Assembly (NCBI RefSeq): GCF_024105635.1
Contig: NZ_WYDQ01000002.1
Coordinates: 1 to 64,000 of the forward strand
Direction of reading: 5' to 3'
DNA from: Oceanicola sp. 502str15
GTDB lineage: Bacteria > Pseudomonadota > Alphaproteobacteria > Rhodobacterales > Rhodobacteraceae
DNA length: 64,000 nt
In this document: positions 1 through 64,000 of the stretch, piece by piece
How positions within the stretch are numbered: position 1 is the stretch's first letter
Layout of the letters: the number at the start of each line of letters is the position of its first letter
Translations under genes and position numbers: made by a program
The notes under the pieces: model-generated
What the model saw: only the letters and a program-made list of their open reading frames with translations
The model's database searches: none
What the model was told of the DNA's origin: nothing

Positions 1-5
1 CTGCC

Positions 6-926
6 ATGGCAGGAAAAACCGTTCTGGTCACCGGCGCCCTCGGCCTCATCGGCAATGCCGTGCGCCAGCGTCTGGAAGCACGCGGCGACAGGGTGATCGC
101 GATAGACCGGGTTGCGGGCAGGATCGACGGCTACGATGTGCGCGAGTGCGACGTGACAGACATTCACGGCCTCTACGCCCTCGCCCGCGCTTACACCTTT
201 ACCCACATCGTGCATTGCGGTGCCTTCTCCGGGCCGATGGTTGCCGCCGACCATCCGATCCAGATGGTCCAGGTTAATATCGTCGGCGTCGCCAACATCG
301 CCGAACTGGCCCGCAACATGGGCGGGGCGCGGGTGGTTTTCGCCTCGACTGCAACCGCCTATGGAACGACACCGCCGGGTCCGGTTCCAGAAGACACGAT
401 CCTCCGGCCCGACAGTGTCTACGGCGCGTCGAAAGCCTCGGCGGAACACTTGCTCGACGCTTATCGGCTGCAATTCGGGGTCGACACGGTGAGCCTGCGC
501 ATTGGCTGGGTCTACGGCCCGCGCCGCCGCACCGCTTGCGTGATCCGGACGATGCTCGAAGAAACCCTCGCAGGCCGACCCTACGCTTTACCCTACGGAC
601 GGGAGTTTCCCCGCCAGTTCGTGCACATCGACGATGTGGCCCGCGCGATGTTGCTCGCGCTCGATACGCCAAGGCTGCCACGCCAGAGCTATAACATCAC
701 CGGCGGCCGCCAGCATACGATTGGCGAGGTGGCCGAGCTCGTAATGCAAGTGGTCCCCGGCGCCGGGATCACCGTGGCCCCTGGCGATGATCCCGGCGAC
801 ATGCACCAGGCCTTGTTCGACATATCCGCCGCCGAGCGCGACCTTGGCTACCGCCCGCAGATACCCCTGGCCGACGGGATCGGCGGCTACTTCGACTGGC
901 TCAAGGCAGAAAGAGGCGCATCATGA
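6..926 (+). CDS. NAD-dependent epimerase/dehydratase (extended SDR)
   Basis: Probable nucleotide-sugar or related epimerase/dehydratase, cytoplasmic, 306 aa. The N-terminus has the Rossmann dinucleotide motif TGALGLIG, and the catalytic YxxxK appears as YGASK after the VFASTATAYG strand, as in UDP-glucose 4-epimerase relatives. The length is normal for extended SDRs. Its stop overlaps the next gene's start by ATGA, so it is the first visible gene of a three-gene operon with an SDR oxidoreductase and a dihydropyrimidinase-like hydrolase. The substrate cannot be read from sequence; the partners suggest catabolism of a sugar- or polyol-linked compound. The upstream ribosome-binding site is cut off by the window edge. 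Confidence 0.85.
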   Translation: MAGKTVLVTGALGLIGNAVRQRLEARGDRVIAIDRVAGRIDGYDVRECDVTDIHGLYALARAYTFTHIVHCGAFSGPMVAADHPIQMVQVNIVGVANIAELARNMGGARVVFASTATAYGTTPPGPVPEDTILRPDSVYGASKASAEHLLDAYRLQFGVDTVSLRIGWVYGPRRRTACVIRTMLEETLAGRPYALPYGREFPRQFVHIDDVARAMLLALDTPRLPRQSYNITGGRQHTIGEVAELVMQVVPGAGITVAPGDDPGDMHQALFDISAAERDLGYRPQIPLADGIGGYFDWLKAERGAS

Positions 927-1699
927 TAAAAGCCCCCGACCTTCCCTTTTCCCTCGCAGGGCGCAAGGCGCTCGTGACAGGCGGTAGCCGTGGTATCGGC
1001 GCGGCCATCGCCACGCTCTTCGCAGAAGCCAGCGCCGACGTGGCCATCTGCCACCACGGGGACGACGAGCATGCCAGCGCACTGGCGGCGGCCCTCGCCG
1101 AACGCGGGCAAACCCTGCATGCGCGCGAATGCGACGTGGCGCAGGAGGCCGAGGTGACGGCCCTCGCCGACTGGGCGGCCGAGACGCTCGGCAACATCGA
1201 TATCCTCGTGAACTGCGCCGGTATCGGCGGGCGCGACAAGCCTATCGGCGACGTCTCGGTCGAAGAGTGGGACAGGATGATTGGCGTCAACCTGCGCGGG
1301 GTTTTCCTCGTTAGCCGGACGTTCTTTCCAGGCATGGTCAATCGAGGCTACGGCCGGATCGTCAACATCGCCTCTCAGCTTGCCTACAAAGGTGCGCCGG
1401 GCCTGACGGCCTATGTCGCGGCCAAGTCCGGCGTGGTCGGCTTCACGCGCGCGCTCTCCTACGAGGGCGCCCCCCACAACGTGATGGTCAACGGCATCGC
1501 ACCCGGCCCTGTCGAAACCCCGCTCCTGTTCGCCCACAGCGAGGCGTGGCTCGACATGAAGAAGGGCCAGCTTCCGCTCGGCCGCTTCGGCCAGCCCGAC
1601 GAGATCGCGCCAACGGCCCTGCTGCTCGCCTCTGAGACCGGCGGAGCTTTTTACTGCGGACAAACCCTGTCGCCCAATGGCGGCGATGTCATGATTTAA
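923..1699 (+). CDS. Short-chain dehydrogenase/reductase (FabG-like)
   Basis: Classical SDR oxidoreductase of 258 aa, cytoplasmic, NAD(P)-dependent. The cofactor motif TGGSRGIG lies near residue 19, the NCAG motif follows, and the catalytic Tyr–Lys is in AYVAAKSG. The C-terminal segment is typical of 3-oxoacyl-ACP-reductase-like SDRs that act on small alcohols or sugars. It overlaps the preceding epimerase by 4 bases and sits 10 bases before the amidohydrolase, so all three are probably co-transcribed. The substrate is unknown; a role in primary fatty acid synthesis is unlikely in this context. Confidence 0.85.
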   Translation: MIKAPDLPFSLAGRKALVTGGSRGIGAAIATLFAEASADVAICHHGDDEHASALAAALAERGQTLHARECDVAQEAEVTALADWAAETLGNIDILVNCAGIGGRDKPIGDVSVEEWDRMIGVNLRGVFLVSRTFFPGMVNRGYGRIVNIASQLAYKGAPGLTAYVAAKSGVVGFTRALSYEGAPHNVMVNGIAPGPVETPLLFAHSEAWLDMKKGQLPLGRFGQPDEIAPTALLLASETGGAFYCGQTLSPNGGDVMI

Positions 1700-1709
1700 G
1701 GAGATCGTT

Positions 1710-3146
1710 ATGAGCAATCTGGATTTGGTGATCCGCGGCGGTGAAGTTGTTACCGCCTCCGACCGCGCGCATGCGGACGTGGCTGTGCGGAATGGAAAGA
1801 TCGTCGCTGTGGGGATCGACCTGCCGCGCGGGAAAGAGGAGATCGATGCGACCGGCCTCCTTGTGATGCCCGGTGGCATCGACAGCCACGTGCATCTCGA
1901 CCAGCCGTCCGGCGATGGCGCGATAATGGCCGACGGGTTCGAGACCGGCACGCGCTCGGCCATCGTCGGTGGAAACACCACCGTCATTCCCTTTGCACTC
2001 CAGGCGCGCGGCAGCTCGCTGCGCGATGCGGTGGCCGAGTATCACGCCAAGGCCGACGGGCAGTCCTATTGCGACTACGGCTTTCACATGATCCTGACCG
2101 ATCCGACGCCCTCGGTGCTGGGCCAGGAACTGCCCGCGCTGGTGGCCAAGGGCTACACGTCGGTCAAGGTCTTCATGACCTATGACGACATGGTGCTGAA
2201 CGATCGTGAACTGCTCGAGGTGTTCGACGCGGCCGGAGAGTGTGGCGCACTCGTCATGGTGCACTGCGAGGGCTACGACGCCATCCGCTACATGACCGAG
2301 AAGCTGGAGAAAGCGGACAAGATCGCGCCCTACTACCACGCCGTCTCCCGCCCGGAGTCGGTGGAGCGCGAAGCCGCCCATCGGGCCATCAGCCATGCCG
2401 AACTAACCGGCGTACCGATCATGATCGTGCATGTCTCCGGGCGCGAGGCCATGGAGCAGATTCGCTGGGCCCGCAACCGGGGACTGAAGATCATGGGCGA
2501 GACCTGCACCCAGTACATTTCGCTCACCGCCGATGACCTCAAGGGGCTTAATATGGACGACTCGGGCAGCAAGTATGTCTGTTCTCCTCCCCCCCGCGAT
2601 CCCGAAAGCTGGGCAGCGATCTGGAGTGGCATCCAGACCGGCGTGTTCCAGACCTTCTCCTCAGATCATTGCCCGTTCTACTTCGAGGGAGAGTACGGCA
2701 AGACGAGCCCGAAGGCGCGCACCGGGTTCCGCTGGGTGCCGAACGGCATTCCCGGTGTGGCCGTGCGCATGCCGCTACTTTGGTCGGAAGGGGTAGAGAA
2801 AGGCCGGATTTCCGCGAATGAGTTCGTGGCTCTCACCTCGAGCAACCACGCCCGCATCTACGGCCTCGGCAACAAGGGCTCAATCGCGCCGGGCTATGAT
2901 GCCGACATCACGCTCTGGGATCATAAGCGCAAGGTAACCATCACGCAGTCGCTCATGGAACACGGGTCGGATTATACCCCGTGGGAGGGCGTGGAGGTGA
3001 CCGGTTGGCCCGCCATGACGATTCTGCGGGGACGGGTGGTGATGCGCGATGGTGAGGTTCTGGAGACGAAGGCGATGGGCGCCTTCCTCCCGCGAGAGCT
3101 CTCCAGTGAAGCCCGTCGCATGCATGGAGGCCCCGTCGCCGCCTGA
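1710..3146 (+). CDS. Dihydropyrimidinase/D-hydantoinase-like amidohydrolase
   Basis: Cyclic-amide hydrolase of the metal-dependent amidohydrolase superfamily, 478 aa, the usual length. Metal ligands are visible in order: the HVH pair in GGIDSHVHLD, the carboxylatable lysine in YTSVKVFMTY, a later His in MVHCEG, His in IVHVSG, and the final Asp in FSSDHCPF. The family opens dihydropyrimidine, hydantoin or related imide rings. With the two upstream oxidoreductases it forms a catabolic operon whose natural substrate is undetermined. A GGAG-type ribosome-binding site precedes the ATG. A strong hairpin terminator lies about 190 bases downstream. Confidence 0.9.
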   Translation: MSNLDLVIRGGEVVTASDRAHADVAVRNGKIVAVGIDLPRGKEEIDATGLLVMPGGIDSHVHLDQPSGDGAIMADGFETGTRSAIVGGNTTVIPFALQARGSSLRDAVAEYHAKADGQSYCDYGFHMILTDPTPSVLGQELPALVAKGYTSVKVFMTYDDMVLNDRELLEVFDAAGECGALVMVHCEGYDAIRYMTEKLEKADKIAPYYHAVSRPESVEREAAHRAISHAELTGVPIMIVHVSGREAMEQIRWARNRGLKIMGETCTQYISLTADDLKGLNMDDSGSKYVCSPPPRDPESWAAIWSGIQTGVFQTFSSDHCPFYFEGEYGKTSPKARTGFRWVPNGIPGVAVRMPLLWSEGVEKGRISANEFVALTSSNHARIYGLGNKGSIAPGYDADITLWDHKRKVTITQSLMEHGSDYTPWEGVEVTGWPAMTILRGRVVMRDGEVLETKAMGAFLPRELSSEARRMHGGPVAA

Positions 3147-3333
3147 CATGGCAGGCGTCCCGCACCTCTGGTGTTACTGAACCCGAACCTACGAACTGAC
3201 GGCGCACAGTCGCTTCCGCATGAACAACGTGGCGCTCATGCGGTCCCTGGCCGTTCAGGATATTCGATGGCAGTGGTGCGGCCCGCAGCGCGCGAGCGCG
3301 AGGACCCGGTGCCGTCGAATGGGGTTGCCCGAG

Positions 3334-3365
3334 GGGGGAGGGCCGCGCCCTCCCCCTTCTCTTTT
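3334..3365 (+). terminator. Rho-independent terminator
   Basis: A perfect 10-bp stem (arms 3334–3343 and 3347–3356, GGGGGAGGGC with its complement) has a 3-base loop and is followed by TTCTCTTTT. It ends the operon containing the dihydropyrimidinase-like gene and separates it from the convergent relaxase gene. Confidence 0.8.
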
Positions 3366-3377
3366 GGATCAAGCGGG

Positions 3378-4679
3378 TCAGTGACTGAGGCCCGGATCAC
3401 GGTCGATGTCCCGATCAATCTCGCGATCCTTCTCGACCTCCTGATCCTTTTCCTGCTCCGGCTCGTCCTCGATCTCCAGCTTCTCGCGCGGCTTGTTCAG
3501 CACGTCCTTTAGGCGCTCGTTCACTGATGGTTTGCGTTCCTCGGGGCCAGCCTCCTGGCCAAGCTCAGGATCGCTATGACCATCCAGCTTGTGAACCGCT
3601 GCTTGCCCGTCGCGCCCGGCATCCTTCTCCATGATCTCCTTCAACCGCTTCTGCGCATATGTTAGGCGTTCAGGCTTCGGCGTGTCGTCCTGGTCTTCTG
3701 ACCGCCCGACGACCCGCGCCAGACGTTCTTTCATATCCTCCGGTCCGGCCCGTGCGCCGCGCTCCTTCGCCGCCGCCGCCCTGAGCGCAGCCAGACCGGC
3801 CGAGACACGCCCCTGCCCCGCGTCCCGCTCGGCCCCGTAGGCCTCCCGCGCGATGTCCAGCCGCGCGCGCAGCTCGCGGAACGCGGCACGGGCCTGACGC
3901 GCAGCATGGACGACAGCGCCACGTTCGGTGACCGGGACATATTCCCGGCCCTGGCGCTCGGCCATCGCCTTCGCCCGACGCTCCATGGAATTGGCCGCTG
4001 GCCCCAGCTTCAGCTCCGGGTCACGGTCCAGCTCCTCGGCCGACAGCGTGTCACCCCGCTTCAGCGCTGCCTCTCGCTGCGCTTCGAGCGACCGGTGATC
4101 GACGCGCTCGACCTCCCCTGCCCGCTCCAGGGCGCGGTTCTGTAGATCGGCCCAGAATCCGCGCATCTGCTCGATCTCGACGCTGCCGGTCTTCGCGGAA
4201 TCGAGCACGCGCGTCTTGGCGGTGAACCCCTCCGGTTCCAGCTTGCGGGTGGAGGTCAGAACGTGCGCATGGTGGTTGCGCTGATCGCCCTCGCGGTGCG
4301 GCGCGTGGATCGCCACATCGACGGCCACGCCGTAGCGGCTGACCAGCTCCTGCGCGAAGTCGCGGGTGATCTGCGAGCGGTCCTCGGCGCTGATCTCGGA
4401 CGGGAGCGCCAGCTCCCATTCGCGGGCGGTGACAGAGTTGCGGCGGGTCTCGGAAGCCTCGACCTCGTTCCAGAGGCGGGAGCGGTCCGTGGCCCAATCC
4501 GGGGCATCCTTCGGGGTCAGGATGAAGGTCTCCTCGATGCCCTGCTTGCGGGTGTAATCGTGGATACGGCCTTCACGCTGGCACTCGATGCGCTCCCCGA
4601 CACGGTAGGCGGCGGCCGCCGTGGCGGAGCGCCCGGCGCTGCGTTTGATCGTCTTCACGGAGAGGTGGTAGCTGGCCAT
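3378..4679 (-). CDS. mobA: MobA/MobL-family conjugative relaxase
   Basis: MobQ-type relaxase that would nick oriT and pilot single-stranded DNA during mobilization. The start is at 4679 because the protein then begins MASYHLSVKTIKRSAGRSA, the characteristic MobA N-terminus with its early catalytic-Tyr region. The metal-binding three-histidine motif HREGDQRNHHAHV is at residues about 128–140. It is 433 aa, and the C-terminal third is highly charged (a Glu/Asp/Arg-rich tail with DREIDRDIDRD), with no primase domain. An IncQ-like nick sequence lies about 160 bases upstream. No coupling protein or type IV secretion genes are present, so this is mobilization rather than self-transfer within the window. 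Confidence 0.9.
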   Translation of the reverse strand: MASYHLSVKTIKRSAGRSATAAAAYRVGERIECQREGRIHDYTRKQGIEETFILTPKDAPDWATDRSRLWNEVEASETRRNSVTAREWELALPSEISAEDRSQITRDFAQELVSRYGVAVDVAIHAPHREGDQRNHHAHVLTSTRKLEPEGFTAKTRVLDSAKTGSVEIEQMRGFWADLQNRALERAGEVERVDHRSLEAQREAALKRGDTLSAEELDRDPELKLGPAANSMERRAKAMAERQGREYVPVTERGAVVHAARQARAAFRELRARLDIAREAYGAERDAGQGRVSAGLAALRAAAAKERGARAGPEDMKERLARVVGRSEDQDDTPKPERLTYAQKRLKEIMEKDAGRDGQAAVHKLDGHSDPELGQEAGPEERKPSVNERLKDVLNKPREKLEIEDEPEQEKDQEVEKDREIDRDIDRDPGLSH

Positions 4680-4819
4680 CCACCTATCCTCGTCCGTGAC
4701 GCAGACGATCCCGACGCGCGCCGCTGCTGACCCCGGCCCATGCCCCGCCATAGACCACCGGGTCAGCCGTCTTTTCAGCGGTCGAGCTTCTGGGTCAATT
4801 CGGGCAAATCTCGACACCG

Positions 4820-4870
4820 CAGGTGGCGGCTTTGCATAAGTGCGCCCTTAGGGGCGCCGAGATTCTGGGA
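4820..4870. other. oriT: Candidate origin of transfer (IncQ/MobQ-like nick region)
   Basis: TAAGTGCGCCCT at 4837–4848 matches the conserved nick-region core known from IncQ plasmids (RSF1010/R1162) and related MobQ systems. It sits in the intergenic stretch just upstream of the divergently oriented MobA/MobL gene, where an oriT is expected. A short GC-rich dyad (CCGC..GCGG) precedes it. The 292-base gap 4680–4971 otherwise holds only the upstream region of the recombinase gene. Confidence 0.65.
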
Positions 4871-4971
4871 CAGCGATAGGGCGCCCCATCATCGTTACCG
4901 CCGAAGCGGTTGATTTTGGAGCGCTGAACCGCCTGTGTTGAACTGGCTGAACCCCAACATTGGAGTTCAGC

Positions 4972-5910
4972 ATGCCCCACCTCGATCACAGAGCCTTCGT
5001 CAACGACTGCCGCGATGAGCGCGGTGTCGGACATCACACGCTTCGGGCCTATGCCCAAGATCTGCGAACGTTTGCCCGCTTCACCGAGGCCCACCGTCTC
5101 AGCGACCCGCTGTCGAAAGACGACATCCTCGCCTACCACCGCCACCTGCGCGACGCGTTGGGTGCCAAGCCGGCGACCATCGAGCGGCGACTCGTGACCC
5201 TCAAGTCATACTTCGCCTGGCGCGAAGATCGGAACAGCGCCCTGCCCTCCCCATTTGCCGATGTCCGTATCTCCGTACGGATCCCGCGCCGCCTGCCGCG
5301 CCCCATCGACCGAGACACCCTCAGAGCAGTTCTCCACGAGGGTGAAGACACATTCGCTGTGCGGTCAAAATCGGGCGCAGACGACGCTATTGCAGCCTCG
5401 CAAAACGATGTCACGATCCTGATCATCAAGCTGCTCATCGTGACCGGCCTCCGGATCAGCGAGCTGACCAATGTAAAGGTCCGCGACGTCTCGCATGACG
5501 GAAGCCAAATTCTCGTGAATGGCAAGGGAAACAGGGAGCGCATCGTCTTCGTGCCGAACCACAAGTTACAGGAAGAGCTCAGGCACTTCCTCGAGGCTCG
5601 CTATGCGCAGAGTGGTTCTTCCGCACCTTTGTTTCTGAACACGGGAGGTCGCCGGCTCCGCTCGGCCACGTTCCGCAAGCGGCTGCGGGCGCTATCCAGG
5701 CGCCTCGGGATCGAGCCGCACCTGACCCCACACCGGTTCCGGCACTCAGCCGCAACGCTGCTGATCGAGGAAGGTATCGATATCCGGATGGTCCAGGCCT
5801 TGCTCGGGCACGCCAGCCTCAGGACCACCGAGATCTATGTGAGGGTTTCGAACCATGCGCTACGACGAGCGTTGGAGCGAGCGGATATTCTGGATGTCCT
5901 CAGAAACTAG
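4972..5910 (+). CDS. Tyrosine recombinase (XerC/D-like integrase)
   Basis: Site-specific DNA recombinase of 312 aa. It has an N-terminal SAM-like core-binding domain (RAYAQDLRTF) and a catalytic domain with Arg in TGLRISEL, the HxxR box in HRFRHSAA, and the nucleophilic Tyr in HASLRTTEIYVRV. The ATG at 4972 is chosen because GGAG lies at 4962–4965 with good spacing; an in-frame TTG at 4960 is an alternative. It stands at the left edge of the PurZ-like nucleotide cassette and may have mobilized it, but no flanking direct repeats could be identified by eye. Confidence 0.88.
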   Translation: MPHLDHRAFVNDCRDERGVGHHTLRAYAQDLRTFARFTEAHRLSDPLSKDDILAYHRHLRDALGAKPATIERRLVTLKSYFAWREDRNSALPSPFADVRISVRIPRRLPRPIDRDTLRAVLHEGEDTFAVRSKSGADDAIAASQNDVTILIIKLLIVTGLRISELTNVKVRDVSHDGSQILVNGKGNRERIVFVPNHKLQEELRHFLEARYAQSGSSAPLFLNTGGRRLRSATFRKRLRALSRRLGIEPHLTPHRFRHSAATLLIEEGIDIRMVQALLGHASLRTTEIYVRVSNHALRRALERADILDVLRN

Positions 5911-6128
5911 GGGCGGAGAACCGACTATTGCTCCGCTTCAATCAAACGACCGGAATGGGGCCGATCGGAAGCAAAAGAAGACGTTGACGGAGCACGGTTT
6001 CCGACGCACCTGAGCGAGACTATCCGGATGTTTGCGACGTTGCCGACGAACCTCTGGTCAGCAATATGCCGCGCGATCTAAGAAAACGGTCGTTGCTTCA
6101 CCGGTGACAATACGCAAAGGGGGAACTG
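5911..6128. other. Intergenic region before the ATP-grasp gene
   Basis: This 218-base stretch has no convincing gene. A short in-frame run near 5970–6012 (KKTLTEHGFRRT then stop) resembles the active-site region of P4-type integrases and could be debris of a second integrase, but it is too short to prove. It presumably carries the promoter of the gene at 6129, whose ATG has a GGGGGAA ribosome-binding site. Confidence 0.35.
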
Positions 6129-7499
6129 ATGCATCACAAAGACATGATTCTCGATCAGTTGGCCACGCGAGGCAACGTCGCTCAGTTTGTGGGGTTCCGC
6201 CCAGACGGCGGCGAGCCCAAGCAGAGCTACTCCCGCATTCGCGGACACGAGCCGAACGAACGGTTCCTCAGTACACTCGAGGCACTGGAGACCCTGCTCG
6301 CCTCGAGCGCCGATAGAATGATAAACATCCGCAGCTACCTGCCCAGCGATCCTCGTAGCCGAGAGTTCGTATACGGCCTGACCGACGCCAGCGAGGCGCT
6401 GGCGACACTACTCCGACTGACGGGTGAGGGACTGCATACAATCGCTAACGAGACCGTCGACATCTCCGACGGAGGTGTCTCCGGCGTTTTACAAGGGAGG
6501 ATCCTCGAGTTCGCTCCCGACGACACACCCCGCTGCGTGGAGAAGCCGGGAGTTGCCTCTATGTCCTTCGAACTCGGGATGAGCCTGCTCGAGGCGGTCT
6601 ACGGGTTCCGGCCGGACATCGAGGCCGTCGCGGGCGAGAGAACCGAATTCAGCATCCACCCGCGTCCTCGCGGGTGGAAAGGAAGTCACACTTTGTTGTG
6701 GGAGCATGAGAACGCTCCGGATCAGGAAGTAAGTGCTGAACCGCGCTGGCCCAACCGCTTCAGTCGGCACATCGGGGACAAGGCGTTCGGGCTGCTCGTC
6801 GCTTCGCTCACCGGCGCGCCCGTCCCTGAAACGCTCGTGATCTCGAGGAAGGTCGCGCCGTTCCGCTTCGGGAAGCCCACCGGCGACTGCGAGATATGGA
6901 CGCGGACCTGCCCCACCGAGCAGCAGCCCGGCCTTTTCACGACTGTGAAGGGCTGGACCGATCCCTACGCCCTCCTCGCGCTCGAGGATCCCGACGGTGA
7001 TCGCATAGCCTCGGTGATCGTACAGAGCGCCATCCGTGCGGCCCACTCGGGAGCCGCGATCACATCGGCCGGCGGCGACATCGTAATTGAAGGCGTAAAC
7101 GGAGAGGGAGACCGATTCATGCTCGGCGAGAGGGCTGGCGGATCGCTTCCTGAAGCCGTGCTGCGGGACGTGAAGGCGCTGAACCGAAGGCTGCGGAGTG
7201 CGCTTGGACCGGTTAGGTTCGAATGGGTACACGACGGTGCCCGCGCCTGGTGCGTGCAACTTCACGTGGGCACAAGCGTCAGCGACGGAGATGTCCTCGT
7301 CCCGGGAGACGTACTCGACTGGACGGAGTTCGACGCCAGCAACGGGCTCTCAGCCTTGCGTGAACTGATTGCTCGCATGGGCGACGGTCAGGGCATTTTG
7401 GTGAAGGGCGACGTAGGACTCACAAGCCACGTCGCAGATCTTCTGCGAAAGGCAGGGATCGCATCCAGGATTTCGCGAAAGGCTGCGTTCACCCGGTGA
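6129..7499 (+). CDS. PEP-synthase-like ATP-grasp protein of a nucleotide cassette
   Basis: 456-aa cytoplasmic protein resembling the ATP-grasp (PEP/pyruvate-binding) half of PEP synthase/PPDK. An N-terminal region (about 65–140) has NIRSYLPSDPRSREFVYGL and DGGVSGV…DTPRCVEKPG. The ATP-grasp part begins near residue 213 (RHIGDKAFGL…GAPVPETLVIS), passes through a phosphate-loop-like HSGAAIT and ends near FEWVHDG, like the FEW(a)xDG strand of PEP synthases. The swivelling phospho-His and PEP-binding domains of full-length enzymes are absent, so it may phosphorylate or ligate another substrate. It is convergent with the DarT-like gene and lies next to a PurZ-like fusion and an HD hydrolase. The exact reaction is unknown. 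Confidence 0.6.
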   Translation: MHHKDMILDQLATRGNVAQFVGFRPDGGEPKQSYSRIRGHEPNERFLSTLEALETLLASSADRMINIRSYLPSDPRSREFVYGLTDASEALATLLRLTGEGLHTIANETVDISDGGVSGVLQGRILEFAPDDTPRCVEKPGVASMSFELGMSLLEAVYGFRPDIEAVAGERTEFSIHPRPRGWKGSHTLLWEHENAPDQEVSAEPRWPNRFSRHIGDKAFGLLVASLTGAPVPETLVISRKVAPFRFGKPTGDCEIWTRTCPTEQQPGLFTTVKGWTDPYALLALEDPDGDRIASVIVQSAIRAAHSGAAITSAGGDIVIEGVNGEGDRFMLGERAGGSLPEAVLRDVKALNRRLRSALGPVRFEWVHDGARAWCVQLHVGTSVSDGDVLVPGDVLDWTEFDASNGLSALRELIARMGDGQGILVKGDVGLTSHVADLLRKAGIASRISRKAAFTR

Positions 7500-7516
7500 C
7501 CGCTTGCGCTCGCGCC

Positions 7517-8212
7517 TTATGGATGATCCGCTTCCGTAGCTTCCGGCGAGCGCCAGAGCTCTTCGAGAATCTCGCCGGCCCGCATGCGGTGCACGCCCAA
7601 AACATAGTCGGCGATGTTCGGAACCGAGTGGTCCACGAGTAGTTCGACGACATTATTCGACGGCTTCCTCTTTGCTTTCTCCCGCTCATCGAAAGGGAAG
7701 TCCGGGATGCGTTTGAAAGTGTCAGGACCCCGTGGCTGCGGGACGTACAGCGTCGCGCCACTATTCAGGGGGCTCAACCAAATGTCGTTCTCGTGCGCTG
7801 CGACCAGCGATGCCGTTCTTAGCGTGATGACGGTCTGCGGCTCGTTCCTGTACGCGCGCGCTTTGGTCAGACCGCGTACGCGTTCCGCCGCGAGCCAGAA
7901 GAACGTCCGTCCGTTCAGCAGACGGTACCAATCCGCCGGCGTCATGTCACCCTGCAGGCACTTGAGGAGAGCCTTGTCCGTCATGGGTTTCTGATCACGG
8001 ACGACCGCGCCAGGAAGACCGGGCGCGGCCAGAGCCTGGTTGGCGGGCCGACGAGTTCCGAGCAGCCGATCACGGTCTGCCGCATCAACGCCATAGGTTT
8101 CGACGAGCGCCTGAGCGCTCATAAGGCCATGGTCCCGGATCGCCGGCCAGGCGCCATCGTGCGCCATGTGCCAGAGGCGCGGGTAGGTTTCAACAAGCTG
8201 CTCGGTCCTCAC
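7517..8212 (-). CDS. DUF7002/DarT-like protein (possible ADP-ribosyltransferase fold)
   Basis: 231-aa soluble protein. The opening (YPRLWHMAHDGAWPAIRDHG) has the 'histidine, then xxIxxHGL' pattern of DUF7002 and of DarT/DUF4433-type proteins, where this His begins the NAD-binding site of an ADP-ribosyltransferase fold. The later LNGRTFFWLAAERVRG and RNEPQTVITLRTASLV would supply the second and third strands. Family assignment is from pattern recognition only; catalytic activity is inferred. Its ATG overlaps the end of the kinase–PurZ-like gene (ATGA, 8209–8212), so the two are translationally coupled. In this setting it could act as the effector of a defence or toxin module. Confidence 0.5.
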   Translation of the reverse strand: MRTEQLVETYPRLWHMAHDGAWPAIRDHGLMSAQALVETYGVDAADRDRLLGTRRPANQALAAPGLPGAVVRDQKPMTDKALLKCLQGDMTPADWYRLLNGRTFFWLAAERVRGLTKARAYRNEPQTVITLRTASLVAAHENDIWLSPLNSGATLYVPQPRGPDTFKRIPDFPFDEREKAKRKPSNNVVELLVDHSVPNIADYVLGVHRMRAGEILEELWRSPEATEADHP

Positions 8213-9807
8213 GACCAGTCACCGCGCTCAAGCACACCATCCTTCGCGAACGCCTTCGAGACAAGCGTCACGGGAACGCCGGAGACGCGCTCAATCTTAC
8301 GAATGAACTCTTGGGTCTCGGTCGTGAGCGTGCCGAAGGAGGTAGCGTCGCGGTTGGCGATGTCGATGTAGTCGGCGAAGGTGAGGGCTATGCAGGTGGC
8401 TCCGTTAAGTTCCGCCTCGCGGCGCAGTCGACCCCAGTCGAACTCTGCAATCCGGCGTTCACGGTTGGACACGGTTCCACGCTCAGTTCGAGCGATCTCG
8501 TCGACGGGCACTCCGCTGCGCTCCGAGACCGTAGCGAAGTCGATCACACGACCCATTGGTCCCGAAGTGCCCCCGACACGAATGGGATAGGTGCGAAGGA
8601 CCATAATCACTTCGCGGACCGCGCCAGGAGCAATTCCGGCATCAGAGATACAACCGGAACTGGTGGTCTCGCGGGAAGTTACGTAAGGGTAGCGACCGTG
8701 GTGGATGGAAAGCTCCGTGCCTTGGGTGCCCTCAAGCAATACCGATTTGCCCTCTCGGAGTAGCCGATCGACCACCGTGCGCGCCGGGCGCACGAACTGC
8801 GCGAGTTGTCCAACGTCCCGCGCAAGCTTCACCGATGGGCCGAACAGGGGCTTGCCTCGGTTCAGAATTTTCCGCGCCGCGGCAGCGCCCACCCCTTGTT
8901 TAGTGGACGCAATCGCGTCCAGGGCATCGCCTTCACCTCGGCCCTCTTCGATCCGGCGATCTTCATCGTCAATCACCATCACCTGCGGATCGATCGTAAG
9001 CCGATTGGCCGTCAGCTTGTGATCCATGATCTCAAGCATGAGCTGTGGCAGCGAAATCGTGGACCCGGCGGCGAGAATGATCTGCGCCTCCTCGTTCGAC
9101 ATCGAACCCGACGGCAGCTGCACATACTTGTAGATGGGATCTGCAACGCGATGACCCGCATTGGGACCGCCGATGCGCACCAGGCCATCGTATCGCGAGG
9201 CGATTTTCGCGCAGACGTTGCCCTTGCCCTCACTGCCGTACTGCGCGCCCACGATCACGTCGACGGCAGGACGGGTTTCCTGAAGCCTTCCCACAAACGC
9301 CATGGTCGCTACAGCTAGATCATACGGATCCGTGTCCTCAGTGTCGAACACGAGGTCGGCGATTTCGGCGAGAGTACCCACCTGCTGCTCGGTTCCATGC
9401 GCCGCGGCCTCCGCATAGGTCGCGTATTCACGCGTAGCGGTGGGGCGGGAAACGTAGCGCTTCTCCAGCACGTCCGGCGATGCCTCGAGATGAACGTGAA
9501 CCACCTTTCCGGGAAAGTGCTCGCGCAATCCTTCCACCTGCGGGGCGATCCGGGCGGAGTCGAGAAGAAGCAGCTCTGTGCCTGCCGTGTCAGCTCCGAC
9601 CACGGCATCGACAACCCAGAGGCCCCCGGTCTCCTCGTCCAGCGCGCTTCCGGCGGCTTGAAGTTCGGCGCGACCCTCGCCGCAGCCCTTGCGTTCGCGA
9701 ATGTATGACCGGGTGCTCACCGGGCGCGCGCCATACGTGGCGAGTGCCTCGGCGAAACGGGTTTTGCCCGAGCCAATTGGCCCCGACATCACGAACAATA
9801 TTTCCAT
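8209..9807 (-). CDS. P-loop kinase fused to PurZ-like adenylosuccinate synthetase
   Basis: 532-aa fusion. Residues 1–~175 form a P-loop kinase (Walker A GPIGSGKT at 9–16; FPGKVVHVHLEASP), like (deoxy)nucleotide kinases. Residues ~183–532 are an adenylosuccinate synthetase of the short archaeal/phage length (about 350 aa versus about 430 for housekeeping PurA). The P-loop is GAQYGSEGKG, so the catalytic Asp of PurA (GDEGKG) is Ser192. The same Asp-to-Ser change characterises phage PurZ, which uses dGMP in 2-aminoadenine synthesis. NAGH (216–219), TQGTELSIHHGRYP and TSSGCISDAG are conserved. Substrate dGMP/GMP rather than IMP is an inference. It is coupled to the DarT-like gene and divergent from the HD hydrolase gene. 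Confidence 0.8.
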   Translation of the reverse strand: MEILFVMSGPIGSGKTRFAEALATYGARPVSTRSYIRERKGCGEGRAELQAAGSALDEETGGLWVVDAVVGADTAGTELLLLDSARIAPQVEGLREHFPGKVVHVHLEASPDVLEKRYVSRPTATREYATYAEAAAHGTEQQVGTLAEIADLVFDTEDTDPYDLAVATMAFVGRLQETRPAVDVIVGAQYGSEGKGNVCAKIASRYDGLVRIGGPNAGHRVADPIYKYVQLPSGSMSNEEAQIILAAGSTISLPQLMLEIMDHKLTANRLTIDPQVMVIDDEDRRIEEGRGEGDALDAIASTKQGVGAAAARKILNRGKPLFGPSVKLARDVGQLAQFVRPARTVVDRLLREGKSVLLEGTQGTELSIHHGRYPYVTSRETTSSGCISDAGIAPGAVREVIMVLRTYPIRVGGTSGPMGRVIDFATVSERSGVPVDEIARTERGTVSNRERRIAEFDWGRLRREAELNGATCIALTFADYIDIANRDATSFGTLTTETQEFIRKIERVSGVPVTLVSKAFAKDGVLERGDWS

Positions 9808-9919
9808 GCGAAGCTGCTCCCTGTTACCCTCTGCTTAGTCCCCATCTACGCGACGAACGACCGGTTGCGGTCCAACCTTATTTCTGGCAAGCGCATCGCA
9901 AAAGGACAATCCACTGACG

Positions 9920-10480
9920 ATGAACATCTTCGCCCCGAACCTTGCGATCCACCATGCTAAGGGTCCGACTATCATGCTGGCCAGTGGGAGGCGCTTCGAC
10001 CTGCTCGACCCGTCGTCGAGCACATTTGGCATAGACGACATTGCCCACGGGCTCGCTAACGTCTGCCGATACGCCGGCCAGTGCCGCGGGTTCTATTCCG
10101 TGGCCGAACACTCCCTTCTGGTCAGCCAGACGGTGAGCCGATACGCCTTTGAGGCGCTCCTCCACGACTCAGCTGAAGCGTTCATCGGCGACATCACCAG
10201 ACCGCTCAAGAAGCTGCTTCCCGACTACCGCGAAATCGAGGAGCGGATCGAGGACGCGGTGGCCGAGCGCTTCGGTCTAGACCGTGCGGCCAAGGCGACG
10301 ATCAAAGAGGCTGACCTGCGTGTCCTCGCGGCCGAGCAACAGCAAGTCATGGCACTGGGCTGCGCAGACTGGTCGAGCGAGGCGGGAATTCTACCGGCAC
10401 CGGTCACTGTGCGCGGTCTTTCCCCGAACGATGCAAGAGCCGCCTTTCTGCGACGCTACGAGGAGCTCCGCCCTATATGA
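9920..10480 (+). CDS. HD-domain (deoxy)nucleotide phosphohydrolase, YfbR/DatZ-like
   Basis: 186-aa metal-dependent HD phosphohydrolase. The metal-binding set is visible as His64 (VAEHSLLV), His82–Asp83 (LLHDSAEAFIGD) with Glu86 and Asp91, and a later Asp in IKEADLRVL. The size and the block HDSAEAFIGDITRPLK match the YfbR 5'-deoxynucleotidase group, which also includes phage DatZ dATPases. It is transcribed divergently from the kinase–PurZ-like fusion with only 112 bases between them, so a shared regulatory region is likely. In Z-genome phages PurZ is paired with a DatZ-type HD enzyme, so the neighbourhood supports a nucleotide-pool role. Substrate preference cannot be read here. Confidence 0.75.
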   Translation: MNIFAPNLAIHHAKGPTIMLASGRRFDLLDPSSSTFGIDDIAHGLANVCRYAGQCRGFYSVAEHSLLVSQTVSRYAFEALLHDSAEAFIGDITRPLKKLLPDYREIEERIEDAVAERFGLDRAAKATIKEADLRVLAAEQQQVMALGCADWSSEAGILPAPVTVRGLSPNDARAAFLRRYEELRPI

Positions 10481-10554
10481 AGACGGGATAGGGGACGGTG
10501 AATAGCCCCGTGTATCGTGGACGCCTTCTTCGCGAACTTTGAGGCAAGGAGGCC

Positions 10555-10775
10555 ATGATGAGCAGCAAGAAGCTCAGCGATGAGTTCTAGCGGGACGCGG
10601 TCGCGCGGATCACCAAGCGGGGCAGCCCGGTCAGGGAAGTGTCGGAGCGCTTAGGGGTCAGCGCGTATTCGCTCTATGCCCGGAAGAAGAAGTTCGCAAA
10701 GGCGTCATCGGGAGAGGCGGAGAAGGACGCCGAGATCCGGCGTCTGAAGAAGGAACAGGCGCGGGTCTCGGGCCC
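10555..10775 (+). pseudogene. IS3-family OrfA remnant
   Basis: Reading from ATG 10555 gives MMSSKKLSDEF, then a stop (TAG 10588–10590), then RDAVARITKRGSPVREVSERLGVSAYSLYARKKKF in the same frame. This is the helix-turn-helix N-terminus of IS3-family OrfA followed by a leucine-zipper-like segment. The sequence then switches abruptly to unrelated coding debris at about 10776, and no OrfB is present. It is a dead, truncated insertion-sequence gene. Confidence 0.75.
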
Positions 10776-10970
10776 GAGGGCGACGACATCGCTGCGGTGC
10801 TGCAGGAGTTCTACCCGGACGTGCCGGTGGCCTAGGCCCTGCTAGGCCAGCGAAAGGCGTTCATTCAGGCGCTGATTTCGGGCCAGGCAATCACCGAGTT
10901 CGACCGGCCGAGTTCGAAGGCAGTCACAGAGATCAAGGCGCTGTTTCGGGAGGTCTGGAGCAGGCTGTGA
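10776..10970 (+). pseudogene. ParA-like partition protein 3' remnant
   Basis: In frame from 10776 the sequence encodes EGDDIAAVLQEFYPDVPVA, a stop (TAG 10833–10835), then ALLGQRKAFIQALISGQAI and a C-terminus EIKALFREVWSRL. This pattern (an acceptance loop, QR.AF..AL..G..V.E, EI..L..EV) resembles the C-terminal tail of plasmid ParA-family ATPases. No Walker motifs remain. It abuts the OrfA remnant, so this junction marks old insertion and deletion events at the right edge of the PurZ-like cassette. Confidence 0.5.
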
Positions 10971-11040
10971 ATCCAGGCATTCATAGCTACCGCTATATCA
11001 TTTATCGAGAAGTCGCTGAGGAACAGAAAGTCATAGTTAC

Positions 11041-11853
11041 GTGGGAATTGTAGTTACCGAGAGGACCGAAGAAGGCGAAGATACCGTTCTCGATGTCAGC
11101 ATCGACCTGAGGCACAATGACGGGGTGGATATGTCCCTATCCGGGAATCCGACCGTAATGGCTGTCGACGACCTGCAGGTCTTTTCTCTTTTTCGGAGAC
11201 GCCGACTCTCAACCACCGAAGCGGATGGGAACCCCCTGATCTATGCCCTCAAGGACCTGAAGGGATATGCGATTGATGAAGCTGGCAAGGGACTCATGTG
11301 GGAGACGGCTGGCGAAATCTTCCGAGCTTGGACATGTCCGTGGAAGCCAACCCGCATCGCCGCCATCCCTTCCAGGCATTCTGTGAGCGTCGACCTGGCC
11401 TCCAGGATCGCAGCCTTTCTGGAGGTGGAACACGTCCCGGTGCCCTTGGTCCACAAGAGAACCGTCGCTGAGGTTCTGGAGGAAGCCGAGCCCCTGAAGG
11501 ACAGCAGTGCCGTGCCAGAGAGCGACCTAAAGGCCTTCAAGAGCCAGCTCGGCCGCCTCTCGACAGCGCCGCCGGGGAAGACCTTCCAGATGAAGGAGAT
11601 CGATGTGCGTGTCAGGCAATACTTCCATCCATGGCGGGTGTCTGAGGAGGCCAAGGACTTCATCGGCCACGATCTTCTTCTGGTCGACGATCTCATCGGG
11701 AGTGGTGCTTCGCTCTCGACTTGTGCCAAGTGCCTGGTTGAGAACGGGCACTCTGTAGTCGGCGGGATGAGCTTGTTCAGCCCTCTTGACCGGGAACTTG
11801 CCAAGAAGCCGAAAGGAGCGCGCCGCAAGAGGCGCAGAGGTCGAAAACCTTGA
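11041..11853 (+). CDS. Phosphoribosyltransferase-like protein
   Basis: 270-aa protein with the PRPP-binding signature LLLVDDLIGSGASL near residue 222, the hallmark of type I phosphoribosyltransferases and of regulatory PRTase-fold proteins. The preceding region has a KxxR/YFHPW segment and no recognisable partner domain; the C-terminus is strongly basic (RRKRRRGRKP). The annotated start is GTG 11041. Just upstream, a different frame (10967–11053, 28 codons from a GTG that overlaps the ParA remnant's stop) encodes HSYRYIIYREVAEEQKVIV, which looks like coding sequence, so the true N-terminus may have been lost by a frameshift near 11045. The function is unknown. Confidence 0.55.
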   Translation: MGIVVTERTEEGEDTVLDVSIDLRHNDGVDMSLSGNPTVMAVDDLQVFSLFRRRRLSTTEADGNPLIYALKDLKGYAIDEAGKGLMWETAGEIFRAWTCPWKPTRIAAIPSRHSVSVDLASRIAAFLEVEHVPVPLVHKRTVAEVLEEAEPLKDSSAVPESDLKAFKSQLGRLSTAPPGKTFQMKEIDVRVRQYFHPWRVSEEAKDFIGHDLLLVDDLIGSGASLSTCAKCLVENGHSVVGGMSLFSPLDRELAKKPKGARRKRRRGRKP

Positions 11854-12036
11854 CTTGAAGTGGCCCTTTTGCTAACTACCTGTCAATCACAGACCGCACA
11901 TACGCCCTGCGGTCTCTAAAGATAAAGCTTGGAGTGCTTTAGGGCACGTCAAGTGGGTCCGAGCCGCGCCGTTGAACGAGGCCTCCCGGTAAGCGGGGAT
12001 ATCGTTCTTCCCAGGGATCGGCGGGAAAAATACGGA

Positions 12037-12067
12037 AGCGGGGAGATGAGACAATCATCTCCCCGCT
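12037..12067 (+). terminator. Rho-independent terminator
   Basis: A perfect 13-bp hairpin (12037–12049 with 12055–12067, arm AGCGGGGAGATGA, loop GACAA) is followed by TTTT on the plus strand; on the minus strand the stem is followed by a TATTTTT run a few bases later. It lies between the converging PRTase-like gene and the ImmA/IrrE operon and can serve both. Confidence 0.85.
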
Positions 12068-12097
12068 TTTGCGTTAGGGGGTTGGCAGCTGCCAACT

Positions 12098-12886
12098 TCA
12101 TCGCGCCATCATGTATTCGCTCTTCAGGACCAGCAAGGTCATGACCTCATCGTCACCCACACGGAACGATTGCTCAGCAAGCTCATAGCGATCGGCGCCC
12201 TCTGTGTCGAACCAGGTGTCTGCGTCCATAAGAGACAGCGAGATGTCGTCCCGGGCTCCCTTGTGCAGGATATCGTGAGCGTTGCTCTGGGGGTCGAGTG
12301 TTCGACGCAGAAACCATCGCTCCCCGACGCTCTTCGATCTCTTGAACCAGTTGAGGCCGCCGCGGCTGTAGGAGGCCAGGAGACTCGGCTCGAAATCCAG
12401 ATCCACCAAGCGATACGCCATGGCCGTCTTGCTGACAGAAAAGGTGTCCGAAAGAAGCCGGACGGTGCGCATGTCGAATTTCCTGAAGTCATTCAGTGCG
12501 CTCTTGAGCATGAACTCCGGCATCAACAGCTCTGAGGCGAACCGGTTGGCGCCCTTCTCACGGGATAATCCTCGTTCGCGCCCCTTGCTACCCCCGATAT
12601 CCTCTTTGGCACAAAACAGATGTTCTCCCCTGTGCCATTCCCAGTGCCCCAGTTCGTGTGCGAGGGAGAACCTCTGGCGCCGTAGATTTCCATGCGCGTC
12701 ATTCACGGCGATTATCGCGCGGCCGACGTCGGCTCGACCATGGATGCACGCCTCACATCCGTCCATTTCCCGGTAGTCGACCTTGGCACCTTGAAGCCAG
12801 GCAATGGCTTCAAGGTTGATGTCTTCCGGTCGCTTCAGGCGCAAGGCCTGGAGGATCTCCTCAGCACGACGCGGAGAATGGGTCAT
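12098..12886 (-). CDS. ImmA/IrrE-family metallopeptidase
   Basis: 262-aa zinc-protease-like protein with the HExxH motif in SLAHELGHWEWHRGEH, the signature of ImmA/IrrE (DUF955). Such proteins cleave or antagonise repressors of mobile elements or stress genes. The ATG at 12886 is chosen because it overlaps the stop of the upstream gene (ATGA); a start at 12913 would overlap further. The protein contains several Cys/His residues (DGCEACIHGR) but no DNA-binding domain. It is the last gene of a three-gene leftward operon with a small acidic protein and a sigma-like factor, suggesting regulated proteolysis of that factor. Confidence 0.8.
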   Translation of the reverse strand: MTHSPRRAEEILQALRLKRPEDINLEAIAWLQGAKVDYREMDGCEACIHGRADVGRAIIAVNDAHGNLRRQRFSLAHELGHWEWHRGEHLFCAKEDIGGSKGRERGLSREKGANRFASELLMPEFMLKSALNDFRKFDMRTVRLLSDTFSVSKTAMAYRLVDLDFEPSLLASYSRGGLNWFKRSKSVGERWFLRRTLDPQSNAHDILHKGARDDISLSLMDADTWFDTEGADRYELAEQSFRVGDDEVMTLLVLKSEYMMAR

Positions 12887-13296
12887 TCGTCTTCGCCCTT
12901 TTTGTCGGGCCAAGCGTCATCGTCGAACAGGTCTTCCAGGTCCTTCTCGATGCCTTTTCTGTCTCTCTCGGACAGCTTCTTTCCATGGCGCGCGGCCACG
13001 GTGTCCGGCATGAAGCTGTCGGGGCGGCTCCCTGGCCTACGCTGGGGCATGGAAACAACATTCTGTTCGCGCGTCGCACGATCCTTCTCAGCCGCAGCCT
13101 TGGCTTCCTTCATTGCCATTTCGGCGACCTCGTCTTTCGCGGTCTCCAGCCAAGCCCTCATGCGATCACCGAAAGCAGCAATGTCCTCTCCGGCCTCATC
13201 AGCCTCTTTCCGAACATCCTCGTCGGAACCATTCGTGATAGCTTCGTCGATTTCCTCCGCCAGGCGATCTTGAAAAGTCTTCTTATCCTTCGCCAT
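12883..13296 (-). CDS. Hypothetical acidic helical protein
   Basis: 137-aa protein, rich in Glu, Asp, Lys and Ala, predicted mostly helical (EAMKEAKAAAEKDRATRE), with an acidic C-terminus (DDDAWPDKKGEDE). No family is recognised. Its start overlaps the end of the sigma-like gene by 14 bases and its stop overlaps the start of the ImmA/IrrE gene, so the three are translationally coupled. A small acidic partner between a sigma-like factor and a protease could be an anti-factor or adaptor; this is inference from position only. Confidence 0.6.
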   Translation of the reverse strand: MAKDKKTFQDRLAEEIDEAITNGSDEDVRKEADEAGEDIAAFGDRMRAWLETAKDEVAEMAMKEAKAAAEKDRATREQNVVSMPQRRPGSRPDSFMPDTVAARHGKKLSERDRKGIEKDLEDLFDDDAWPDKKGEDE

Positions 13297-13861
13297 CGAG
13301 CATCTCTTTCATTTCCGGGTGGGCGTTGCGTGTCCTTTTGACCCGCTGCACCACCGTGTTGTATTCCCTTTCATTCCAGTCGAGGTCCGTCATGATCTCG
13401 GACTTCGATTGCCCTTCCTCCAGAGCCAGGAGGTATAGCTGTGCATCGTCATCACCCTCGAAGAGCGCCATGAAGCGGGCCATGAACTCTTTCTCGAAGA
13501 GCTGCCCTTCCTGGTTGCACGACGAGGCGATGTCCTTCGCGGCCTCCATGTCCTTGTCGGTGTTCTTGCGAAACCCGATCCGGGGGCGCTCCGATGCAAT
13601 GCTCCTCATCACACCGGAGAGAAAGTCGATAAGAGCAACGCCTTTGGGCCATTGGCGCGTCCCGGTGATCTCGCTCTTCATCACCCTCATGACGGCCTCT
13701 TGAAGGACCTCCTCCTCGTCGCCGGCCCGGTTGTTCCGGATGCACCAGTTCCGCGCCTTCTGAAGGAGCTTCCTGAGTGCGACATCATCGCGGAAGAGAA
13801 GGTCCAGTTCGTCAGTGAACTCCTTGAGAGTATGGAACTCCTGGGGTGTGTCTTTCGCCAT
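13283..13861 (-). CDS. Sigma-70-like / DNA-binding helical protein
   Basis: 192-aa protein whose organisation resembles RNA polymerase sigma-70-like factors. The region-2-like part has ARNWCIRNNRAGDEEEVLQEAVMRVMKS, and the region-4-like end (LYLLALEEGQSKSEIMTDLDWNEREYNTVVQRVKRTRN) looks like a helix-turn-helix with a recognition helix. It is the first gene of the operon containing the ImmA/IrrE protease and is divergent from the ubiquitin-like operon across 175 bases, so it may regulate one or both. It could also be a phage-type regulator rather than a true sigma factor. Confidence 0.6.
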   Translation of the reverse strand: MAKDTPQEFHTLKEFTDELDLLFRDDVALRKLLQKARNWCIRNNRAGDEEEVLQEAVMRVMKSEITGTRQWPKGVALIDFLSGVMRSIASERPRIGFRKNTDKDMEAAKDIASSCNQEGQLFEKEFMARFMALFEGDDDAQLYLLALEEGQSKSEIMTDLDWNEREYNTVVQRVKRTRNAHPEMKEMLDGEG

Positions 13862-14036
13862 GCCAATCGCCGTATTCGCTGCTCTTCAAATGTATATGCG
13901 CACGCAGCGAGCTACCGCGGTCAAGAAAATCCGAAAAAAAATGTGAAGGCTGCGAACGCGAACCCTCTTGTGCCGCGCATGCACCTTTGAAGGCGCCTGC
14001 TGCGGGCGTCGAGCAGGCAATAAGAGGATCACTGCC

Positions 14037-14576
14037 ATGACTACCGAACCGATCGAAATCGAAGATCTCCTGGCCGCCCTGAAGGCCGGCCGCAAGCCCC
14101 GCGACCACGGTCCCTACAAGGTCCAGGTCGGCGACCACGACCTCCAGTTCACCGACGCCGTCATCGACGATCCGACGCCCACCGGCCGCCAGATCATCGA
14201 GGGGGCCGGCTTCCGCAAGGCCGAGGAACACCTCGTGTTCCAGTCGCTGCGCAATGGTGAACTCGAGGAACTTCGCCTCGAGGAAACCACGGACCTGCGC
14301 CCCGGCCAGGTCGAGCGCTTCCTGGTGTTCCCGAGCGCGGAATCCTTCCGCTTCGACATCGATGGCAAGCGCCTCGAGTGGGGCCACAAGGTCATCAGCG
14401 GGCGCGTGCTCAAGAAGCTGGCCGGGGTCGATCCCGCCAAGTTCGCCGTCTGGCAGGTGATCCCCGGCAAGGATGACATCCTGGTCGGCGACACCGATCT
14501 GATCTGCCTCGCGGATGCTGGCCTGGAGCACTTCTTCACCGGCGTGCCACAGACCACGGAAGGGGGTGCGGCATGA
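14037..14576 (+). CDS. Multi-ubiquitin-like (MUB) β-grasp protein
   Basis: 179-aa protein with two tandem β-grasp-like repeats (about residues 25–95, YKVQVGDHDLQFTD…VFQSLRNGELEEL, and 98–170, FRFDIDGKRLEWG…VWQVIPGKDDILV), matching the bacterial multi-ubiquitin family that accompanies E1/E2/JAB genes. The C-terminus is EGGAA: a Gly-Gly followed by two Ala, which a JAB peptidase could trim to expose GG for adenylation. The start at 14037 follows an AGAGGA ribosome-binding site; the longer frame upstream is Cys-rich and lacks one. ATGA overlap with the E2 gene shows tight coupling. Cytoplasmic modifier; target unknown. Confidence 0.8.
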   Translation: MTTEPIEIEDLLAALKAGRKPRDHGPYKVQVGDHDLQFTDAVIDDPTPTGRQIIEGAGFRKAEEHLVFQSLRNGELEELRLEETTDLRPGQVERFLVFPSAESFRFDIDGKRLEWGHKVISGRVLKKLAGVDPAKFAVWQVIPGKDDILVGDTDLICLADAGLEHFFTGVPQTTEGGAA

Positions 14577-14953
14577 GCCTCCTCCCCCGTCAGGATCGCC
14601 GCTACCTCGAGGGTCGCGGCATCACCGTTCGCGAGGTCATCGAAGGCGGAAAGAAGGGCGTGATCCTCACCGGGATCACGCTGCCGGAAGGCAAGTATCA
14701 GGTCGCCCGGGCGGATATCCTGATCCTGCTGCCGCCCTCTTATCCCGAGGTCGCCCCCGACATGTTCTACGCCGTGCCGCATCTGAAGCTCCTTGCCGGC
14801 CAGCGTGAGCCCCGCTGCACGCAGGCACGCCAGGCCTTTGATGGCCAGAACTGGCAGCGCTGGTCTCGCCATAACAACCAGTGGCGTCCCGGCACGGATG
14901 GCATCTGGACCATGCTGAAGCGGGTCGAAGAGGCCCTGGAGGTGGCGGCATGA
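14573..14953 (+). CDS. Prokaryotic E2-like conjugating protein (E2 family E type)
   Basis: 126-aa compact E2/UBC-fold protein. The visible landmarks are the Pro-rich ILLPPSYPEVAPDMFY, the E2 'YP…P' strand-loop, a single cysteine (Cys82, in REPRCTQAR) at the expected catalytic position, and a conserved-looking C-terminal block WQRWSRHNNQWRPGTDGI. The HPN motif of eukaryotic E2s is absent. This pattern agrees with the prokaryotic E2 family found beside multi-ubiquitin and JAB–E1 genes. It would accept the modifier from the E1 as a thioester on Cys82 (inference). It overlaps both neighbours by ATGA junctions. Confidence 0.75.
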   Translation: MSLLPRQDRRYLEGRGITVREVIEGGKKGVILTGITLPEGKYQVARADILILLPPSYPEVAPDMFYAVPHLKLLAGQREPRCTQARQAFDGQNWQRWSRHNNQWRPGTDGIWTMLKRVEEALEVAA

Positions 14954-16359
14954 AGCGCAGCGACATCACCCTCCACGCCCGTCATCGCGACAAGCTGCAG
15001 GCGCTGCTCGCGCACCCCCGTGGGCACGAGGGCGCCGCCTACATGTTGCTCGGCAAAAGCGAGATCGCGCAGGACCCCTGGGACCTCGAGCCGCGGACCC
15101 GTTACACCTCCTACGAGGTCATCGCGATCCCGCAGGAGGACCGCGTCGATGCCAGCGACAAGCACGTCACCTGGAATACCAACTCCTTCGCCCAGCTCTG
15201 TCGCCGGGCCAAGGAGGAAGGCTTGGTGCCGGCGATCGTTCATAGTCACCCGGGAGGCTTCGACGGTTTCTCGGACCAGGACGATCGCAACGAGCGCGAC
15301 CTCTTCACCATGGCCCGGAACCGTAACGGCGAGGGGACGCGCCTGGTGAGCGTCGTGCAGGTCGGTGACAGCCTCTACCGGGCACGGATCTGGGAAGACG
15401 ACATGACACCCCTGCCCTGTCACCGCGTGACCGTCATCGGCACTCGGCTCGAGATCCAGTCGACCGACGTACCGACCCCGTCGGAAGCCTTGGCCCGGCA
15501 GGCACTGGCCTTCGGGCCGGAGGTCAACGGCCTCCTCAAGCAGCTCTCCGTTGCCGTGGTCGGCTGCGGCGGCACCGGCAGCCCGGTGGTCCAGCTCCTC
15601 GCCCGCCTCGGCGTGGGGCGCATCGTGGTCATCGACGATGACGTGGTCGAGCATTCCAACCTGAACCGCCTGTATGGCGCGACCCGGAAGGATGCTGACA
15701 ACGCGGTGCCCAAGGTCGACGTCATGGCGCGCGAGGTGACGATGATGGGCCTCGACGTCGACATCCGGTCGATGAACGGCTGGGTGGATGCGCCGCATAT
15801 CCGTGACGCGCTGAAATCCTGCGACGTCATCTTCGGATGCACGGACGATCACGCCGGGCGCCTCTACCTGAACCGCGTGGCGCACTTCTACCTGATCCCG
15901 GTCATCGATGTCGGGCTGGTCCTCATGCCCCGTGACGATGGTGAGCCCGGCCTCCTCGAGATGGCCGCGCGGGTCAGCGTGCTGTTTCCCACGTCGGCGT
16001 GCCACGGCTGCCGCGGCACAGTCGATCGCGTCAGGGCTCGCGAGGAGGACCTCCAGCGATCGGACCCCGCCGAATATGAACGGCAGAAGACCGAGGCCTA
16101 TGTTCGCGGCGCTGGTAATCCCGCGCCGGCCGTCGTGACCTTCACCTCCGAGGCCGCCACCATGGCAGTGAACGAACTTCTTGCCGGTCTCGTCGACTTC
16201 CGCGGCGGCGGCGGATGGACATGGCAACGCTATCGCAAGCTCGACAAAGGCTTCGAGCGTTCGCAGGCGGCGCAGCCCCGGTCCGACTGCCCGGTCTGCG
16301 GCAGCGAGGAATACTGGGGCCTCGGCGACATCGAGCCGTTCCTGGATCGCATCGGGTGA
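14950..16359 (+). CDS. JAB deubiquitinase–E1 (ThiF) fusion protein
   Basis: 469-aa two-domain protein. Residues ~1–160 form a JAB/JAMM zinc isopeptidase with Glu27 and the complete signature HSHPGGFDGFSDQD (His98, His100, Ser108, Asp111). Residues ~185–469 form a ThiF/E1 adenylation domain with GCGGTGS at 205–211, the acidic VVIDDD strand, NLNR (237–240) and a following Lys255. Two cysteine pairs (CHGC and CPVC) could bind zinc as in ThiF/MoeB, and one of these Cys might be the E1 thioester residue. The fusion would both process and activate the modifier encoded two genes upstream. It is the core of the ubiquitin-like operon. Confidence 0.9.
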   Translation: MKRSDITLHARHRDKLQALLAHPRGHEGAAYMLLGKSEIAQDPWDLEPRTRYTSYEVIAIPQEDRVDASDKHVTWNTNSFAQLCRRAKEEGLVPAIVHSHPGGFDGFSDQDDRNERDLFTMARNRNGEGTRLVSVVQVGDSLYRARIWEDDMTPLPCHRVTVIGTRLEIQSTDVPTPSEALARQALAFGPEVNGLLKQLSVAVVGCGGTGSPVVQLLARLGVGRIVVIDDDVVEHSNLNRLYGATRKDADNAVPKVDVMAREVTMMGLDVDIRSMNGWVDAPHIRDALKSCDVIFGCTDDHAGRLYLNRVAHFYLIPVIDVGLVLMPRDDGEPGLLEMAARVSVLFPTSACHGCRGTVDRVRAREEDLQRSDPAEYERQKTEAYVRGAGNPAPAVVTFTSEAATMAVNELLAGLVDFRGGGGWTWQRYRKLDKGFERSQAAQPRSDCPVCGSEEYWGLGDIEPFLDRIG

Positions 16360-16364
16360 GCGGG

Positions 16365-16724
16365 ATGATGATCGACATTCTGCGGAAGAGCCTCGAGCTC
16401 TTCCGCCTCATTCCACGAAGTGACCTGCTTGCCAGGGTAACACCCACACACCCGACGCCGGATCAGATCGTGCCGGGGGAGATGACCATCGTGCGCGATG
16501 GCGTCGACAAATGGGCCTGCTTCCACTGCCCCGGTGGGTGCGGCGAAACCATCAAGCTGTCCCTCAGCAAGAACCGGAGACCCAGGTGGACGGCCATGTC
16601 AGACTGGCTGAGGCGCCCCACCATCTCGCCGTCGGTCCGCCAGACGAACGAATGCCGGTGTCACTTCTGGATCCGGCAGGGGCGGATTGACTGGTGCAAG
16701 GACAGCGGCCCGGGGTCGGGATGA
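16365..16724 (+). CDS. DUF6527-like protein of the ubiquitin-like operon
   Basis: 119-aa protein with a Cys/His-rich centre (WACFHCPGGCGETIKLSL) and a later HxxxWxxxC-type segment (NECRCHFWIRQGRIDWC), suggesting a zinc-bound β fold. The layout matches the DUF6527 family, a frequent last gene of multi-ubiquitin/E2/E1–JAB operons. The ATG 16365 lies 5 bases after the JAB–E1 stop. Its role is unknown: a target, a target-recognition (E3-like) factor or an effector are all possible. Confidence 0.7.
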   Translation: MMIDILRKSLELFRLIPRSDLLARVTPTHPTPDQIVPGEMTIVRDGVDKWACFHCPGGCGETIKLSLSKNRRPRWTAMSDWLRRPTISPSVRQTNECRCHFWIRQGRIDWCKDSGPGSG

Positions 16725-16806
16725 CCGCCAGCGTTCGGGTTGCGTTCGGGGACGCCCAAGGAGCCGGCGTGCCATGCTATTCCTGTCAGCAACATGGAGT
16801 GATCTG

Positions 16807-17493
16807 ATGGAGACGATGGAACGAGACGCCGAGTATATCGCGAGCCAGTGCAAGTATATCCGCAAGATGTTCTCTCTAACCTAGGAGAACCTGGCGGACG
16901 CCTCCGGGTTGACGGTCCGCACGATCCAGAAGGTGGAAAGCGGTCGGCACGTGCCCGAGGTGCAGACGTTGCGAAGCCTTGCGCGCGGCCTCGGATTCGA
17001 CATCACGGTCTTCTCCAAGCCGACACCCGAGCAGGAGAAGCGCCAGCAGGAGGAAATGGAGCGCGCCCTGAAAAAGACGGTGCTCGTGCCCACGTTCCCC
17101 ATCAGGAAGCCCAACGATTTCTATTCCCGTAACCGCGAATGGCACGGGCTCCTGATCAACGCGGGCGCGGTGGAGGCAGGCGATGCCCTCGAACTGACTG
17201 CCGCGATCTCGGACTGGATGACCGATCTTGACGGGATCTGGGATATGAGCAGCGCCGGCCAGAGGCTCGAGTATTCGGCAGCGATCTCCGCGCTGTGCCT
17301 CGAGCTGGAAGGCCTCGGGTATCTCACGCACTTCGGTCACTTTCGGCAGCAGCATATGCACGACAAGGGGATGATCTTGGATATCGGGATGATCACCTTT
17401 CTCCCGAAGGCCGGCCACGACGGCGACCGCTACGGCATCGTCACCCTGGAAGACCCGTGGGAGGTTCCGGAACGGGATCGCCCCAAGATGTGA
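16807..17493 (+). pseudogene. XRE-type helix-turn-helix regulator with an in-frame stop
   Basis: From ATG 16807 the frame reads METMERDAEYIASQCKYIRKMFSLT, then TAG at 16882–16884, then ENLADASGLTVRTIQKVESGRH and about 200 more residues to 17493. A glutamine codon (CAG to TAG) is the obvious ancestral state, because T-Q-E-N-L-A is the standard first helix of an XRE domain. Restart at TTG 16909 would give a protein lacking the first helix. The C-terminal half (DUF-like, about 140 aa) is intact. It directly follows the ubiquitin-like operon, so the locus may have lost its regulator, or the stop may be read through. Confidence 0.8.
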
Positions 17494-17549
17494 CTTGTCC
17501 GCGACCGGCCTTCTATCTGACCGAGAGCATCATCCGCGCACCTTTCGCA

Positions 17550-17584
17550 GGGCCTGGCCGTATCGGCCGGGCCCCTACTTTTCT
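17550..17584 (+). terminator. Rho-independent terminator
   Basis: An 11-bp GC-rich stem with one G·U pair (17550–17560 with 17564–17574, loop TAT) is followed by CTACTTTTCT. It lies 57 bases after the end of the broken XRE gene. Confidence 0.7.
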
Positions 17585-17652
17585 GAGCTGACCGTCATGA
17601 GACGACAGGCGAGCTGACGGTCACCCCATCGAGCCGCGAAGGCCTCGCTCGT

Positions 17653-17799
17653 CGAGAACCAGCCGCCATCGTCGCCTTGGCCGTGGTTGGCCCTCATGCA
17701 GGAACACTGGCACTCATGGCCGATGGCGTTCATGCAGGCCGGAGCGCAGATCTCCTGCTCCTGATGGGGTTGATGACATTGATCAGGCCCCAGCGGTGA
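17653..17799 (+). pseudogene. CDF cation transporter fragment
   Basis: An open stretch without a start codon encodes AAIVALAVVGPHAGTLALM followed by ADGVHAGRSADLLLLMGL and then a stop. This matches the second-helix region of cation diffusion facilitators, where GxLALxADxxHxxxDxL holds the metal-site His and Asp. Only about 48 codons remain and the rest of the gene is absent. The 483-base gap 17494–17976 holds nothing else except the terminator at 17550 and the AbiE promoter. Confidence 0.5.
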
Positions 17800-17906
17800 A
17801 GACAGCGGTTAACGAGGTCATTGAACGATGCCTTGGGAATCTCCCGGTATCCCACTGCTGTTTGCTCATCAACTCCGTCATCGAAGGTGTTCGTCTGGCG
17901 GCGATC

Positions 17907-17968
17907 TTGGCACTTAAAAGGAAGTCGTGTTAGAAAACCTCGGACGGCATGCGAAATTGTCCGAGGTT
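17907..17968 (+). promoter_or_regulatory. AbiE promoter with operator dyad
   Basis: A −35-like TTGGCA (17907–17912) and a −10-like TAGAAA (17931–17936) are spaced by 18 bases. Overlapping and immediately following the −10 is an inverted repeat, AACCTCGGAC (17936–17945) and GTCCGAGGTT (17959–17968), perfect over 10 bp. AbiEi antitoxins are known to repress their own promoter through inverted repeats, so this is the probable autoregulatory site. Confidence 0.65.
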
Positions 17969-17976
17969 ATCCATCA

Positions 17977-18594
17977 ATGCCACGCGAACTGACACAGAGG
18001 CAGCGCCTCCTCGAACACCTGAAAACCCATGCGCCGGCGCGCGCACGGGAGCTCGAGGATGCCGGTGTCTCAGCGGCAGCGATCTCTCGCGCGGTGCGGT
18101 CCGGAGAGATCCTCCGGCTTGGCCGGGGGCTTTACGGCCTGCCCGACAGCGCCCCCGATACGCATGAAAACCTGATCGAAATCGCCAAGCGCGCACCGAA
18201 AGCCGTCATCTGCCTCACATCGGCACTGGCGTTCCACGACCTCACCGATCAACTGCCGCGCCGTGTCTGGATCGCCATCGGCGCCAAGGATTGGGAGCCG
18301 AAGATCACATACCCGAAGGTCCGAACTGTCCGGTTTCGTGAACCCTATTTCTCCGGCGGCGTCGAGGAGCACCAGCTGGGCGAGGCGACAATAAGGATGT
18401 ACACGATATCGAAGACGCTCGCCGACGCATTCCGGAACCAGCGCCTCGTCGATCGATCGGTCGCCATCGAGGCGCTCAAGGCGGCGATTGAACAACGGAA
18501 GGCGACTCCTTCAGCCATTGTCGAGGCAGCGAAGAATTACGGGGCTTGGAACCAAATGCGTCCCTACCTCGAGGCAGTGATGTCGAATGGCTGA
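17977..18594 (+). CDS. abiEi: AbiEi-type antitoxin (type IV toxin–antitoxin)
   Basis: 205-aa DNA-binding antitoxin. The N-terminal winged-helix (QRLLEHLKTHAPARARELEDAGVSAAAISRAVRSGEI) and the LGRGLYGLPD turn are typical of AbiEi/AbiEi_4 proteins, and the C-terminal half (ICLTSALAFHDLTDQLPRRV, RMYTISKTLADAFR) matches the antitoxin domain. ATG 17977 is preferred over the in-frame start at 17821 because the family begins here and the operator lies just before it. It overlaps the toxin gene by 8 bases. It should repress the operon and neutralise the nucleotidyltransferase toxin without direct binding. Confidence 0.88.
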   Translation: MPRELTQRQRLLEHLKTHAPARARELEDAGVSAAAISRAVRSGEILRLGRGLYGLPDSAPDTHENLIEIAKRAPKAVICLTSALAFHDLTDQLPRRVWIAIGAKDWEPKITYPKVRTVRFREPYFSGGVEEHQLGEATIRMYTISKTLADAFRNQRLVDRSVAIEALKAAIEQRKATPSAIVEAAKNYGAWNQMRPYLEAVMSNG

Positions 18595-19453
18595 CAATCC
18601 CAGGAACATCGCTGCGTCGGTGCGTCAGAGACTGCTGAACCTCGCACGCGCGGAGGGACAGGCCTTCGACGTGGTGTTGGTCGCATTCGGACTGGAACGG
18701 CTCATCTACCGCCTGTCGGTGTCGGCACACCGCGATCGGTTCGTTCTGAAGGGCGGCATGCTCGTGACTCTCTGGACCAAGGACAGGGGCCGGTTTACCC
18801 GAGACATCGACTTCCTGTCGTTCGGCGCCGAGGACGAGGCAACCCTGAAAAAGACCATCGCGGAGATTCTCTCAATCGACGCAGATGACGGGCTGATCTT
18901 TGACGACGCCAGTCTTACCGCGGCCCCGATCAGGGAAGATCAGGTCTACGGCGGCTTGCGCCTGAAGACGACCGCGTATCTCGAGAAAACGCGGATCCCG
19001 ATCACGATCGATGTCGGATTCGGAGACGCACTTGGAAACCCCGACTACATGCTCGACTACGGTTCTCTGCTCGACTTTCCCTCGGCATCGGCCCGCGCCT
19101 ACTCCCCAGAGACGGTCATTGCGGAGAAGTTCCAGGCGGTCGTCGCGCTCGGTGTCATCAATGGTCGGATGAAGGACTACTACGACCTATGGGCGCTGCC
19201 AAAGGCCATCGATCTCGATCTGGAGGACTTGCTGGCCAGCATCGAGAAGACCTTTGAGCGTCGTAAGACGGAAGTCCCGAAAGAGCGACCGCCAGGTATT
19301 TCCCAGGAGTTCGCCACCGACCCAACAAAGTCCGCACAGTGGCACGCCTATTCCGAGGCCACCGAGATCGAAGGCATGAGCCTTGCGCAGGTCGTCGATG
19401 ACATATGGACCACGCTTGAACCAATCTGCGCGCGCGCCGGCACCGCGAAATAG
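18587..19453 (+). CDS. abiEii: AbiEii/AbiGii nucleotidyltransferase toxin
   Basis: 288-aa toxin of the DUF1814 nucleotidyltransferase family. It shows the family's active-site layout: FVLKGGMLVTLW, then the catalytic acidic pair in RFTRDIDFLSF, followed by RITIDVGFGD-like ITIDVGFGDAL and a C-terminal helical region (VIAEKFQAVVALG…MKDYYDLW). AbiEii toxins transfer nucleotides to RNA targets and mediate phage abortive infection and plasmid stabilisation. The overlap with abiEi fits the standard operon order. Confidence 0.9.
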   Translation: MADNPRNIAASVRQRLLNLARAEGQAFDVVLVAFGLERLIYRLSVSAHRDRFVLKGGMLVTLWTKDRGRFTRDIDFLSFGAEDEATLKKTIAEILSIDADDGLIFDDASLTAAPIREDQVYGGLRLKTTAYLEKTRIPITIDVGFGDALGNPDYMLDYGSLLDFPSASARAYSPETVIAEKFQAVVALGVINGRMKDYYDLWALPKAIDLDLEDLLASIEKTFERRKTEVPKERPPGISQEFATDPTKSAQWHAYSEATEIEGMSLAQVVDDIWTTLEPICARAGTAK

Positions 19454-19489
19454 TGGAGGCCGCCGTCGGTTTCTGTTCACACCACAGGC

Positions 19490-20095
19490 TCATGTCCCAG
19501 TCTCGGACAACACGCCCGCATCTTCCAGCTGCTCCCGATCCGGCAGGTCTTGCAGCGACTCCAAATCGAAGGCGATCAGGAACTGATCCGTCGTCACGTA
19601 GGTATAGGGCGCCCCGCGCCGCGGCGACCGTGGGCCCGTGCCGATCAGGCCGCGAGCATGCAGCCGGCCGATCAGATCTCGGCTGATCTCCTTGCCGAAG
19701 ATGTCCCTCAGCCCGTCCCGAGTGATCGGCTGATGATAGGCGATGGCGGCCAGGACCGCGATATCGTACTCGCGCAGGTCGAGGTCCTGCTCGCCCACAT
19801 CCGCAGCCGCCCGGATCGCCGCCGCATAGACCGGCCGGGTGCGCAGCATCCAGCCGCCGGCAACCCGGGCCACCTCGAACGACCGTCCCTCGAGATCGGC
19901 GATAAGGTCTTCAATCAGGAGGTCGACCGAAGCGCCCTGCCCCACCACCCGGCCGAGGTCCTCGCGCGGCACCGGCGAGGCGCTGGCAAACAGCACCGCC
20001 TCAATCCGGCGAATCCATTCGCGCCACCGAAGCTCGGCCGGCAGGTTCTCCAGCTCGCGGTCCAGATCGGGTTCGGGGTTGTCCTTGGCCATCAT
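19490..20095 (-). CDS. scpB: ScpB-like SMC–ScpAB complex subunit (plasmid type)
   Basis: 201-aa segregation and condensation protein. It has the two winged-helix domains of ScpB: RRIEAVLFASASPVPREDLGRVVG and YDIAVLAAIAYHQPITRDGLRDIFG, ending with GAPYTYVTTDQFLIAFDLESL. The start at 20095 gives a TGATG junction with the upstream DUF1403 gene. No SMC or ScpA partner is in the window, so the plasmid copy may modify host condensin or act in plasmid maintenance; ScpB–DUF1403 pairs are frequent on alphaproteobacterial plasmids. Confidence 0.85.
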   Translation of the reverse strand: MMAKDNPEPDLDRELENLPAELRWREWIRRIEAVLFASASPVPREDLGRVVGQGASVDLLIEDLIADLEGRSFEVARVAGGWMLRTRPVYAAAIRAAADVGEQDLDLREYDIAVLAAIAYHQPITRDGLRDIFGKEISRDLIGRLHARGLIGTGPRSPRRGAPYTYVTTDQFLIAFDLESLQDLPDREQLEDAGVLSETGT

Positions 20096-20985
20096 CACAC
20101 CCCGTAAAGCCGGAATGTGTCGCGCCCGGTCAGCTCGCGCACGGCGCCTAGCTCTACCAACCGGTCGCAGAACCGGCGCGCAGCGCGGTCGGACCGCAGC
20201 GAAGTCAGCGACGTGGGCGCGACGGCATCCTGCGTCAGGAACAACGCCACAGCCTCCTCGGCTCCCCTGGCCCGCAACTTTGGGGCCACGGCCTTCAGGC
20301 GCGCCGCGCGGCGGGCCAGGTCGGCCGCCTCCCGCGTTGACTCGAGCGCTGCCGTCCCAATTGCCCGATGACAGGCCAGTTGCAGGTCTGCGCTGCTCTT
20401 CCGCAGATCGGCACGGCTCAGACCGAGCGCCAGAAGCGGCAGGACATAAGACCATCCGAGCCCTTGCCCCAAAGCCGCATCAGCCAGGATCACTGCCGTG
20501 GCGAGATCCCGCGATCGATCCTCCAGAACCGCCTGCAGCGCGGCCGCGGCCCGCCGGACCGGCGCCCCCTGCCCCGCGTCCAGCCAGGCCGCGATCTGCT
20601 CCGCCTCAATCTCAGGCAAGGCCCGATGCAGCGCCTTGACAGACACCGGTCGCTCTACCGCGCGCCGCCAGCATTGGTAGACCTCGCCAGCGGGACCCGG
20701 ATTGTCGCCGGGTTGCAGAAACGCCACCGCATCCCGCAGCTCTCTCGCCCGTTCCGGGCGTCCCGACTGCGCCACGCAAGCCTCCGCGGCCCGCAGCGAC
20801 ATCCGCGCCCGGAGCAAGCTCTGGGGCACGTCGTCCCGGCTCTGCACAAGATTGAGATGGGCCAGCGCCGCGCCGGACAAAAACGCCACATCCTCAAGGG
20901 TTTCGGCCCGCTTGGACATGACCCAGCCCGGTAGCTGCGGTAGGGTGTTCTGGTCGTCGGAGATCGTGGCGGGCTGGTATGTCAT
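20095..20985 (-). CDS. DUF1403-family protein
   Basis: 296-aa soluble, Ala/Arg/Leu-rich helical protein matching DUF1403 (LPGWVMSKRAETLEDVAFLSGAALAHLN at the N-terminus; RRFCDRLVELGAVRELTGRDTFRLYG at the end, which looks like a winged-helix-like tail). Function is unknown. It is the first gene of a two-gene leftward operon with scpB, sharing a one-base stop/start overlap. A nested dyad sits about 80–130 bases upstream of its start and may be its control site. Confidence 0.75.
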   Translation of the reverse strand: MTYQPATISDDQNTLPQLPGWVMSKRAETLEDVAFLSGAALAHLNLVQSRDDVPQSLLRARMSLRAAEACVAQSGRPERARELRDAVAFLQPGDNPGPAGEVYQCWRRAVERPVSVKALHRALPEIEAEQIAAWLDAGQGAPVRRAAAALQAVLEDRSRDLATAVILADAALGQGLGWSYVLPLLALGLSRADLRKSSADLQLACHRAIGTAALESTREAADLARRAARLKAVAPKLRARGAEEAVALFLTQDAVAPTSLTSLRSDRAARRFCDRLVELGAVRELTGRDTFRLYGV

Positions 20986-21062
20986 GCCACAAGCCTAATC
21001 TCTCGCGGCGCTTTCGTCCACAATATGCTGTGCAAACCGCCCCACCCTACCGGCGCCCGTAA

Positions 21063-21118
21063 TGTCCAATAAGTTTGCATTATCGACCGTATAAAGATAT
21101 GCAGGTCGCGATAGGACA
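21063..21118. repeat. Nested imperfect dyad, possible operator or recombination site
   Basis: TGTCC (21063–21067) pairs with GGACA (21114–21118), and inside them GCATTATC (21077–21084) pairs imperfectly with GATATGC (21096–21102); both pairs share nearly the same centre (about 21090). The region is AT-rich in a GC-rich context and lies in the 203-base gap between DUF1403 and ccdB. It could be an operator or a resolution site for the tyrosine recombinase at 21757. Confidence 0.4.
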
Positions 21119-21188
21119 AAATACCGAGAACTGGCGGTCAGGAACGTGTTTGGGCGTTGCTTGCAGGGAGTATGGCGAGGGTGGCGGG

Positions 21189-21482
21189 TCAGATGCCGTC
21201 GATCAGGATGTCGAGGGCGCGTTTCAGGGTGTCGTGGTGGTGAGCCAGGGATCCGACGGGCTCCTTGAGTTCGGCGCCGGGGATGGCGGCGAGTTCCTGT
21301 GTGCGGACGATCCATTGCGCCCCGTCGAGGGTGACGGTGGGGGTGAGGCCGGGGAAGGCGGCGTAGAGGCCGGCTTCTCGCAGGGGGGCGACGATGCGGG
21401 AGGCGTCGATGCCGATGAGATCCGTCTGCAGGTCCACGACCAGCTGGCCCCCGGTGAGGCGGTAGAGATCAAACTGCGCCAT
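21189..21482 (-). CDS. ccdB: CcdB-type toxin
   Basis: 97-aa toxin of the CcdB family (gyrase poison). MAQFDLYRLTGGQLVVDLQTDLIG and the C-terminal DTLKRALDILIDGI match the family ends; the length is usual (about 100). It follows the antitoxin gene by 12 bases in the standard antitoxin–toxin order. It contributes to plasmid maintenance by post-segregational killing. Confidence 0.88.
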   Translation of the reverse strand: MAQFDLYRLTGGQLVVDLQTDLIGIDASRIVAPLREAGLYAAFPGLTPTVTLDGAQWIVRTQELAAIPGAELKEPVGSLAHHHDTLKRALDILIDGI

Positions 21483-21494
21483 GCGGGCCGCGGC

Positions 21495-21716
21495 TCAGAA
21501 GCTGCGGAAGGGCGCGAGCGGCAGGCCCTCTGCGGCGACCTCCTCGGCATAGGCATTGATCGCGGCCTTGTTTTCCGCCCGCCAGAGACGATTGCGCTCG
21601 AGCCTAGTGGCCTCGACGATGGCGGCCTCGGCGAGGCGCGACATGTTGAGGCCGAGGGTGCGGGCACTCTCGGCGACATCGGCTTCCAGCGTGAGGTTCA
21701 CTTTGACGCGGCCCAT
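21495..21716 (-). CDS. ccdA: CcdA-type antitoxin
   Basis: 73-aa antitoxin with an N-terminal ribbon-helix-helix (MGRVKVNLTLEADVAESARTLG) and a C-terminal toxin-binding segment (RLWRAENKAAINAYAEEV) ending LAPFRSF. The start at 21716 matches family length; an upstream in-frame Met at 21734 is possible. It would neutralise CcdB and autorepress the operon. Confidence 0.85.
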   Translation of the reverse strand: MGRVKVNLTLEADVAESARTLGLNMSRLAEAAIVEATRLERNRLWRAENKAAINAYAEEVAAEGLPLAPFRSF

Positions 21717-21756
21717 CCGAGCCTCCCGAGTCATGCGTATTTCACAGGAGTATAAT

Positions 21757-22797
21757 ATGAGCTTACCTCCCGAGCAAGACAAGGCCGGGGCGATCGCCCT
21801 GCCCGCCGAGGTGCCCGGCTCCGGCGCGCTCGACAGGCTGGTGGAGACCGCGCGCACCTACGCCGCGCAGGCGGCTTCGGAGAACACGCTGAAGGCCTAT
21901 GCGAAGGACTGGGCGCATTTTGCCCGTTGGTGCCGGATGACGGGCGCGGACCCCCTGCCCCCTTCGCCGGAGCTGATCGGCCTCTACATGGCAGATCTCG
22001 CGGCGCCCGCAGGCCCCTCCCCTGCCCTCTCGGTGAGCTCGATCGAGCGCCGCCTTTCGGGGCTGTCGTGGAACTACACGCAGCGGGGCTTCAGCCTCGA
22101 CCGCCGTGACAGGCATATTTCCAGCGTTCTGGCCGGCATCCGGCGCAAGCATGCGCGCCCGCCGGTGCAGAAGGAGGCGATCCTGCCGGAGGATATTCTG
22201 GCGATGGTGGCCACCCTGCCCCACGACCTACGGGGACTGCGGGACCGGGCGATCCTGCTCCTGGGCTATGCGGGGGGCTTGCGGCGCTCGGAGATCGTGT
22301 GCCTCGACGTACACAAGGACGACACGCCCGACTCCGGCGGCTGGATCGAGATCGTGGAGAAAGGCGCTCTGCTGGTGCTGAACGCCAAGACCGGCTGGCG
22401 CGAGGTGGAAGTCGGGCGCGGCTCTTCGGAACAGAGCTGCCCGGTGCATGCGCTGGAGCAATGGCTGCACTTCGCGCGGATCGACTTCGGGCCGGTCTTC
22501 GTGCGCACCTCACGGGATGGCAAACGGGCGCTGGAGGCGCGGCTGAATGATAGGCATGTGGCGCGGCTGGTGAAGAAGACGGTGATGGACGCCGGGATCC
22601 GGGGGGAGCTGCCGGAAAGAGAGCGGCTGGCGCTGTTCTCGGGGCATTCTTTGCGGGCCGGGCTGGCCAGTTCGGCGGAGGTGGATGAGCGTTATGTGCA
22701 GAAGCAGCTTGGGCATGCCTCGGCGGAGATGACGCGGCGCTACCAGCGCCGGCGGGACAGGTTCCGGGTGAACCTGACAAAGGCCGCGGGGCTGTGA
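21757..22797 (+). CDS. Tyrosine recombinase (integrase, plasmid type)
   Basis: 346-aa site-specific recombinase. The N-terminal SAM-like domain (SENTLKAYAKDWAHFARWCR) is followed by the catalytic domain with Arg in GYAGGLRRSEI, the HxxR box as HSLRAGLA, and the nucleophile Tyr in HASAEMTRRYQRR. The ATG 21757 is preferred over an upstream in-frame start that would overlap ccdA on the other strand. Located beside the replication genes, it is a likely multimer-resolution or integration enzyme for the plasmid. Confidence 0.85.
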   Translation: MSLPPEQDKAGAIALPAEVPGSGALDRLVETARTYAAQAASENTLKAYAKDWAHFARWCRMTGADPLPPSPELIGLYMADLAAPAGPSPALSVSSIERRLSGLSWNYTQRGFSLDRRDRHISSVLAGIRRKHARPPVQKEAILPEDILAMVATLPHDLRGLRDRAILLLGYAGGLRRSEIVCLDVHKDDTPDSGGWIEIVEKGALLVLNAKTGWREVEVGRGSSEQSCPVHALEQWLHFARIDFGPVFVRTSRDGKRALEARLNDRHVARLVKKTVMDAGIRGELPERERLALFSGHSLRAGLASSAEVDERYVQKQLGHASAEMTRRYQRRRDRFRVNLTKAAGL

Positions 22798-22850
22798 AAC
22801 GGCTCTGATACAGCGGATTTCGACGAAGATGCGCCCCCCCCCCTGCCCTC

Positions 22851-23579
22851 TCAGGGCGCAGCGACGGTGATCTGCACCTCTCGGATGCTGTGGTTTTCGG
22901 TGACGACGGCGGCCAGGAGGCGGGTGTGGTAGTGGGTGCGGACGTAATCGGCCTGAAACCGGTTTGGCGCCATCAGGGTGAGGATGCCGCTTTCGAGGTC
23001 CACCGGCTGAAGCGGGGCGAACCAAGCATTGTAGGTGGCAGGATCCTGGGCGCGCAGGCGCTCGGCGGCGAGGGACCAGCCGGTGCCGTCCTCGGCGGGC
23101 AGGGGCAGCGGATCGCGGTGGAGCGGCACGACGTTGGCGGCCCCCTCCCCTTCCCGCTCCGGCTCCGGCGCATCGCTCATCCGGGCGAAGAAATCCGGGC
23201 CGACCGCGCTCCAGTGCGGCATGGTGGCGCGAAGGACGGCGGGAAGCTGAATGGCGTGCTGGGTGACCCGGCCCCGAGCGGCGGGCACGCTGACGGTGAT
23301 CCAGCCGCGGCGACGCAACTCGGCCATCTCGCGCTTGGCGGTGCGCTCGGTCACGCCCCACATCCGGGCGATTTCCTTTTGGCCGACGGCGAAGGTGCCG
23401 GTGCGCCAGTTGAACCGGGCGGTGATCACCAGGGAGAGGCGGAGCGCCAGGCGGGAGTCGACGGGATCGCCGCGGGCGGCGGTGACAAGGAGGGCGGTGA
23501 GAATATCGTATTTGACGGACGATGCGCCCGGGCCGGTGATCCGGCGTAACTGTGCTGTTGGCCTGATGTACCCCGTCAC
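22851..23579 (-). CDS. DnaA-like plasmid replication initiator
   Basis: 242-aa initiator. The N-terminal half is a winged-helix region (QKEIARMWGVTERTAKREMAELRRRGWI), and the C-terminus (WSLAAERLRAQDPATYNAWFAPLQ, then LTLMAPNRFQADYVRTHY) closely resembles DnaA domain I. This is the arrangement of the 'DnaA-like' replicase class of Rhodobacteraceae plasmids. The GTG at 23579 is chosen because GAGGAG precedes it at good spacing; the longer ATG frame would run through the origin region. It is divergent from parAB across about 485 bases, which must hold oriV. Confidence 0.8.
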   Translation of the reverse strand: MTGYIRPTAQLRRITGPGASSVKYDILTALLVTAARGDPVDSRLALRLSLVITARFNWRTGTFAVGQKEIARMWGVTERTAKREMAELRRRGWITVSVPAARGRVTQHAIQLPAVLRATMPHWSAVGPDFFARMSDAPEPEREGEGAANVVPLHRDPLPLPAEDGTGWSLAAERLRAQDPATYNAWFAPLQPVDLESGILTLMAPNRFQADYVRTHYHTRLLAAVVTENHSIREVQITVAAP

Positions 23580-24064
23580 GTCATTGCTCCTCGACCGGTC
23601 TAGCGCCGTTTCTGCCTCACCGGGATGGATGCCTCTATCTGACGAGAGGCTGACCTGAGCGCCGTGTTCCAACGCTTTTCCCGATCTTGGAGCGATTAGC
23701 GTTGGATTGGGGGGCGTTGTCAAGGATTCCCGTTCGAGGGCCCTGATCTTGAATCTCAAATGAGAATGAAATTGGTATGTTCTTGGTATTAGGGGACGTT
23801 CAGGATGTCCCCCTATCGCGGCCCGATGTCCCCCCAAGATGTGGCGGGGGTCGTCTCTGTGTCACCCCAATTCTGGCGGGCCGACCCTGGTGAAGTGGCC
23901 CCGGACGGGGGTAGGCGAATCGAATCGGGTGGCGCTTCGAAGCCCTTGGACGCAGGGGCTTATCGCCGGATAAGCCGCCCTGCCCTTTTCATTTTATGAA
24001 TCTCGACAAGAAATGCAAATTCAGCGTAAATTGCGCTCAGGCAGAAATCTACGTCCGAGGCAGC
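23580..24064. other. oriV: Putative oriV / replication–partition control region
   Basis: This 485-base gene-free region lies between the divergent initiator and parA genes. It contains an inverted repeat, GGGGAC (23792–23797) and GTCCCC (23807–23812), two direct repeats GATGTCCCCC (23804–23813 and 23825–23834) exactly 21 bases apart, as iterons would be, an A/T-rich stretch (about 23755–23790), and palindrome 1 of the parS-like set. The repeats are few, so iteron control is tentative. Confidence 0.5.
23957..23976. repeat. Candidate centromere palindrome 1 (parS-like)
   Basis: GGCTTATCGCCGGATAAGCC: perfect 8-bp arms with a 4-base centre. It lies between the initiator and parA and shares the core CTTAYC-N4-GRTAAG with three other sites in and around parAB, so it is a likely ParB binding site. 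Confidence 0.7.
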
Positions 24065-25408
24065 ATGCTTACACATAATGATCTGAGAGAACTCCAGACG
24101 AAATCGCTCAAGATGCAGGGATGGATCCGGCAGCAGACCTTCTCTCCGGAGAATGAGAAGACGCTGCGACGGTTCTCCTCCTGGGAGGTTTCGGAGCTGG
24201 TCTTCGGGCTCAACCAGTCGACCTTTCGCGGCAAGATGGCGGCGGACCCTTCGCTGCCCGCCGGGCGGGTGGAGCCGGATGGGCGGCAGCGGTGGTTCAC
24301 GCTGGAAGAGGTGAACACGCTGCGGCGCAAGCTGAAACCGCGGGGCAAGTCGCTGATGCCGGAGCGGCCTGCGGGGCGCGCCTTCCGCACCGCGATTGCC
24401 AACTTCAAGGGCGGTGCCGGGAAATCGACGGTGGCACTGCACTTCGCCCATGCGGCGGCATTGAAGGGCCACCGGGTGCTCTGCGTGGATTTCGATCCGC
24501 AGGCGACGCTAAGCCACTCGATGGGGCTGACGGACGTGAGCGAGGAGCGCACCGTCTGGGGGATCATGGCGCGGGACCTGGTGCGCGAGACGGAGGCCCA
24601 GAACAACGCGCCGAGCGGCGCGGCGAGCGGGGCCGCCCTGCCCCAGCGCGGGATTCCGAGCAGTATCACCGACCTGGGGCTGCAGGATCTGCGGATCGCG
24701 GACTTCATCCAGCCAACCAACTGGCCGACGATCGACCTGATCCCCTCTTGTGCCAACGCGGCCTTCGTCGAGTTTGCCTCGGCCCAGTATCGGCACCTGA
24801 ACCCGGAATGGTCGTTCTTCGCGGCGGTGAACCGCTTCCTCGACCAGCTGCCGGAGGACCAGTGGGACCTGGTGTTCTTCGATTGCCCGCCGGCCATCGG
24901 CTACCAGTCGATGAATGCGGTCTTTGCGGCGGACATGCTCTATATTCCCTCTGGCCCCGGCTACTGGGAGTATGACAGCACCACCTCCTTCATCGGCCAG
25001 CTTTCGGAGGCGCTTGGCGATCTCGCGGACGGGTTTGACGATACCTTATCGGCAGATAAGGTGAAGCTGCCCAAGGCGTTCCATGACGTGCGCTTTCTGC
25101 TGACCCGCTACGAGCCGGGGAACGATCTGCACCGGGCGATGTTCGACGCGTTCGGGAAGGTCTTCGGGGACCGGCTGGCGGAGCACCCGATCGAGATGAC
25201 GCGGGCCGTGGAGCAATCGGGGCGCTTCCTCAATTCGATCTACGAGATGGATTACCGCGAGATGACGCGGGAGACATGGCGGCGCGCGCGGGCGAGCTTC
25301 GACCGGGCGTTCGATGAGTTCGAGGGGGTGATGCTGCCGCATTGGCGGGCGATGGGAGAGGCGGGCTTACCCGCGGATAAGACCGAGATCGAGGGAGCTG
25401 AGGCATGA
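24065..25408 (+). CDS. parA: ParA-family partition ATPase
   Basis: 447-aa plasmid partition ATPase. An N-terminal helix-turn-helix region (about 1–115, with SSWEVSELVFGLNQSTFRGKM) precedes the deviant Walker A KGGAGKST near residue 124, the DFDPQAT motif, and LVFFDCPPAIGY as Walker B. ATG 24065 is preferred because a GAGG precedes it; an upstream ATG (23996) lacks a ribosome-binding site. It overlaps parB by ATGA. The ATPase would drive plasmid segregation and repress its operon. Confidence 0.92.
   Translation: MLTHNDLRELQTKSLKMQGWIRQQTFSPENEKTLRRFSSWEVSELVFGLNQSTFRGKMAADPSLPAGRVEPDGRQRWFTLEEVNTLRRKLKPRGKSLMPERPAGRAFRTAIANFKGGAGKSTVALHFAHAAALKGHRVLCVDFDPQATLSHSMGLTDVSEERTVWGIMARDLVRETEAQNNAPSGAASGAALPQRGIPSSITDLGLQDLRIADFIQPTNWPTIDLIPSCANAAFVEFASAQYRHLNPEWSFFAAVNRFLDQLPEDQWDLVFFDCPPAIGYQSMNAVFAADMLYIPSGPGYWEYDSTTSFIGQLSEALGDLADGFDDTLSADKVKLPKAFHDVRFLLTRYEPGNDLHRAMFDAFGKVFGDRLAEHPIEMTRAVEQSGRFLNSIYEMDYREMTRETWRRARASFDRAFDEFEGVMLPHWRAMGEAGLPADKTEIEGAEA
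25043..25062. repeat. Candidate centromere palindrome 2 (inside parA)
   Basis: ACCTTATCGGCAGATAAGGT: perfect 8-bp arms around a 4-base centre, inside the parA coding sequence. It has the same core as the other three sites, and a perfect palindrome embedded in a coding region is unlikely by chance. Confidence 0.65.
25366..25381. repeat. Candidate centromere palindrome 3 (end of parA)
   Basis: CTTACCCGCGGATAAG: 6-bp arms with one mismatch around CGCG, close to the parA stop. Same core as the other sites. Confidence 0.55.
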
Positions 25409-26493
25409 GCAAGAAGCGGCGGGTATTCGATATCGAGATGCCGGAGGAGCAGGCGGCGCCGGAAGTGAAATCGGCGACCGGACGGCGCGGACCGATGGCC
25501 TCGGCGATCGTGGAGAACGCGGATGCGCTGAAGGCGCGGCGCACGGCGGCGGAAGCGATCCGGGAGGAGAACGACGCCCTGGCGCATGAGTATGTGGCGC
25601 TGCGGGAAGCCGGGCACGTGGTGCAGGATGTGCCGCTGGAGGAGGTCCACACGCGGCTGCTGCTGCGCGACCGGATGCCGGGGGAGGACCTGGAGCTGGA
25701 CGACCTTGTGACCTCGATCCGCGAGCTGGGCCTGTCGAACCCGATCCGGGTGCTGCCGCGCCCGGATGGCGGCGGCTACGAGTTGGTGCAGGGGCAGCGG
25801 CGGCTGCTGGCCTACACGCGGCTGCGGGACGAGACGGGGGAGGGGGCCTGGGCGCGGATCCCGGCGCTGATTATGGGCGGGGAGGCCGACATTGCCGGGC
25901 TCTACCGGCGGATGGTCGACGAGAACGTGGTGCGCAAGGACCTCTCCTTTGCCGAGATGGCGCGGGCGGCTCAGAACTATGCGGCGGACCCGCAGACGGA
26001 CGTGGACGACCTCACCTCGGCGGTGGCGGCGCTGTTCCAGTCCTCGCCCTATTCCAAGCGCAGCTACATCCGCTCCTTTGCCTTCCTGCTCGACGAGATG
26101 GGCGATGCGCTCCGGTTTCCGACGGAGATTCCGCGGGCGCTCGGGGTGTCGCTGGCGCGGGAGATCAAGGAGCGGCCGGAGCTGGTGGCGCGGCTGCGTG
26201 GCGAGCTGACGGCGCTGGAAGAGGGTGACGCGGAGGCGGAGCAGGCGGTGCTGCGGCGGGCGCTTTCGCCGGAGGCGGAGGCGGTGCGGGCGCCAAGCCG
26301 GAAGGGCAGGGCGCGGGCCGAGGGGGAGGCGAGCAAGACCAAGACCACCTTCCACATTGGCAGCAGCGCCGGGCAGGTGAAGTGCACCGCGGGGCCGGGA
26401 CGGCTAGAGATCAAGGTGGACAGGGATTTTTCCTCGATCGACCGGGCGAGATTGGAGCGGGCGGTGGCGTCGTTGATCGACGGGCTGGGCTGA
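25405..26493 (+). CDS. parB: ParB-family partition protein
   Basis: 362-aa centromere-binding protein. The ParB/Srx-like domain shows LDDLVTSIRELGLSNPIRVLPRPDGGGYELVQGQRRL, then the helix-turn-helix (YRRMVDENVVRKDLSFAEMARAAQ), with a basic C-terminal part ending in a short domain rich in β strand. It is co-translated with parA. Its binding sites are probably the CTTAYC-N4-GRTAAG palindromes around the operon. Confidence 0.92.
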   Translation: MSKKRRVFDIEMPEEQAAPEVKSATGRRGPMASAIVENADALKARRTAAEAIREENDALAHEYVALREAGHVVQDVPLEEVHTRLLLRDRMPGEDLELDDLVTSIRELGLSNPIRVLPRPDGGGYELVQGQRRLLAYTRLRDETGEGAWARIPALIMGGEADIAGLYRRMVDENVVRKDLSFAEMARAAQNYAADPQTDVDDLTSAVAALFQSSPYSKRSYIRSFAFLLDEMGDALRFPTEIPRALGVSLAREIKERPELVARLRGELTALEEGDAEAEQAVLRRALSPEAEAVRAPSRKGRARAEGEASKTKTTFHIGSSAGQVKCTAGPGRLEIKVDRDFSSIDRARLERAVASLIDGLG

Positions 26494-26494
26494 A

Positions 26495-26510
26495 CTTATC
26501 CGCGGGTAAG
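26495..26510. repeat. Candidate centromere palindrome 4 (after parB)
   Basis: CTTATCCGCGGGTAAG: one mismatch between the 6-bp arms around CGCG, immediately after the parB stop. It is almost the mirror image of palindrome 3 (CTTACC…GATAAG versus CTTATC…GGTAAG). The rest of the gap 26511–26710 shows nothing recognisable. Confidence 0.6.
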
Positions 26511-26710
26511 GGCGGCACGGGCGTTGTTTCCAAGGCCCGTCCGGCAAAGTGGGGTGGTGGGGCCGAGATGCTACGCTGCTGCGGAAGGCCTGCACGAACC
26601 CTTAGAAAGACATTGTTTTTCAGTGGGTTATCGCATGATCTTCATTTGTGGGGTATTATGGTAGAGTAGCGCACAACCCATGCGGCGCTGTTGCGCAACT
26701 CGCACCTGAC

Positions 26711-27529
26711 GGGACTGTTGCATTAATCGGTTGGTTTGGCCACTTTTGCGCTTTTGAGGTTGGACATGCCGCGAAAATCCCCGTTCAAGCATCATCGCTT
26801 TCCGCGTGAGATCATCTTGTGTGCTGTTCGTTGGTACCTGCGTTATCCACTATCCTATCAGGATGTGGTCGATCTCCTGGCAGAGCGCGATGTCACCGTT
26901 GATCGGTCGACCATCTGTCGCTGGGTTCAGAAGTTCGGCCCCGAATTGACCCGGCGCACCGAGAAACACCTGCGCCGTGCGAGTATAGACTGGCATGTCG
27001 ACGAAACCTACATCCGCGTCGGTGGCAAGTGGCGCTATCTCTGGCGCGCCATCGATGCCAACGGCCAGATGGTCGACTTCCGCCTCACCGCGCGACGCGA
27101 CGCCAAGGCGGCGAGGGCCTTCCTAAAAAAGGCCATCGAGCGTGTTCGGCTGCACCGGCCAGCTACAATCGTGACGGACAAGGCGCACAGCTATCGGCGC
27201 GTCATTCGAGAGCTCAATCACCAGTATGATCCTCACTTTGACAGCATCCGGCATATCGATCGGAAGTGGCGCAACAATCTGATCGAGAGCGATCACGCGG
27301 CGATGAAACGGCTACTCGGATACCGGCAGAGCTTTCGATCCTTGCGATCGGCCAAGGCGACCCTCAGCGGCATCGAGACAATCCGCACAATCAAACGCGG
27401 GCACATCCATCGCAAGAAGCCAGGCGTCAAGGGCGAGATCGAATTCATCCGCGGGCTGTTTGAGAACGCTGCATGACCCTGGCGTCCTGCTGGGCTACCG
27501 TGCACCACGAGAAACAATGCAACAGTCCC
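26711..27529. mobile_element. IS6-family insertion sequence
   Basis: 819-bp element with 14-bp terminal inverted repeats GGGACTGTTGCATT (26711–26724) and its complement at 27516–27529, enclosing one transposase gene. The bases outside the ends differ (left ...CACCTGAC, right CCGTGGAC), so there is no 8-bp target duplication. This is usual when an IS6 element has mediated a cointegrate, deletion or fusion. It marks the boundary between the replication core and the metal region. Confidence 0.9.
26766..27476 (+). CDS. IS6-family transposase
   Basis: 236-aa DDE transposase. It has an N-terminal zinc-free helix-turn-helix (LSYQDVVDLLAERDVTVDRSTICRWVQKF) and the catalytic residues in DWHVDETYI, IVTDKAHSY and NNLIESDHAAMKR, exactly the D-D-E spacing of the IS6/IS26 group. 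The ATG 26766 is the family start. Intact and probably active. Confidence 0.92.
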   Translation: MPRKSPFKHHRFPREIILCAVRWYLRYPLSYQDVVDLLAERDVTVDRSTICRWVQKFGPELTRRTEKHLRRASIDWHVDETYIRVGGKWRYLWRAIDANGQMVDFRLTARRDAKAARAFLKKAIERVRLHRPATIVTDKAHSYRRVIRELNHQYDPHFDSIRHIDRKWRNNLIESDHAAMKRLLGYRQSFRSLRSAKATLSGIETIRTIKRGHIHRKKPGVKGEIEFIRGLFENAA

Positions 27530-27599
27530 CCGTGGACAGACGGGGTCAGTTTATAGAGCTGGGCGACCGCCCCATGAAGCCGAAACAGCCGATCACCGC

Positions 27600-28781
27600 T
27601 CAGATCTTGATCAATGCCGCCGTCGCGTACATGAAGGCGATGCCGCCCAGAAACCCGACCAGTACGGCTGGTGACATCAGCGCCGCCTGCCTGTCGGCGT
27701 TTTGACGTACAAGGTAGGCGCTGACCTCGACCATGACTTGCAGGATCGCACCCGCTCCGACGGCGAGTGCCAGTGCCGACCATTGCGGCGCATAGGCAAG
27801 GCTGCCCGCCCACATTCCGAGGATGGCCGGGCCACCGGCGAGCAGGGTCAGAGCGGCAAACGTCCAAAGCGTTGGCCGGGCACGAAGCATCGGGGCGGCG
27901 ATGCCTATGCCCTCGGTGACATTGTGCAAGGCAAAGCCTAGGACGAGGAAAGTTCCAAGCCCCGCCGACCCGGCGGCGAATGCGCCGCCGATTGCCAGCC
28001 CTTCGCCGAAGTTGTGAAGCCCGATCCCGAGGGCAATGTAGAACGCAAGCGCGATGCCTTCCGGATTGCCGCGCCAGCGCCCGATAGCCATCAATAGAAG
28101 AAAGCTTGTAAGCGCCGCCAGCCAGACCATGGCAGAACCTTGGAATATCGCGGCCGCTTCTGCCGATAGCTCCAGTGCCTCGGATATGGTGTCGATCAGC
28201 AGGAAGGCCAGCAACCCGACCGTCAGCGCCAGCAGAAAGTTCATCCCCCTTTGCCCGACGCCCTTCATGGCCGGATAGAACATCAGGCCAAGCGCTACCG
28301 GCAAAAGGCCGACGATCGCCCCGATCACCGCCTGGAGCCGAAGTTGCCCCCAGGTGGGACTTGGCGTCGAAACTGCCACCGCGATCTCGTGCCCAAAGGT
28401 CGCGCCTGTGTTCGTCAGCAGATTGATATGATGGGCCTCGCCAAGGACCCACGGATAGGGAATGCGCAGCCAGACCGCATCGCCGCGGGCAATCGGCCCC
28501 GCCGGTTCCTGCGTGAAGGTCCAGTATGCATCATCCACGGCAACCTGCGCGACCACCATCGCTTCCGATCCGCCGGCGCGCACCCTGAGCGATATCCCCG
28601 ACCTATCGAGGATCGTCCGTTCGACGGTCAGCGCCTCGACCGGGGGGGCGCCGTTGTTGAAGCCGCGCAAGGGATCGAGCGAGGCGATCCAGACAAAGGC
28701 GCCCAGCATGACGGCCAGCGGCACGAGGACGAGAAGCAGGCGGGTCATTGGCGGGCGGCTGCGTTGGATATGATCGGTCAT
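27600..28781 (-). CDS. ZIP-family metal transporter with N-terminal extracytoplasmic domain
   Basis: 393-aa inner-membrane protein. After an N-terminal anchor (LLLVLVPLAVMLGAFVWI) comes a ~110-aa extracytoplasmic domain (SGISLRVRAGGSEAMVVAQVAVDD…), then a ZIP transporter with motif helices IALGIGLHNFGEGLAIGGAF and GFALHNVTEGIGIAA, the paired His–Glu metal sites. The ATG overlaps the stop of the upstream multicopper oxidase, so the two are coupled. An MntR-like box in front of the operon suggests Mn (or Fe/Zn) as cargo. Confidence 0.8.
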   Translation of the reverse strand: MTDHIQRSRPPMTRLLLVLVPLAVMLGAFVWIASLDPLRGFNNGAPPVEALTVERTILDRSGISLRVRAGGSEAMVVAQVAVDDAYWTFTQEPAGPIARGDAVWLRIPYPWVLGEAHHINLLTNTGATFGHEIAVAVSTPSPTWGQLRLQAVIGAIVGLLPVALGLMFYPAMKGVGQRGMNFLLALTVGLLAFLLIDTISEALELSAEAAAIFQGSAMVWLAALTSFLLLMAIGRWRGNPEGIALAFYIALGIGLHNFGEGLAIGGAFAAGSAGLGTFLVLGFALHNVTEGIGIAAPMLRARPTLWTFAALTLLAGGPAILGMWAGSLAYAPQWSALALAVGAGAILQVMVEVSAYLVRQNADRQAALMSPAVLVGFLGGIAFMYATAALIKI

Positions 28782-29986
28782 GCTCCGGCCTCTCGCACGT
28801 CGAAAAAGCCCATCCAGCCAAGTTCGGTGAACTCGGCCTGGTGCGCATGGAACATATACATCCCGTCCTCGTGATCGGCGAAGCTGAACTCGAGGATGCC
28901 GCGCTGCGCCTGACACTGCATGATCACATCGACCGTGCGTAGGGTCGGCGTGAGCTGGGTGCCGGTGTCGTAATAGTCGAAGAAATTCCCATGCAGGTGG
29001 AACGAGTTGATCGGATCGAACTCGGTCGCGTTCATGAGGTAGATGCGCACCGGGCGCGACTTGTCGATCCGGATCGGCGCCTTCATGTAAGCTTGGCCGA
29101 CCGTGTTTACGGCATAGACCTCGTTCTCACCATCGAAATTGGTGTCAAAGCCGTTCATCACCATCGCCAGTTCCTGCCATTCGGCGTTTTCCGGGCTGCC
29201 CAGCACACGCGACGCCGCAACGGCCGCAAATTCGGGGTGGCGCGCCGGATCCGGATCGACCACGAAAAGGCCGTACATGCCCTTGTGCATGTGCCGTTTC
29301 AGTGGCAGGGTATGGCAATGGTAGAGGTGGCAGCCGAAGGGCTTGGCATCGAATTCGTAAACGAACTCCTCGCCCGGATCGATCAGCCCGGCGCCTTGAA
29401 CGCCGTCCATCCGCGCCGAGTGAATGCCGTGAAAATGCATGGAATGCGGGTGTGACCCGAGGTTGCGAAAGACGATCCTCAGTCGTTCGCCCTCCTTCGC
29501 TCGCAGGGCGGGGCCTGGCACGCGGCCGTTGAACGTCCAGGCGGGAAAGAAAACGCCGGGAGCGATCTCGATCTCCACGTCGATGGCGTCCACCTCGAAC
29601 GTTCGCAACGTGCGCCCATCCGGCAGGACTTCGGTGCGACCGGTCTCCCAGTCGGTCAGCATGGCCGTCGGGTCGAACCCGTTCCGGGCGTGGTCGACTT
29701 GGCCGACCATCGTCATGTTGCCATGCGCCATGCCACTGTCATGGGCCGAATACGGATCGACCGCCCCGCCGGACATCGCATGCCCCGCCATCGGGTCGGG
29801 CGTTGCCTGGGATTGCGCGCGGCTCGCGGCCACGGCCGCTCCGCCGGCAGCCACCAGACCGCTGACCAACAACGCGCGTCGCGACGCCGATACTGGCTCC
29901 GTGACCATCGCAGGTGGCGCTGTGGGCCGAGATGTCTCCACGGCGGACGACACATCGCGCCCTCGCTTGCTGGTATCGACAGGCAT
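28778..29986 (-). CDS. Multicopper oxidase (periplasmic, signal-bearing)
   Basis: 402-aa periplasmic cupredoxin oxidase. A Tat-like leader (SRRALLVSGLVAAGGAAVAASRA) is followed by cupredoxin domains with copper-binding motifs MHFHGIHSARMDG, HLYHCHTLPLKRHMH, SFHLHGNFFDYY and MYMFHAHQAEFTELGWMG. The start at 29986 is chosen for signal-peptide length; 30019 is possible. It is the first gene of an operon with a ZIP transporter, behind an MntR-like palindrome and divergent from an mntR-like gene, so manganese or metal oxidation is plausible. Oxidised substrate unknown. Confidence 0.8.
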   Translation of the reverse strand: MPVDTSKRGRDVSSAVETSRPTAPPAMVTEPVSASRRALLVSGLVAAGGAAVAASRAQSQATPDPMAGHAMSGGAVDPYSAHDSGMAHGNMTMVGQVDHARNGFDPTAMLTDWETGRTEVLPDGRTLRTFEVDAIDVEIEIAPGVFFPAWTFNGRVPGPALRAKEGERLRIVFRNLGSHPHSMHFHGIHSARMDGVQGAGLIDPGEEFVYEFDAKPFGCHLYHCHTLPLKRHMHKGMYGLFVVDPDPARHPEFAAVAASRVLGSPENAEWQELAMVMNGFDTNFDGENEVYAVNTVGQAYMKAPIRIDKSRPVRIYLMNATEFDPINSFHLHGNFFDYYDTGTQLTPTLRTVDVIMQCQAQRGILEFSFADHEDGMYMFHAHQAEFTELGWMGFFDVREAGA

Positions 29987-30035
29987 GGACGATGTCCCCT
30001 CAGATGACACGCAGGCCAAAGTCCCGGCGCAAAAA

Positions 30036-30051
30036 GTTAGCTTCGGCTAAC
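30036..30051. promoter_or_regulatory. MntR-like operator
   Basis: GTTAGCTTCGGCTAAC, a perfect 6-bp inverted repeat with a TTCG centre, in the 116-base gap between the divergent multicopper oxidase and mntR genes. Short palindromes containing TTAGC…GCTAA are typical of MntR/DtxR-family operators, so this probably controls one or both genes. Confidence 0.65.
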
Positions 30052-30102
30052 AATCATCGCTTAGGCTTTACGAGTCAATCCCGATCGTGCGAGGGTGACG
30101 GC

Positions 30103-30573
30103 ATGACGGATGATGATAACCTTGACTCAAACGAGGCAGAGGCACGTGCGGTCGAATCCCGCGCCGAGGCCTTCATCGGTGTGCGCGAAGCGCGGCGCAG
30201 TGAAGTGGCGGAAGATTATGTCGAACTGATCGCCGAACTCATCCACGAGAACGGCGAGGCCCGGCCGGTCGATATTGCGACACGCATGGGCGTGACCGCG
30301 CCAACAGTCGCCAAGACGCTTGGCCGTCTGGCGCGGGACGGCCTGATCACTCGCGCGAAATACCGCTCGGTCTTCCTGACTGAGGAAGGTCGGACGCTTG
30401 CCAAGGAATGCAGACATCGCCACGAGATCGTCTTGCGGTTTCTCCTGAGCCTCGGGCTCGATCCCGAGACCGCGGAACGCGATGCCGAAGGCGTCGAGCA
30501 CCATGTCAGCGAACGGACGCTTGCCCTGTTCGCGGCCTTTTCCAAGCGGTCATGGGCGGGTGGTTGCCGCTGA
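30103..30573 (+). CDS. mntR: MntR-like Mn-responsive regulator (DtxR family)
   Basis: 156-aa regulator. It has the DtxR-type winged helix (ARPVDIATRMGVTAPTVAKTLGRLARDGLITR followed by YRSVFLTEEGR) and a helical metal-binding dimerisation domain (HRHEIVLRFLLSLGLDPETAERDAEGVEHHVS) with the His/Glu residues expected of MntR. ATG 30103 fits. It is transcribed divergently from the multicopper oxidase–ZIP operon, with an operator-like palindrome between. It should repress in the presence of Mn(II) or Fe(II). Confidence 0.85.
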   Translation: MTDDDNLDSNEAEARAVESRAEAFIGVREARRSEVAEDYVELIAELIHENGEARPVDIATRMGVTAPTVAKTLGRLARDGLITRAKYRSVFLTEEGRTLAKECRHRHEIVLRFLLSLGLDPETAERDAEGVEHHVSERTLALFAAFSKRSWAGGCR

Positions 30574-30679
30574 AACAAGTCGTTTTGCCGAGGACTTGAA
30601 CAAGCCAACCTTCGGATGTTCCAAGAAACGTGATATTGTGCCGCTTTCATTCGGATCGCGCGGGTAGTAGATCAAGATC

Positions 30680-31024
30680 ATGAGACGTTGGGCACGCCTT
30701 ATCTGTATCCTCTCGCTGGTGGCTTTTGCCATCGGCGCGGTCGCGCAGTCTGCTGGCTCAATTGCCATGGCCTCGTCAATGGTCTCCACGGATGGCGGCA
30801 TGATGGCGATGGACGATTGCGACGCCTGCGGCAGCTTGGAAGACGGTAAGATGGGTTCCGTCTGTGATTTTGTGTGCAATGCTGCGGGAATGGCCGCTCT
30901 TCTTTCGATCCCGGCTGGTACCAGCCCGATCGCTGCCACCGCAGCCCATGAAATCCAGCTCGTGGACGTTCCGCACGGAATATCCGGCCCCCCGGCCCAG
31001 CAACCTCCTCGATTCTACCTCTGA
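30680..31024 (+). CDS. Small secreted Cys/Met protein upstream of a multicopper oxidase
   Basis: 114-aa exported protein: signal peptide (RLICILSLVAFAIGAVAQSAGS), then GGMMAMDDCDACGSLEDG and VCDFVCNAAGM. The paired CxxC and CxxxC motifs and clustered Met suggest soft-metal binding. No family is recognised. A protein of the same layout (53878–54237) precedes the other three-domain-type oxidase, so the two positions look like parallel modules. Possibly a copper chaperone. Confidence 0.65.
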   Translation: MRRWARLICILSLVAFAIGAVAQSAGSIAMASSMVSTDGGMMAMDDCDACGSLEDGKMGSVCDFVCNAAGMAALLSIPAGTSPIAATAAHEIQLVDVPHGISGPPAQQPPRFYL

Positions 31025-31160
31025 TCTGACACACGGCGGCTGATTGCGCTTCGTGTGTTTCTCCGTGCCGGACGCCCTCAAATGGGCGTTTGCGCGGGGC
31101 CATGAACATCGCCGCGCAATTGCTTTGGCGGCTTACAGTGAAATCAGAGAGTGTTCATCC

Positions 31161-32606
31161 ATGTCCTCCCAAATCAGTTCCCGTTTCAGTCGCCGATCTT
31201 TTCTTGCAACGTCCTTGGCGGGTATCGGCGCCACGGCTTTCGGAAAGCCTCTGCGCGCCGAGCCGCAAATCCGCAGCTTTTCGCTGCGCCCCGCGCCGGG
31301 ACAGGCAAGGTTGGTCCCAGAACCTTATCCCGCAACCCCCGTTTGGGGCTTCAACGGCCAGGTTCCCGGCCCGGAGCTACGGGCTCGGCAAGGCGATCGG
31401 CTGCGCATCGCCGTCACAAACGGTCTGGACGAGGAAACCACCGTCCATTGGCACGGACTTCGTCTGTCGAACGCGATGGATGGGGTTCCACACCTGACGC
31501 AGAAGCCGATCGCACCCGGAGAAACCTTCACCTACGAGTTCGACGCGATCGATGCCGGAACCTTCTGGTATCACCCCCACCAGCGCAGTTTCGAGCAGGT
31601 CGGACGTGGGCTGGCCGGACCGCTCATCATCGACGAACCCAACCCGCCGCAGGTCGACCGCGATGTCACCTGGATGCTGGACGATTGGCGGCTGACGCAG
31701 GACGCATCGATCGCGGATGACTTCGGCGCAGCCATGGACATGAGCCATGCGGGCCGTCTGGGCAATACTGTCACGATAAATGGGCGTGTTCCCGATGTCT
31801 TCGCGGTGCGGCAAGGCGAACGTATCCGGTTGCGGCTGATCAATGCCGCGAACGCCCGCATCTTCGCGCTCGACTTCGGCGACCTTTCCGCGCGCATCAT
31901 TGCACTCGACGGCCAGCCGGTCACCCCGCACGCTGCGCCTGACGGTGTCGTGGTTCTTGGCCCGGCGATGCGTGCGGACATCATGCTCGATTGCCCTGCC
32001 GACCCCGGAACCAGGCTGCAAATCGTCGACCGCGCCTATCGTGACAATGAATTCAACCTGCTGGATGTCGTCTTTGACGAAACGCCCCTGCGTGCCACGC
32101 CGCCGGAATGGGAAATTGCCCTTCCAGCCAATCCACTGATCGAACCTGATCTGAACGCAGCCCGTCGTCATGAAATCCTGTTCACCGGGGGCATGATGGG
32201 CGCCATGGTCGAGCGCCAGATGGGCCTGAGCCAGTCCGGCAGCATGATGGGCGGAATGATGGGTGGCGTTGTGGGTGGCGGCATGTGGTTCGTCAATGGC
32301 GTCGCCGCCGAAGGGCACATGCTCGACCCCTTCCTGACATTGGAGCGCGACGCGAGCCATATCCTCCAAATGACGAACGCCACTGCCTTCGACCATCCGA
32401 TCCACCTGCACGGCCACTCCTTCCGAGTCATCAGCCGCGATGGGGTGCCGACCGATTTCCGCGAATGGCAAGATACCGTGCTGATCGCGCCGCGCGAGCA
32501 GCTGGAAATCGCCCTGGTCGCCGACAATCCCGGAGACTGGATGTTCCATTGCCACATCCTCGAGCACCAGGCGGCCGGGATGATGGGCGTGATCCGCGTC
32601 GCATGA
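31161..32606 (+). CDS. CueO/CopA-like multicopper oxidase
   Basis: 481-aa periplasmic copper oxidase. A twin-arginine leader (FSRRSFLATSLAGIGATAFG) precedes three cupredoxin domains; the copper motifs are TVHWHGLRL, WYHPHQRS, HPIHLHGHSFRV and HCHILEHQAAGMMG. A methionine/glycine-rich insert (GSMMGGMMGGVVGGGMWF) near residue 375 is the usual Cu(I)-binding region of CueO relatives. The function is oxidation of Cu(I) for copper tolerance. It is followed at overlapping ATGA by a BNR-type gene and then DUF411 and cytochrome c genes, a module repeated at 53.9–57 kb. Confidence 0.9.
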   Translation: MSSQISSRFSRRSFLATSLAGIGATAFGKPLRAEPQIRSFSLRPAPGQARLVPEPYPATPVWGFNGQVPGPELRARQGDRLRIAVTNGLDEETTVHWHGLRLSNAMDGVPHLTQKPIAPGETFTYEFDAIDAGTFWYHPHQRSFEQVGRGLAGPLIIDEPNPPQVDRDVTWMLDDWRLTQDASIADDFGAAMDMSHAGRLGNTVTINGRVPDVFAVRQGERIRLRLINAANARIFALDFGDLSARIIALDGQPVTPHAAPDGVVVLGPAMRADIMLDCPADPGTRLQIVDRAYRDNEFNLLDVVFDETPLRATPPEWEIALPANPLIEPDLNAARRHEILFTGGMMGAMVERQMGLSQSGSMMGGMMGGVVGGGMWFVNGVAAEGHMLDPFLTLERDASHILQMTNATAFDHPIHLHGHSFRVISRDGVPTDFREWQDTVLIAPREQLEIALVADNPGDWMFHCHILEHQAAGMMGVIRVA

Positions 32607-33553
32607 GCAGAGGAGCATGCAGATTGAAGTCGATTGAGATTGGATGTCGGCCAAACCGGCGCAAGGTACTCACCGCGGCACTCAGTATCGGCGTCGCTTC
32701 GATGTTGCCGGGGTTCGCACTCGCGGCGAGCGATGGTGATCCAGCGGCTCTTGCCTTTGATGGCGATACCATCCTGCTGGCGAGAGGAGGGCTGTTCGTC
32801 AGTGATAATGGCGGCCGGACTTGGACCGCGACAGAAACACCGGGGAACGTGCTGTCGCTGGCGACCCATCGCGACCGGCCCGGCCGTGTGGTCGCAGGGT
32901 TGGCCAAGGGCGGTGTCAGCATTTCCGAAGATGGGGGCGCTTCGTGGCGCGTCAGCGACGCTGGGCTGCCTGACGGAGAGATCAATGCCGTTGCCATCGC
33001 CTCGCGGAACCCGGACATGATCTATGCCTCGGTTCGCGGCGACGGGTTGTGGAAGAGCGAGGACGCCGGTGCAACCTGGTCGCTCGCCATGGACCGCCCT
33101 TGGCTCGACGACGCAGAGCGCGATCCTCTTGCTCTGGCTTCGGTCGAGCTTGAGACCGGCATGGGCGGTATCTGGATCTATGCGGGCACCGAGGTTGGCC
33201 TTGCGCGGGTGCCCGATTGCTTTTGTCGCTGGCAGGACGTGCGGCCAGGCAACGCGATGGACTCATTGGTTGCGGGTGAAGCCCCACCGTCCGAAGCGCC
33301 ATTGCCAGGCGGTGAACCGATCCTGTCGCTGGCCAGCGCCCCCTCGGCGCCGGAAGTGATGTATGCCGCGCTGCCTTCGGGCCTCTGGGCATCGCAGGAC
33401 GGCGGAGTCATCTGGCAAAAGCGGGCCAGCAATGCTGCGACCACTGTTGCGGTTCATTCAAGAAACGAGACCTACATCGCTGCCCTGTTGGGCGGCATCT
33501 TGAAAATCAGCCGTGACGGCGGCGCAACCTGGATCGAAACTGGAGAACGATGA
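32603..33553 (+). CDS. Tat-exported BNR/β-propeller repeat protein
   Basis: 316-aa exported protein. After a twin-Arg-like leader (RPNRRKVLTAALSIGVASMLPGFALAA) come at least five Asp-box-like BNR repeats (SDNGGRTW, SEDGGASW, SEDAGATW, SQDGGVIW, SRDGGATW), indicating a β-propeller like those of photosystem-assembly YCF48 or sialidase-like proteins. The start at 32603 overlaps the oxidase stop (ATGA). Periplasmic; function unknown, perhaps assembly of the adjacent copper proteins. Confidence 0.75.
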   Translation: MSRGACRLKSIEIGCRPNRRKVLTAALSIGVASMLPGFALAASDGDPAALAFDGDTILLARGGLFVSDNGGRTWTATETPGNVLSLATHRDRPGRVVAGLAKGGVSISEDGGASWRVSDAGLPDGEINAVAIASRNPDMIYASVRGDGLWKSEDAGATWSLAMDRPWLDDAERDPLALASVELETGMGGIWIYAGTEVGLARVPDCFCRWQDVRPGNAMDSLVAGEAPPSEAPLPGGEPILSLASAPSAPEVMYAALPSGLWASQDGGVIWQKRASNAATTVAVHSRNETYIAALLGGILKISRDGGATWIETGER

Positions 33554-34047
33554 TGGAAAATAGGGTGCAGAGAAGAAACGCGCTTGGTCTGATTGGCAGC
33601 GGCATTGTCGGAATGGTGGGCCTGACCACATCGGCCTGGGCGCAAGCGACAGACGATGTGGCACCCGGTCTGGCGGGCAGCGAAAGGCAGATCACCATCT
33701 GGCGCGATCCGGGCTGCGGCTGCTGTGATGCCTATGGGGATTATCTCGAAGAACACGGCTTTACCGTAACGCGTGTGGATGACCGCGACTTCGACAAACG
33801 CTCGGTCGAAGTCGGTGTGCCCGCCCAGGGCATCGGCTGCCACTTGGCCGAGATCGACGGCTACTATGTCAGCGGTCTCGTCCCCGTCGACATCATCGAG
33901 CGGCTGCTGGAAACCCGTCCGGCGATAACGGGTATCACCTTGCCGGGAATGCCCGCGAATGCACCCGGGATGGCTGCGGTCAAGTCAGGCACGCTAAGGA
34001 CCTACGCCTTTGGCCCGGAAGGAATCTCAATCTATGCCGATGAATAA
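33550..34047 (+). CDS. DUF411 metal-binding protein (copy 1)
   Basis: 165-aa exported DUF411 protein. A leader (RNALGLIGSGIVGMVGLTTSAWA) is followed by the thioredoxin-like signature DPGCGCCDAYGDYLEEHGF and a C-terminal half with GIGCHLAEIDGYYVSGLVP and TLPGMPANAPGM. The CxCC cluster and Met-rich PGMP motif suggest copper or other soft-metal binding. It overlaps neighbouring genes (ATGATG at 33550) in the MCO operon. Two more copies lie at 45.6 and 55.8 kb. Confidence 0.85.
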   Translation: MMENRVQRRNALGLIGSGIVGMVGLTTSAWAQATDDVAPGLAGSERQITIWRDPGCGCCDAYGDYLEEHGFTVTRVDDRDFDKRSVEVGVPAQGIGCHLAEIDGYYVSGLVPVDIIERLLETRPAITGITLPGMPANAPGMAAVKSGTLRTYAFGPEGISIYADE

Positions 34048-34561
34048 GGGGCCAAAGAACCGACTGGCGAAGGGTACGGTCAGGCGGTCAGTGCACCTCG
34101 CTGCCCTAGTGTCCACGCTCGCGGCCACCGGCCTCGTGGTGCTGGCCCAATCGGAACCGGTGGACCCGCGTGTCGAGGGACTGACGTTTTTGGGAGAGCC
34201 CGTGCTTGCAGCCGAGGTCACGGCAGGGCAACGGCTTTATGCGGACAACTGCGCCAGTTGCCATGGTGCGAACCTCGAAGGCCAGCCCGATTGGCGTCGT
34301 CGTCTTGACACGGGAAGAATGCCGGCCCCGCCGCATGATGACACAGGCCACACCTGGCACCATTCAGACCGCATGCTTTTTCAGATCACTAAAGGCGGGG
34401 TCGGGGCCGTCGTGCCGGGATACGAGAGCGACATGCCGGCCTTCGGAGAGGATCTGACAGACGCAGAGATCGCGGCTATCCTCGTCTACATCAAGAGCAC
34501 CTGGCCTGAGCGACAACGTGAGTTCCAAGCCGAAGTTTCGGCCAATGACACGGGCGGGTGA
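34034..34561 (+). CDS. Membrane-anchored c-type cytochrome (copy 1)
   Basis: 175-aa single-heme cytochrome c with an uncleaved or cleaved N-terminal leader (SVHLAALVSTLAATGLVVLA). The heme site CASCHG and the C-terminal Met ligand region (GYESDMPAFGEDLTDAEIAAILVYIKSTWPERQ) match class I cytochromes of about 100 aa. It overlaps the DUF411 gene. The paralogue at 56611–57036 has the same CASCHGANLEGQ and IKSTWP sequences. It would accept electrons from the adjacent oxidase module. Confidence 0.85.
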   Translation: MPMNKGPKNRLAKGTVRRSVHLAALVSTLAATGLVVLAQSEPVDPRVEGLTFLGEPVLAAEVTAGQRLYADNCASCHGANLEGQPDWRRRLDTGRMPAPPHDDTGHTWHHSDRMLFQITKGGVGAVVPGYESDMPAFGEDLTDAEIAAILVYIKSTWPERQREFQAEVSANDTGG

Positions 34562-34760
34562 AGATCGACAGGGTGTCAGGATAGTATCTTTCGACCAAAG
34601 CCGATCCACCGGGGGACCAATTCGGCAAATCTGTCCTATTCCGCCCCCCGACTCCCGCTTTACCACGCTAATTCGGACCTGACCTGGTTGGCCGTTAACC
34701 CGACCGCAAGGCAAGCATGTGCTACCAGAGTCGCGTGCATGCGTTCACGAAAATTTGCCC

Positions 34761-34791
34761 TTGAACCTCTAGCCACTAGAAGTCCTATCTA
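34761..34791 (+). promoter_or_regulatory. MerR-type 19-bp-spacer promoter 1 (L,D-transpeptidase)
   Basis: −35 TTGAAC (34761–34766), 19-base spacer, −10 TATCTA (34786–34791). The spacer carries a CTCTAG…CTAGAAG dyad. The 19-base spacing and dyad are the signature of promoters activated by MerR-family metal sensors. It reads toward the L,D-transpeptidase gene at 34853. The rest of the 291-base gap holds nothing recognisable. Confidence 0.8.
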
Positions 34792-34852
34792 GTCGACGAG
34801 AATGTATATCGTTCTTGCCATTGATCGCCGGTGGGAACCGAAAGGGTACGAC

Positions 34853-35515
34853 ATGCTGACAAGACGACACTTCATTCAAACGACAACAGCGCTCTTTTCG
34901 GCGACTGTGGCCAACCCTGTGTTTGCCGATAGCTGGCCCACCGAGGCGCAGAAGGCTGAATGGGACGCGCAAGTCAGCCCGCCCGGCTTCGATCCGGCCA
35001 CGTCAAACCCTTGGGGACTACACCCACGTTTCTTGCCTCAGCGTGTGGACGCGAAGGACGGCCTCGTGCCGGGAGACATCCATGTCGATGCGGTCGCGCG
35101 GTATCTCTACCACATTGAGGAGGGTGGAACCGCGATGCGCTACGGCGTGGCGATCGCGCGGGGCAACCTCTACGAGCCAGGTGTTTATAACATCAAGCGC
35201 AAGGTCAGGTGGCCGCACTGGACGCCGACACAGAATATGATCGAGCGGGATCCCGAAAACGCAAGATGGGCCGACGGAATGGAACCCGGGCCTCAAAACG
35301 CCTTGGGATCGCGGGCGCTCTATCTCTATGTCGGTGATCGCGACACCTATCTTCGGATACACGGCACACCCTATCCGAGAAGCATCGGCGGTCGTGCGAG
35401 TTCGGGTTGCGTGCGGATGGTTATGGCACACATCAACGAGCTTTATCCGAACGTCGAGATCGGATCGACAGCACATCTTTATTCGGCTGAGGACAGCGTT
35501 ACCGCGAGAAGTTGA
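34853..35515 (+). CDS. L,D-transpeptidase (YkuD), exported
   Basis: 220-aa exported cell-wall enzyme. The leader is RRHFIQTTTALFSATVANPVFA. The catalytic YkuD motif HGTPYPRSIGGRASSGCVRM supplies the active-site His and Cys. L,D-transpeptidases make 3-3 peptidoglycan cross-links or attach lipoproteins. ATG 34853 is preferred over an upstream start because the promoter's dyad and the leader fit it. Its MerR-type promoter links wall remodelling to divalent metal stress. Confidence 0.85.
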   Translation: MLTRRHFIQTTTALFSATVANPVFADSWPTEAQKAEWDAQVSPPGFDPATSNPWGLHPRFLPQRVDAKDGLVPGDIHVDAVARYLYHIEEGGTAMRYGVAIARGNLYEPGVYNIKRKVRWPHWTPTQNMIERDPENARWADGMEPGPQNALGSRALYLYVGDRDTYLRIHGTPYPRSIGGRASSGCVRMVMAHINELYPNVEIGSTAHLYSAEDSVTARS

Positions 35516-35562
35516 ATGAGGTAAGTAGCTCTCAGCGCATTGATGTGACGTGCGGGTCGTCG

Positions 35563-35847
35563 TCACACTTCCCGCGCGACGCAGATAGGGTTGCCGTTCG
35601 CCGTGCGCAGCGGCAGCAAGGTCGTTTCAACGGGGCCGCTGTGTTCGTACCAGTAGCACCCGTCCTCGGGCACCAAGCGCGCGGTTGCAACATCCTGATC
35701 CGGGGCAGCCATTGCAATCACGGCTTCGGGAACGTTGCCCCGCTGGTCTGCCGCGTCGCCTGGCCCAGTCGGCTGGACTGCGCATCCGGCCGTAAGCGAC
35801 AGCACCACTGCAACCATCATTTTTTGCTTCAGCATCAAAACCCGCAT
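35563..35847 (-). CDS. Small lipoprotein
   Basis: 94-aa lipoprotein with a lipobox VVLSLTAGC, then a short exported domain (DGCYWYEHSGPVETTLLPLRTANGNPIC) with two cysteines that may form a disulfide. The ATG at 35847 follows an AAGGAAG ribosome-binding site; a longer upstream start lacks one. No family recognised. It lies between two metal-regulated genes, divergent from the ZntA-type ATPase. Confidence 0.6.
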   Translation of the reverse strand: MRVLMLKQKMMVAVVLSLTAGCAVQPTGPGDAADQRGNVPEAVIAMAAPDQDVATARLVPEDGCYWYEHSGPVETTLLPLRTANGNPICVAREV

Positions 35848-35966
35848 CAAGCTTCCTTTCGTGACTGTTTTTCTTTGCAGCGGCTGTTCATGCCTCAAGG
35901 CGTGATGGAGCCGGTCGCCGCATCCTCTAGCAATAAAACAAACTGAAATACCACCGTATTCTGCTC

Positions 35967-35997
35967 TTGAAGCTCTAGCTACTGTAGGGGCTATGTC
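35967..35997 (+). promoter_or_regulatory. MerR-type 19-bp-spacer promoter 2 (ZntA-type ATPase)
   Basis: −35 TTGAAG (35967–35972), 19-base spacer containing CTCTAGCTACTGTAGGGG, −10 TATGTC (35992–35997). The arrangement is the same as at 34761, 50269 and 51545. It reads into the P-type ATPase gene with only about 30 bases of leader. Confidence 0.8.
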
Positions 35998-36029
35998 ATG
36001 GTAAAGCACCCGAATCCAGAGGTCCATTC

Positions 36030-38384
36030 ATGCCGTCCGACACCCATCGTCACGACCACGATCACGCCGAAGATGCCCAGACAAGCGGCGGCAGCTGCTG
36101 CGGGAGCGCCGGAACGTGCGGCGACATCGTTCCGACGACGCCCGCGCCAGCGGGCGGGCGCAGTTTTCAGGTGTCCGGCCTCGATTGCGCCGAGGAGGTA
36201 GCAATCCTGAACAAGGTGGTCGGCCCGAAGATCGGCGGGGCCGAGCATCTCGCGTTCGACATCATCAATGGACGGATGACTATTCTCGACAGCGCCAAGA
36301 GTGTATCGGACGGCGAAGTTGCAGAGCTGGTCGCAAGCACCGGCATGACCGCCAAGCCCTGGGATGCCGAAAACGCGTCGGTCGACCAGGCGGCCCATCT
36401 TGCACGCCAGCGGCTGTTTACGGCGCTCAGTGGCGGCTTCTGGGCCGCGGGATTTCTGTGGCACATCATCGAGACCGGCATGGGGGGGGCACTCGGCCTC
36501 TTCGCAGGGCACGGCGAAGCGCCGATGCCACTGGTCGAGGCAGGGCTATTCGCGGTTGCGATCCTGTTCGGTGTTTGGCTCGTGGCGCCCAAGGCATGGT
36601 CGTCCGCACGGCGGCTGTCGCCCGACATGAACCTGCTCATGGTAGTCGCAGTCGCGGGTGCAATTGGCCTCGGCGAATTTTTCGAGGCGGCGACGGTTGC
36701 GTTCTTCTTCTCGCTCTCGCTTTTCCTCGAAAGCTGGAGCGTCGGGCGTGCGAGGAATGCGGTTTCAGCTCTGCTGGACCTGGCGCCGCCGACGGCAAGA
36801 ATTCTTTATGATGACGGTTCGGAAGCGGACGTACCGGCTTCCGCGGTTGCTATCAACGCACGTTTCGTCGTGCGCGGCGGAGACCGCATCCCATTGGATG
36901 GTGAGGTTGTCGATGGGGCAGGGGCCGTCGATCAGGCGCCAATCACCGGAGAGAGTGCGCTGGTCCCAAAGGAACGGGGCGACGATGTCTATGCCGGTAC
37001 GATCAACGGCGAAGGCACACTGACGGTGCGCGCCACGAAGGCCGCCTCGGACACCGTGTTGGCCAAGATTATCCGCATGGTCGGCGACGCCCATGCCCGC
37101 CGCGCGCCGGTGGAGCAGTGGGTGGCGAAATTTGCCCGCATCTACACGCCTATCGTCATGGCTCTCGCCATCGCAATTGCCCTGTTGCCGCCGCTCATTT
37201 TCGGTGGGGCCTGGGATTATTGGTTCTACAATGCACTCGTGCTGCTGGTGATCGCCTGCCCGTGTGCTCTGGTCATCTCGACACCGGTCTCCATCGTCGC
37301 TGCACTCACCGCCTCTGCGCGGGCGGGGGTGCTGATCAAGGGCGGTGCATATGTTGAGGCACCGGGCAAGACCACTGCATTGGCCATGGACAAGACCGGC
37401 ACGATCACCATGGGCGAGCCCGAGGTGGCGGCGGTGCATCCGCTGGGCAAAGCATCGGCGCAAGATCTGATGACCCTCGCCGCTGGGCTGGAGGCACGTT
37501 CCTCGCATCCCTTGGCGCGTGCCATTCTCGCGCGGGCAGAAGCCGACGGCATCAATGTGTCCGCCGCGGAAGACACCCGAACCGTTCCCGGTAGGGGACT
37601 TGAAGGACGCACAGACGGCCGGTCGATCTGGCTAGGGTCCGACCGGTTTGCCGAGGAGAAGGGTTTCGGCGACGCCATTCCGAAGGATCTGCGCGACCGC
37701 ATCGAAGGGGCTGGCAGCACCCTTGTTGCCGTGGGCGACGACACCGGCGTGACCGGCATCCTGGAATTGCGCGACCGTATCCGCCCCGACGCCAAGGGCA
37801 TCGTGGCACAGCTCCACGCGCAAGGCGTGAAGACCATCGTCATGTTGACGGGCGACAACGAGCGGACAGCGCGCGCCGTTGCAGCCGAGGTCGGCATCGA
37901 CGAGGTCCGTGCCGAGCTTTTGCCCGAAGACAAGGTGACAGCCATCGAAGAACTGGTCGAAACGCATGACATGGTGGCCATGATCGGCGACGGGGTGAAC
38001 GACGCCCCCGCCATGGCGCGCGCGCATTACGCCATCGCGATGGGCGCTGTTGGTTCGGACGCGGCAATCGAGACGGCGGATATTGCCCTGATGACCGACG
38101 ACCTCGGCAAGGTGCCTTGGCTGATCGGTCATTCGCGCCGGACAATGTCGATTATCCATCAGAACATCGGTATTTCCTTGGCGACCAAGGGCGTTTTCGT
38201 TGTCGCTACCGCGTTCGGACTGGCATCGATGTGGGGCGCTATTGCAGCCGACGTAGGAGTGTCATTGCTGGTGGTGGCCAACGCCCTGCGCCTGCTTAAC
38301 AGCCAAGAGGCCAAGGCGCCGCCGTCCGGCGGTGAACAGGTTGGCGAAGGCTTGGCCAAAGGGGCGCTGGCACATGGTCATTGA
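36030..38384 (+). CDS. zntA: Zn/Cd/Pb-translocating P1B-type ATPase
   Basis: 784-aa inner-membrane heavy-metal pump. A His-rich N-terminus (HRHDHDHAED), a Cys-rich CCGSAGTC and an HMA domain with GLDCAEE (only one Cys) precede the transmembrane core. The transport motif CPC (in VIACPCALV, near residue 409), the phosphorylation site DKTGT (about 453) and GDGVNDAP (about 653) are all present. CPC with a His-rich end fits Zn(II)/Cd(II)/Pb(II) efflux. It has its own MerR-type promoter and a divalent-metal sensor gene at 50.4 kb. Confidence 0.93.
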   Translation: MPSDTHRHDHDHAEDAQTSGGSCCGSAGTCGDIVPTTPAPAGGRSFQVSGLDCAEEVAILNKVVGPKIGGAEHLAFDIINGRMTILDSAKSVSDGEVAELVASTGMTAKPWDAENASVDQAAHLARQRLFTALSGGFWAAGFLWHIIETGMGGALGLFAGHGEAPMPLVEAGLFAVAILFGVWLVAPKAWSSARRLSPDMNLLMVVAVAGAIGLGEFFEAATVAFFFSLSLFLESWSVGRARNAVSALLDLAPPTARILYDDGSEADVPASAVAINARFVVRGGDRIPLDGEVVDGAGAVDQAPITGESALVPKERGDDVYAGTINGEGTLTVRATKAASDTVLAKIIRMVGDAHARRAPVEQWVAKFARIYTPIVMALAIAIALLPPLIFGGAWDYWFYNALVLLVIACPCALVISTPVSIVAALTASARAGVLIKGGAYVEAPGKTTALAMDKTGTITMGEPEVAAVHPLGKASAQDLMTLAAGLEARSSHPLARAILARAEADGINVSAAEDTRTVPGRGLEGRTDGRSIWLGSDRFAEEKGFGDAIPKDLRDRIEGAGSTLVAVGDDTGVTGILELRDRIRPDAKGIVAQLHAQGVKTIVMLTGDNERTARAVAAEVGIDEVRAELLPEDKVTAIEELVETHDMVAMIGDGVNDAPAMARAHYAIAMGAVGSDAAIETADIALMTDDLGKVPWLIGHSRRTMSIIHQNIGISLATKGVFVVATAFGLASMWGAIAADVGVSLLVVANALRLLNSQEAKAPPSGGEQVGEGLAKGALAHGH

Positions 38385-38418
38385 ACTGGGAGAACCCGGA
38401 AAGGAGCCGAGACGAGAC

Positions 38419-38706
38419 ATGAGCGTGAAGGGCAGGATGATGTGTCCGGTTTGCGAGGTGCCCTTGAGCATGACCGACCGCCAGGGGATCGAGATCGACT
38501 TCTGTCCCGATTGCCGGGGTGTCTGGCTCGACCGGGGCGAACTGGACAAGATCATCGAGCGTTCGGCACCCGATGTGGCGCCTCAGCGGGTGCCTGAGCC
38601 GCGCGGCTACGACGATGATCGCGGCTACCGGCGCGGAAAGCACGGCGGCGGCGACGGCAAGCACGGCTATCGGCGCAAATCCTGGCTTCACGAGTTGTTC
38701 GATTAA
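38419..38706 (+). CDS. Zinc-finger (TFIIB-type) protein
   Basis: 95-aa protein with two Cys pairs, MMCPVCEVPLSM and FCPDCRGVWLDRGELDKI, matching the zf-TFIIB family, and a Gly/Arg/Lys-rich tail (GYRRGKHGGGDGKHGYRRK). The ATG 38419 follows GAGACGAG; longer upstream starts overlap the ATPase gene. Probably zinc-binding; role unknown. It is likely co-transcribed with the ATPase. Confidence 0.75.
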   Translation: MSVKGRMMCPVCEVPLSMTDRQGIEIDFCPDCRGVWLDRGELDKIIERSAPDVAPQRVPEPRGYDDDRGYRRGKHGGGDGKHGYRRKSWLHELFD

Positions 38707-38714
38707 GGCTTGCC

Positions 38715-38825
38715 GTGGCCTCCCTGCCGGTCGCCCTTAAGGCGCTGCGGTAGGCCCTCAAGGCATTCAGCGGTGAGCAGGTTGGTCCAGAGATCGCAAA
38801 GGCCGCGCTTGCCCACGGACATTGA
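38715..38825 (+). pseudogene. 3' remnant of a second P1B-type ATPase gene
   Basis: In frame this gives VASLPVALKALR, a stop (TAG 38751–38753), then ALKAFSGEQVGPEIAKAALAHGH and a stop. The intact ATPase at 36030–38384 ends with LLNSQEAKAPPSGGEQVGEG then LAKGALAHGH, so 38715–38825 is the degraded 3' end of a related ATPase. Either a duplicate was deleted or a neighbouring copy was truncated here. Confidence 0.8.
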
Positions 38826-38888
38826 TCACGCAGCATTTGCAAGGTAACGTAATGTCCATATCAGACCTCACGAAAGAGGCATCGAGCA

Positions 38889-39401
38889 GTGAAAACCATC
38901 CGATTTCCCCGCCGCGCCGTCCTGTTGGGCGGGTTGGCAGCGTTTTTGTCTGGCTGTGCCAGCAAGTTCCGCAGCTATGGCGGACCCGAGGTGACCCGTG
39001 TTCGGCTTTACAAGGGGCAGCGTTTGCTTGTTCTGGACGGAGCCGATCGCGTATTGCAAACCTATCCGGTCGGGCTGGGTTTCGCTCCTGAGGGTCACAA
39101 GCAATTCGAGGGAGACGGCCGGACCCCTGAGGGCGCTTACGTAGTCGATAAGCGCAACCCCGACAGTACGTATCATCTTTCGGTTGGCATCTCCTATCCG
39201 AATGAGGCCGACATAGCCTTCGCTGAAGCGCAGGGCCTTTCCCCCGGCGGCGACATCTTCATCCATGGTGGTCCACGCCCAGGGATCGACCCAACGGATG
39301 TCCGCGACTGGACAGCTGGCTGCATCGCGGTCACAGATCGGCAGATCGAGGACATCTATGCAATGGTGAAAGACGGAACACCGATCGACATCTACGCCTG
39401 A
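38889..39401 (+). CDS. L,D-transpeptidase-family lipoprotein
   Basis: 170-aa lipoprotein: lipobox LAAFLSGC near residue 21, then a YkuD-type domain with HGGPRPGIDPTDVRDWTAGC containing the His…Cys pair (C in TAGCIAV). It lies after the ATPase remnant. The enzyme would modify peptidoglycan in the periplasm. It is a second, distinct L,D-transpeptidase in the metal region. Confidence 0.8.
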   Translation: MKTIRFPRRAVLLGGLAAFLSGCASKFRSYGGPEVTRVRLYKGQRLLVLDGADRVLQTYPVGLGFAPEGHKQFEGDGRTPEGAYVVDKRNPDSTYHLSVGISYPNEADIAFAEAQGLSPGGDIFIHGGPRPGIDPTDVRDWTAGCIAVTDRQIEDIYAMVKDGTPIDIYA

Positions 39402-39620
39402 TGGGAGGAGATGATCTTCCGTCAGATCAGGAAAATCGTCGGTACAGGGCCACGTTGATCACTTCGATGGCGATCACGGCTAAAGTGACGCTCGCCGCCG
39501 GGGGCCAGCGCAAGCACCCGGTACGCGTAAGGACACTACAATATGTGTCCAGCCGTGGCAGTGGCGAAACAGGCTGGCCCTAGCGGAGAAGAATGCGTCT
39601 GGTCTCATGTCGAATTCAAT
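39402..39620. other. Gap between L,D-transpeptidase and CtaG-like gene
   Basis: 219 bases. On the minus strand an open stretch ends in a hydrophobic segment SVTLAVIAIEVINVALYRRF followed by a stop; it has no start codon and its family is not recognised. It may be the 3' end of a lost membrane-protein gene. Nothing else is seen. Confidence 0.3.
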
Positions 39621-40622
39621 CTATCCGAGGGCATAGACGATGGTCACGACGGTAATCATGACAACCATGAACATGGAGAATGCGCCAAGGGCGAGCGTAC
39701 GGCCCATGTCCCGGTTCGGCTTCTCTACTTTCAGACGCAGTTCCTCCGCGGTTTCCGGAAACTCGAGCGCCGCCGCATTCGATTGGCGCATCAGGTCGTA
39801 GCGGGACGTCCAGCGCCGTTCCTCCGCCGCGTTCCAGCCGTTCAGCACCAGAATGATTGCCGCGATGAGAACCATCGACGACGGGACCCAGATTACGTAG
39901 CCACCGATTGTCTCGTCAGCCAGGGCGCGAAGTCGACCACCGCTCGCTGCGATGATTTCTGATCCATAGAGGGGCACCTCCTTGAGCGTTGTCAGGGAGC
40001 CCAGAAAGATGTTGGAAACGATCACCACGAACCCTGACATCAGCCGAGCGCCGCGCCGCGCTCCTTCAGGCGGATCACGCAGATCGAACAGCATAGCAAA
40101 GTACCAAAGCCCAGCAAGCACCATAGACAGATGTGCCAGCGCTTCCATCGCCGCAATACGTTGTGTAAGGGCGTAGATCATCGGGATCTGCCAGACGAAA
40201 AGCGCACCAATCAACAAGGAGGTGGCAGATGCAGGAAACGCCAAGAATCGCGGGATACGCGCACGCCCAATCGCGGCAAGGCGTCGGCGCCATTCCCTTT
40301 TCAATCCGGCTTGAAGGCCAAGCCAGGGCTGAGAAACCGCGATAAGAAGCGGTCCTACCAGTCGCAGAAGAAGATGCTCGACCTGATGTACCGAAAACAG
40401 ACTGTGCCCCAATGGCGCGAGCGGCCCATTCGTCGCGACGAGGACGGCCGCGAGGCCGACAAAGAAGGCGGTTCGACGCCAACCAGAAACCCTTCCGAGA
40501 CAGCGAGCGTGTATTTTGAGCCCACGCAAAAACAGCCATACTGTAAGACCGACAACAATGAGCGACACCGGTGACAGCACATAGCCGAAAGGGTCGTAAA
40601 GAAAGAAGAAGTTTGTGATCAT
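39621..40622 (-). CDS. ctaG: CtaG-like membrane protein (cytochrome oxidase assembly type)
   Basis: 333-aa integral membrane protein with about seven hydrophobic segments. The histidines in GHSLFSVHQVEHLLLRLVGP and EALAHLSMVLAGLWYF, and the tail WNAAEERRW, match the caa3-type CtaG family (copper delivery to cytochrome oxidase). The ATG at 40622 overlaps the stop of the upstream acylase (ATGA). It is the last gene of the 13-gene leftward operon from 50.2 kb. Confidence 0.8.
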   Translation of the reverse strand: MITNFFFLYDPFGYVLSPVSLIVVGLTVWLFLRGLKIHARCLGRVSGWRRTAFFVGLAAVLVATNGPLAPLGHSLFSVHQVEHLLLRLVGPLLIAVSQPWLGLQAGLKREWRRRLAAIGRARIPRFLAFPASATSLLIGALFVWQIPMIYALTQRIAAMEALAHLSMVLAGLWYFAMLFDLRDPPEGARRGARLMSGFVVIVSNIFLGSLTTLKEVPLYGSEIIAASGGRLRALADETIGGYVIWVPSSMVLIAAIILVLNGWNAAEERRWTSRYDLMRQSNAAALEFPETAEELRLKVEKPNRDMGRTLALGAFSMFMVVMITVVTIVYALG

Positions 40623-42556
40623 TCGCTCTGGCCCTCGCTCATCCGAGGGTTGTCGGAGGTAGCCGGTGTGAGCCGCGAGATCCCGGAAGCGCCGCCACGG
40701 GCCAGTGACAGATCGGTCGACATGGCGAGGTATTCGTCTTGTATCCACGAGGGAAAGAGATTGTCGTAGAATCGAGATAGCGGATGTCCCGACTGTCCGG
40801 CGGGCGTGATGTAGTATGATCCCGCTGCTTCCGATATCGACATGACCGCCTGAAAATTGCTTCCGGCACTCACAAGGAATGGACGGTCTTCTTCAACACC
40901 AAATGATGTCAAGAATTGCGTAAACGGATCGCCTGAAATCGGCGCTTGAAGGGACAGCAGGTCGGTCAGCAACCCACGTGAACTGATCGGCGACCACTGC
41001 ATGTCCAATCTATGCTCCTCCCCCCAGGTCCACGTCGAGGGATCGCGCCCATATCGATCGACCAGCCAGCCAAGGGCATCATCCAGGGCCACGCGAACCT
41101 GCTCCTCGCATGTCTCGCGAGGTGAGGATAGGCGGATGTCGCACCAGATTGCGCTACCGCGACGATCGCTGAGTACCGCATAAAGAAAGTTCGGGTTCGG
41201 ACGGGTCCAGAGTTGCTGCGCTGCCGGAAATTCGTCTTTCAAAATGCGCTGCTGCAAAGCCCGGAGCCAAGTCCAGAACAGCAGAGGTTCCGGTGAATAG
41301 CGATCCATGTCGCCATTCCACGACGCAAGCCTGTCCAGTAGTTCACGACGAAGGTCGTTCGCATCGGTGCCTTCGATGCTGTCTCTGGACTGCACGAACC
41401 AAAGCTCCTTCGCCATCAGGGGCAGCAGGGTTCGCGCCACGGTACTTACGGTGTCCCTTTGAACACCGATGGCGCCTTCAGTCGAGAAGATCGATTGCCG
41501 CGCTTCAAGCTCCGCCAGTCGAATGTCGCGAAATGACAACGCTCGTACGGCTTCCTCTTTTGGCCATCGGGCAACGGTCTCTCGGTCAATGGCCAATGCC
41601 TCCATGCCTTTCGGCAACATGTCTGCGGCAACTCCGATGGCATCGGTCGCGTCGGCCGAACGCGTGAACAGCTCCAGCATCGTCAGGAAACCTGCCGCCT
41701 GCACGGGTGACGGCCCCCTTGGTGCCTCCTCGTCTGGCACGGGAAGTGACCGGAAGGCCCAGGCGACGCGCGTATTGCGACCGACAATAACGAAAGGTAC
41801 GCCCGGCATCGTGGCCCCTATGGCCGGCCCTGTCGAAAACTGAAGATCGGCGAGATACCATTCCGAGGGCAGCGACAGGGAACCGCTGATATCGGCGGCG
41901 AGAATTGGTGTCCCGGCAGCGGTTCGGTCACCGTCTATCGCCCATGCATCGAGGCGCTGCTGCGGATCAGTCGCAAATAGTTCGAGCACTTTTGGTCGAT
42001 CCGACGGTATAATTGCACTTGATAAGCTCGGCGTTCCTTTCCGTGCGCTTTCCGGTCGCAGGCCATTCAGAAAAGACCGGGCAATCCTCAGGCTATCGCC
42101 AGGTGTCCAGGCATCGATCGACCGTTCGTCTGCGATCAACAGTTCCGGCGAGCCTCTGCCGCGCCCTCCCGCCGACACCAGCTCGAGCCACGCATTGACG
42201 CCGGCGGCATAGGATTCGAGCGCGTCTGAGACCGCTGGCGCAACGGACAATGTCTCATCGGATGGCCAAGAAGCTTCGGCCATTCGCCTTGCCCTTAACA
42301 GCTGACCGAGTCGGTCTTGCGCATGAACGAAGCCGATCGCGAAATAGACATCCGCGGCGGAACTCGCGGTAATGTGCGGGATTGCCGAGGCATCTCGCAG
42401 AATATCGACCGGTCCACCTAAGCCTGCTACCGAGAAGTCCTCGTTGTAGTCGGGAACGGATGCGCTCAGCAGAAAATAGACCAACCCGGAACCAACCGAT
42501 GCCGTGATACAGATCGCCAAGAACCCGTACAGTAATATGTTGAAAAGACGTCTCAC
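40619..42556 (-). CDS. Penicillin-acylase-like protein lacking the catalytic Ser
   Basis: 645-aa exported protein of the Ntn-hydrolase penicillin-amidase family. It retains the signal anchor (LLYGFLAICITASVGSGLVYFLL), VDILRDASAIPHITA and GFVHAQDRLGQLLRARRMAE. At the point where family members are cleaved and carry the nucleophile (GSNNWxxxGxRT), it reads QQRLDAWAIDGDRTAAG, residues 199–215: the Ser is Leu202. The DPH triad is ADI. It should therefore be catalytically dead and perhaps unprocessed, a binding or chaperone protein. It lies in the MerR-driven operon, next to Lnt. Confidence 0.75.
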   Translation of the reverse strand: MRRLFNILLYGFLAICITASVGSGLVYFLLSASVPDYNEDFSVAGLGGPVDILRDASAIPHITASSAADVYFAIGFVHAQDRLGQLLRARRMAEASWPSDETLSVAPAVSDALESYAAGVNAWLELVSAGGRGRGSPELLIADERSIDAWTPGDSLRIARSFLNGLRPESARKGTPSLSSAIIPSDRPKVLELFATDPQQRLDAWAIDGDRTAAGTPILAADISGSLSLPSEWYLADLQFSTGPAIGATMPGVPFVIVGRNTRVAWAFRSLPVPDEEAPRGPSPVQAAGFLTMLELFTRSADATDAIGVAADMLPKGMEALAIDRETVARWPKEEAVRALSFRDIRLAELEARQSIFSTEGAIGVQRDTVSTVARTLLPLMAKELWFVQSRDSIEGTDANDLRRELLDRLASWNGDMDRYSPEPLLFWTWLRALQQRILKDEFPAAQQLWTRPNPNFLYAVLSDRRGSAIWCDIRLSSPRETCEEQVRVALDDALGWLVDRYGRDPSTWTWGEEHRLDMQWSPISSRGLLTDLLSLQAPISGDPFTQFLTSFGVEEDRPFLVSAGSNFQAVMSISEAAGSYYITPAGQSGHPLSRFYDNLFPSWIQDEYLAMSTDLSLARGGASGISRLTPATSDNPRMSEGQSE

Positions 42557-42580
42557 GTCGGTGCCGTTTCGAAACCCTTC

Positions 42581-42748
42581 TCATGCAAAGATGCGCAAGA
42601 GGACCACCGAAACGAAATAGGTGAGAAGACCGAAGGCGATCGCCGAACTCGCCGCATACTGGAGGATATCCAGCCGGTTTCCTTTTCGGCGTCGCGCCAG
42701 ATATCCACCCCAGATCGCACCCGCGACAATGCCCGCGATTACCAGCAT
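42581..42748 (-). CDS. Small single-pass membrane protein
   Basis: 55-aa protein with two hydrophobic segments (MLVIAGIVAGAIWGGYLA and AIAFGLLTYFVSVVLLRIF) separated by a basic loop (RRRKGNRLD). The ATG 42748 follows GGAG and overlaps the lnt stop. No family recognised; it may be a subunit of an envelope complex. Confidence 0.6.
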   Translation of the reverse strand: MLVIAGIVAGAIWGGYLARRRKGNRLDILQYAASSAIAFGLLTYFVSVVLLRIFA

Positions 42749-44352
42749 GACTTTTTCTCCGTTCGTGTTCTCTTGTTGCACCGGTGTGTGCCGACCAGAC
42801 CTGCAGCCAGTCCCACGGCCCAAGTAGTGAAGATGAGAGCCAGCAGCGCCCAGTCGCCGAAGCGCGCATATAGCGTTGACGGATGAGCAGAGGGCAGAGC
42901 CGCATCTATTATACCGGTTTCTCTGTTGCCGAGCCGCGCGACGAGGTCACCGTTCGCGTCGATGACCGCGGAGATGCCCGTATTCGCGGCTCGGATGACA
43001 GGAAGGCCTTCCTCTACGGCGCGCATCCGTGCGGAAGCCAGATGCTGCTCGGGTCCGATGCTGGTGCCGAACCAGGCGTCGTTTGTCGCGTTGAAAATCC
43101 AGTCCGGCCTGAACAGGTCGTCGACCACATGGCTTGGGAAGATGATCTCATAGCAGATCGCCACGGCGACCAGGGGCACACCCGGAAGCGCAAGCGTTCG
43201 CGGGCCCGGTCCGGGCGTAAAATCGCCCAGACCCGCCGTGAGTCGCTCGATGGGCAACCAGCCACGGAATGGCACATATTCGCCGAAGGGTACGAGATGG
43301 TGTTTCGCGTATCCGGTCAGGATTCTGCCGGTCTCGCCAAAAGCCTGGACCGTGTTGAAATATCGGGTGCCATCCTCGCTCGGTACACGGTCCGGCACCC
43401 CGGTGAGCAGCATGCTGCCGTCTGGTAGCGCTGCGGCAATGCGATCCCGCGCCTCCGTATCCTCATCGAGGAAACCCGGAAAGGCGGTTTCCGGCCAAAG
43501 AAGTACGTCGAAATCGCCGGGCTGGGTTGAAAGCTCAACATAGCGCGCGAAGGTCGCCTCGCGGTTCTCGGGCGCCCATTTCTCCTCTTGTGGAATGTTG
43601 CCCTGGACGATGCGCAGGTCGACACCGGGTGGCTGTTGTGCATCCGACTGGAGGCGAAGCGTACCGACAGCCCACATCGTCGCGATGCCGGCCAGCGCCA
43701 TGAGCGAAACGGTCAATCGTTGCCGCCCGGACGTCATGACAGCCGCGCCGGGAAGTGCCGCGACGAACACGCTGAGAAAGCTTAACCCATAGCTTCCGAC
43801 CCAGGCGGCGGTCTGGCGAAGGGCGGCGTAGTCGGCAAGTGCGTAGCCGGCGAGGTTCCAGGGAAACCCTGTCAGAACGTGACCACGCAACCACTCGGTC
43901 GCGGTCCAGGAGGTCGTGAACAGGAGGCAGGCGAGGAGACTACCCAGGGCTCCGCGCCGCGCGATTTCGGCGAAGAGCGCTGCGGCAATGGCTGGGAAAA
44001 TTGCGAGACCTGCGGACAATCCCGCGACAGCCGGGATCGCCATCGCCCCGAACCGCTCGGCCTCGACGTAGAAACTCTCTGCAATCCACGAAATCCCGAA
44101 ACCGAACTGGCCAAGACCAAACGCCCAGCCGACGAGGAAAGCACGCCCTAGGGAGAGATCGCAAAGACCGACAAAGAACGCGGAATAGGCAACGGGAACG
44201 AGCAGGAGAAGCGAGAAAGGCGGGAAAGTCAGAACGGTCAGCGCCCCGGCGGCGAAACCAAGCGTCATCCGCGAAAGCAAACGGTGGCGTAGAGCGATGC
44301 GGTTCAGAATTTTCGGTTTCACGACTTGATCGAACGCCGCGCGCTGATCCAT
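42739..44352 (-). CDS. lnt: Apolipoprotein N-acyltransferase
   Basis: 537-aa inner-membrane enzyme that adds the third acyl chain to lipoproteins. Several N-terminal membrane helices are followed by a nitrilase-like domain with the catalytic Glu (LLWPETAFPGF), Lys (AKHHLVPFGEYVPF) and Cys (AICYEIIFPS). The start 44352 (MDQRAAFDQVV) follows the lspA stop overlap. The plasmid copy of an essential chromosomal function, paired with lspA, is unusual and suggests selective maturation of metal-regulated lipoproteins. Confidence 0.9.
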   Translation of the reverse strand: MDQRAAFDQVVKPKILNRIALRHRLLSRMTLGFAAGALTVLTFPPFSLLLLVPVAYSAFFVGLCDLSLGRAFLVGWAFGLGQFGFGISWIAESFYVEAERFGAMAIPAVAGLSAGLAIFPAIAAALFAEIARRGALGSLLACLLFTTSWTATEWLRGHVLTGFPWNLAGYALADYAALRQTAAWVGSYGLSFLSVFVAALPGAAVMTSGRQRLTVSLMALAGIATMWAVGTLRLQSDAQQPPGVDLRIVQGNIPQEEKWAPENREATFARYVELSTQPGDFDVLLWPETAFPGFLDEDTEARDRIAAALPDGSMLLTGVPDRVPSEDGTRYFNTVQAFGETGRILTGYAKHHLVPFGEYVPFRGWLPIERLTAGLGDFTPGPGPRTLALPGVPLVAVAICYEIIFPSHVVDDLFRPDWIFNATNDAWFGTSIGPEQHLASARMRAVEEGLPVIRAANTGISAVIDANGDLVARLGNRETGIIDAALPSAHPSTLYARFGDWALLALIFTTWAVGLAAGLVGTHRCNKRTRTEKKSCW

Positions 44353-44801
44353 GGCGCGGCGAGCAAGAGCCCCACGCCACTTACAACAAGTATATCGGCC
44401 ATGTTGAAGGCAGGCCAATGTGTTGTGCCAATGTAGAAATCGAGAAAGTCTGTTACAGCCCGATACCGCACACGATCGATAACATTGCCCAAGGCTCCGC
44501 CAATGATCGCGCCATAGGCAAGTGTTTCGACCGCATTTTCGGCGCGAAACAGCATAACCCCCAGCCAAACACAGATGGCAAGAGCGAGAGCGATGAGGCT
44601 CCACCACGGAGCGCCGCCCAGCATCCCGAAAGTCACGCCGTAATTACGATAAAAGACGAGGTTGAATCCCGGAAACACGGAAATCCCGGCGCTTAAAGTG
44701 ACGGCATTCGCAACGACAATGGCTTTGGTGATCTGATCGATCGCGAACGCAGCAAGCGCTGCGAAGACGCCGATCATCGGAGATACCTTGTTTAGTGACA
44801 T
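44319..44801 (-). CDS. lspA: Lipoprotein signal peptidase
   Basis: 160-aa membrane aspartic protease (type II signal peptidase). The catalytic Asp residues are in GNVIDRVRYRAVTDFLDF and PAFNMADIL. ATG 44801 is chosen by the overlap with the ZIP gene. LspA genes are known in metal-resistance clusters (such as pbrC with a Pb/Cd ATPase), which fits the ZntA and MerR genes nearby. It precedes lnt in the same operon. Confidence 0.9.
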   Translation of the reverse strand: MSLNKVSPMIGVFAALAAFAIDQITKAIVVANAVTLSAGISVFPGFNLVFYRNYGVTFGMLGGAPWWSLIALALAICVWLGVMLFRAENAVETLAYGAIIGGALGNVIDRVRYRAVTDFLDFYIGTTHWPAFNMADILVVSGVGLLLAAPWISARRSIKS

Positions 44802-44805
44802 TGCC

Positions 44806-45588
44806 TCATCCCAACCAGACATCAAGGAACAGCATCAGAACGAGCCCGACTGCGAGACCGAGCGTCGCCCTGTTCTGATGGCCGCTGCGATGGGTTTCGG
44901 GGATGATTTCGTGGCTAATGACGTAGAGCATTGCGCCCGCGGCAAAGGCCAGACCCCATGGAAGCAGCGGTTCCGACAGTGTGATGATGCCGGCCCCGAG
45001 CAGACCGCCAATCGGCTCGACCATGCCAGTCAGCGCCGCAATGCCCCAGGCGCGCAGCTTCGGATATCCCTCGCCCAGTAGCGACACCGCGACGGCCAAT
45101 CCTTCGGGCGCGTTCTGCAAGCCGATGCCGATGGCGAGTGGGAGGCCACCTTCCATGCCACCGGAACCGAACCCGACCCCGACCGCGAGACCCTCGGGAA
45201 AGTTGTGGATCGTGATCGCGATGATGAACAGCCAGACCCGCCGCAATGACGCCGCTTCGGGCCCTTCGCGTCCCGTCTTGAAATGCTCGTGCGGCAGCTT
45301 TTCGTTCATCAGGGCGACAGCCCCCATGCCCAGAAGGATCGAAACGCATACGATGGCCGCAGGCATCGCGCCGTTCTCGAACATCGGCTCTGCGGCATCT
45401 AATGCCGGGATGATCAGCGAAAAGAACGAGGCTGACAGCATGACACCGGCAGCGAAGCCGAGCGACAGATCGCGTGTGGCCCGCGACGGGATGCGCCCGA
45501 ACAGCACGGGAGCTGCTCCGACCGCCGTAAGCGATCCGGCGGCGAGGCTTCCGAGAAAGCCGAGCATGATCGGGGACAGATTTTCCAT
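44806..45588 (-). CDS. ZIP-family metal transporter
   Basis: 260-aa inner-membrane transporter with about eight helices. The signature residues are in AITIHNFPEGLAVGVGFG, IGIGLQNAPEGLAVA and VISHEIIPETH, the metal-binding helix pair of ZupT/GufA-type ZIPs. A cytoplasmic loop contains KLPHEHFKTGREG. It may import Zn(II) or other divalent metal, or act as an exporter in context. It is co-transcribed with lspA (4-base gap). Confidence 0.88.
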   Translation of the reverse strand: MENLSPIMLGFLGSLAAGSLTAVGAAPVLFGRIPSRATRDLSLGFAAGVMLSASFFSLIIPALDAAEPMFENGAMPAAIVCVSILLGMGAVALMNEKLPHEHFKTGREGPEAASLRRVWLFIIAITIHNFPEGLAVGVGFGSGGMEGGLPLAIGIGLQNAPEGLAVAVSLLGEGYPKLRAWGIAALTGMVEPIGGLLGAGIITLSEPLLPWGLAFAAGAMLYVISHEIIPETHRSGHQNRATLGLAVGLVLMLFLDVWLG

Positions 45589-45600
45589 GGGCGGGCCAGA

Positions 45601-46056
45601 TTATCCTTCGGCGTAGCTCGAAAAGACTTCCGTCGACCCGTCCTCGCGGATGAGGAAGACATCATAGGCCTCGCGGTCATCTTCAGGCCCCATACCGGGC
45701 GAGCCATAGGGCATCCCAGGCACGGCGAGACCGACGGCGTCCGGGCGCTCCTCGAGAAGGCGGCGGATGTCAGCGGCCGGGACATGGCCTTCGATCACAT
45801 AGCCATCAATGAGCGCGGTGTGGCAGGAGACCATGCGCTGCGGCACGCCGTTGTCGAGCTTGAAACGTACCAGCAGCCCGCCGTTCATGTCCTGGCCGGT
45901 CGGCGCAAAACCGTTCTCTTCGAGATGGTTCATCCACGAGAGGCAGCAGCCGCATCCGTTCGTCTTGCGCACGTCGATCGCCGTTGCCTCTGCGAGGGCC
46001 TGTGCCGCCGGGAACAGGGCGAGCGTGATGGCAAGAGCTTGGGTCATGCGTTTCAT
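45601..46056 (-). CDS. DUF411 metal-binding protein (copy 2)
   Basis: 151-aa exported protein with leader QALAITLALFPAAQALA, the motif TNGCGCCLSWMNHLEENGF and the C-terminal half MVSCHTALIDGYVIEGHVP and AVPGMPYGSPGMG. It has the same CxCC and PGMP pattern as the copies at 33.6 and 55.8 kb. It sits between the M23 peptidase and the ZIP gene in the 13-gene operon. Likely copper/soft-metal chaperone. Confidence 0.85.
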   Translation of the reverse strand: MKRMTQALAITLALFPAAQALAEATAIDVRKTNGCGCCLSWMNHLEENGFAPTGQDMNGGLLVRFKLDNGVPQRMVSCHTALIDGYVIEGHVPAADIRRLLEERPDAVGLAVPGMPYGSPGMGPEDDREAYDVFLIREDGSTEVFSSYAEG

Positions 46057-46059
46057 GGG

Positions 46060-47433
46060 TCAGAGCCTTTCGGTTGTCGTTTCGGCAATCTCGCTGCCGA
46101 GGTTTTGATTCAGAAGCGCGCGCGCCTCGGCCAGACGCGAGAGCGCGGCCGTATCATCCGCTTCGCTCTCGGCTGCTTCGGCGAGCCGGTCGTCAGAGAG
46201 CGGGTCAGTCGGGCGCCCATCCACGAGGACTTCGTAGTGCAGGTTCGGACCTGTCGCCGTGCCGGTCGCGCCGACGCGGCCGATCACATCTCCCGCCGCA
46301 ACGCGTTGGCCTTGTGCCAGGTCTTCCGGCACGGCGCTCAGATGCGCGTAGCGCGTCATGGTGTCGGAGCCGTGCGAGATTTCGACCACGCGACCATAGC
46401 CACCGCGCCAGCCGATGAAGCTAACCCGCCCCGGTGCCGTCGATTGAACTTGTGTCCCACGTGCCGCTGCGAAATCGACGCCGGTGTGCATCCGGACGTT
46501 GCCAAAGACCGGATGCGTGCGGCGTCCGAACACCGAGCTGAGGCGCGCACCCTCGACCGGCTGTGCGAAGACGCGCAGCACCTCGCCATCGACGTAGATC
46601 GTCGCCTGACCGCTGCCGTCGTCCGGCCATACGATCTCGTAAAGCGAACCGCCGATCTCCAATGCGGCAAAGGCAAGATCGGGTTGTCCGATCCTGTCCT
46701 CGCCCACACGCGCCTCACGCCAGAGAAGCCTTAGTGTCTCGCCACCGGCCAACTCGCGGCGGAAATCCACGGTCCCACCCAGCATCTGCGCAAGGTCCAC
46801 GGAAAAACGGGCGGGTATGCCGGCTTCGTCGAGTGCCGCGAAGATCGAACTGTCGATCACGGCTTCGCCGGCAAGGGTTACGATCTCCGGGTCTGGAGCT
46901 AAGACCTGGGTGGACAACTGCTCGCCGAAAAGCACCTCGATCCGAACCCCGTCCTCGACGGCGAGCGAGACGGTGCGGGGGCTGCCGTCCATGGTCGAGA
47001 CAACAGTGACCGAATGCCCCGGCCGCAGCCGTCGCAGATCGTATTCCGCGCCAAGCGCGAGGGCAACTTCGGCTCTTTCAGGTGCCGCAAGACCGGCTTC
47101 GGACAGCAAGAAATCGAGCGTCTCGCCAAGTGCAATGTCGCGCGACCACGTCGACAGCGGTGGCTCGATCGCCCTTACCGGCCTGTCGGAAAACGCGACC
47201 TGCAGAAGGGGCAGGGGGCCGCGGTCGGGTGCATCCTCTGCCCATGCCGTCGCGGGCAGCGTCACGAGGATGTCAACGTTTCTAGGGGCTTCAGGACCTT
47301 GGGGCATCCAGCTACCTGCCTGGGCAAGTTCCGGCGGCACGGGTTCTTTCGACATGAAATCAGAGATGGCGATAGCCGCTCCCGAAACCGTCCCCGCAAT
47401 TGCGACACAAGCCGCCAAAGTTCTGAGCCTCAT
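46060..47433 (-). CDS. M23-family peptidase (LytM-like, exported)
   Basis: 457-aa exported protein. A leader is followed by two OapA/LysM-like segments and a C-terminal M23 domain with the HxxxD ligand pair in RMHTGVDFA and the second motif TGPNLHYEV. In most M23 enzymes this second motif is GPHLHxE; here its first His is Asn, which may weaken catalysis. It would act on cell-wall peptides. It overlaps the sco gene and precedes a DUF411 gene, part of the metal-responsive operon. Confidence 0.8.
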   Translation of the reverse strand: MRLRTLAACVAIAGTVSGAAIAISDFMSKEPVPPELAQAGSWMPQGPEAPRNVDILVTLPATAWAEDAPDRGPLPLLQVAFSDRPVRAIEPPLSTWSRDIALGETLDFLLSEAGLAAPERAEVALALGAEYDLRRLRPGHSVTVVSTMDGSPRTVSLAVEDGVRIEVLFGEQLSTQVLAPDPEIVTLAGEAVIDSSIFAALDEAGIPARFSVDLAQMLGGTVDFRRELAGGETLRLLWREARVGEDRIGQPDLAFAALEIGGSLYEIVWPDDGSGQATIYVDGEVLRVFAQPVEGARLSSVFGRRTHPVFGNVRMHTGVDFAAARGTQVQSTAPGRVSFIGWRGGYGRVVEISHGSDTMTRYAHLSAVPEDLAQGQRVAAGDVIGRVGATGTATGPNLHYEVLVDGRPTDPLSDDRLAEAAESEADDTAALSRLAEARALLNQNLGSEIAETTTERL

Positions 47434-48056
47434 GTCGCCCCCTCCATTTCTTCTGCCAGCGCGCGGCGAATTTTCGGCACCGCGTATTCTCTGGCTTCGT
47501 GATAGTCGATCATGGTGACGAACCGCCCAGAGGCTGCGAACAGGAAGACGCTCGCGGTGTGGTTCATCGTGTAATCGCCGCTCTCCGTCGGTACTTGCTC
47601 GTAGGTGGCGCGGAAGCCGTCCGCGACGCGCGCTATCTGCTCCTCCGGCCCCGTCCAGCCGCGGATCGCCGGATGAAAGTAGCTGACATATTCGGCCATC
47701 GCCGCGACGGTATCGCGCTCAGGATCGACCGTGATGAAAACCACGTTCATCTTGTCGGCCTCGTCTCCCAGATCGTCGAGCCATCCCGAAATGTCCGAGA
47801 GCGTGGTCGGGCAGACATCGGGACAGTAGGTGAAGCCGAAGAACGCCATCGTCGGTCGCCCGATCAGGGTTTCCCGCCCGACCGCGTTGCCCTCATGATC
47901 CGTCAGACGAAAATCCATCTCGGTCAGGGCCACAGGCCGCTGCCCGACAGGTTCGGGTCCACCGGGTCCATCGACCTGCCACCAACCGACGAAGAGCATC
48001 AGGGCGACCGCCCCGACACCAGCCGCACCATACCCCAGGATCGCCCGTCGCCGCAT
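47430..48056 (-). CDS. Sco1/SenC-family copper protein (copy 1)
   Basis: 208-aa membrane-anchored thioredoxin-fold protein. One N-terminal helix (ILGYGAAGVGAVALMLFVGWW) precedes FGFTYCPDVCPTTLSDI, with the CxxxC copper site, and a later His in MNHTASVFLF. Sco proteins deliver copper to the CuA site of cytochrome oxidase. ATG 48056 makes a TGATG junction with the upstream PCuAC gene. Confidence 0.88.
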   Translation of the reverse strand: MRRRAILGYGAAGVGAVALMLFVGWWQVDGPGGPEPVGQRPVALTEMDFRLTDHEGNAVGRETLIGRPTMAFFGFTYCPDVCPTTLSDISGWLDDLGDEADKMNVVFITVDPERDTVAAMAEYVSYFHPAIRGWTGPEEQIARVADGFRATYEQVPTESGDYTMNHTASVFLFAASGRFVTMIDYHEAREYAVPKIRRALAEEMEGAT

Positions 48057-48523
48057 CAGTCCTGCGGCCCGCGCGCGGCGATGCCGAGGATCGGCACCTC
48101 GACCGTCACTTCGCCTCCGCCATCGAAGAGCAGGGTCAGCGGAGAGGTGTCCCCTTCCGTCATCGGTTCTTGCAGCCGCATCAGCATTGCATGCAGGCCC
48201 CCCGGTTCGAGCGCGACGCTCTCGCCCGGGGCGATCGCGATCTCCCCCGCCGGGCTCATGGAACTCACACCTTCGGCATTTGTCTTCGTCTCGTGAATTT
48301 CGGGCATCATCGCAAGCGGTGTTGTAAGACCGATCAGCGTCACCGGCTCGTCGCCAGTGTTGCGGATCGTCATGTAGGCGGCCCCGGGACGGTTCATCCC
48401 GATGGAGGCGCGGGACCACGCGTTCTCGACGACAACATCCTCGGGTCCGGCCAGCGCGGGCACCCAGAGCCCTCCAAGGGTCAAAAGCGCCGCCAGTGTG
48501 CTGGTCAAAATATACTTTTTCAT
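48056..48523 (-). CDS. PCu(A)C copper chaperone
   Basis: 155-aa periplasmic copper chaperone of the DUF461 family. The leader KKYILTSTLAALLTLGGLWVPALA is followed by the family signature M-x(n)-H-x-M (MMPEIHETKTNAEG) and GGLHAMLMRL, the Met/His Cu(I) site. ATG 48523 is preferred by the leader; longer reading frames upstream are spurious. With Sco it delivers copper to cytochrome oxidase. Confidence 0.9.
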   Translation of the reverse strand: MKKYILTSTLAALLTLGGLWVPALAGPEDVVVENAWSRASIGMNRPGAAYMTIRNTGDEPVTLIGLTTPLAMMPEIHETKTNAEGVSSMSPAGEIAIAPGESVALEPGGLHAMLMRLQEPMTEGDTSPLTLLFDGGGEVTVEVPILGIAARGPQD

Positions 48524-48546
48524 CGTTTTGATCCTGCCCTTTCGAT

Positions 48547-49206
48547 TCAGCTTTGCGCGGCAGCGACTTCGGCGGCCACTAGGCGACGCAATTCTGCCTC
48601 TCCGAATGGATCGAGCGGCGTGCCGTTCACGAAGAATGTGGGCGTCTGGCGAATTCCCACGGTCTCGACGTCGGCACGATCCTGGTTCAGAATTGCTACG
48701 ACATCCGGTGCCAGCATTTGCGTGCGCGCGGCGTCTGCATCGAGCCCGGCCGTGGCGGCGATCTGAAGGATCAGGCCGGGTTCCGGGGCACCGTGCGACG
48801 CCCATCTCGGCTGCTCCCGCAGAACGGCCTCAAGCACCGGCTCGTAAATGTCCTGCATGCGCGCCGCCTCGAGCACGCGGATCGCTTCCTCGGATGCCGC
48901 GCCGTGGAAGGGCGTGTAGCGGATCACGACGCGGACAGCATCCCCATGCTCGGCCATGATGTCCTTCACGATGGGATGAAAGGCGCGACAGGCCTCGCAG
49001 GCCGGATCGAAGAATTCGACGATCGTGACGGGCGCTTCCGCAGGCCCGAGGATGGGCGAGTAGGGGCGGATCATCGCGTCCGCGAGTTCCGGCGCAACAG
49101 GCTCCGCTTCGGCCACCGGGCCGGGGCGGGTTGCAAACCAGGTGGCTCCGCCGAAACCGGCGACGCCGAGGGCGAGAACGGACAGGATCAGGCCGCGTCG
49201 GTTCAT
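48547..49206 (-). CDS. DsbA-like periplasmic thiol oxidoreductase
   Basis: 219-aa exported thioredoxin-fold protein. The active site FDPACEACRAF (CEAC) lies near residue 71, the cis-Pro is in RQTPTFFVNGTPL, and the leader is an N-terminal hydrophobic anchor. It is adjacent to a DsbB-like gene, so the two form a thiol-oxidation pair for disulfide formation in exported metal proteins. It overlaps dsbB by 4 bases (ATGA). Confidence 0.85.
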   Translation of the reverse strand: MNRRGLILSVLALGVAGFGGATWFATRPGPVAEAEPVAPELADAMIRPYSPILGPAEAPVTIVEFFDPACEACRAFHPIVKDIMAEHGDAVRVVIRYTPFHGAASEEAIRVLEAARMQDIYEPVLEAVLREQPRWASHGAPEPGLILQIAATAGLDADAARTQMLAPDVVAILNQDRADVETVGIRQTPTFFVNGTPLDPFGEAELRRLVAAEVAAAQS

Positions 49207-49625
49207 GTTCGTGTATCCTTCAATGAAAGGGCCGACAGGGCCCCGATCAGCGCGAAGGCGGCGAGCGCCATCAGCGGGATCGGGATGCCGAAGACCAGTT
49301 GGTTGTCATCGGTGCAAGAGGGGCCGGTGGCCGAGCAGGGCTGGATGCGTTCGGGAACAAGACCGACGTACAGCCCCATGTGCCAGAGGGCGATTGCGCC
49401 GCCGCCAAGCGCCAATGCGATGCCGTAGCGCCCCACGCGGCCGTCCCGCCACCAAAGGCCGAGCCCGAGGACAATGGCCAAGGGGAACATGAAGGCGCGC
49501 TGGAACCAGCACAGCACACAGGGCGTCTGCCCCAGCACCTCGCCGATGAAAAGCACGGCAAGCGAGGCGACGAGCGCGATGATCCACGCCAGCCCGAGGG
49601 CTGTTTCTCCGGATATGCGGTTCAT
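49203..49625 (-). CDS. DsbB-like disulfide oxidoreductase
   Basis: 140-aa inner-membrane protein with four hydrophobic segments. The quinone-side pair is CVLC (QTPCVLCWFQRA) and the periplasmic pair is in CSATGPSC. These correspond to the two Cys pairs of DsbB. It would reoxidise the adjacent DsbA-like protein. Located in the first part of the MerR-driven operon. Confidence 0.88.
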   Translation of the reverse strand: MNRISGETALGLAWIIALVASLAVLFIGEVLGQTPCVLCWFQRAFMFPLAIVLGLGLWWRDGRVGRYGIALALGGGAIALWHMGLYVGLVPERIQPCSATGPSCTDDNQLVFGIPIPLMALAAFALIGALSALSLKDTRT

Positions 49626-49630
49626 GTCGA

Positions 49631-50233
49631 TCAGATCCTCTCTTCCAGATCGGCGAGAATCTCTTCGGCCGGGGTGCCGTAGGGCCAGGAGTCGGCAAAG
49701 CCCGCGTCGGGATCGAAGAGGAACAGATGCGACGTGTGGCCCATGGTGTACCCATCCGGCGCTGCGGCCTCTTCGACGCGTTCAAAGAAGATCGGAAACG
49801 TCTCGGATGTGGCGGCGATCTGTTCCGGCGTGCCCGTCAGCCCGATGATGCCCGCATCGAACAGCGGGACGTATTCGGCGAGTGCGGCGGGCGTGTCCCG
49901 TTCGGGGTCGATTGTTATGAAAATCGGCTGGACCTTGGCGGCATCGTCGCCCAGACCGTCCATCACCGCCGCGACCTCTGACAGGGTCGTCGGGCAGACG
50001 TCGGGACAGTTGGTGAAGCCGAAAAATACCAACATCCAGCGCCCCGCAAAGTCCTCCTCGGTTCGAACCATACCCTGGTGGTCCGTTAGTTCGAACTCAG
50101 CGAAAAAAGGCGGTTCGGCGTCGGTTCGGGCGCGGTCGGCACGATAGTCGGACCAGAGCAAAAGCCATACGAAGGCAAGCGCTGCCACGCCTGCCAAAAC
50201 CCAAAGAAACTTCTGTGCCGATGTAAGGGACAA
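49631..50233 (-). CDS. Sco1/SenC-family copper protein (copy 2, first gene of the operon)
   Basis: 200-aa membrane-anchored protein with FGFTNCPDVCPTTLSEV (CxxxC) and a GHTSHLFLF His ligand. The start codon is TTG at 50233, preceded by an AGGA ribosome-binding site; no better in-frame ATG exists. It is the first gene of the long leftward operon and follows the MerR-type promoter by about 40 bases. It probably loads copper onto cytochrome oxidase or acts as a thiol reductase. Confidence 0.82.
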   Translation of the reverse strand: MSLTSAQKFLWVLAGVAALAFVWLLLWSDYRADRARTDAEPPFFAEFELTDHQGMVRTEEDFAGRWMLVFFGFTNCPDVCPTTLSEVAAVMDGLGDDAAKVQPIFITIDPERDTPAALAEYVPLFDAGIIGLTGTPEQIAATSETFPIFFERVEEAAAPDGYTMGHTSHLFLFDPDAGFADSWPYGTPAEEILADLEERI

Positions 50234-50268
50234 TCCTGTTCGCCTGTTTTTGATTCTTATTGCATGTG

Positions 50269-50299
50269 CGGATACATCCTCTAGCCGCTAGAGGTTCAA
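50269..50299 (-). promoter_or_regulatory. MerR-type 19-bp-spacer promoter 3 (13-gene leftward operon)
   Basis: Reading on the minus strand: −35 TTGAAC (50294–50299), 19-base spacer with the perfect dyad CCTCTAGCGGCTAGAGG, −10 TATCCG (50269–50274). It drives the operon from 50233 down to about 39621. The merR-like gene is divergent immediately to the right, the standard arrangement for MerR regulators. Confidence 0.85.
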
Positions 50300-50404
50300 G
50301 CACGAAATCATGGTATAGCTTGAACTCACGCGCCTGTGAATCCGACACTTGTTTATTCCGACGGCAAAACCTACACAGACTGTATCTTCTTCATGGAGGC
50401 TAAA

Positions 50405-50833
50405 ATGCTCACGATCGGTACTCTGTCAAAGAAGACTGGCACAAAAGTGCAGACCATCCGGTACTACGAACAGATCGGACTCATGCCCGAACCTGGCAGA
50501 ACCGAAGGCGGACAGAGGCGCTACGACAATGCACAGCTCGATCGACTGTCCTTCATCCGCCACTCGCGACAACTCGGTTTCTCGCTCGATGCGATCCGCG
50601 AGCTGCTCGACCTCAGCGACCATCCCAACCGGCCCTGCCACGAGGCCGATGCCATCGCGCGTCGCCAGCTCAAACAGGTGGAGCAGCGCATGGCGCGCCT
50701 GAAGGCGCTGCGCACCGAACTGAAACGCATGGTTCACGAATGCAGCGGCGGGCGGACGGGAGACTGCAAGGTGCTTGAGGTGTTGCGGGACCATTCGGAA
50801 TGCCTGACCGAGCACGAGGAAATCGGGGCCTGA
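50405..50833 (+). CDS. MerR-family divalent-metal sensor (ZntR/CadR/PbrR type)
   Basis: 142-aa regulator. The MerR winged-helix begins MLTIGTLSKKTGTKVQTIRYYEQIGLM, with a long dimerisation helix. It has a Cys in HPNRPCHEAD at the position of ZntR Cys79 (Cu(I) sensors have Ser there) and two C-terminal Cys in HECSGGRTGDC, so it should sense Zn, Cd or Pb. ATG 50405 is the family start. It lies next to the promoter at 50269 and has three further matching promoters (34761, 35967, 51545). It is followed by a CDF transporter. Confidence 0.9.
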   Translation: MLTIGTLSKKTGTKVQTIRYYEQIGLMPEPGRTEGGQRRYDNAQLDRLSFIRHSRQLGFSLDAIRELLDLSDHPNRPCHEADAIARRQLKQVEQRMARLKALRTELKRMVHECSGGRTGDCKVLEVLRDHSECLTEHEEIGA

Positions 50834-50915
50834 AGGAATTCAGCCGACATTCCGGCTGGAACGCAGATCAGCCGCAGAAGTTAATGTGTCGTACAACACA
50901 GGCTGGAACCACAAA

Positions 50916-51515
50916 ATGGCTGCTAGACAAAATTCAATGGAGAGACGGACGCTTTGGATCGTTCTGGCGCTCAATATCTGTTTGGCCGTGGCCTTTTTCG
51001 CAACAGGCGCCTTCGGCGACTCAAGTGCCCTGATCGCCAACGGGCTCGATAACCTCTCCGACAGCTTCGTCTACGCGATCAGCCTTTTCGCTTTGTCCCG
51101 ATCCGACAAATGGAAACGCGGGGCGGCGAACGTTTCCGGCGGGCTGCTGATCCTTTTCGCCGCTGGTATCCTCTACGATGCATGGCGCCGCTACATCGGC
51201 GGGTCAGATCCGCTCGGGACGATCATGATCGCCATGGCCCTGTTTGCGGCGGCGATCAACGCAGTCTGCGTCTGGCTGCTCGCTAAGCTCAAAGATCCGG
51301 ACGTCAACATCCGCGCGGCCAACACCTTCAGTTACAACGATTTCGCCGCGAACCTCGGAATCGTCTTGGCTGGCGGCCTCGTCGCCTGGCTGGGAACCAA
51401 CTGGCCGGACCTCGTCGTCGGCGTGATTGTCGCCGGGATCGCGGCCTGGGGAGGTATCGACATTCTGCGCGACGCACACGGCGAACACCACAAAGCAGTT
51501 CATACGGGCAAATAG
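50916..51515 (+). CDS. CDF-family cation exporter
   Basis: 199-aa inner-membrane protein with about six helices (LWIVLALNICLAVAFFATGAF, then SSALIANGLDNLSDSFVYAIS). The LxxNGLDNLSDS motif (HxxxD-type site with Asn and Asp) is typical of cation diffusion facilitators, though His residues are replaced by Asn. The start is unclear: ATG 50916 or 50937, or GTG 50886. It follows the merR gene and probably exports divalent metal. Confidence 0.75.
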   Translation: MAARQNSMERRTLWIVLALNICLAVAFFATGAFGDSSALIANGLDNLSDSFVYAISLFALSRSDKWKRGAANVSGGLLILFAAGILYDAWRRYIGGSDPLGTIMIAMALFAAAINAVCVWLLAKLKDPDVNIRAANTFSYNDFAANLGIVLAGGLVAWLGTNWPDLVVGVIVAGIAAWGGIDILRDAHGEHHKAVHTGK

Positions 51516-51544
51516 TTGCGGGAGATTCTTTCTGAAAGAAAGGG

Positions 51545-51575
51545 TTGAAGCTATAGTGACTATAGCAATTAGGCT
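51545..51575 (+). promoter_or_regulatory. MerR-type 19-bp-spacer promoter 4 (transglutaminase–CDF operon)
   Basis: −35 TTGAAG (51545–51550), 19-base spacer with the perfect dyad GCTATAGTGACTATAGC, −10 TAGGCT (51570–51575). It reads toward the transglutaminase-like gene at 51606. The dyad core CTATAG resembles the CTCTAG core of the other three. Confidence 0.75.
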
Positions 51576-51605
51576 TGTTCCAAGACGATTCGAGGAGCGA
51601 CTCCG

Positions 51606-52367
51606 TTGCAGATGACCGACCCCCTACTTGCACCCACCAAATTACTGGATTTTGATGCCGCGCCTCTTGCGCATCTAATTGAGACCCGCGGCTGGCGCGG
51701 CTTATCCGAATACGATCGGATCGGAGCTGCCTATGATTTCGTTCGGAATGAAATCGCGTTCGGATACAATCGAGCTGACGACATCCCCGCCTCCGAGGTG
51801 CTTTCCGACGGGTGCGGGCAGTGCAATACCAAAGGGACGCTCTTGATGGCGTTGCTGCGTGGTGTTGGCATTCGTTGCCGGTTGCATGGGTTTACGATCC
51901 ACAAAGGCTTGCAGCGCGGTGTTGTCCCAGAGTTGGTGTATCCGCTTGCTCCGCAAGAAATTCTCCACTCATGGGTTGAGATCGAATATCAAGGTGCTTG
52001 GTTCAACCTCGAAGGCTTCATCCTGGATGACGCTTTCCTGACAGTCCTGCAAACGTCTTTCTCGGACACGGACAGTCTCTGCGGTTATGGCGCGGGCACG
52101 GATTGCCTTGGCGCGCCTCCCGTCACCTGGAACGGAGAAGATACCTACATTCAGAAATCCGGCATCGTGCAAGATTTCGGCGTGTTTGATACGCCGGACG
52201 CCTTCTATTTGTCCCATGAGCAATCCTTTGGATGGCTGCGTGGTGCCCTTTACCGTCATATCATCCGCCACTGGATGAATGTGCGCGTACGTGGTTTTCG
52301 CAGCGGTCGCCTGAAGACTGACCGACGCGCGACACACGCGCACGCGGAGCCTGCCAATGCCACATGA
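51606..52367 (+). CDS. Transglutaminase-like cysteine protease-fold protein
   Basis: 253-aa protein with the transglutaminase catalytic Cys in SDGCGQCNTKGTLLMALLRG, His in EILHSWVEIE and a following Asp region in WFNLEGFILDD. No signal peptide is seen. The start is set at TTG 51606 because GAGGAG at 51592–51597 is 8 bases upstream; ATG 51612 is in frame but too close. It overlaps the CDF gene by 11 bases. Function with metal export is unclear; it may be a peptidase or scaffolding enzyme. Confidence 0.7.
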   Translation: MQMTDPLLAPTKLLDFDAAPLAHLIETRGWRGLSEYDRIGAAYDFVRNEIAFGYNRADDIPASEVLSDGCGQCNTKGTLLMALLRGVGIRCRLHGFTIHKGLQRGVVPELVYPLAPQEILHSWVEIEYQGAWFNLEGFILDDAFLTVLQTSFSDTDSLCGYGAGTDCLGAPPVTWNGEDTYIQKSGIVQDFGVFDTPDAFYLSHEQSFGWLRGALYRHIIRHWMNVRVRGFRSGRLKTDRRATHAHAEPANAT

Positions 52368-53322
52368 CCACGGGCACGCGCCTATCGATCCGAATTCTGG
52401 GGACCGGCGGGTTGCCATCGCCATCTGGGCAAACGGGCTACTTACCGTTGCGCAAGTCGTCGGGGGCATATTCTCGGGCAGTCTGGCACTGATCGCCGAT
52501 GCGCTGCACAACTTTTCCGATATGGCCTCGCTTGTCATTGCCTTCGCCGCACGCAAGATCGCGCGCCGCCCGGCCGATGAACGCATGACCTTCGGCTATG
52601 GCCGGGTCGAGATCGTGGCGGCCCTGATCAACTACACCACCCTCATCGTGATCGGCTTCTATCTGATCTACGAAGGTGGCATGCGCATGATTGATCCACC
52701 CGAAGTCATGGGGTGGACCGTCGTCATTCTCGGTGGAATTGCGCTTGTGGTCGACACGCTGACCGCAATGCTGACCTATTCGATGCAGAAGGGCAGCGTG
52801 AACATCCGCGCGCTTTTCCTGCATAACCTGTCGGACGCGCTTGCTTCGGTCGCGGTTATCGTCGGTGGGTCGCTGATCATCCTTTACGACATGCGTTGGG
52901 TCGATCCTGCCATCACCATCGGCATCGCGATCTACATCCTGTATCTGTCTTTCACTGAAATAGGCGGCCCAATCCGAACCCTGATGCTCGGGAGCCCGCC
53001 GGACATCGACAACGAGGCCGTCGTCGAAGCGATGCGGAAAGTCGAAGGCGTCGCCGACGTCCACTACGTCCATCTCTGGCAAATGCAAGAGCACGAGGCT
53101 GCGCTCGACTGCCATGTCGTCGTGGCAGCCGAGGGCTGGTCGAAGATCGAAGAGATCAAGAGCGCGATCAAGAAGCGGCTGAAGGAAGAGTTCGGCATCA
53201 GCCATTCCAGTCTCGAATTTGAGCATGAGGATCGCGCTCATCAGAACGCCGATCTCTACGGTCACGGCAACGCAAGTGAAAAGGAGAAGACCAATGTTCA
53301 AGGAAACGCTGACCGAGCATGA
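52357..53322 (+). CDS. czcD: CzcD/ZitB-type cation diffusion facilitator
   Basis: 321-aa inner-membrane Zn/Co/Cd exporter. Metal-site motifs are in LIADALHNFSDMASLV (helix II) and FLHNLSDALAS (helix V), with a His-rich N-terminus (HDHGHAPID) and a cytoplasmic C-terminal metal-binding domain (VHYVHLWQMQEHEAALDCHVVV). It is the second gene of the MerR-controlled operon and overlaps the STAS-type gene. Confidence 0.9.
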   Translation: MPHDHGHAPIDPNSGDRRVAIAIWANGLLTVAQVVGGIFSGSLALIADALHNFSDMASLVIAFAARKIARRPADERMTFGYGRVEIVAALINYTTLIVIGFYLIYEGGMRMIDPPEVMGWTVVILGGIALVVDTLTAMLTYSMQKGSVNIRALFLHNLSDALASVAVIVGGSLIILYDMRWVDPAITIGIAIYILYLSFTEIGGPIRTLMLGSPPDIDNEAVVEAMRKVEGVADVHYVHLWQMQEHEAALDCHVVVAAEGWSKIEEIKSAIKKRLKEEFGISHSSLEFEHEDRAHQNADLYGHGNASEKEKTNVQGNADRA

Positions 53323-53656
53323 TGATGTCATCGGGCTCGTCTGCGAAGGCAAGTTGACAGAGGCAGACTTCAAGAAAATGCACGCGCTGCTTCATGAACG
53401 TCTTGGAACAACCGATAATCCGGGTCTGGTTCTCGACCTTACAAGTTTCGAGGGCTACGAAGAGCCTTCGGCGATCCTGGAAGATCTGAAGATCGACACC
53501 GCCCACGTGAACGATTTCCGTCGCATAGCGGTTGTCGGAGAACGCAGATGGATGAAATGGGGCGCACGGGTGGTCAACCTACTGACGGGCTCCGAGATGC
53601 AGTGGTTCGAATCCAGCGATACCGAGTCCGCAATTGCGTGGGCGCGTGACGGGTAG
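53294..53656 (+). CDS. SpoIIAA/STAS-like protein
   Basis: 120-aa soluble protein with an α/β STAS-like fold: MFKETLTEHDDVIGLVCEGKLT, then VLDLTSFEGYEEPSAILEDL and VVGERRWMKWGARVVNLLTG. This matches the SpoIIAA-like (DUF) family often beside cation transporters. ATG 53294 follows AAGGAGAAG. It may bind a nucleotide or regulate the exporter; role unproved. Confidence 0.75.
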   Translation: MFKETLTEHDDVIGLVCEGKLTEADFKKMHALLHERLGTTDNPGLVLDLTSFEGYEEPSAILEDLKIDTAHVNDFRRIAVVGERRWMKWGARVVNLLTGSEMQWFESSDTESAIAWARDG

Positions 53657-53840
53657 CCAACGATTCTGCAAGAAAAGGACTAACTGAATTGAATATGGAA
53701 TAATGCTTCTGGCGGATCCGGCCCTACTACGTAGCGACGTTAACCGGGTACTGTGTGCCGATGTGCGATTCGAGTGAAATGAGATCCGCCTCAAGATCGT
53801 GAGGCTACAGGGGCATCACGTCCAAGTTACAGAATATCGC

Positions 53841-53871
53841 TTGACCTCCCCTTACTGGAAGGTTCTAAGAA
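53841..53871 (+). promoter_or_regulatory. CueR-type promoter
   Basis: −35 TTGACC (53841–53846), 19-base spacer, −10 TAAGAA (53866–53871). The operator ACCTCCCCTTACTGGAAGGT closely resembles CueR boxes (ACCTTCC…GGAAGGT). It drives the copper operon starting at 53878; the CueR-like gene is at 62681–63100. No other recognisable signal is in the gap 53657–53877. Confidence 0.85.
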
Positions 53872-53877
53872 TTGTTC

Positions 53878-54237
53878 ATGTTCCGCGTTTTTCGCCTTGT
53901 TTTGATTCTCATGCTGACCTTCGGTGCCGTGACTGCGCCGGATGTGTCGTCGGCCAATATGTCGGACACGGCGATGGCGCAGATGGAAACCGCCGAAAGC
54001 GCCGATGGCCTCTGCAATGGTTGCTATCCCGCCGGATTTGCTGACGGTACTGCCTGTGAAGGTGGGTGTCCTGTTCCCTGCGGCTCCAGCGGTACGGCTG
54101 GCCTCCTTGCCAAGATGCCGTCAGCGCGGCTCGCGATGCCGTTTGGTACTGCCGTCCGGGGTGCCGAACCTTTGATCCCACTCGGCGCGAATCCGTCGCT
54201 TGATCCATTCCCTCCCAAACTGCCTCTCGGAACCTGA
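53878..54237 (+). CDS. Small secreted Cys-rich protein before a multicopper oxidase
   Basis: 119-aa exported protein. The leader is FRVFRLVLILMLTFGAVTAP; the mature part has CNGCYPAGFADGTACEGGCPV PC-type clustered cysteines (seen as CNGC, CEGGC, PC) and several Met. It parallels the protein at 30680–31024, also upstream of a multicopper oxidase. ATG 53878 is chosen 7 bases after the CueR −10, so the leader is very short or leaderless. Probable copper-binding protein. Confidence 0.6.
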   Translation: MFRVFRLVLILMLTFGAVTAPDVSSANMSDTAMAQMETAESADGLCNGCYPAGFADGTACEGGCPVPCGSSGTAGLLAKMPSARLAMPFGTAVRGAEPLIPLGANPSLDPFPPKLPLGT

Positions 54238-54321
54238 AACCGGCCTCGCCTGCTGCGAGGCCTGATTGTTGCCTTGGCCGAGGCTGGCTGAGTGCGACCT
54301 TTTCAGATCAAGGCAGTTGCG

Positions 54322-55761
54322 ATGATCCTCCACAGACCGATTTCACGAAGGCACGTGCTTCGCACAGGTGCCGCATTCACAGCCCTATCCGCTCTGTCAC
54401 CTGCACAAATGGCGATGGCCGATCCAACTGGGGACCCATTCGTCCTACGCGCGGCATCCGGACAGGCCGCCCTGCGCCCGTCACCATACGGCCCGATTAA
54501 TGTCTGGAGCTATAATGGATCCGTCCCCGGCCCTAAAATCCGAGTACGCCAGGGCGACCGAATCCGGGTTCTGGCCCAGAATGGGTTGGATGAAGGAACC
54601 ACAATCCACTGGCATGGCATCCGCACGCCCAATGCGATGGACGGGGTCCCGTTTCTCACGCAGGACCCGATTCCGGTCAATGGCGATTTCCTGTACGAAT
54701 TCGATGCGCTGGATGCGGGCACGTTCTGGTACCATCCGCACCAGCGCAGTTCGGAACAGGTCGGACGTGGACTCTACGGACCGCTGATCGTCGAGGAGGC
54801 GGACCCGATCCGCGTGGATCGTGACCTGACCTGGATGCTGGACGACTGGCGCATGACCCGGGACGGACAGATTGCGGGTGACTTCGGAAGCCGCCACGAC
54901 GCGATGCACGGCGGTCGTATCGGCAATTCCGTGACCATCAACGGCCAGATACCCGAACGCATCGCGGTGCGATCCGATGAGCGCATCCGCTTGCGGCTGG
55001 TCAATGCGGCGAACGCGCGGATATTCGGGCTGGATTTCGGGGACCTTGCGCCAGTTGTGGTCGCTCTGGACGGTCAACCCGTCACGCCGCATGCCCCTGA
55101 CAGCGGGGTCGTAGTGATCGGCCCGGCCATGCGCGTCGATCTGGTGGTCGACCTGACCGGCAAGCCCGGAGATATCGTGACCGTCATTGATACCTTCTAC
55201 GAGGGACTCGAATACCGTCTGGTCGATCTCGCCTACGGGCCGGACAAGTTGCGGGACAGTGTACCGGATTGGCCGATGGACCTGCCGCCCAACCCGCTGG
55301 CGGAACCGGACATGGCGTCGGCCGCGCGACGTCAGATCGTCTTCAACGGCGGAATGATGGGGCAGATGATGATGGGCGGCGGCATGGGGTCAATGATGGG
55401 CCAGATGCGCGAAGGAAACATGTGGTTCATCAACGGCGAAGCCGCGACGGGTCACATGATGGACCCCTTGCTGGTCCTGCCGCTCGGCACATCGCATGTG
55501 TTCGAGATGGATAATCGCACGGCTTGGCACCATCCGATCCATTTCCATGGACATTCGTTCCGTGTGATCGCGCGCAACGGGCAACCGACACGGCATCGCG
55601 AATGGCAGGACACCGTCCTAATGGCCCCCGAAGAACGGGTCGAAATCGCGTTCGTCGCGGACAACCCAGGCGACTGGATGTTCCACTGTCACATTCTGGA
55701 ACACCAGGCGGCGGGCATGATGGGCGTCATCCGTGTCGATCCTGACACGACCAAAACCTGA
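54322..55761 (+). CDS. CueO/CopA-like multicopper oxidase (copy 2)
   Basis: 479-aa periplasmic copper oxidase. Twin-arginine leader (ISRRHVLRTGAAFTALSALS), copper motifs TIHWHGIRTPN, WYHPHQRSS, HPIHFHGHSFRV and HCHILEHQAAGMMG, and a Met-rich insert (GGMMGQMMMGGGMGSMMGQM). ATG 54322 is preferred over a GTG at 54292 by leader length. It is the copper-oxidising enzyme of the CueR-controlled operon. Paralogue of the enzyme at 31161–32606. Confidence 0.92.
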   Translation: MILHRPISRRHVLRTGAAFTALSALSPAQMAMADPTGDPFVLRAASGQAALRPSPYGPINVWSYNGSVPGPKIRVRQGDRIRVLAQNGLDEGTTIHWHGIRTPNAMDGVPFLTQDPIPVNGDFLYEFDALDAGTFWYHPHQRSSEQVGRGLYGPLIVEEADPIRVDRDLTWMLDDWRMTRDGQIAGDFGSRHDAMHGGRIGNSVTINGQIPERIAVRSDERIRLRLVNAANARIFGLDFGDLAPVVVALDGQPVTPHAPDSGVVVIGPAMRVDLVVDLTGKPGDIVTVIDTFYEGLEYRLVDLAYGPDKLRDSVPDWPMDLPPNPLAEPDMASAARRQIVFNGGMMGQMMMGGGMGSMMGQMREGNMWFINGEAATGHMMDPLLVLPLGTSHVFEMDNRTAWHHPIHFHGHSFRVIARNGQPTRHREWQDTVLMAPEERVEIAFVADNPGDWMFHCHILEHQAAGMMGVIRVDPDTTKT

Positions 55762-55799
55762 AACCTCACAAACCAATGACCACGAAAAGGAATGAACCG

Positions 55800-56255
55800 A
55801 TGAACAAGAAACTTGGATTTGCCAGCCTCGGCACAGCAGGTGCCGCTGCCATCCTTGCAATGAGCCTGAATGCCGCACCTGTCGCAGCGCAGGAGGTCAC
55901 GCTCTACAAAAACCCGCAATGCGGATGCTGTGAAAGCTACGCGGACTATCTGCGCGAGAACGGTTTTACGGTGGAGGTGAAGCCGACCCACGATCTCGCG
56001 CAGATCAGCCGCGACGCAGGTATCCCGGACGACTTTCAGGGCTGCCATACAGCCTTTCTGGACGATTACGTTGTCAGCGGTCACGTGCCGATCGATGTCG
56101 TCAACCGCTTGCTCGAAGAGCGCCCGGAAATTGCCGGTGTGACACTCCCCGGCATGCCGATGGGCTCGCCGGGTATGGGCGGAGCAAAGCAGGAGCCGTT
56201 CACGATCTACACCGTTGAGGAAGGGGCGAACCCGACCGTCTATGCGGTCGAATGA
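55800..56255 (+). CDS. DUF411 metal-binding protein (copy 3)
   Basis: 151-aa exported DUF411 protein with leader GFASLGTAGAAAILAMSL, the motif KNPQCGCCESYADYLRENGF, GCHTAFLDDYVVSGHVP, and GMPMGSPGMG. It follows the second multicopper oxidase as copy 1 follows the first (after one gene), consistent with duplicated modules. Confidence 0.88.
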   Translation: MNKKLGFASLGTAGAAAILAMSLNAAPVAAQEVTLYKNPQCGCCESYADYLRENGFTVEVKPTHDLAQISRDAGIPDDFQGCHTAFLDDYVVSGHVPIDVVNRLLEERPEIAGVTLPGMPMGSPGMGGAKQEPFTIYTVEEGANPTVYAVE

Positions 56256-56312
56256 TCAATTGCGCGGTCTGGCGCAATCCCGCGTTGGACCCGCTTCAGA
56301 GAAAGACAAAGG

Positions 56313-56456
56313 ATGAAGTGCATGATGATGGACGGTGGAATGATGGGTGGCGGCATGATGATCGCGATGGGCTTCGTCTGGTTGCTGATCGTGGGGGTGC
56401 TGGTGCTCGCGGCGATCGCATTGGTCAAATACATTCGTTCGGACAGCAAAAAATAG
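56313..56456 (+). CDS. Small single-pass membrane protein with Met-rich start
   Basis: 47-aa protein, too short for standard gene finders. ATG 56313 follows AAAGG. It begins MKCMMMDGGMMGGGMMIAMG (Met-rich) and continues with a transmembrane helix (FVWLLIVGVLVLAAIALV) and a basic tail KYIRSDSKK. It lies between DUF411 and cytochrome c genes. The Met-rich start suggests copper binding. A second copy (56469–56627) is broken. Confidence 0.7.
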   Translation: MKCMMMDGGMMGGGMMIAMGFVWLLIVGVLVLAAIALVKYIRSDSKK

Positions 56457-56468
56457 AAATGCGCCGAA

Positions 56469-56627
56469 ATGCGGACTGAAGGTGCCAGCAGCGGCGACAG
56501 CCTGTTGTCGATGGGCTTGGTCTGGGCGCTTTGCGTCCTGCTTGTCCTGTAGTTGCTCGCGGCACTCATCGTCCTCTGTAGGTTGCTCGCAATAAGAAAG
56601 CGGAAACTTAGTGAGAAACACGATTAG
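56469..56627 (+). pseudogene. Degenerate second copy of the small membrane protein
   Basis: From ATG 56469 the frame reads MRTEGASSGDSLLSMGLVWALCVLLVL, then TAG at 56550–56552, then LLAALIVLCRLLAIRKRKLS and stop at 56625–56627. The helix GLVWALCVLLVL…LLAALIVL matches the layout of the intact 47-aa protein (GFVWLLIVGVLVLAAIAL). A single premature stop appears to have killed this copy. The cytochrome c gene starts inside its 3' end. Confidence 0.7.
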
Positions 56628-57036
56628 GCTCTCCGCTGTCCTGCTCGCCACAACGGTTTTGCCGGTTGCGGCGCAGAGCGACGTGCGCATGGGTGAGCGC
56701 CTCTATCAAGAGAATTGCGCCAGTTGCCATGGGGCGAACCTGGAGGGGCAGCTAGATTGGCGCTCCAGATTGCCGAACGGAAGGTTGCCTGCCCCGCCGC
56801 ACGACTCCTCCGGCCATACCTGGCATCACCCCGACCGCGTATTGTTCGACATCGTGAAACGCGGACCGGCAATGATTGTCGGGAACGGGTACGAAAGCGA
56901 CATGCCCGGATATGAGGATGTGCTGACAGACGATGAGATCACGGCGATCATCGACTACATCAAGAGCACATGGCCCGACCGGATCCGTGCGTCGCAGGAA
57001 AGCCGATCCCTTGCCGATGAGCAGGCGCAGCCATGA
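56611..57036 (+). CDS. Membrane-anchored c-type cytochrome (copy 2)
   Basis: 141-aa single-heme cytochrome c with a short leader (LSAVLLATTVLPVAAQSD). Heme site CASCHG (in NCASCHGANLEGQLDW), Met-ligand region YESDMPGYEDVLTDDEI, and the tail DYIKSTWPDRI match the paralogue at 34034–34561. The start is GTG 56611, inside the degenerate small-membrane gene. Electron transfer in the copper operon. Confidence 0.85.
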   Translation: MRNTIRLSAVLLATTVLPVAAQSDVRMGERLYQENCASCHGANLEGQLDWRSRLPNGRLPAPPHDSSGHTWHHPDRVLFDIVKRGPAMIVGNGYESDMPGYEDVLTDDEITAIIDYIKSTWPDRIRASQESRSLADEQAQP

Positions 57037-57626
57037 CGGAAGAGGTCGAGAGAAATGCCGACCCTGTGTCGCGACGCAGAATCTCCGGGTTCGTGCTGGT
57101 GCCGCTGATAGCTTTTGCCCTCATGGTCCTGTTCGGTTGGGGGCTTTTTAGGGGTGGCGACGACTTGCCGTCGGCACTTCTCGGTAACCCCGTGCCCGAC
57201 TTCGCGCTGCCCCCGGTGCTCGGCCGCGAGGAAGGTCTTTCGACACAGGACCTGATCGGCCATGTCTCGCTGGTGAACGTCTTTGCCTCGTGGTGTGTGC
57301 CCTGCCGTGCCGAACATCCGCTGTGCATGGAGTTGAGCGCAACCGGTGAGGTGCCGCTCTACGGAATCAACTACAAGGACCCGCCCGATCAGGCGCGCGC
57401 CTGGCTCGACGAGTTGGGTGATCCCTATGCGCGCATCGGGGCCGACATCAACGGACGCGCCGGTATCGAATGGGGCGTCTATGGCGTGCCCGAAACCTAC
57501 GTCATCGCCGATGGCACCATCGCCTACCGCCATGTCGGTCCGATCACGCGAGCGATCCTGCAGGATACGCTGCTGCCGATCGTCCGTGACCACAAAACCC
57601 AATCCGCCAAGGAGAAAACGCCATGA
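57033..57626 (+). CDS. CcmG/DsbE-like thiol:disulfide protein
   Basis: 197-aa membrane-anchored thioredoxin-fold protein. One N-terminal helix (FVLVPLIAFALMVLFGWGLF) and the active site NVFASWCVPCRAEHP (WCVPC), followed by GVYGVPETYVI, match CcmG/DsbE. Such proteins reduce apocytochrome c thiols for heme attachment. It overlaps the cytochrome c gene (ATGA) and the next TlpA gene. Confidence 0.88.
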   Translation: MTEEVERNADPVSRRRISGFVLVPLIAFALMVLFGWGLFRGGDDLPSALLGNPVPDFALPPVLGREEGLSTQDLIGHVSLVNVFASWCVPCRAEHPLCMELSATGEVPLYGINYKDPPDQARAWLDELGDPYARIGADINGRAGIEWGVYGVPETYVIADGTIAYRHVGPITRAILQDTLLPIVRDHKTQSAKEKTP

Positions 57627-58135
57627 AGAATCTGAAACCGGCGCTGATCGCCTGGGCACTGTCCGTCGGCGCGGCTTTCGCGACACCGCAAGGGTTTGCA
57701 CTGCATGACACCCCGCAGCCTGTCGCCAATGTGCGCTACGAGAAAGTAGACGGCAGCCGCGGAGACATGGAAGACTTTCGCGGCAAGGTGATCCTCGTGA
57801 ACGTCTGGGCAACCTGGTGCGTCCCCTGCCGCGAAGAGATGCCGACGCTGGATGCGCTTCAGGCGGAACTTGGCGGCGACGACTTCGAAGTGGTCGCCCT
57901 GTCCATCGACCGGGTCGGATCACAAGTGGTTCGGCGCTTCTACGACGAAATCGGTGTCACCAACCTCAATATGTATGTCGATCAGACCATGCTCTCGATG
58001 ACCGCGCTGCGCACCGTTGGCCTGCCGACGACAATCCTGATCGACGCGCAGGGGCGGGAGCTCGGGCGACTGGTCGGACCAGCCGAGTGGGACGACCCCG
58101 AAATGGTGTCCTTTCTGCGCGGATTTATCGAATGA
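57623..58135 (+). CDS. TlpA-like thioredoxin-family protein
   Basis: 170-aa exported thiol oxidoreductase with a leader (ALIAWALSVGAAFATP) and active site NVWATWCVPCREEMPTL (WCVPC). TlpA/ResA-type proteins act in cytochrome oxidase or cytochrome c maturation. It overlaps the CcmG-like gene by 4 bases. Two adjacent WCVPC proteins suggest a dedicated reducing pathway for copper-site assembly. Confidence 0.88.
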   Translation: MKNLKPALIAWALSVGAAFATPQGFALHDTPQPVANVRYEKVDGSRGDMEDFRGKVILVNVWATWCVPCREEMPTLDALQAELGGDDFEVVALSIDRVGSQVVRRFYDEIGVTNLNMYVDQTMLSMTALRTVGLPTTILIDAQGRELGRLVGPAEWDDPEMVSFLRGFIE

Positions 58136-58216
58136 GTGCCCCAGAAGACGTTCCCTCACCCTTGACCCTCCAGTTGCTGGAATGACTATCTCACTAACAT
58201 CGAAAGGATTTTTCTG

Positions 58217-58498
58217 ATGACCGACATAATACCATCCAGCGACGCAACCACTTCAGGCATTTCCAGTGCTGGCAACAGGCCTCCGTGGTTGACGCGCAGG
58301 CGATTGCTTATCGTCGGCGCGGCCACCGTGATTGCGGGCGGCATGGCCCTGAACTGGGGATGGCTCACCGCGATCGGGCTCGCGCCTGTTCTGGTCTCGC
58401 TGGCCCCCTGCGCCGTGATGTGCGGTCTCGGTCTGTGCATGAAGGGCGGGTCCGGCAAGGGCTGTTCCAAATCGCCGGAGGGGGCGTCTCCCGACTGA
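58217..58498 (+). CDS. Small membrane protein with Cys tail
   Basis: 93-aa protein with two hydrophobic segments (LLIVGAATVIAGGMALNWGWL and IGLAPVLVSLAPCAVMCGLGLCM) and three Cys (APCAVMCGLGLCM) plus one near the end. The Cys cluster at the membrane suggests metal or thiol function. No family recognised. An ATG at 58217 with a GAAAGGA upstream fits. Confidence 0.6.
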   Translation: MTDIIPSSDATTSGISSAGNRPPWLTRRRLLIVGAATVIAGGMALNWGWLTAIGLAPVLVSLAPCAVMCGLGLCMKGGSGKGCSKSPEGASPD

Positions 58499-58542
58499 GC
58501 TCTTTCAATAACCACACGACCAACCAACCCAAGGAGAAAACC

Positions 58543-58815
58543 ATGAGAAAAGCATTTAAAACCTTCGTCGTCGCAACGGCCCTTACCGCAAGTGCGTTTG
58601 CCGTCAGTGCCCAGGAACAGGCGACGCCCGAAACAGGCGAGATGATGCAGAATGAGGCTGCCATGCAAGGCGGCATGATGGACGGCGACATGATGGGCAT
58701 GATGAAGATGATGACCGAAATGAAGCCCATGATGGAAGCCTGCACCGAGATGATGGCGTCCATGACCGAGAACATGGACGGCGGCATGATGCCTTCGCCA
58801 AATTCTGACGGCTAA
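58543..58815 (+). CDS. Met-rich periplasmic protein
   Basis: 90-aa exported protein: leader (KTFVVATALTASAFAVSAQ), then MMQNEAAMQGGMMDGDMMGM followed by many further Met pairs. Clustered Met suggests Cu(I)/Ag(I) binding, as in CopC-like or SilE-like chaperones. Start ATG 58543 follows AAGGAG. Family not recognised. Confidence 0.7.
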   Translation: MRKAFKTFVVATALTASAFAVSAQEQATPETGEMMQNEAAMQGGMMDGDMMGMMKMMTEMKPMMEACTEMMASMTENMDGGMMPSPNSDG

Positions 58816-58876
58816 ACTGCCGAAAATGCCTGTCGGTCTACGGATCGACAGGCATAAATTTTGAAGGATTCAAGAA

Positions 58877-59572
58877 TTGACAGCACTGACACGACGCGCC
58901 GCTTTGGCGATACTTGCGGGTACGATTTCCTCTCCAGCTTTAGCCGATCATCCCGGTGAGAACCTGGATGCGCGCATGTTCGAGATGGAGCCCTACTTCC
59001 AGGCCATCGATGCAGCGCAGGCTCCGGGTTTCGAGCTGCAGGATTCCGAGGGGAATCCCGTGCGCCTGTCGGATTTTAGCGACAAGGTGGTCATCCTGCA
59101 CTTCATCTACGCCAACTGCCCGGATGTCTGCCCGCTCCACTCCCAAAAGATCGCGGCCATTCAGGCCTCGATCAACGACGGGCCGATGAAGGATCTGGTG
59201 CAGTTCATCTCGATCACGACCGATCCGGTGAACGACACGCCGGACGTGCTGCGCGATTACGCGGATCGGCATGGGCTCGATCAAAGCAACTGGGTCATTT
59301 TGACCAAGCAGCCCGATCAGGCTGAAGACACGACGCGCCTTCTGGCGCGGGAGTATGGGCTGGAGTTCACGATGACCGCCGACAGCGACATGATGATGCA
59401 CGGAGCTGTCACCCATGTCGTGGATATCGGCGGTCGGTTCGCCGCAAAATTCCATGGCATGGACTTCAAGAACGTGAACCTGATCCTCCATGTCAGCGAG
59501 TTGATCAACAACGCCCAGCATCGACGCCGGGAGCCCAGCTGGTGGGACCGGCTGACAGGTGTGTTTCAATGA
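58877..59572 (+). CDS. Sco1/SenC-family copper protein (copy 3)
   Basis: 231-aa exported protein with leader (AALAILAGTISSPALA) and the Sco motif HFIYANCPDVCPLHSQKI (CxxxC) and MMMHGAVTHVV (His). Start TTG 58877. It lies in the CueR-controlled operon and is a third Sco-type protein, less similar to the two at 47.4 and 49.6 kb. Confidence 0.82.
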   Translation: MTALTRRAALAILAGTISSPALADHPGENLDARMFEMEPYFQAIDAAQAPGFELQDSEGNPVRLSDFSDKVVILHFIYANCPDVCPLHSQKIAAIQASINDGPMKDLVQFISITTDPVNDTPDVLRDYADRHGLDQSNWVILTKQPDQAEDTTRLLAREYGLEFTMTADSDMMMHGAVTHVVDIGGRFAAKFHGMDFKNVNLILHVSELINNAQHRRREPSWWDRLTGVFQ

Positions 59573-60060
59573 GTGTCGTCGCGACTGGCGTCAGGCTGTC
59601 CTCGACAGACGGAGTTTCCCTGACAGCTCTGCGTCGGTATTTTGCGGTGATCATCCCGGCCAACTTGATCTGGGAGTTCGCGCATATGCCGCTCTACACG
59701 ATCTGGAACGAGGGCACTTGGGGTGAGATTGTCTTCGCAGCCGTCCATTGCACGGGTGGCGATATCCTGATCGCCATGAGCGCGCTGATGCTTGCCCTCA
59801 TGCTGTCGGGCCGGGGCTGGCCCCTGGTCGCCTCGACGCGGCGGTCTGTGACCGTCCTGACGGTGGTGTTCGGGCTCGGATACACGCTGTTCAGCGAATG
59901 GCTCAACATCGTGATCCGCGCGGCCTGGGCCTATTCGGACCTGATGCCGATCATTCCGATCCTCGATGCGGGCCTGTCACCTGTGTTGCAATGGATCGTG
60001 ATACCGCTGGTCGCGTTCTGGTGGGTCTGGCGGCCTTTCAACAACGATCGTGATGTATGA
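59569..60060 (+). CDS. Multi-pass membrane protein of unknown family
   Basis: 163-aa protein with four hydrophobic segments (YFAVIIPANLIWEFAHMPLY, ALMLALMLSGRGW, VTVLTVVFGLGYTLFSEWLN, VLQWIVIPLVAFWWVW). Conserved-looking Trp, His and Glu in the first (WEFAHMPLYTIW) could bind metal. It overlaps the Sco gene and precedes the CcdA-like gene. No family recognised. Confidence 0.6.
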   Translation: MSVVATGVRLSSTDGVSLTALRRYFAVIIPANLIWEFAHMPLYTIWNEGTWGEIVFAAVHCTGGDILIAMSALMLALMLSGRGWPLVASTRRSVTVLTVVFGLGYTLFSEWLNIVIRAAWAYSDLMPIIPILDAGLSPVLQWIVIPLVAFWWVWRPFNNDRDV

Positions 60061-60797
60061 TGGATATTTCCGGCATCGGCATCTTCGCGGCGTTTCTGGC
60101 GGGAGCCATCTCGTTCCTGTCACCCTGCGTCCTGCCGCTGGTGCCGGGCTACGTATCCTACATCGCAGGGCAACCAGATTTGCGCACGACGCGGTCGGTC
60201 GGCTTGCGGGCGCGCGCCGGGGCGCTCGGGTTGAGTGCCTGCTTTGTCCTGGGCTTTTCGACGGTCTTCGTCGCCCTCGGGGCCGGGGCCAGCGCGCTCG
60301 GATCCCTGCTGCTGACATGGCGCACCGAGCTGAACTATCTCGGCGGCGCGATCATCATTCTGTTCGGACTGGTCATGCTGGGTGTCTTTCGTCTCAATGC
60401 GTTCTCGCGCGATACCCGTTTCAATCTCGACATTCCCGGCGGTCGCCCGTTTGGGGCCTACGTGCTGGGACTGGCCTTCGCCTTTGGCTGGACACCTTGC
60501 ATCGGTCCGATCCTCGGCGCAATCCTGACGCTCAGTTCGACCTCCGGCGGCATGTCGGACGGCATCTGGCTGCTGTCGATCTATTCCGCTGGACTGGGGG
60601 TGCCTTTCCTGCTGGCCGCGCTCTTCACCGACGCCATCGCCGCGCGGGTAAGGCAGATCGGCAAAGCCGGTCGCTGGCTCTACAAGGGCGCGGGTGTTGC
60701 CATGATCATCATGGGAGTTGCCATCATGACCGGGCAATTGTCACGGTTTGCCTATTGGCTGCTGGGGACGTTTCCCTTTCTCGCGACGATCGGGTGA
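60057..60797 (+). CDS. ccdA: CcdA-type cytochrome c biogenesis/thiol transporter
   Basis: 246-aa inner-membrane protein with six helices. The redox Cys are in SFLSPCVLPLVPGY and GWTPCIGPILGA, the two Cys of CcdA. CcdA passes electrons from cytoplasmic thioredoxin to periplasmic thiol proteins, here the CcmG, TlpA and Sco proteins. ATGATG at 60057–60062 overlaps the preceding stop. Last gene of the copper operon. Confidence 0.9.
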   Translation: MMDISGIGIFAAFLAGAISFLSPCVLPLVPGYVSYIAGQPDLRTTRSVGLRARAGALGLSACFVLGFSTVFVALGAGASALGSLLLTWRTELNYLGGAIIILFGLVMLGVFRLNAFSRDTRFNLDIPGGRPFGAYVLGLAFAFGWTPCIGPILGAILTLSSTSGGMSDGIWLLSIYSAGLGVPFLLAALFTDAIAARVRQIGKAGRWLYKGAGVAMIIMGVAIMTGQLSRFAYWLLGTFPFLATIG

Positions 60798-60897
60798 CGA
60801 ATCTCGAACCAGCTCTAGGTGCGATGGCTGCAGTGTAGGGATTATCTCCGCCAATCAATGTCATCCACGCCGCGCCTCTGTAGAGGTCGCGGTGCCG

Positions 60898-61623
60898 TCA
60901 GCCGATCAGGTAGACCCGGATCGGCATCCAGATACCCATGACCATCATCATCAGGTTCTCGGTGAGCGAGACAAAACCGAGCGGCACCTTGCTGTCGCCC
61001 CCGACGCAGGCGCATTTCAGCTCGCGCTTGTCGATATAGACCGCCTTGAAGACCGAAACCGCGCCGACGGTGCCGATGAACAAGGCCACGGGTGCCGACA
61101 GCCAGGTGAGCGCCCCTGCGACCATGAGGATACCGGCGAAGGCCTCTCCGAAGGGATAGAGATAGCCGTAGCGCACCCAGCGGTGCGCCAGCAGGTCGTA
61201 ATTTAGGAACATGGTCGAAAAGCTTTCGACATCCTGAAGTTTCTGCACTGCAAGCAAGCACATCGAGATCGAGATGAACCATTCCAGCGCGCGCAGGCTG
61301 AGGATGGTTCCAAAGCTGTACCATGACAAGCCGAGCGCCATCAAAAACGCGACGGCAAAGATCGCGATCACCGGTTGATAGGAGGTATCCGAGCGTTCGC
61401 TTTCCGGTGCGTCAAGGCCGAAATGGACCCGCAGATCGTCATAGCCGCCGATGCGCTTGTCGCCGATCCAGGTCTGCGGCGTGGTCTCGACCCCGTGATT
61501 TTCCATGAAAGCATCAGTTTCCTCGCGTGTCGTCAGGTGGTGATCCTCGACCTCGTACCCTTCCCGTTCGAGCAGGTCTTTGGACTTGAGACCATAAGGG
61601 CAAAGGTGATCCAGCATGACCAT
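60898..61623 (-). CDS. Glutaredoxin–MauE-like membrane fusion protein
   Basis: About 241 aa. The N-terminal glutaredoxin domain has the CPYG site in MLDHLCPYGLKSKDLL and TTPQTWIGDKRIGGYDDL; then several membrane helices resembling methylamine-utilisation MauE/DoxX-like proteins. The start is uncertain: the ATG used here (61623) gives a very short head. Family knowledge suggests about 13 more residues (PKDASKTAQLYRM), where GGAGGAAACACC is followed by ATA instead of ATG (61660–61662). Longer ATG 61773 overlaps the DUF305 gene by 89 bases. Probably supplies thiols at the membrane. Confidence 0.75.
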   Translation of the reverse strand: MVMLDHLCPYGLKSKDLLEREGYEVEDHHLTTREETDAFMENHGVETTPQTWIGDKRIGGYDDLRVHFGLDAPESERSDTSYQPVIAIFAVAFLMALGLSWYSFGTILSLRALEWFISISMCLLAVQKLQDVESFSTMFLNYDLLAHRWVRYGYLYPFGEAFAGILMVAGALTWLSAPVALFIGTVGAVSVFKAVYIDKRELKCACVGGDSKVPLGFVSLTENLMMMVMGIWMPIRVYLIG

Positions 61624-61684
61624 CCGGTAGAGTTGGGCTGTTTTCGATGCGTCTTTCGGTATGGTGTTTCCTCCAGTTTCTGGT

Positions 61685-62557
61685 TCAGGCACCGCAACCG
61701 TAATGTCCGCGATACCCTGCACGCAGACCGGGCCCAAGTTCGAGAACGAAATCGGCGTCCTGCATTTCGCCACTATTTGCGGCCAATGTGCCGGTTCCGC
61801 TCGGCGCGCTCAACGCCACTGTCATGCCTTCCTTGCCCCAAGTGCTTCCGGCGTCGCCAGCCTCCAGCCGCACCAGATCGCCGCTGATCTTGGCGAGAGC
61901 TACACTCCCACCGTCGATGCGGCCCACCGCCAGCGCAGGCCTGCTTGTGGTGGTGTAGGTGAACGTGCACGCCGCGCCGTCCGGGAAGAGTTGTGCGATG
62001 TCCTCCCGGGTCAGGAATTCAAGATCGAGAATGGTGATCTCCGCCGTGGACAGCGCCTCGTCAAGGCTCACGATCTGCGCCGGTCCGCTTTCTGACTGTG
62101 CCGGACTGTCACCATTGGCGTCGATATCGTTCACCAGATAACGCATCTCGGCGATTTCCTTGTCCTGCGCATAGATGATCTCATCCGCCAACTTGCGCAC
62201 GCGCGGGTCCGAGATATCGGCGCGGCTGGAGGTCATGATCGCGATCGAGTGGTGCGGGATCATTGCCCGCATGTAGCTGGTGTCGCCCACCGTCACCTGG
62301 CTGCGGACCAGCCAGAGCGAGGCGGCAAAGACCACAGCGGCACCGATGAAGATGGCGGCGTTAGCCGTCTTGCTGGAATACATCGACAGCATGAAGCCCA
62401 GCATGATGATCGCCATGGTGGCACCCATCAGGAGAGCCATGTAGACCCGCGTTTCCGACCAGAACACATGCGTCCAGAGGTAGGTATTGAGATACATCAG
62501 ACCGAACATGACGACGGTAGATGTGGCGATCATCGCGAAAAAGCGGCCATATGACAT
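61685..62557 (-). CDS. DUF305-family protein
   Basis: 290-aa inner-membrane protein with several N-terminal hydrophobic segments, followed by the DUF305 signature MIPHHSIAIMTSSRADISDP and DEIIYAQDKEIAEM, and a C-terminal β-rich region. DUF305 proteins are ferritin-like helical proteins frequent in copper regions. Leftward operon with the glutaredoxin–MauE gene. Confidence 0.85.
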   Translation of the reverse strand: MSYGRFFAMIATSTVVMFGLMYLNTYLWTHVFWSETRVYMALLMGATMAIIMLGFMLSMYSSKTANAAIFIGAAVVFAASLWLVRSQVTVGDTSYMRAMIPHHSIAIMTSSRADISDPRVRKLADEIIYAQDKEIAEMRYLVNDIDANGDSPAQSESGPAQIVSLDEALSTAEITILDLEFLTREDIAQLFPDGAACTFTYTTTSRPALAVGRIDGGSVALAKISGDLVRLEAGDAGSTWGKEGMTVALSAPSGTGTLAANSGEMQDADFVLELGPGLRAGYRGHYGCGA

Positions 62558-62680
62558 GAAGTTGTCCTCTCTCGAAATCGTGAAGTATAGAGGTGGAACA
62601 ACTTTCCCGCGCTGGAATGTTCCGAAAAAGCTGCAGCCAGTCGCACCTTATGGGTGGCGCTGCCCGCTGCGGGACATATC

Positions 62681-63100
62681 TTAATCCGCTGCCCTGGCGG
62701 TCCGGGTCTTATCCTCTTCCATAGCCAGATCTGCGAGAATCGGACAATCAGGCCTGTGATCGCCAGCGCAGGCATCGACAAGGTGCGACAGCGTCGCGCG
62801 CATCTCGGTCAGTTCTGCGATTTTCCGGTCGATCCGGTCGAGGTGTTCTTCGGCGATCTGCTTGACCTCGGCGCTGGCGCGGTCGGTGTCGGCATAGAGT
62901 TTCAGCAGGCTCCGGCAGTCCTCGATGGTGAAGCCCAAGGCGCGCGCCCGGCCGAGAAACGCCAGCTTGTGGACGTCGCTCTGCCGAAAGCTGCGATAAC
63001 CGTTGGCACTGCGCAGCGGCTCGACCAGCCCGATGTCCTCGTAGTAGCGAATGGTCTTCGCGGGAAGGCCGGACATGTCGGCCACGTCTCCGATGTTCAT
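62681..63100 (-). CDS. cueR: CueR-like Cu(I)-responsive MerR regulator
   Basis: 139-aa regulator. MerR winged-helix start MNIGDVADMSGLPAKTIRYY; Ser (not Cys) in TDRASAEVK at the ZntR Cys79/CueR Ser77 position, and the Cu(I)-binding loop CAGDHRPDC (C-x7-C) near residue 112. These features mark a monovalent copper/silver/gold sensor. It is located between a CopA-type ATPase gene and the DUF305 operon and probably activates the CueR-type promoter at 53841. Confidence 0.92.
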   Translation of the reverse strand: MNIGDVADMSGLPAKTIRYYEDIGLVEPLRSANGYRSFRQSDVHKLAFLGRARALGFTIEDCRSLLKLYADTDRASAEVKQIAEEHLDRIDRKIAELTEMRATLSHLVDACAGDHRPDCPILADLAMEEDKTRTARAAD

Positions 63101-63119
63101 GATAGTTTCCTCCTTGAGC

Positions 63120-64000
63120 TTATTCAGCCGGGACTGGTGACAGGTTGGCGGCAGAGCCGGGTTGCGCCTGTTCCTGCATCGCCGGGCGGACGCGGCGCAG
63201 GCGCAGCGCGTTCGTCAGTACGAAGACCGAGCTGAGCGCCATTGCCCCAGCCGCCAGCACCGGCGACAGCAGCAGGCCCGACACCGGGTAGAGCAGCCCC
63301 GCCGCCACCGGAATGAGGGCCACGTTATAGCCGAAGGCCCAGAACAGGTTCTGGCGGATGTTGCGCATCGTACGCCGCGACACTTCCAGCGCGTTGACCA
63401 CGCCGCGCAAATCGCCCGACATTAGCACCACATCGGCGGATTCGATGGCGACGTCGGTGCCGGTGCCAATGCTGATGCCCACGTCCGCATGAGCAAGCGC
63501 GAGCGCATCGTTGATGCCGTCGCCGACAAAGGCGATGTGCTGGCTCGGGCCGCGCAGATCGTCCAATGCCGCCACCTTGCCATCGGGCAACACGCCCGCG
63601 ATCACATGGTCGATGCCGGTCTCGCGGCCGATGGCCTCTGCCGTCTCTCGCTTGTCGCCGGTGATCATGGCGACCTTCAGGCCCAGATCGTGCAACGCCC
63701 GGATGGCCGCCGCGCTGGACGGCTTTACCGGATCGGCCACGGCGATGACGGCGGCCACCCGCCCGTCGATGGCGGCATAAAGCGCGGTGCGGCCCTGTTC
63801 AGCCAGGCGGCGCTCGGCGTCGGCCAACGCGCCGATGTCCACCCCTTCGCGCGTCATCAGACGGTCGGCCCCCACCAGCACGTCGCGGCCTGCGACCTCG
63901 GCCCGGACACCGTGGCCCGTGATGGAGGTGAAGTTCCGCGCGTCGTGTCGAGTGACCGTCTCGGCTTCCGCCGCCCGCAGAATGGCCTCGGCGATAGGGT
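63120..64000 (-). CDS. copA: CopA-type copper P1B-ATPase (C-terminal part, cut by window)
   Basis: The gene is open to the right edge, so only the C-terminal 293 residues are visible. HP-type nucleotide-binding segment ([16 protein letters not shown]), [14 protein letters not shown], then [16 protein letters not shown] and the last helices ([22 protein letters not shown]). The motif pattern and the adjacent cueR gene indicate Cu(I) export. Stop 63120–63122. Confidence 0.9.

Follow-up and report, generated by a model that had tools for sequence, protein, structure and literature searches.

What does a PurZ-type synthetase do in a cellular genome, in tight association with a predicted ADP-ribosyltransferase? 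The synthesis of 2-aminoadenine (Z) nucleotides has been described for phages, with four archaeal PurZ relatives (PMC12884076). The window analysed here, i.e. the whole stretch of 64,000 nt from Oceanicola sp. 502str15 (assembly GCF_024105635.1, contig NZ_WYDQ01000002.1, positions 1 to 64,000, forward strand), carries such a gene in a four-gene cassette. We tentatively propose, at somewhat less than even confidence, that this cassette is an undescribed anti-phage switch, in which a predicted Z nucleotide made by the kinase-synthetase fusion KPZ activates, or is modified by, the predicted ADP-ribosyltransferase DUF7002. Directly observed were the genes present, their conserved pairing, the residues, the placement in the tree and the predicted folds; the remainder is inference.

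Layout and distribution of the cassette

The preliminary description had recognised a cassette of ATP-grasp, DUF7002, kinase-synthetase fusion and HD genes, and this gene content was confirmed (Table 1). When the window's first 20 kb were compared by blastn (E ≤ 1e-5) with 18 kb of genome G131 (locus L034), a sole match was obtained (80%, 4546 columns). The integrase, previously regarded as a border of the cassette, is located outside this conserved interval; its membership in a mobile unit was weighed and set aside. The genes of DUF7002 and KPZ overlap by 4 bp in the window. Promoter and terminator patterns were scanned for, with no usable result.

Table 1. Features of the cassette in the window.
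Feature	Position	Strand	Remark
Conserved four-gene cassette	5962..10492		limits from blastn vs genome G131 (L034)
456-aa ATP-grasp protein	6129..7499	+	
DUF7002 protein, predicted DarT-like ADP-ribosyltransferase	7517..8212	-	GTG start
KPZ, fusion of P-loop nucleotide kinase (about 1-175) and PurZ-type synthetase (about 181-532)	8209..9807	-	
YfbR/Atu1052-like HD hydrolase, predicted deoxynucleotide phosphatase	9920..10480	+	divergent from KPZ

A locus search with a single window protein sequence found nothing, and the KPZ loci were found by a search with a 24-row alignment. Up to 413 related loci were present in a one-genome-per-species collection; the 80 loci referred to below are those nearest to the query alignment and not a random sample. 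DUF7002 accompanied KPZ in 79 of the 80, spanning many bacterial phyla and two archaea, and all four genes stood together in 28, so that the neighbourhood was found to be conserved beyond the window. Among same-strand KPZ/DUF7002 pairs 75 of 78 overlapped or lay at most 30 bp apart, which is a safer measure than overlap itself because open reading frames were begun at the first possible start and overlaps are therefore overcounted. Moreover, KPZ and DUF7002 were fused in one protein of 752 aa. The distances of the two proteins were correlated (r 0.57, n 76, 0 of 2000 permutations), although shared descent alone may explain this; four of the 80 loci were dropped from the test (one without DUF7002, two without the trimming motif and one with a short KPZ reading frame). 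Full-length KPZ was rare, with 4 in 398 genomes, and G289, a KPZ genome of this sample, was without DUF7002. DUF7002 without KPZ was present in two genomes of the same genus, and at these two standalone loci open reading frames and tblastn with the window proteins revealed DUF7002 and no other cassette gene.

The synthetase and kinase domains of KPZ

At residues 191-196 the window KPZ has GSEGKG where PurA has GDEGKG, i.e. Ser replaces Asp13 of PurA. The same GSEGKG motif was found in 79 of 80 KPZ relatives, the exception (L110) lacking it in the reading frame taken, and GDEGKG in 35 of 36 PurA rows, the remaining row being unmatched by the pattern. As the earlier label "PurZ-like" had implied, the KPZ synthetase domain grouped with PurZ, apart from ordinary PurA: the tree contained a 59-row PurZ group (support 100/99) with the KPZ clade inside it (100/100), and 18 PurA rows were separate (100/100). 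The archaeal PurA 5k7x, taken from the PDB alignment, was placed just outside the PurZ group, on the PurZ side, and L008, which bears a KPZ label there, is actually a PurZ without fused kinase and fell outside the KPZ clade. Of the residues by which S-2L PurZ contacts its substrate, S23, N49, A50, T132, Q190, T205, R240, V241 and R280 are retained in the window KPZ, while T53, R146, C204, T273 and Q308 are not. At the position of R146, which in PurZ contacts the phosphate across the dimer, 10 of 12 KPZ rows had no Arg; the invariant R317 of KPZ, located near this position, may be its counterpart.

The kinase profile of KPZ matched the AdkA-like structures 3lw7/3h0k over the full length (E 3e-10) and also adenylate kinases, and the Walker A motif was kept in 78 of 80 KPZ by a relaxed pattern (54 of 80 by a stricter one). 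KPZ is predicted to make a Z nucleotide from a guanine nucleotide. The score of the window KPZ against the NCBIfam PurZ model NF038379 was 189 bits, below the cut-off of 300 bits, so another 6-oxopurine substrate is possible; the purA models TIGR00184 (182.4 bits, cut-off 395.55) and NF003295 (246.8 bits, cut-off 368) were likewise not reached.

KPZ matches PF00709, and copies in public plasmids are annotated as 'adenylosuccinate synthetase', which is consistent with ordinary purine salvage by a diverged, functionally unremarkable PurA paralogue. This explanation was already disfavoured and is highly improbable in view of the Ser for Asp13, the placement in the PurZ group, the sparse distribution and the retention of ordinary PurA, which together with PurB is encoded elsewhere in the window's genome; of 12 further KPZ genomes 11 have a full PurA as well.

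DUF7002 and the accessory genes

At E ≤ 1 the sole Pfam match of the window DUF7002 protein was PF22531, and the DarT family PF14487 gave no match in the Pfam profile search. Profile-profile comparison with ten DarT proteins resulted in E 0.001 and a probability of 20%. DarT1 was the nearest to the predicted fold, in which a DarT/ART fold with the catalytic Glu is present. For the earlier idea of an unusual purine nucleotide combined with a DarT-like effector there is good support from the sequences, the folds and the partners in the operon.

The HD protein had been called DatZ-like; dNMP phosphatases proved closer (phrog_318, E 7e-66, vs the DatZ family phrog_7076, only E 1.9e-6), and its PDB matches were 2gz4 (Atu1052, E 5e-26) and YfbR (E 0.01). 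Its gene occurred in 28 of the 80 loci, every time with the ATP-grasp gene. The 456-aa protein has an ATP-grasp domain of the PPDK/PEP-synthase/rifampin-phosphotransferase type after an N-terminal part of about 205 aa with no clear match, and a profile search of the PDB gave chance-level matches only. An alternative partner, a fusion of an IrrE peptidase (CapP 7t5t, E 2e-10; IrrE 3dte, E 5e-12) and a TARG1/ALC1-like macrodomain, was encoded in 43 of the 80 loci, and in 30 of the 80 the ATP-grasp gene stands in for it. Additionally, PurB above the NCBIfam cut-off adjoined KPZ in four actinobacteria, each with a second PurB, and a MazG-like gene was found in four KPZ loci. The earlier statement that MazZ is missing is correct for the window, but in the wider family some actinobacteria have MazG-like genes, as well as PurB, beside the fusion.

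These partners bear on a toxin-antitoxin system similar to DarTG, in which DUF7002 would be a toxin acting on DNA, RNA or nucleotides, KPZ, with the HD and ATP-grasp or the IrrE-macrodomain proteins, would neutralise or repair, and no nucleotide signal would be involved. The tight KPZ/DUF7002 pairing with its 4-bp overlap is typical of such genes, the fold matches DarT1, and a macrodomain, the antitoxin domain of DarG, is part of the alternative partner. The preserved Walker A motif and most synthetase active-site residues argue against it, as do the PurB and MazG partners, which would be superfluous for a mere binding antitoxin, and the replacement of the macrodomain protein by the ATP-grasp gene; no macrodomain or NADAR antitoxin was matched by Pfam among the four cassette proteins of the window. 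We consider this explanation rather unlikely.

Genomic context, proposed mechanism and known systems

In the neighbourhood, 122 PADLOC families (E ≤ 1e-15) were counted in 110 neighbour proteins vs 9 in 108 control proteins, and plasmid copies adjoin HerA-SIR2-like, AbiE-like and Gabija-like genes. For the cassette proteins themselves PADLOC-DB 2.0.0 gave only TRIP13 at E 0.034 for KPZ and nothing for the other three, and they were assigned to none of its systems. What speaks for the possible anti-phage role suggested earlier is the sparse distribution and the neighbouring genes. Kinases, phosphatases and ATP-grasp enzymes are frequent in gene clusters for nucleotide natural products, and the cassette could be taken for such a cluster, making an ADP-ribosylated or 2-aminoadenine nucleoside for export or storage with no role in phage defence. 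Metabolic genes do flank some KPZ loci; however, the flanks are rich in defence genes, and apart from the five named families at most 9 of 93 loci have any one family in common, few of these rarer families being assigned an identity. Such a product appears quite improbable.

Eight virus-labelled records with KPZ were also inspected, and in five DUF7002 was not seen within the stretch read. A nucleoside deoxyribosyltransferase gene was located at most 3 kb from KPZ in three of the eight, and DNA_pol_A matches occurred in three. Together with the relationship of KPZ to the synthetases of Z phages in the tree, this is consistent with DNA modification, with dZTP from KPZ entering host, plasmid or invading DNA, which DUF7002 would mark or attack by Z content. 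Against it, the DatZ profile was not found in the eight records, and DNA_pol_A was not among the 25 commonest Pfam families listed for the 110 proteins flanking cellular cassettes, at least two of which have Y-family polymerase domains. DNA modification is an unlikely explanation.

In the switch that we favour, the PurZ domain would couple aspartate to (d)GMP, as inferred from the tree, the Ser for Asp13 and the majority of the pocket residues. (d)ZMP would then be freed by adenylosuccinate lyase, for which the window's strain would use that of the host and four actinobacterial cassettes bring their own, and the fused kinase would phosphorylate it towards (d)ZTP. The dedicated PurB, the MazG-like genes and the deoxyribosyltransferase genes near KPZ in virus-labelled records also count in favour of this reading. 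In the least certain step, a rising Z nucleotide, triggered for instance by a flood of dGMP from a phage digesting DNA, would gate or feed the DUF7002 transferase and thereby block growth or phage replication; the presumed tie of the nucleotide to DUF7002 is genetic linkage alone. Accessory enzymes would then reset the switch, namely HD nucleotidase and ATP-grasp protein in the lineage of the window and the IrrE-peptidase/macrodomain protein elsewhere. In a more specific version, considered quite unlikely, KPZ and DUF7002 would make an ADP-ribosylated 2-aminoadenine (deoxy)nucleotide as a new small-molecule messenger, which the IrrE-macrodomain protein would read by its macrodomain and answer by its protease; its breakdown and readout would fall to the HD and ATP-grasp proteins in Alphaproteobacteria. 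If true, this would add a third way of immune signalling by nucleotides to those based on cyclic oligonucleotides and on ADP-ribose derivatives made by TIR.

The loci analysed here show a PurZ subfamily that recurs in cellular genomes with a predicted ADP-ribosyltransferase as near-constant partner (80 loci). None of the matches listed from open-access papers concerned KPZ or DUF7002, and the open-access literature searched did not mention DUF7002 by name. If the proposed switch is real, cells turn the rare-base chemistry of the phages themselves into a signal or weapon of immunity, and the purpose of cellular PurZ becomes directly testable. The findings also give leads to the function of DUF7002 and of the 456-aa ATP-grasp protein, both families as yet without a name.

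KPZ shares with phage PurZ/PurZ0 (phiVC8, S-2L, Ghobes) the Ser for Asp13, most base-pocket residues and the superclade, but it forms its own clade, is fused to a nucleotide kinase, remains under the curated PurZ cut-off and sits in cellular genomes beside an ADP-ribosyltransferase gene. DarTG1/DarTG2 resemble the cassette family in the DarT fold of DUF7002 and in the macrodomain of the alternative partner, which has kin in TARG1 and DarTG; they differ in that DUF7002 has no PF14487 match, that its constant partner is KPZ, and that the macrodomain comes joined to an IrrE peptidase or, as in the window, is missing. An IrrE-type metallopeptidase is likewise shared with CapP/IrrE protease regulators, but in the alternative partner it is macrodomain-fused and shares an operon with KPZ and DUF7002, and it is absent from the window cassette. 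Another comparable system is Kongming, an anti-phage system signalling by dITP, which according to a review (PMC12948488) likewise uses a non-canonical purine nucleotide obtained via a dNMP kinase and an NAD+-using effector. Kongming has the adenosine deaminase KomA with KomB/KomC, whereas the four window proteins have no deaminase or Sir2 Pfam match. Kongming takes the kinase from the phage, whereas KPZ has a kinase built in, the signalling role of the cassette being our proposal.

Organization and conservation of the cassette

The four open reading frames of the preliminary description, i.e. a 456-aa ATP-grasp gene, DUF7002, KPZ (a P-loop kinase fused to a PurZ-type synthetase) and an HD hydrolase gene, are all intact. 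The window comprises the initial 64 kb of the 202,880-bp second contig, the first contig having a length of 4.24 Mb, and since this separate contig encodes a MobA/MobL relaxase it is likely a plasmid. The four genes form a compact cassette. A gap of 17 bp lies between the convergent 456-aa gene (+) and DUF7002 (-), DUF7002 and KPZ share 4 bp, and the HD gene is transcribed divergently. Genome G131, the nearest relative, has one block in common with the window at 80% DNA identity; a comparison of the window's first 20 kb with 18 kb of G131 gave no match outside this block. Therefore, the integrase reported as bordering the cassette is regarded as a neighbour and not as a member. An IrrE/M78 peptidase gene without a macrodomain match, located 1.6 kb to the right of the cassette and beyond the conserved block, probably represents an independent module; a gene lying between it and the cassette encodes a protein that weakly matches phosphoribosyltransferases.

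Positions of features in the window and in other records
Record	Feature	Positions
Window	MobA/MobL relaxase	3378-4817
Window	integrase	4960-5910
Window	block common with G131	5962-10492
Window	weak phosphoribosyltransferase match	11041-11853
Window	IrrE/M78 peptidase	12098-12913
L036	free-standing second kinase-like ORF immediately before KPZ	6991-9241
L122	free-standing second kinase-like ORF immediately before KPZ	9986-12221
L060	two additional shared genes, clusters 33 and 34 (~460-510 aa), between DUF7002 and ATP-grasp gene	12732-15585
L069	clusters 33 and 34, as in L060	5042-7833
L113 (Gagatemarchaeum)	two KPZ copies, close together in opposite orientation	9989-15363
L243 (Rhizobium leguminosarum plasmid p3)	cluster with short PurA-like enzyme keeping Asp13	4393-10647
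L244 (Sinorhizobium medicae plasmid pMl2)	PurZ-like gene, GSEGKG, no kinase	4995-7057
L293	divergent chromosomal DUF7002	6258-6899
L294	divergent chromosomal DUF7002	~6523-7110

A scan of 84,980 species genomes yielded 413 stretches encoding a KPZ relative, and all locus counts refer to the nearest relatives (best 80 of 413). DUF7002 is present in 79 of 80 loci (the exception, L104, stops 44 bases past KPZ), the ATP-grasp gene in 30, all from Alphaproteobacteria, and the HD gene in 28, always accompanied by the ATP-grasp gene. Phyla represented include Pseudomonadota, Acidobacteriota, Actinomycetota, Verrucomicrobiota, Planctomycetota, Myxococcota, Chloroflexota and Bacteroidota, and two records are archaeal. 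Among 78 same-strand KPZ/DUF7002 pairs, 57 overlap, a number overcounted because ORFs were taken from the first possible start codon, 18 are no more than 30 bp apart and 2 no more than 150 bp, and the two genes of L065 are separated by 2.8 kb; in L092 KPZ and DUF7002 are on opposite strands. Moreover, both domains are carried by one 752-aa protein (P0089).

In 398-genome samples of the same phylum, full-length KPZ occurred in 4 genomes and DUF7002 over cut-off in 5; three had both, G289 had KPZ alone, and G299 and G325, both of the window's genus, had DUF7002 alone. The DUF7002 family is thus wider than the cassette, as copies of this genus in L293 and L294 have no KPZ nearby.

An alternative partner, an IrrE-peptidase/macrodomain protein, was detected in 43/80 loci, never alongside the ATP-grasp gene, and 7/80 loci have neither. 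In a slightly wider locus set, 43 of its 45 members are on the KPZ strand, typically just upstream. Its N-terminal half gave metallopeptidase profile matches (IrrE, E 5e-12; CapP, 2e-10) and its C-terminal half macrodomain matches (2afc/2fg1, E 3-4e-46; 5e3b, which we take to be SCO6735 of ALC1/TARG1 type, 5e-45; human C6orf130 = TARG1, 7e-12; DarTG 7omu, 2e-4). By Pfam alone, the peptidase was found in 4/4 proteins tested and the macrodomain in 1/4, below cut-off.

Phylogeny and active site of the synthetase

In a careful IQ-TREE run with 79 rows, a 100/100 branch separates the 18 PurA rows from the others, and a group of 59 rows (100/99) comprises PurZ, PurZ0, the viral rows and KPZ, in agreement with the PurZ-like assignment made earlier. 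The KPZ clade (100/100) holds 37 of 38 rows labelled KPZ; the remaining row, L008, lacks the fused kinase and pairs with the L244 protein, whose gene has a one-base overlap with an unnamed 340-aa gene. Just outside the PurZ group are one PurA of archaeal origin and a protein from a Rhizobium plasmid. The L243 cluster, in which FolE, PurB, QueE, IMP dehydrogenase, nitrile-hydratase alpha subunit and QueC are also annotated, looks like 6-amino 7-deazapurine synthesis. A 2026 survey lists 147 phage and four archaeal sequences as PurZ group, and the sections available contain no mention of bacterial kinase-PurZ fusions (PMC12884076). Ordinary PurA (589.7 bits) and PurB (493 bits) are retained in the window's genome. 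Of 12 further KPZ genomes tested, 11 have full PurA and one, from Synergistaceae, shows KPZ only.

N-terminally, KPZ consists of a P-loop nucleotide kinase akin to AdkA-like proteins and adenylate kinases, and 78/80 relatives have a Walker A motif ahead of the synthetase. Two KPZ copies also occur in G406 (Pseudomonas sp. TH43). The C-terminal part is a PF00709 member with GSEGKG (79/80 relatives) at the site of GDEGKG in PurA (35/36 rows, one being unmatched by the pattern). Of the substrate contacts given for S-2L PurZ in the available text of PMC8342488, S23, N49, A50, T132, Q190, T205, R240, V241 and R280 are retained in the window KPZ and T53, R146, C204, T273 and Q308 are missing. T273 is present in some other KPZ rows; the R146 position lacks Arg in 10/12 KPZ rows, and R317, an Arg invariant in a 24-row alignment, is near it. 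In E. coli PurA an arginine contacts the ribose 2'-OH; at the column taken here as its equivalent, scanning by motif revealed Arg in 13/13 matched PurA rows and K 17, N 11, R 8, T 4, S 3 and V 2 in 45 matched KPZ rows, residues that would agree with, and do not prove, a deoxyribonucleotide or relaxed substrate.

Pathway partners and genomic surroundings

In actinobacterial loci L070, L086, L092 and L106, KPZ is 1.1 to 2.4 kb away from a PurB gene (348 to 368 bits; NCBIfam adenylosuccinate lyase cut-off 326), and each genome has a second PurB over cut-off elsewhere. L075, L086, L092 and L106 contain a MazG-type gene; the two tested by Pfam both match PRA-PH PF01503 (E 6-7e-18). The E. coli-type PurB within ~6 kb in Bradyrhizobium loci L061, L062 and L064 may be a coincidence. 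KPZ is full in seven of eight virus-labelled records and split across contig ends in one (L125/L136). In three of these records a match to nucleoside 2-deoxyribosyltransferase is found less than 3 kb from KPZ, in two apparently fused to a MazG-like domain; three have DNA_pol_A matches, two over cut-off; DatZ is absent from all eight. DmtZ, such a transferase, is given as a dZMP-forming enzyme of Z-phages in the portion of PMC12884076 available. These pathway partners lend independent support to the predicted synthesis of a Z (2-aminoadenine) nucleotide by KPZ.

Of eight plasmid records with a match covering at least 80%, the neighbourhoods of three, all Rhizobiaceae, were read. One copy adjoins a DUF87 ATPase with SIR2, an SbcCD-like pair and AbiEi/AbiEii, the second AbiEii-like, AAA-ATPase/UvrD and integrase genes, and the third has UvrD helicase, PD-(D/E)XK nuclease and iron-uptake genes nearby. 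In a flank sample of 110 proteins (65 loci), picked at random out of 391 eligible, 122 PADLOC families matched at E<=1e-15, headed by type I restriction and GajA (3 proteins each), versus 9 in a control of 108 proteins (mad3 in 3, others in 1 each); these are counts of overlapping families and not of proteins, and the control, 20 hand-chosen windows from 10 of the same genomes, covers fewer genomes.

Proposed function and comparison with known systems

Z chemistry is the firmest part of the reading: KPZ is probably a cellular enzyme making 2-aminoadenine (deoxy)nucleotides. DUF7002 is probably an ADP-ribosyltransferase, and a role of the cassette in defence or genetic conflict is rather likely. 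Direct coupling of KPZ and DUF7002 via the Z nucleotide is put forward tentatively. In the open-access literature searched, no described kind of system coupling Z-nucleotide synthesis to ADP-ribosylation was found. The nearest principle is that of Kongming, in which, according to the available part of its description, the messenger is dITP (PMC12948488).
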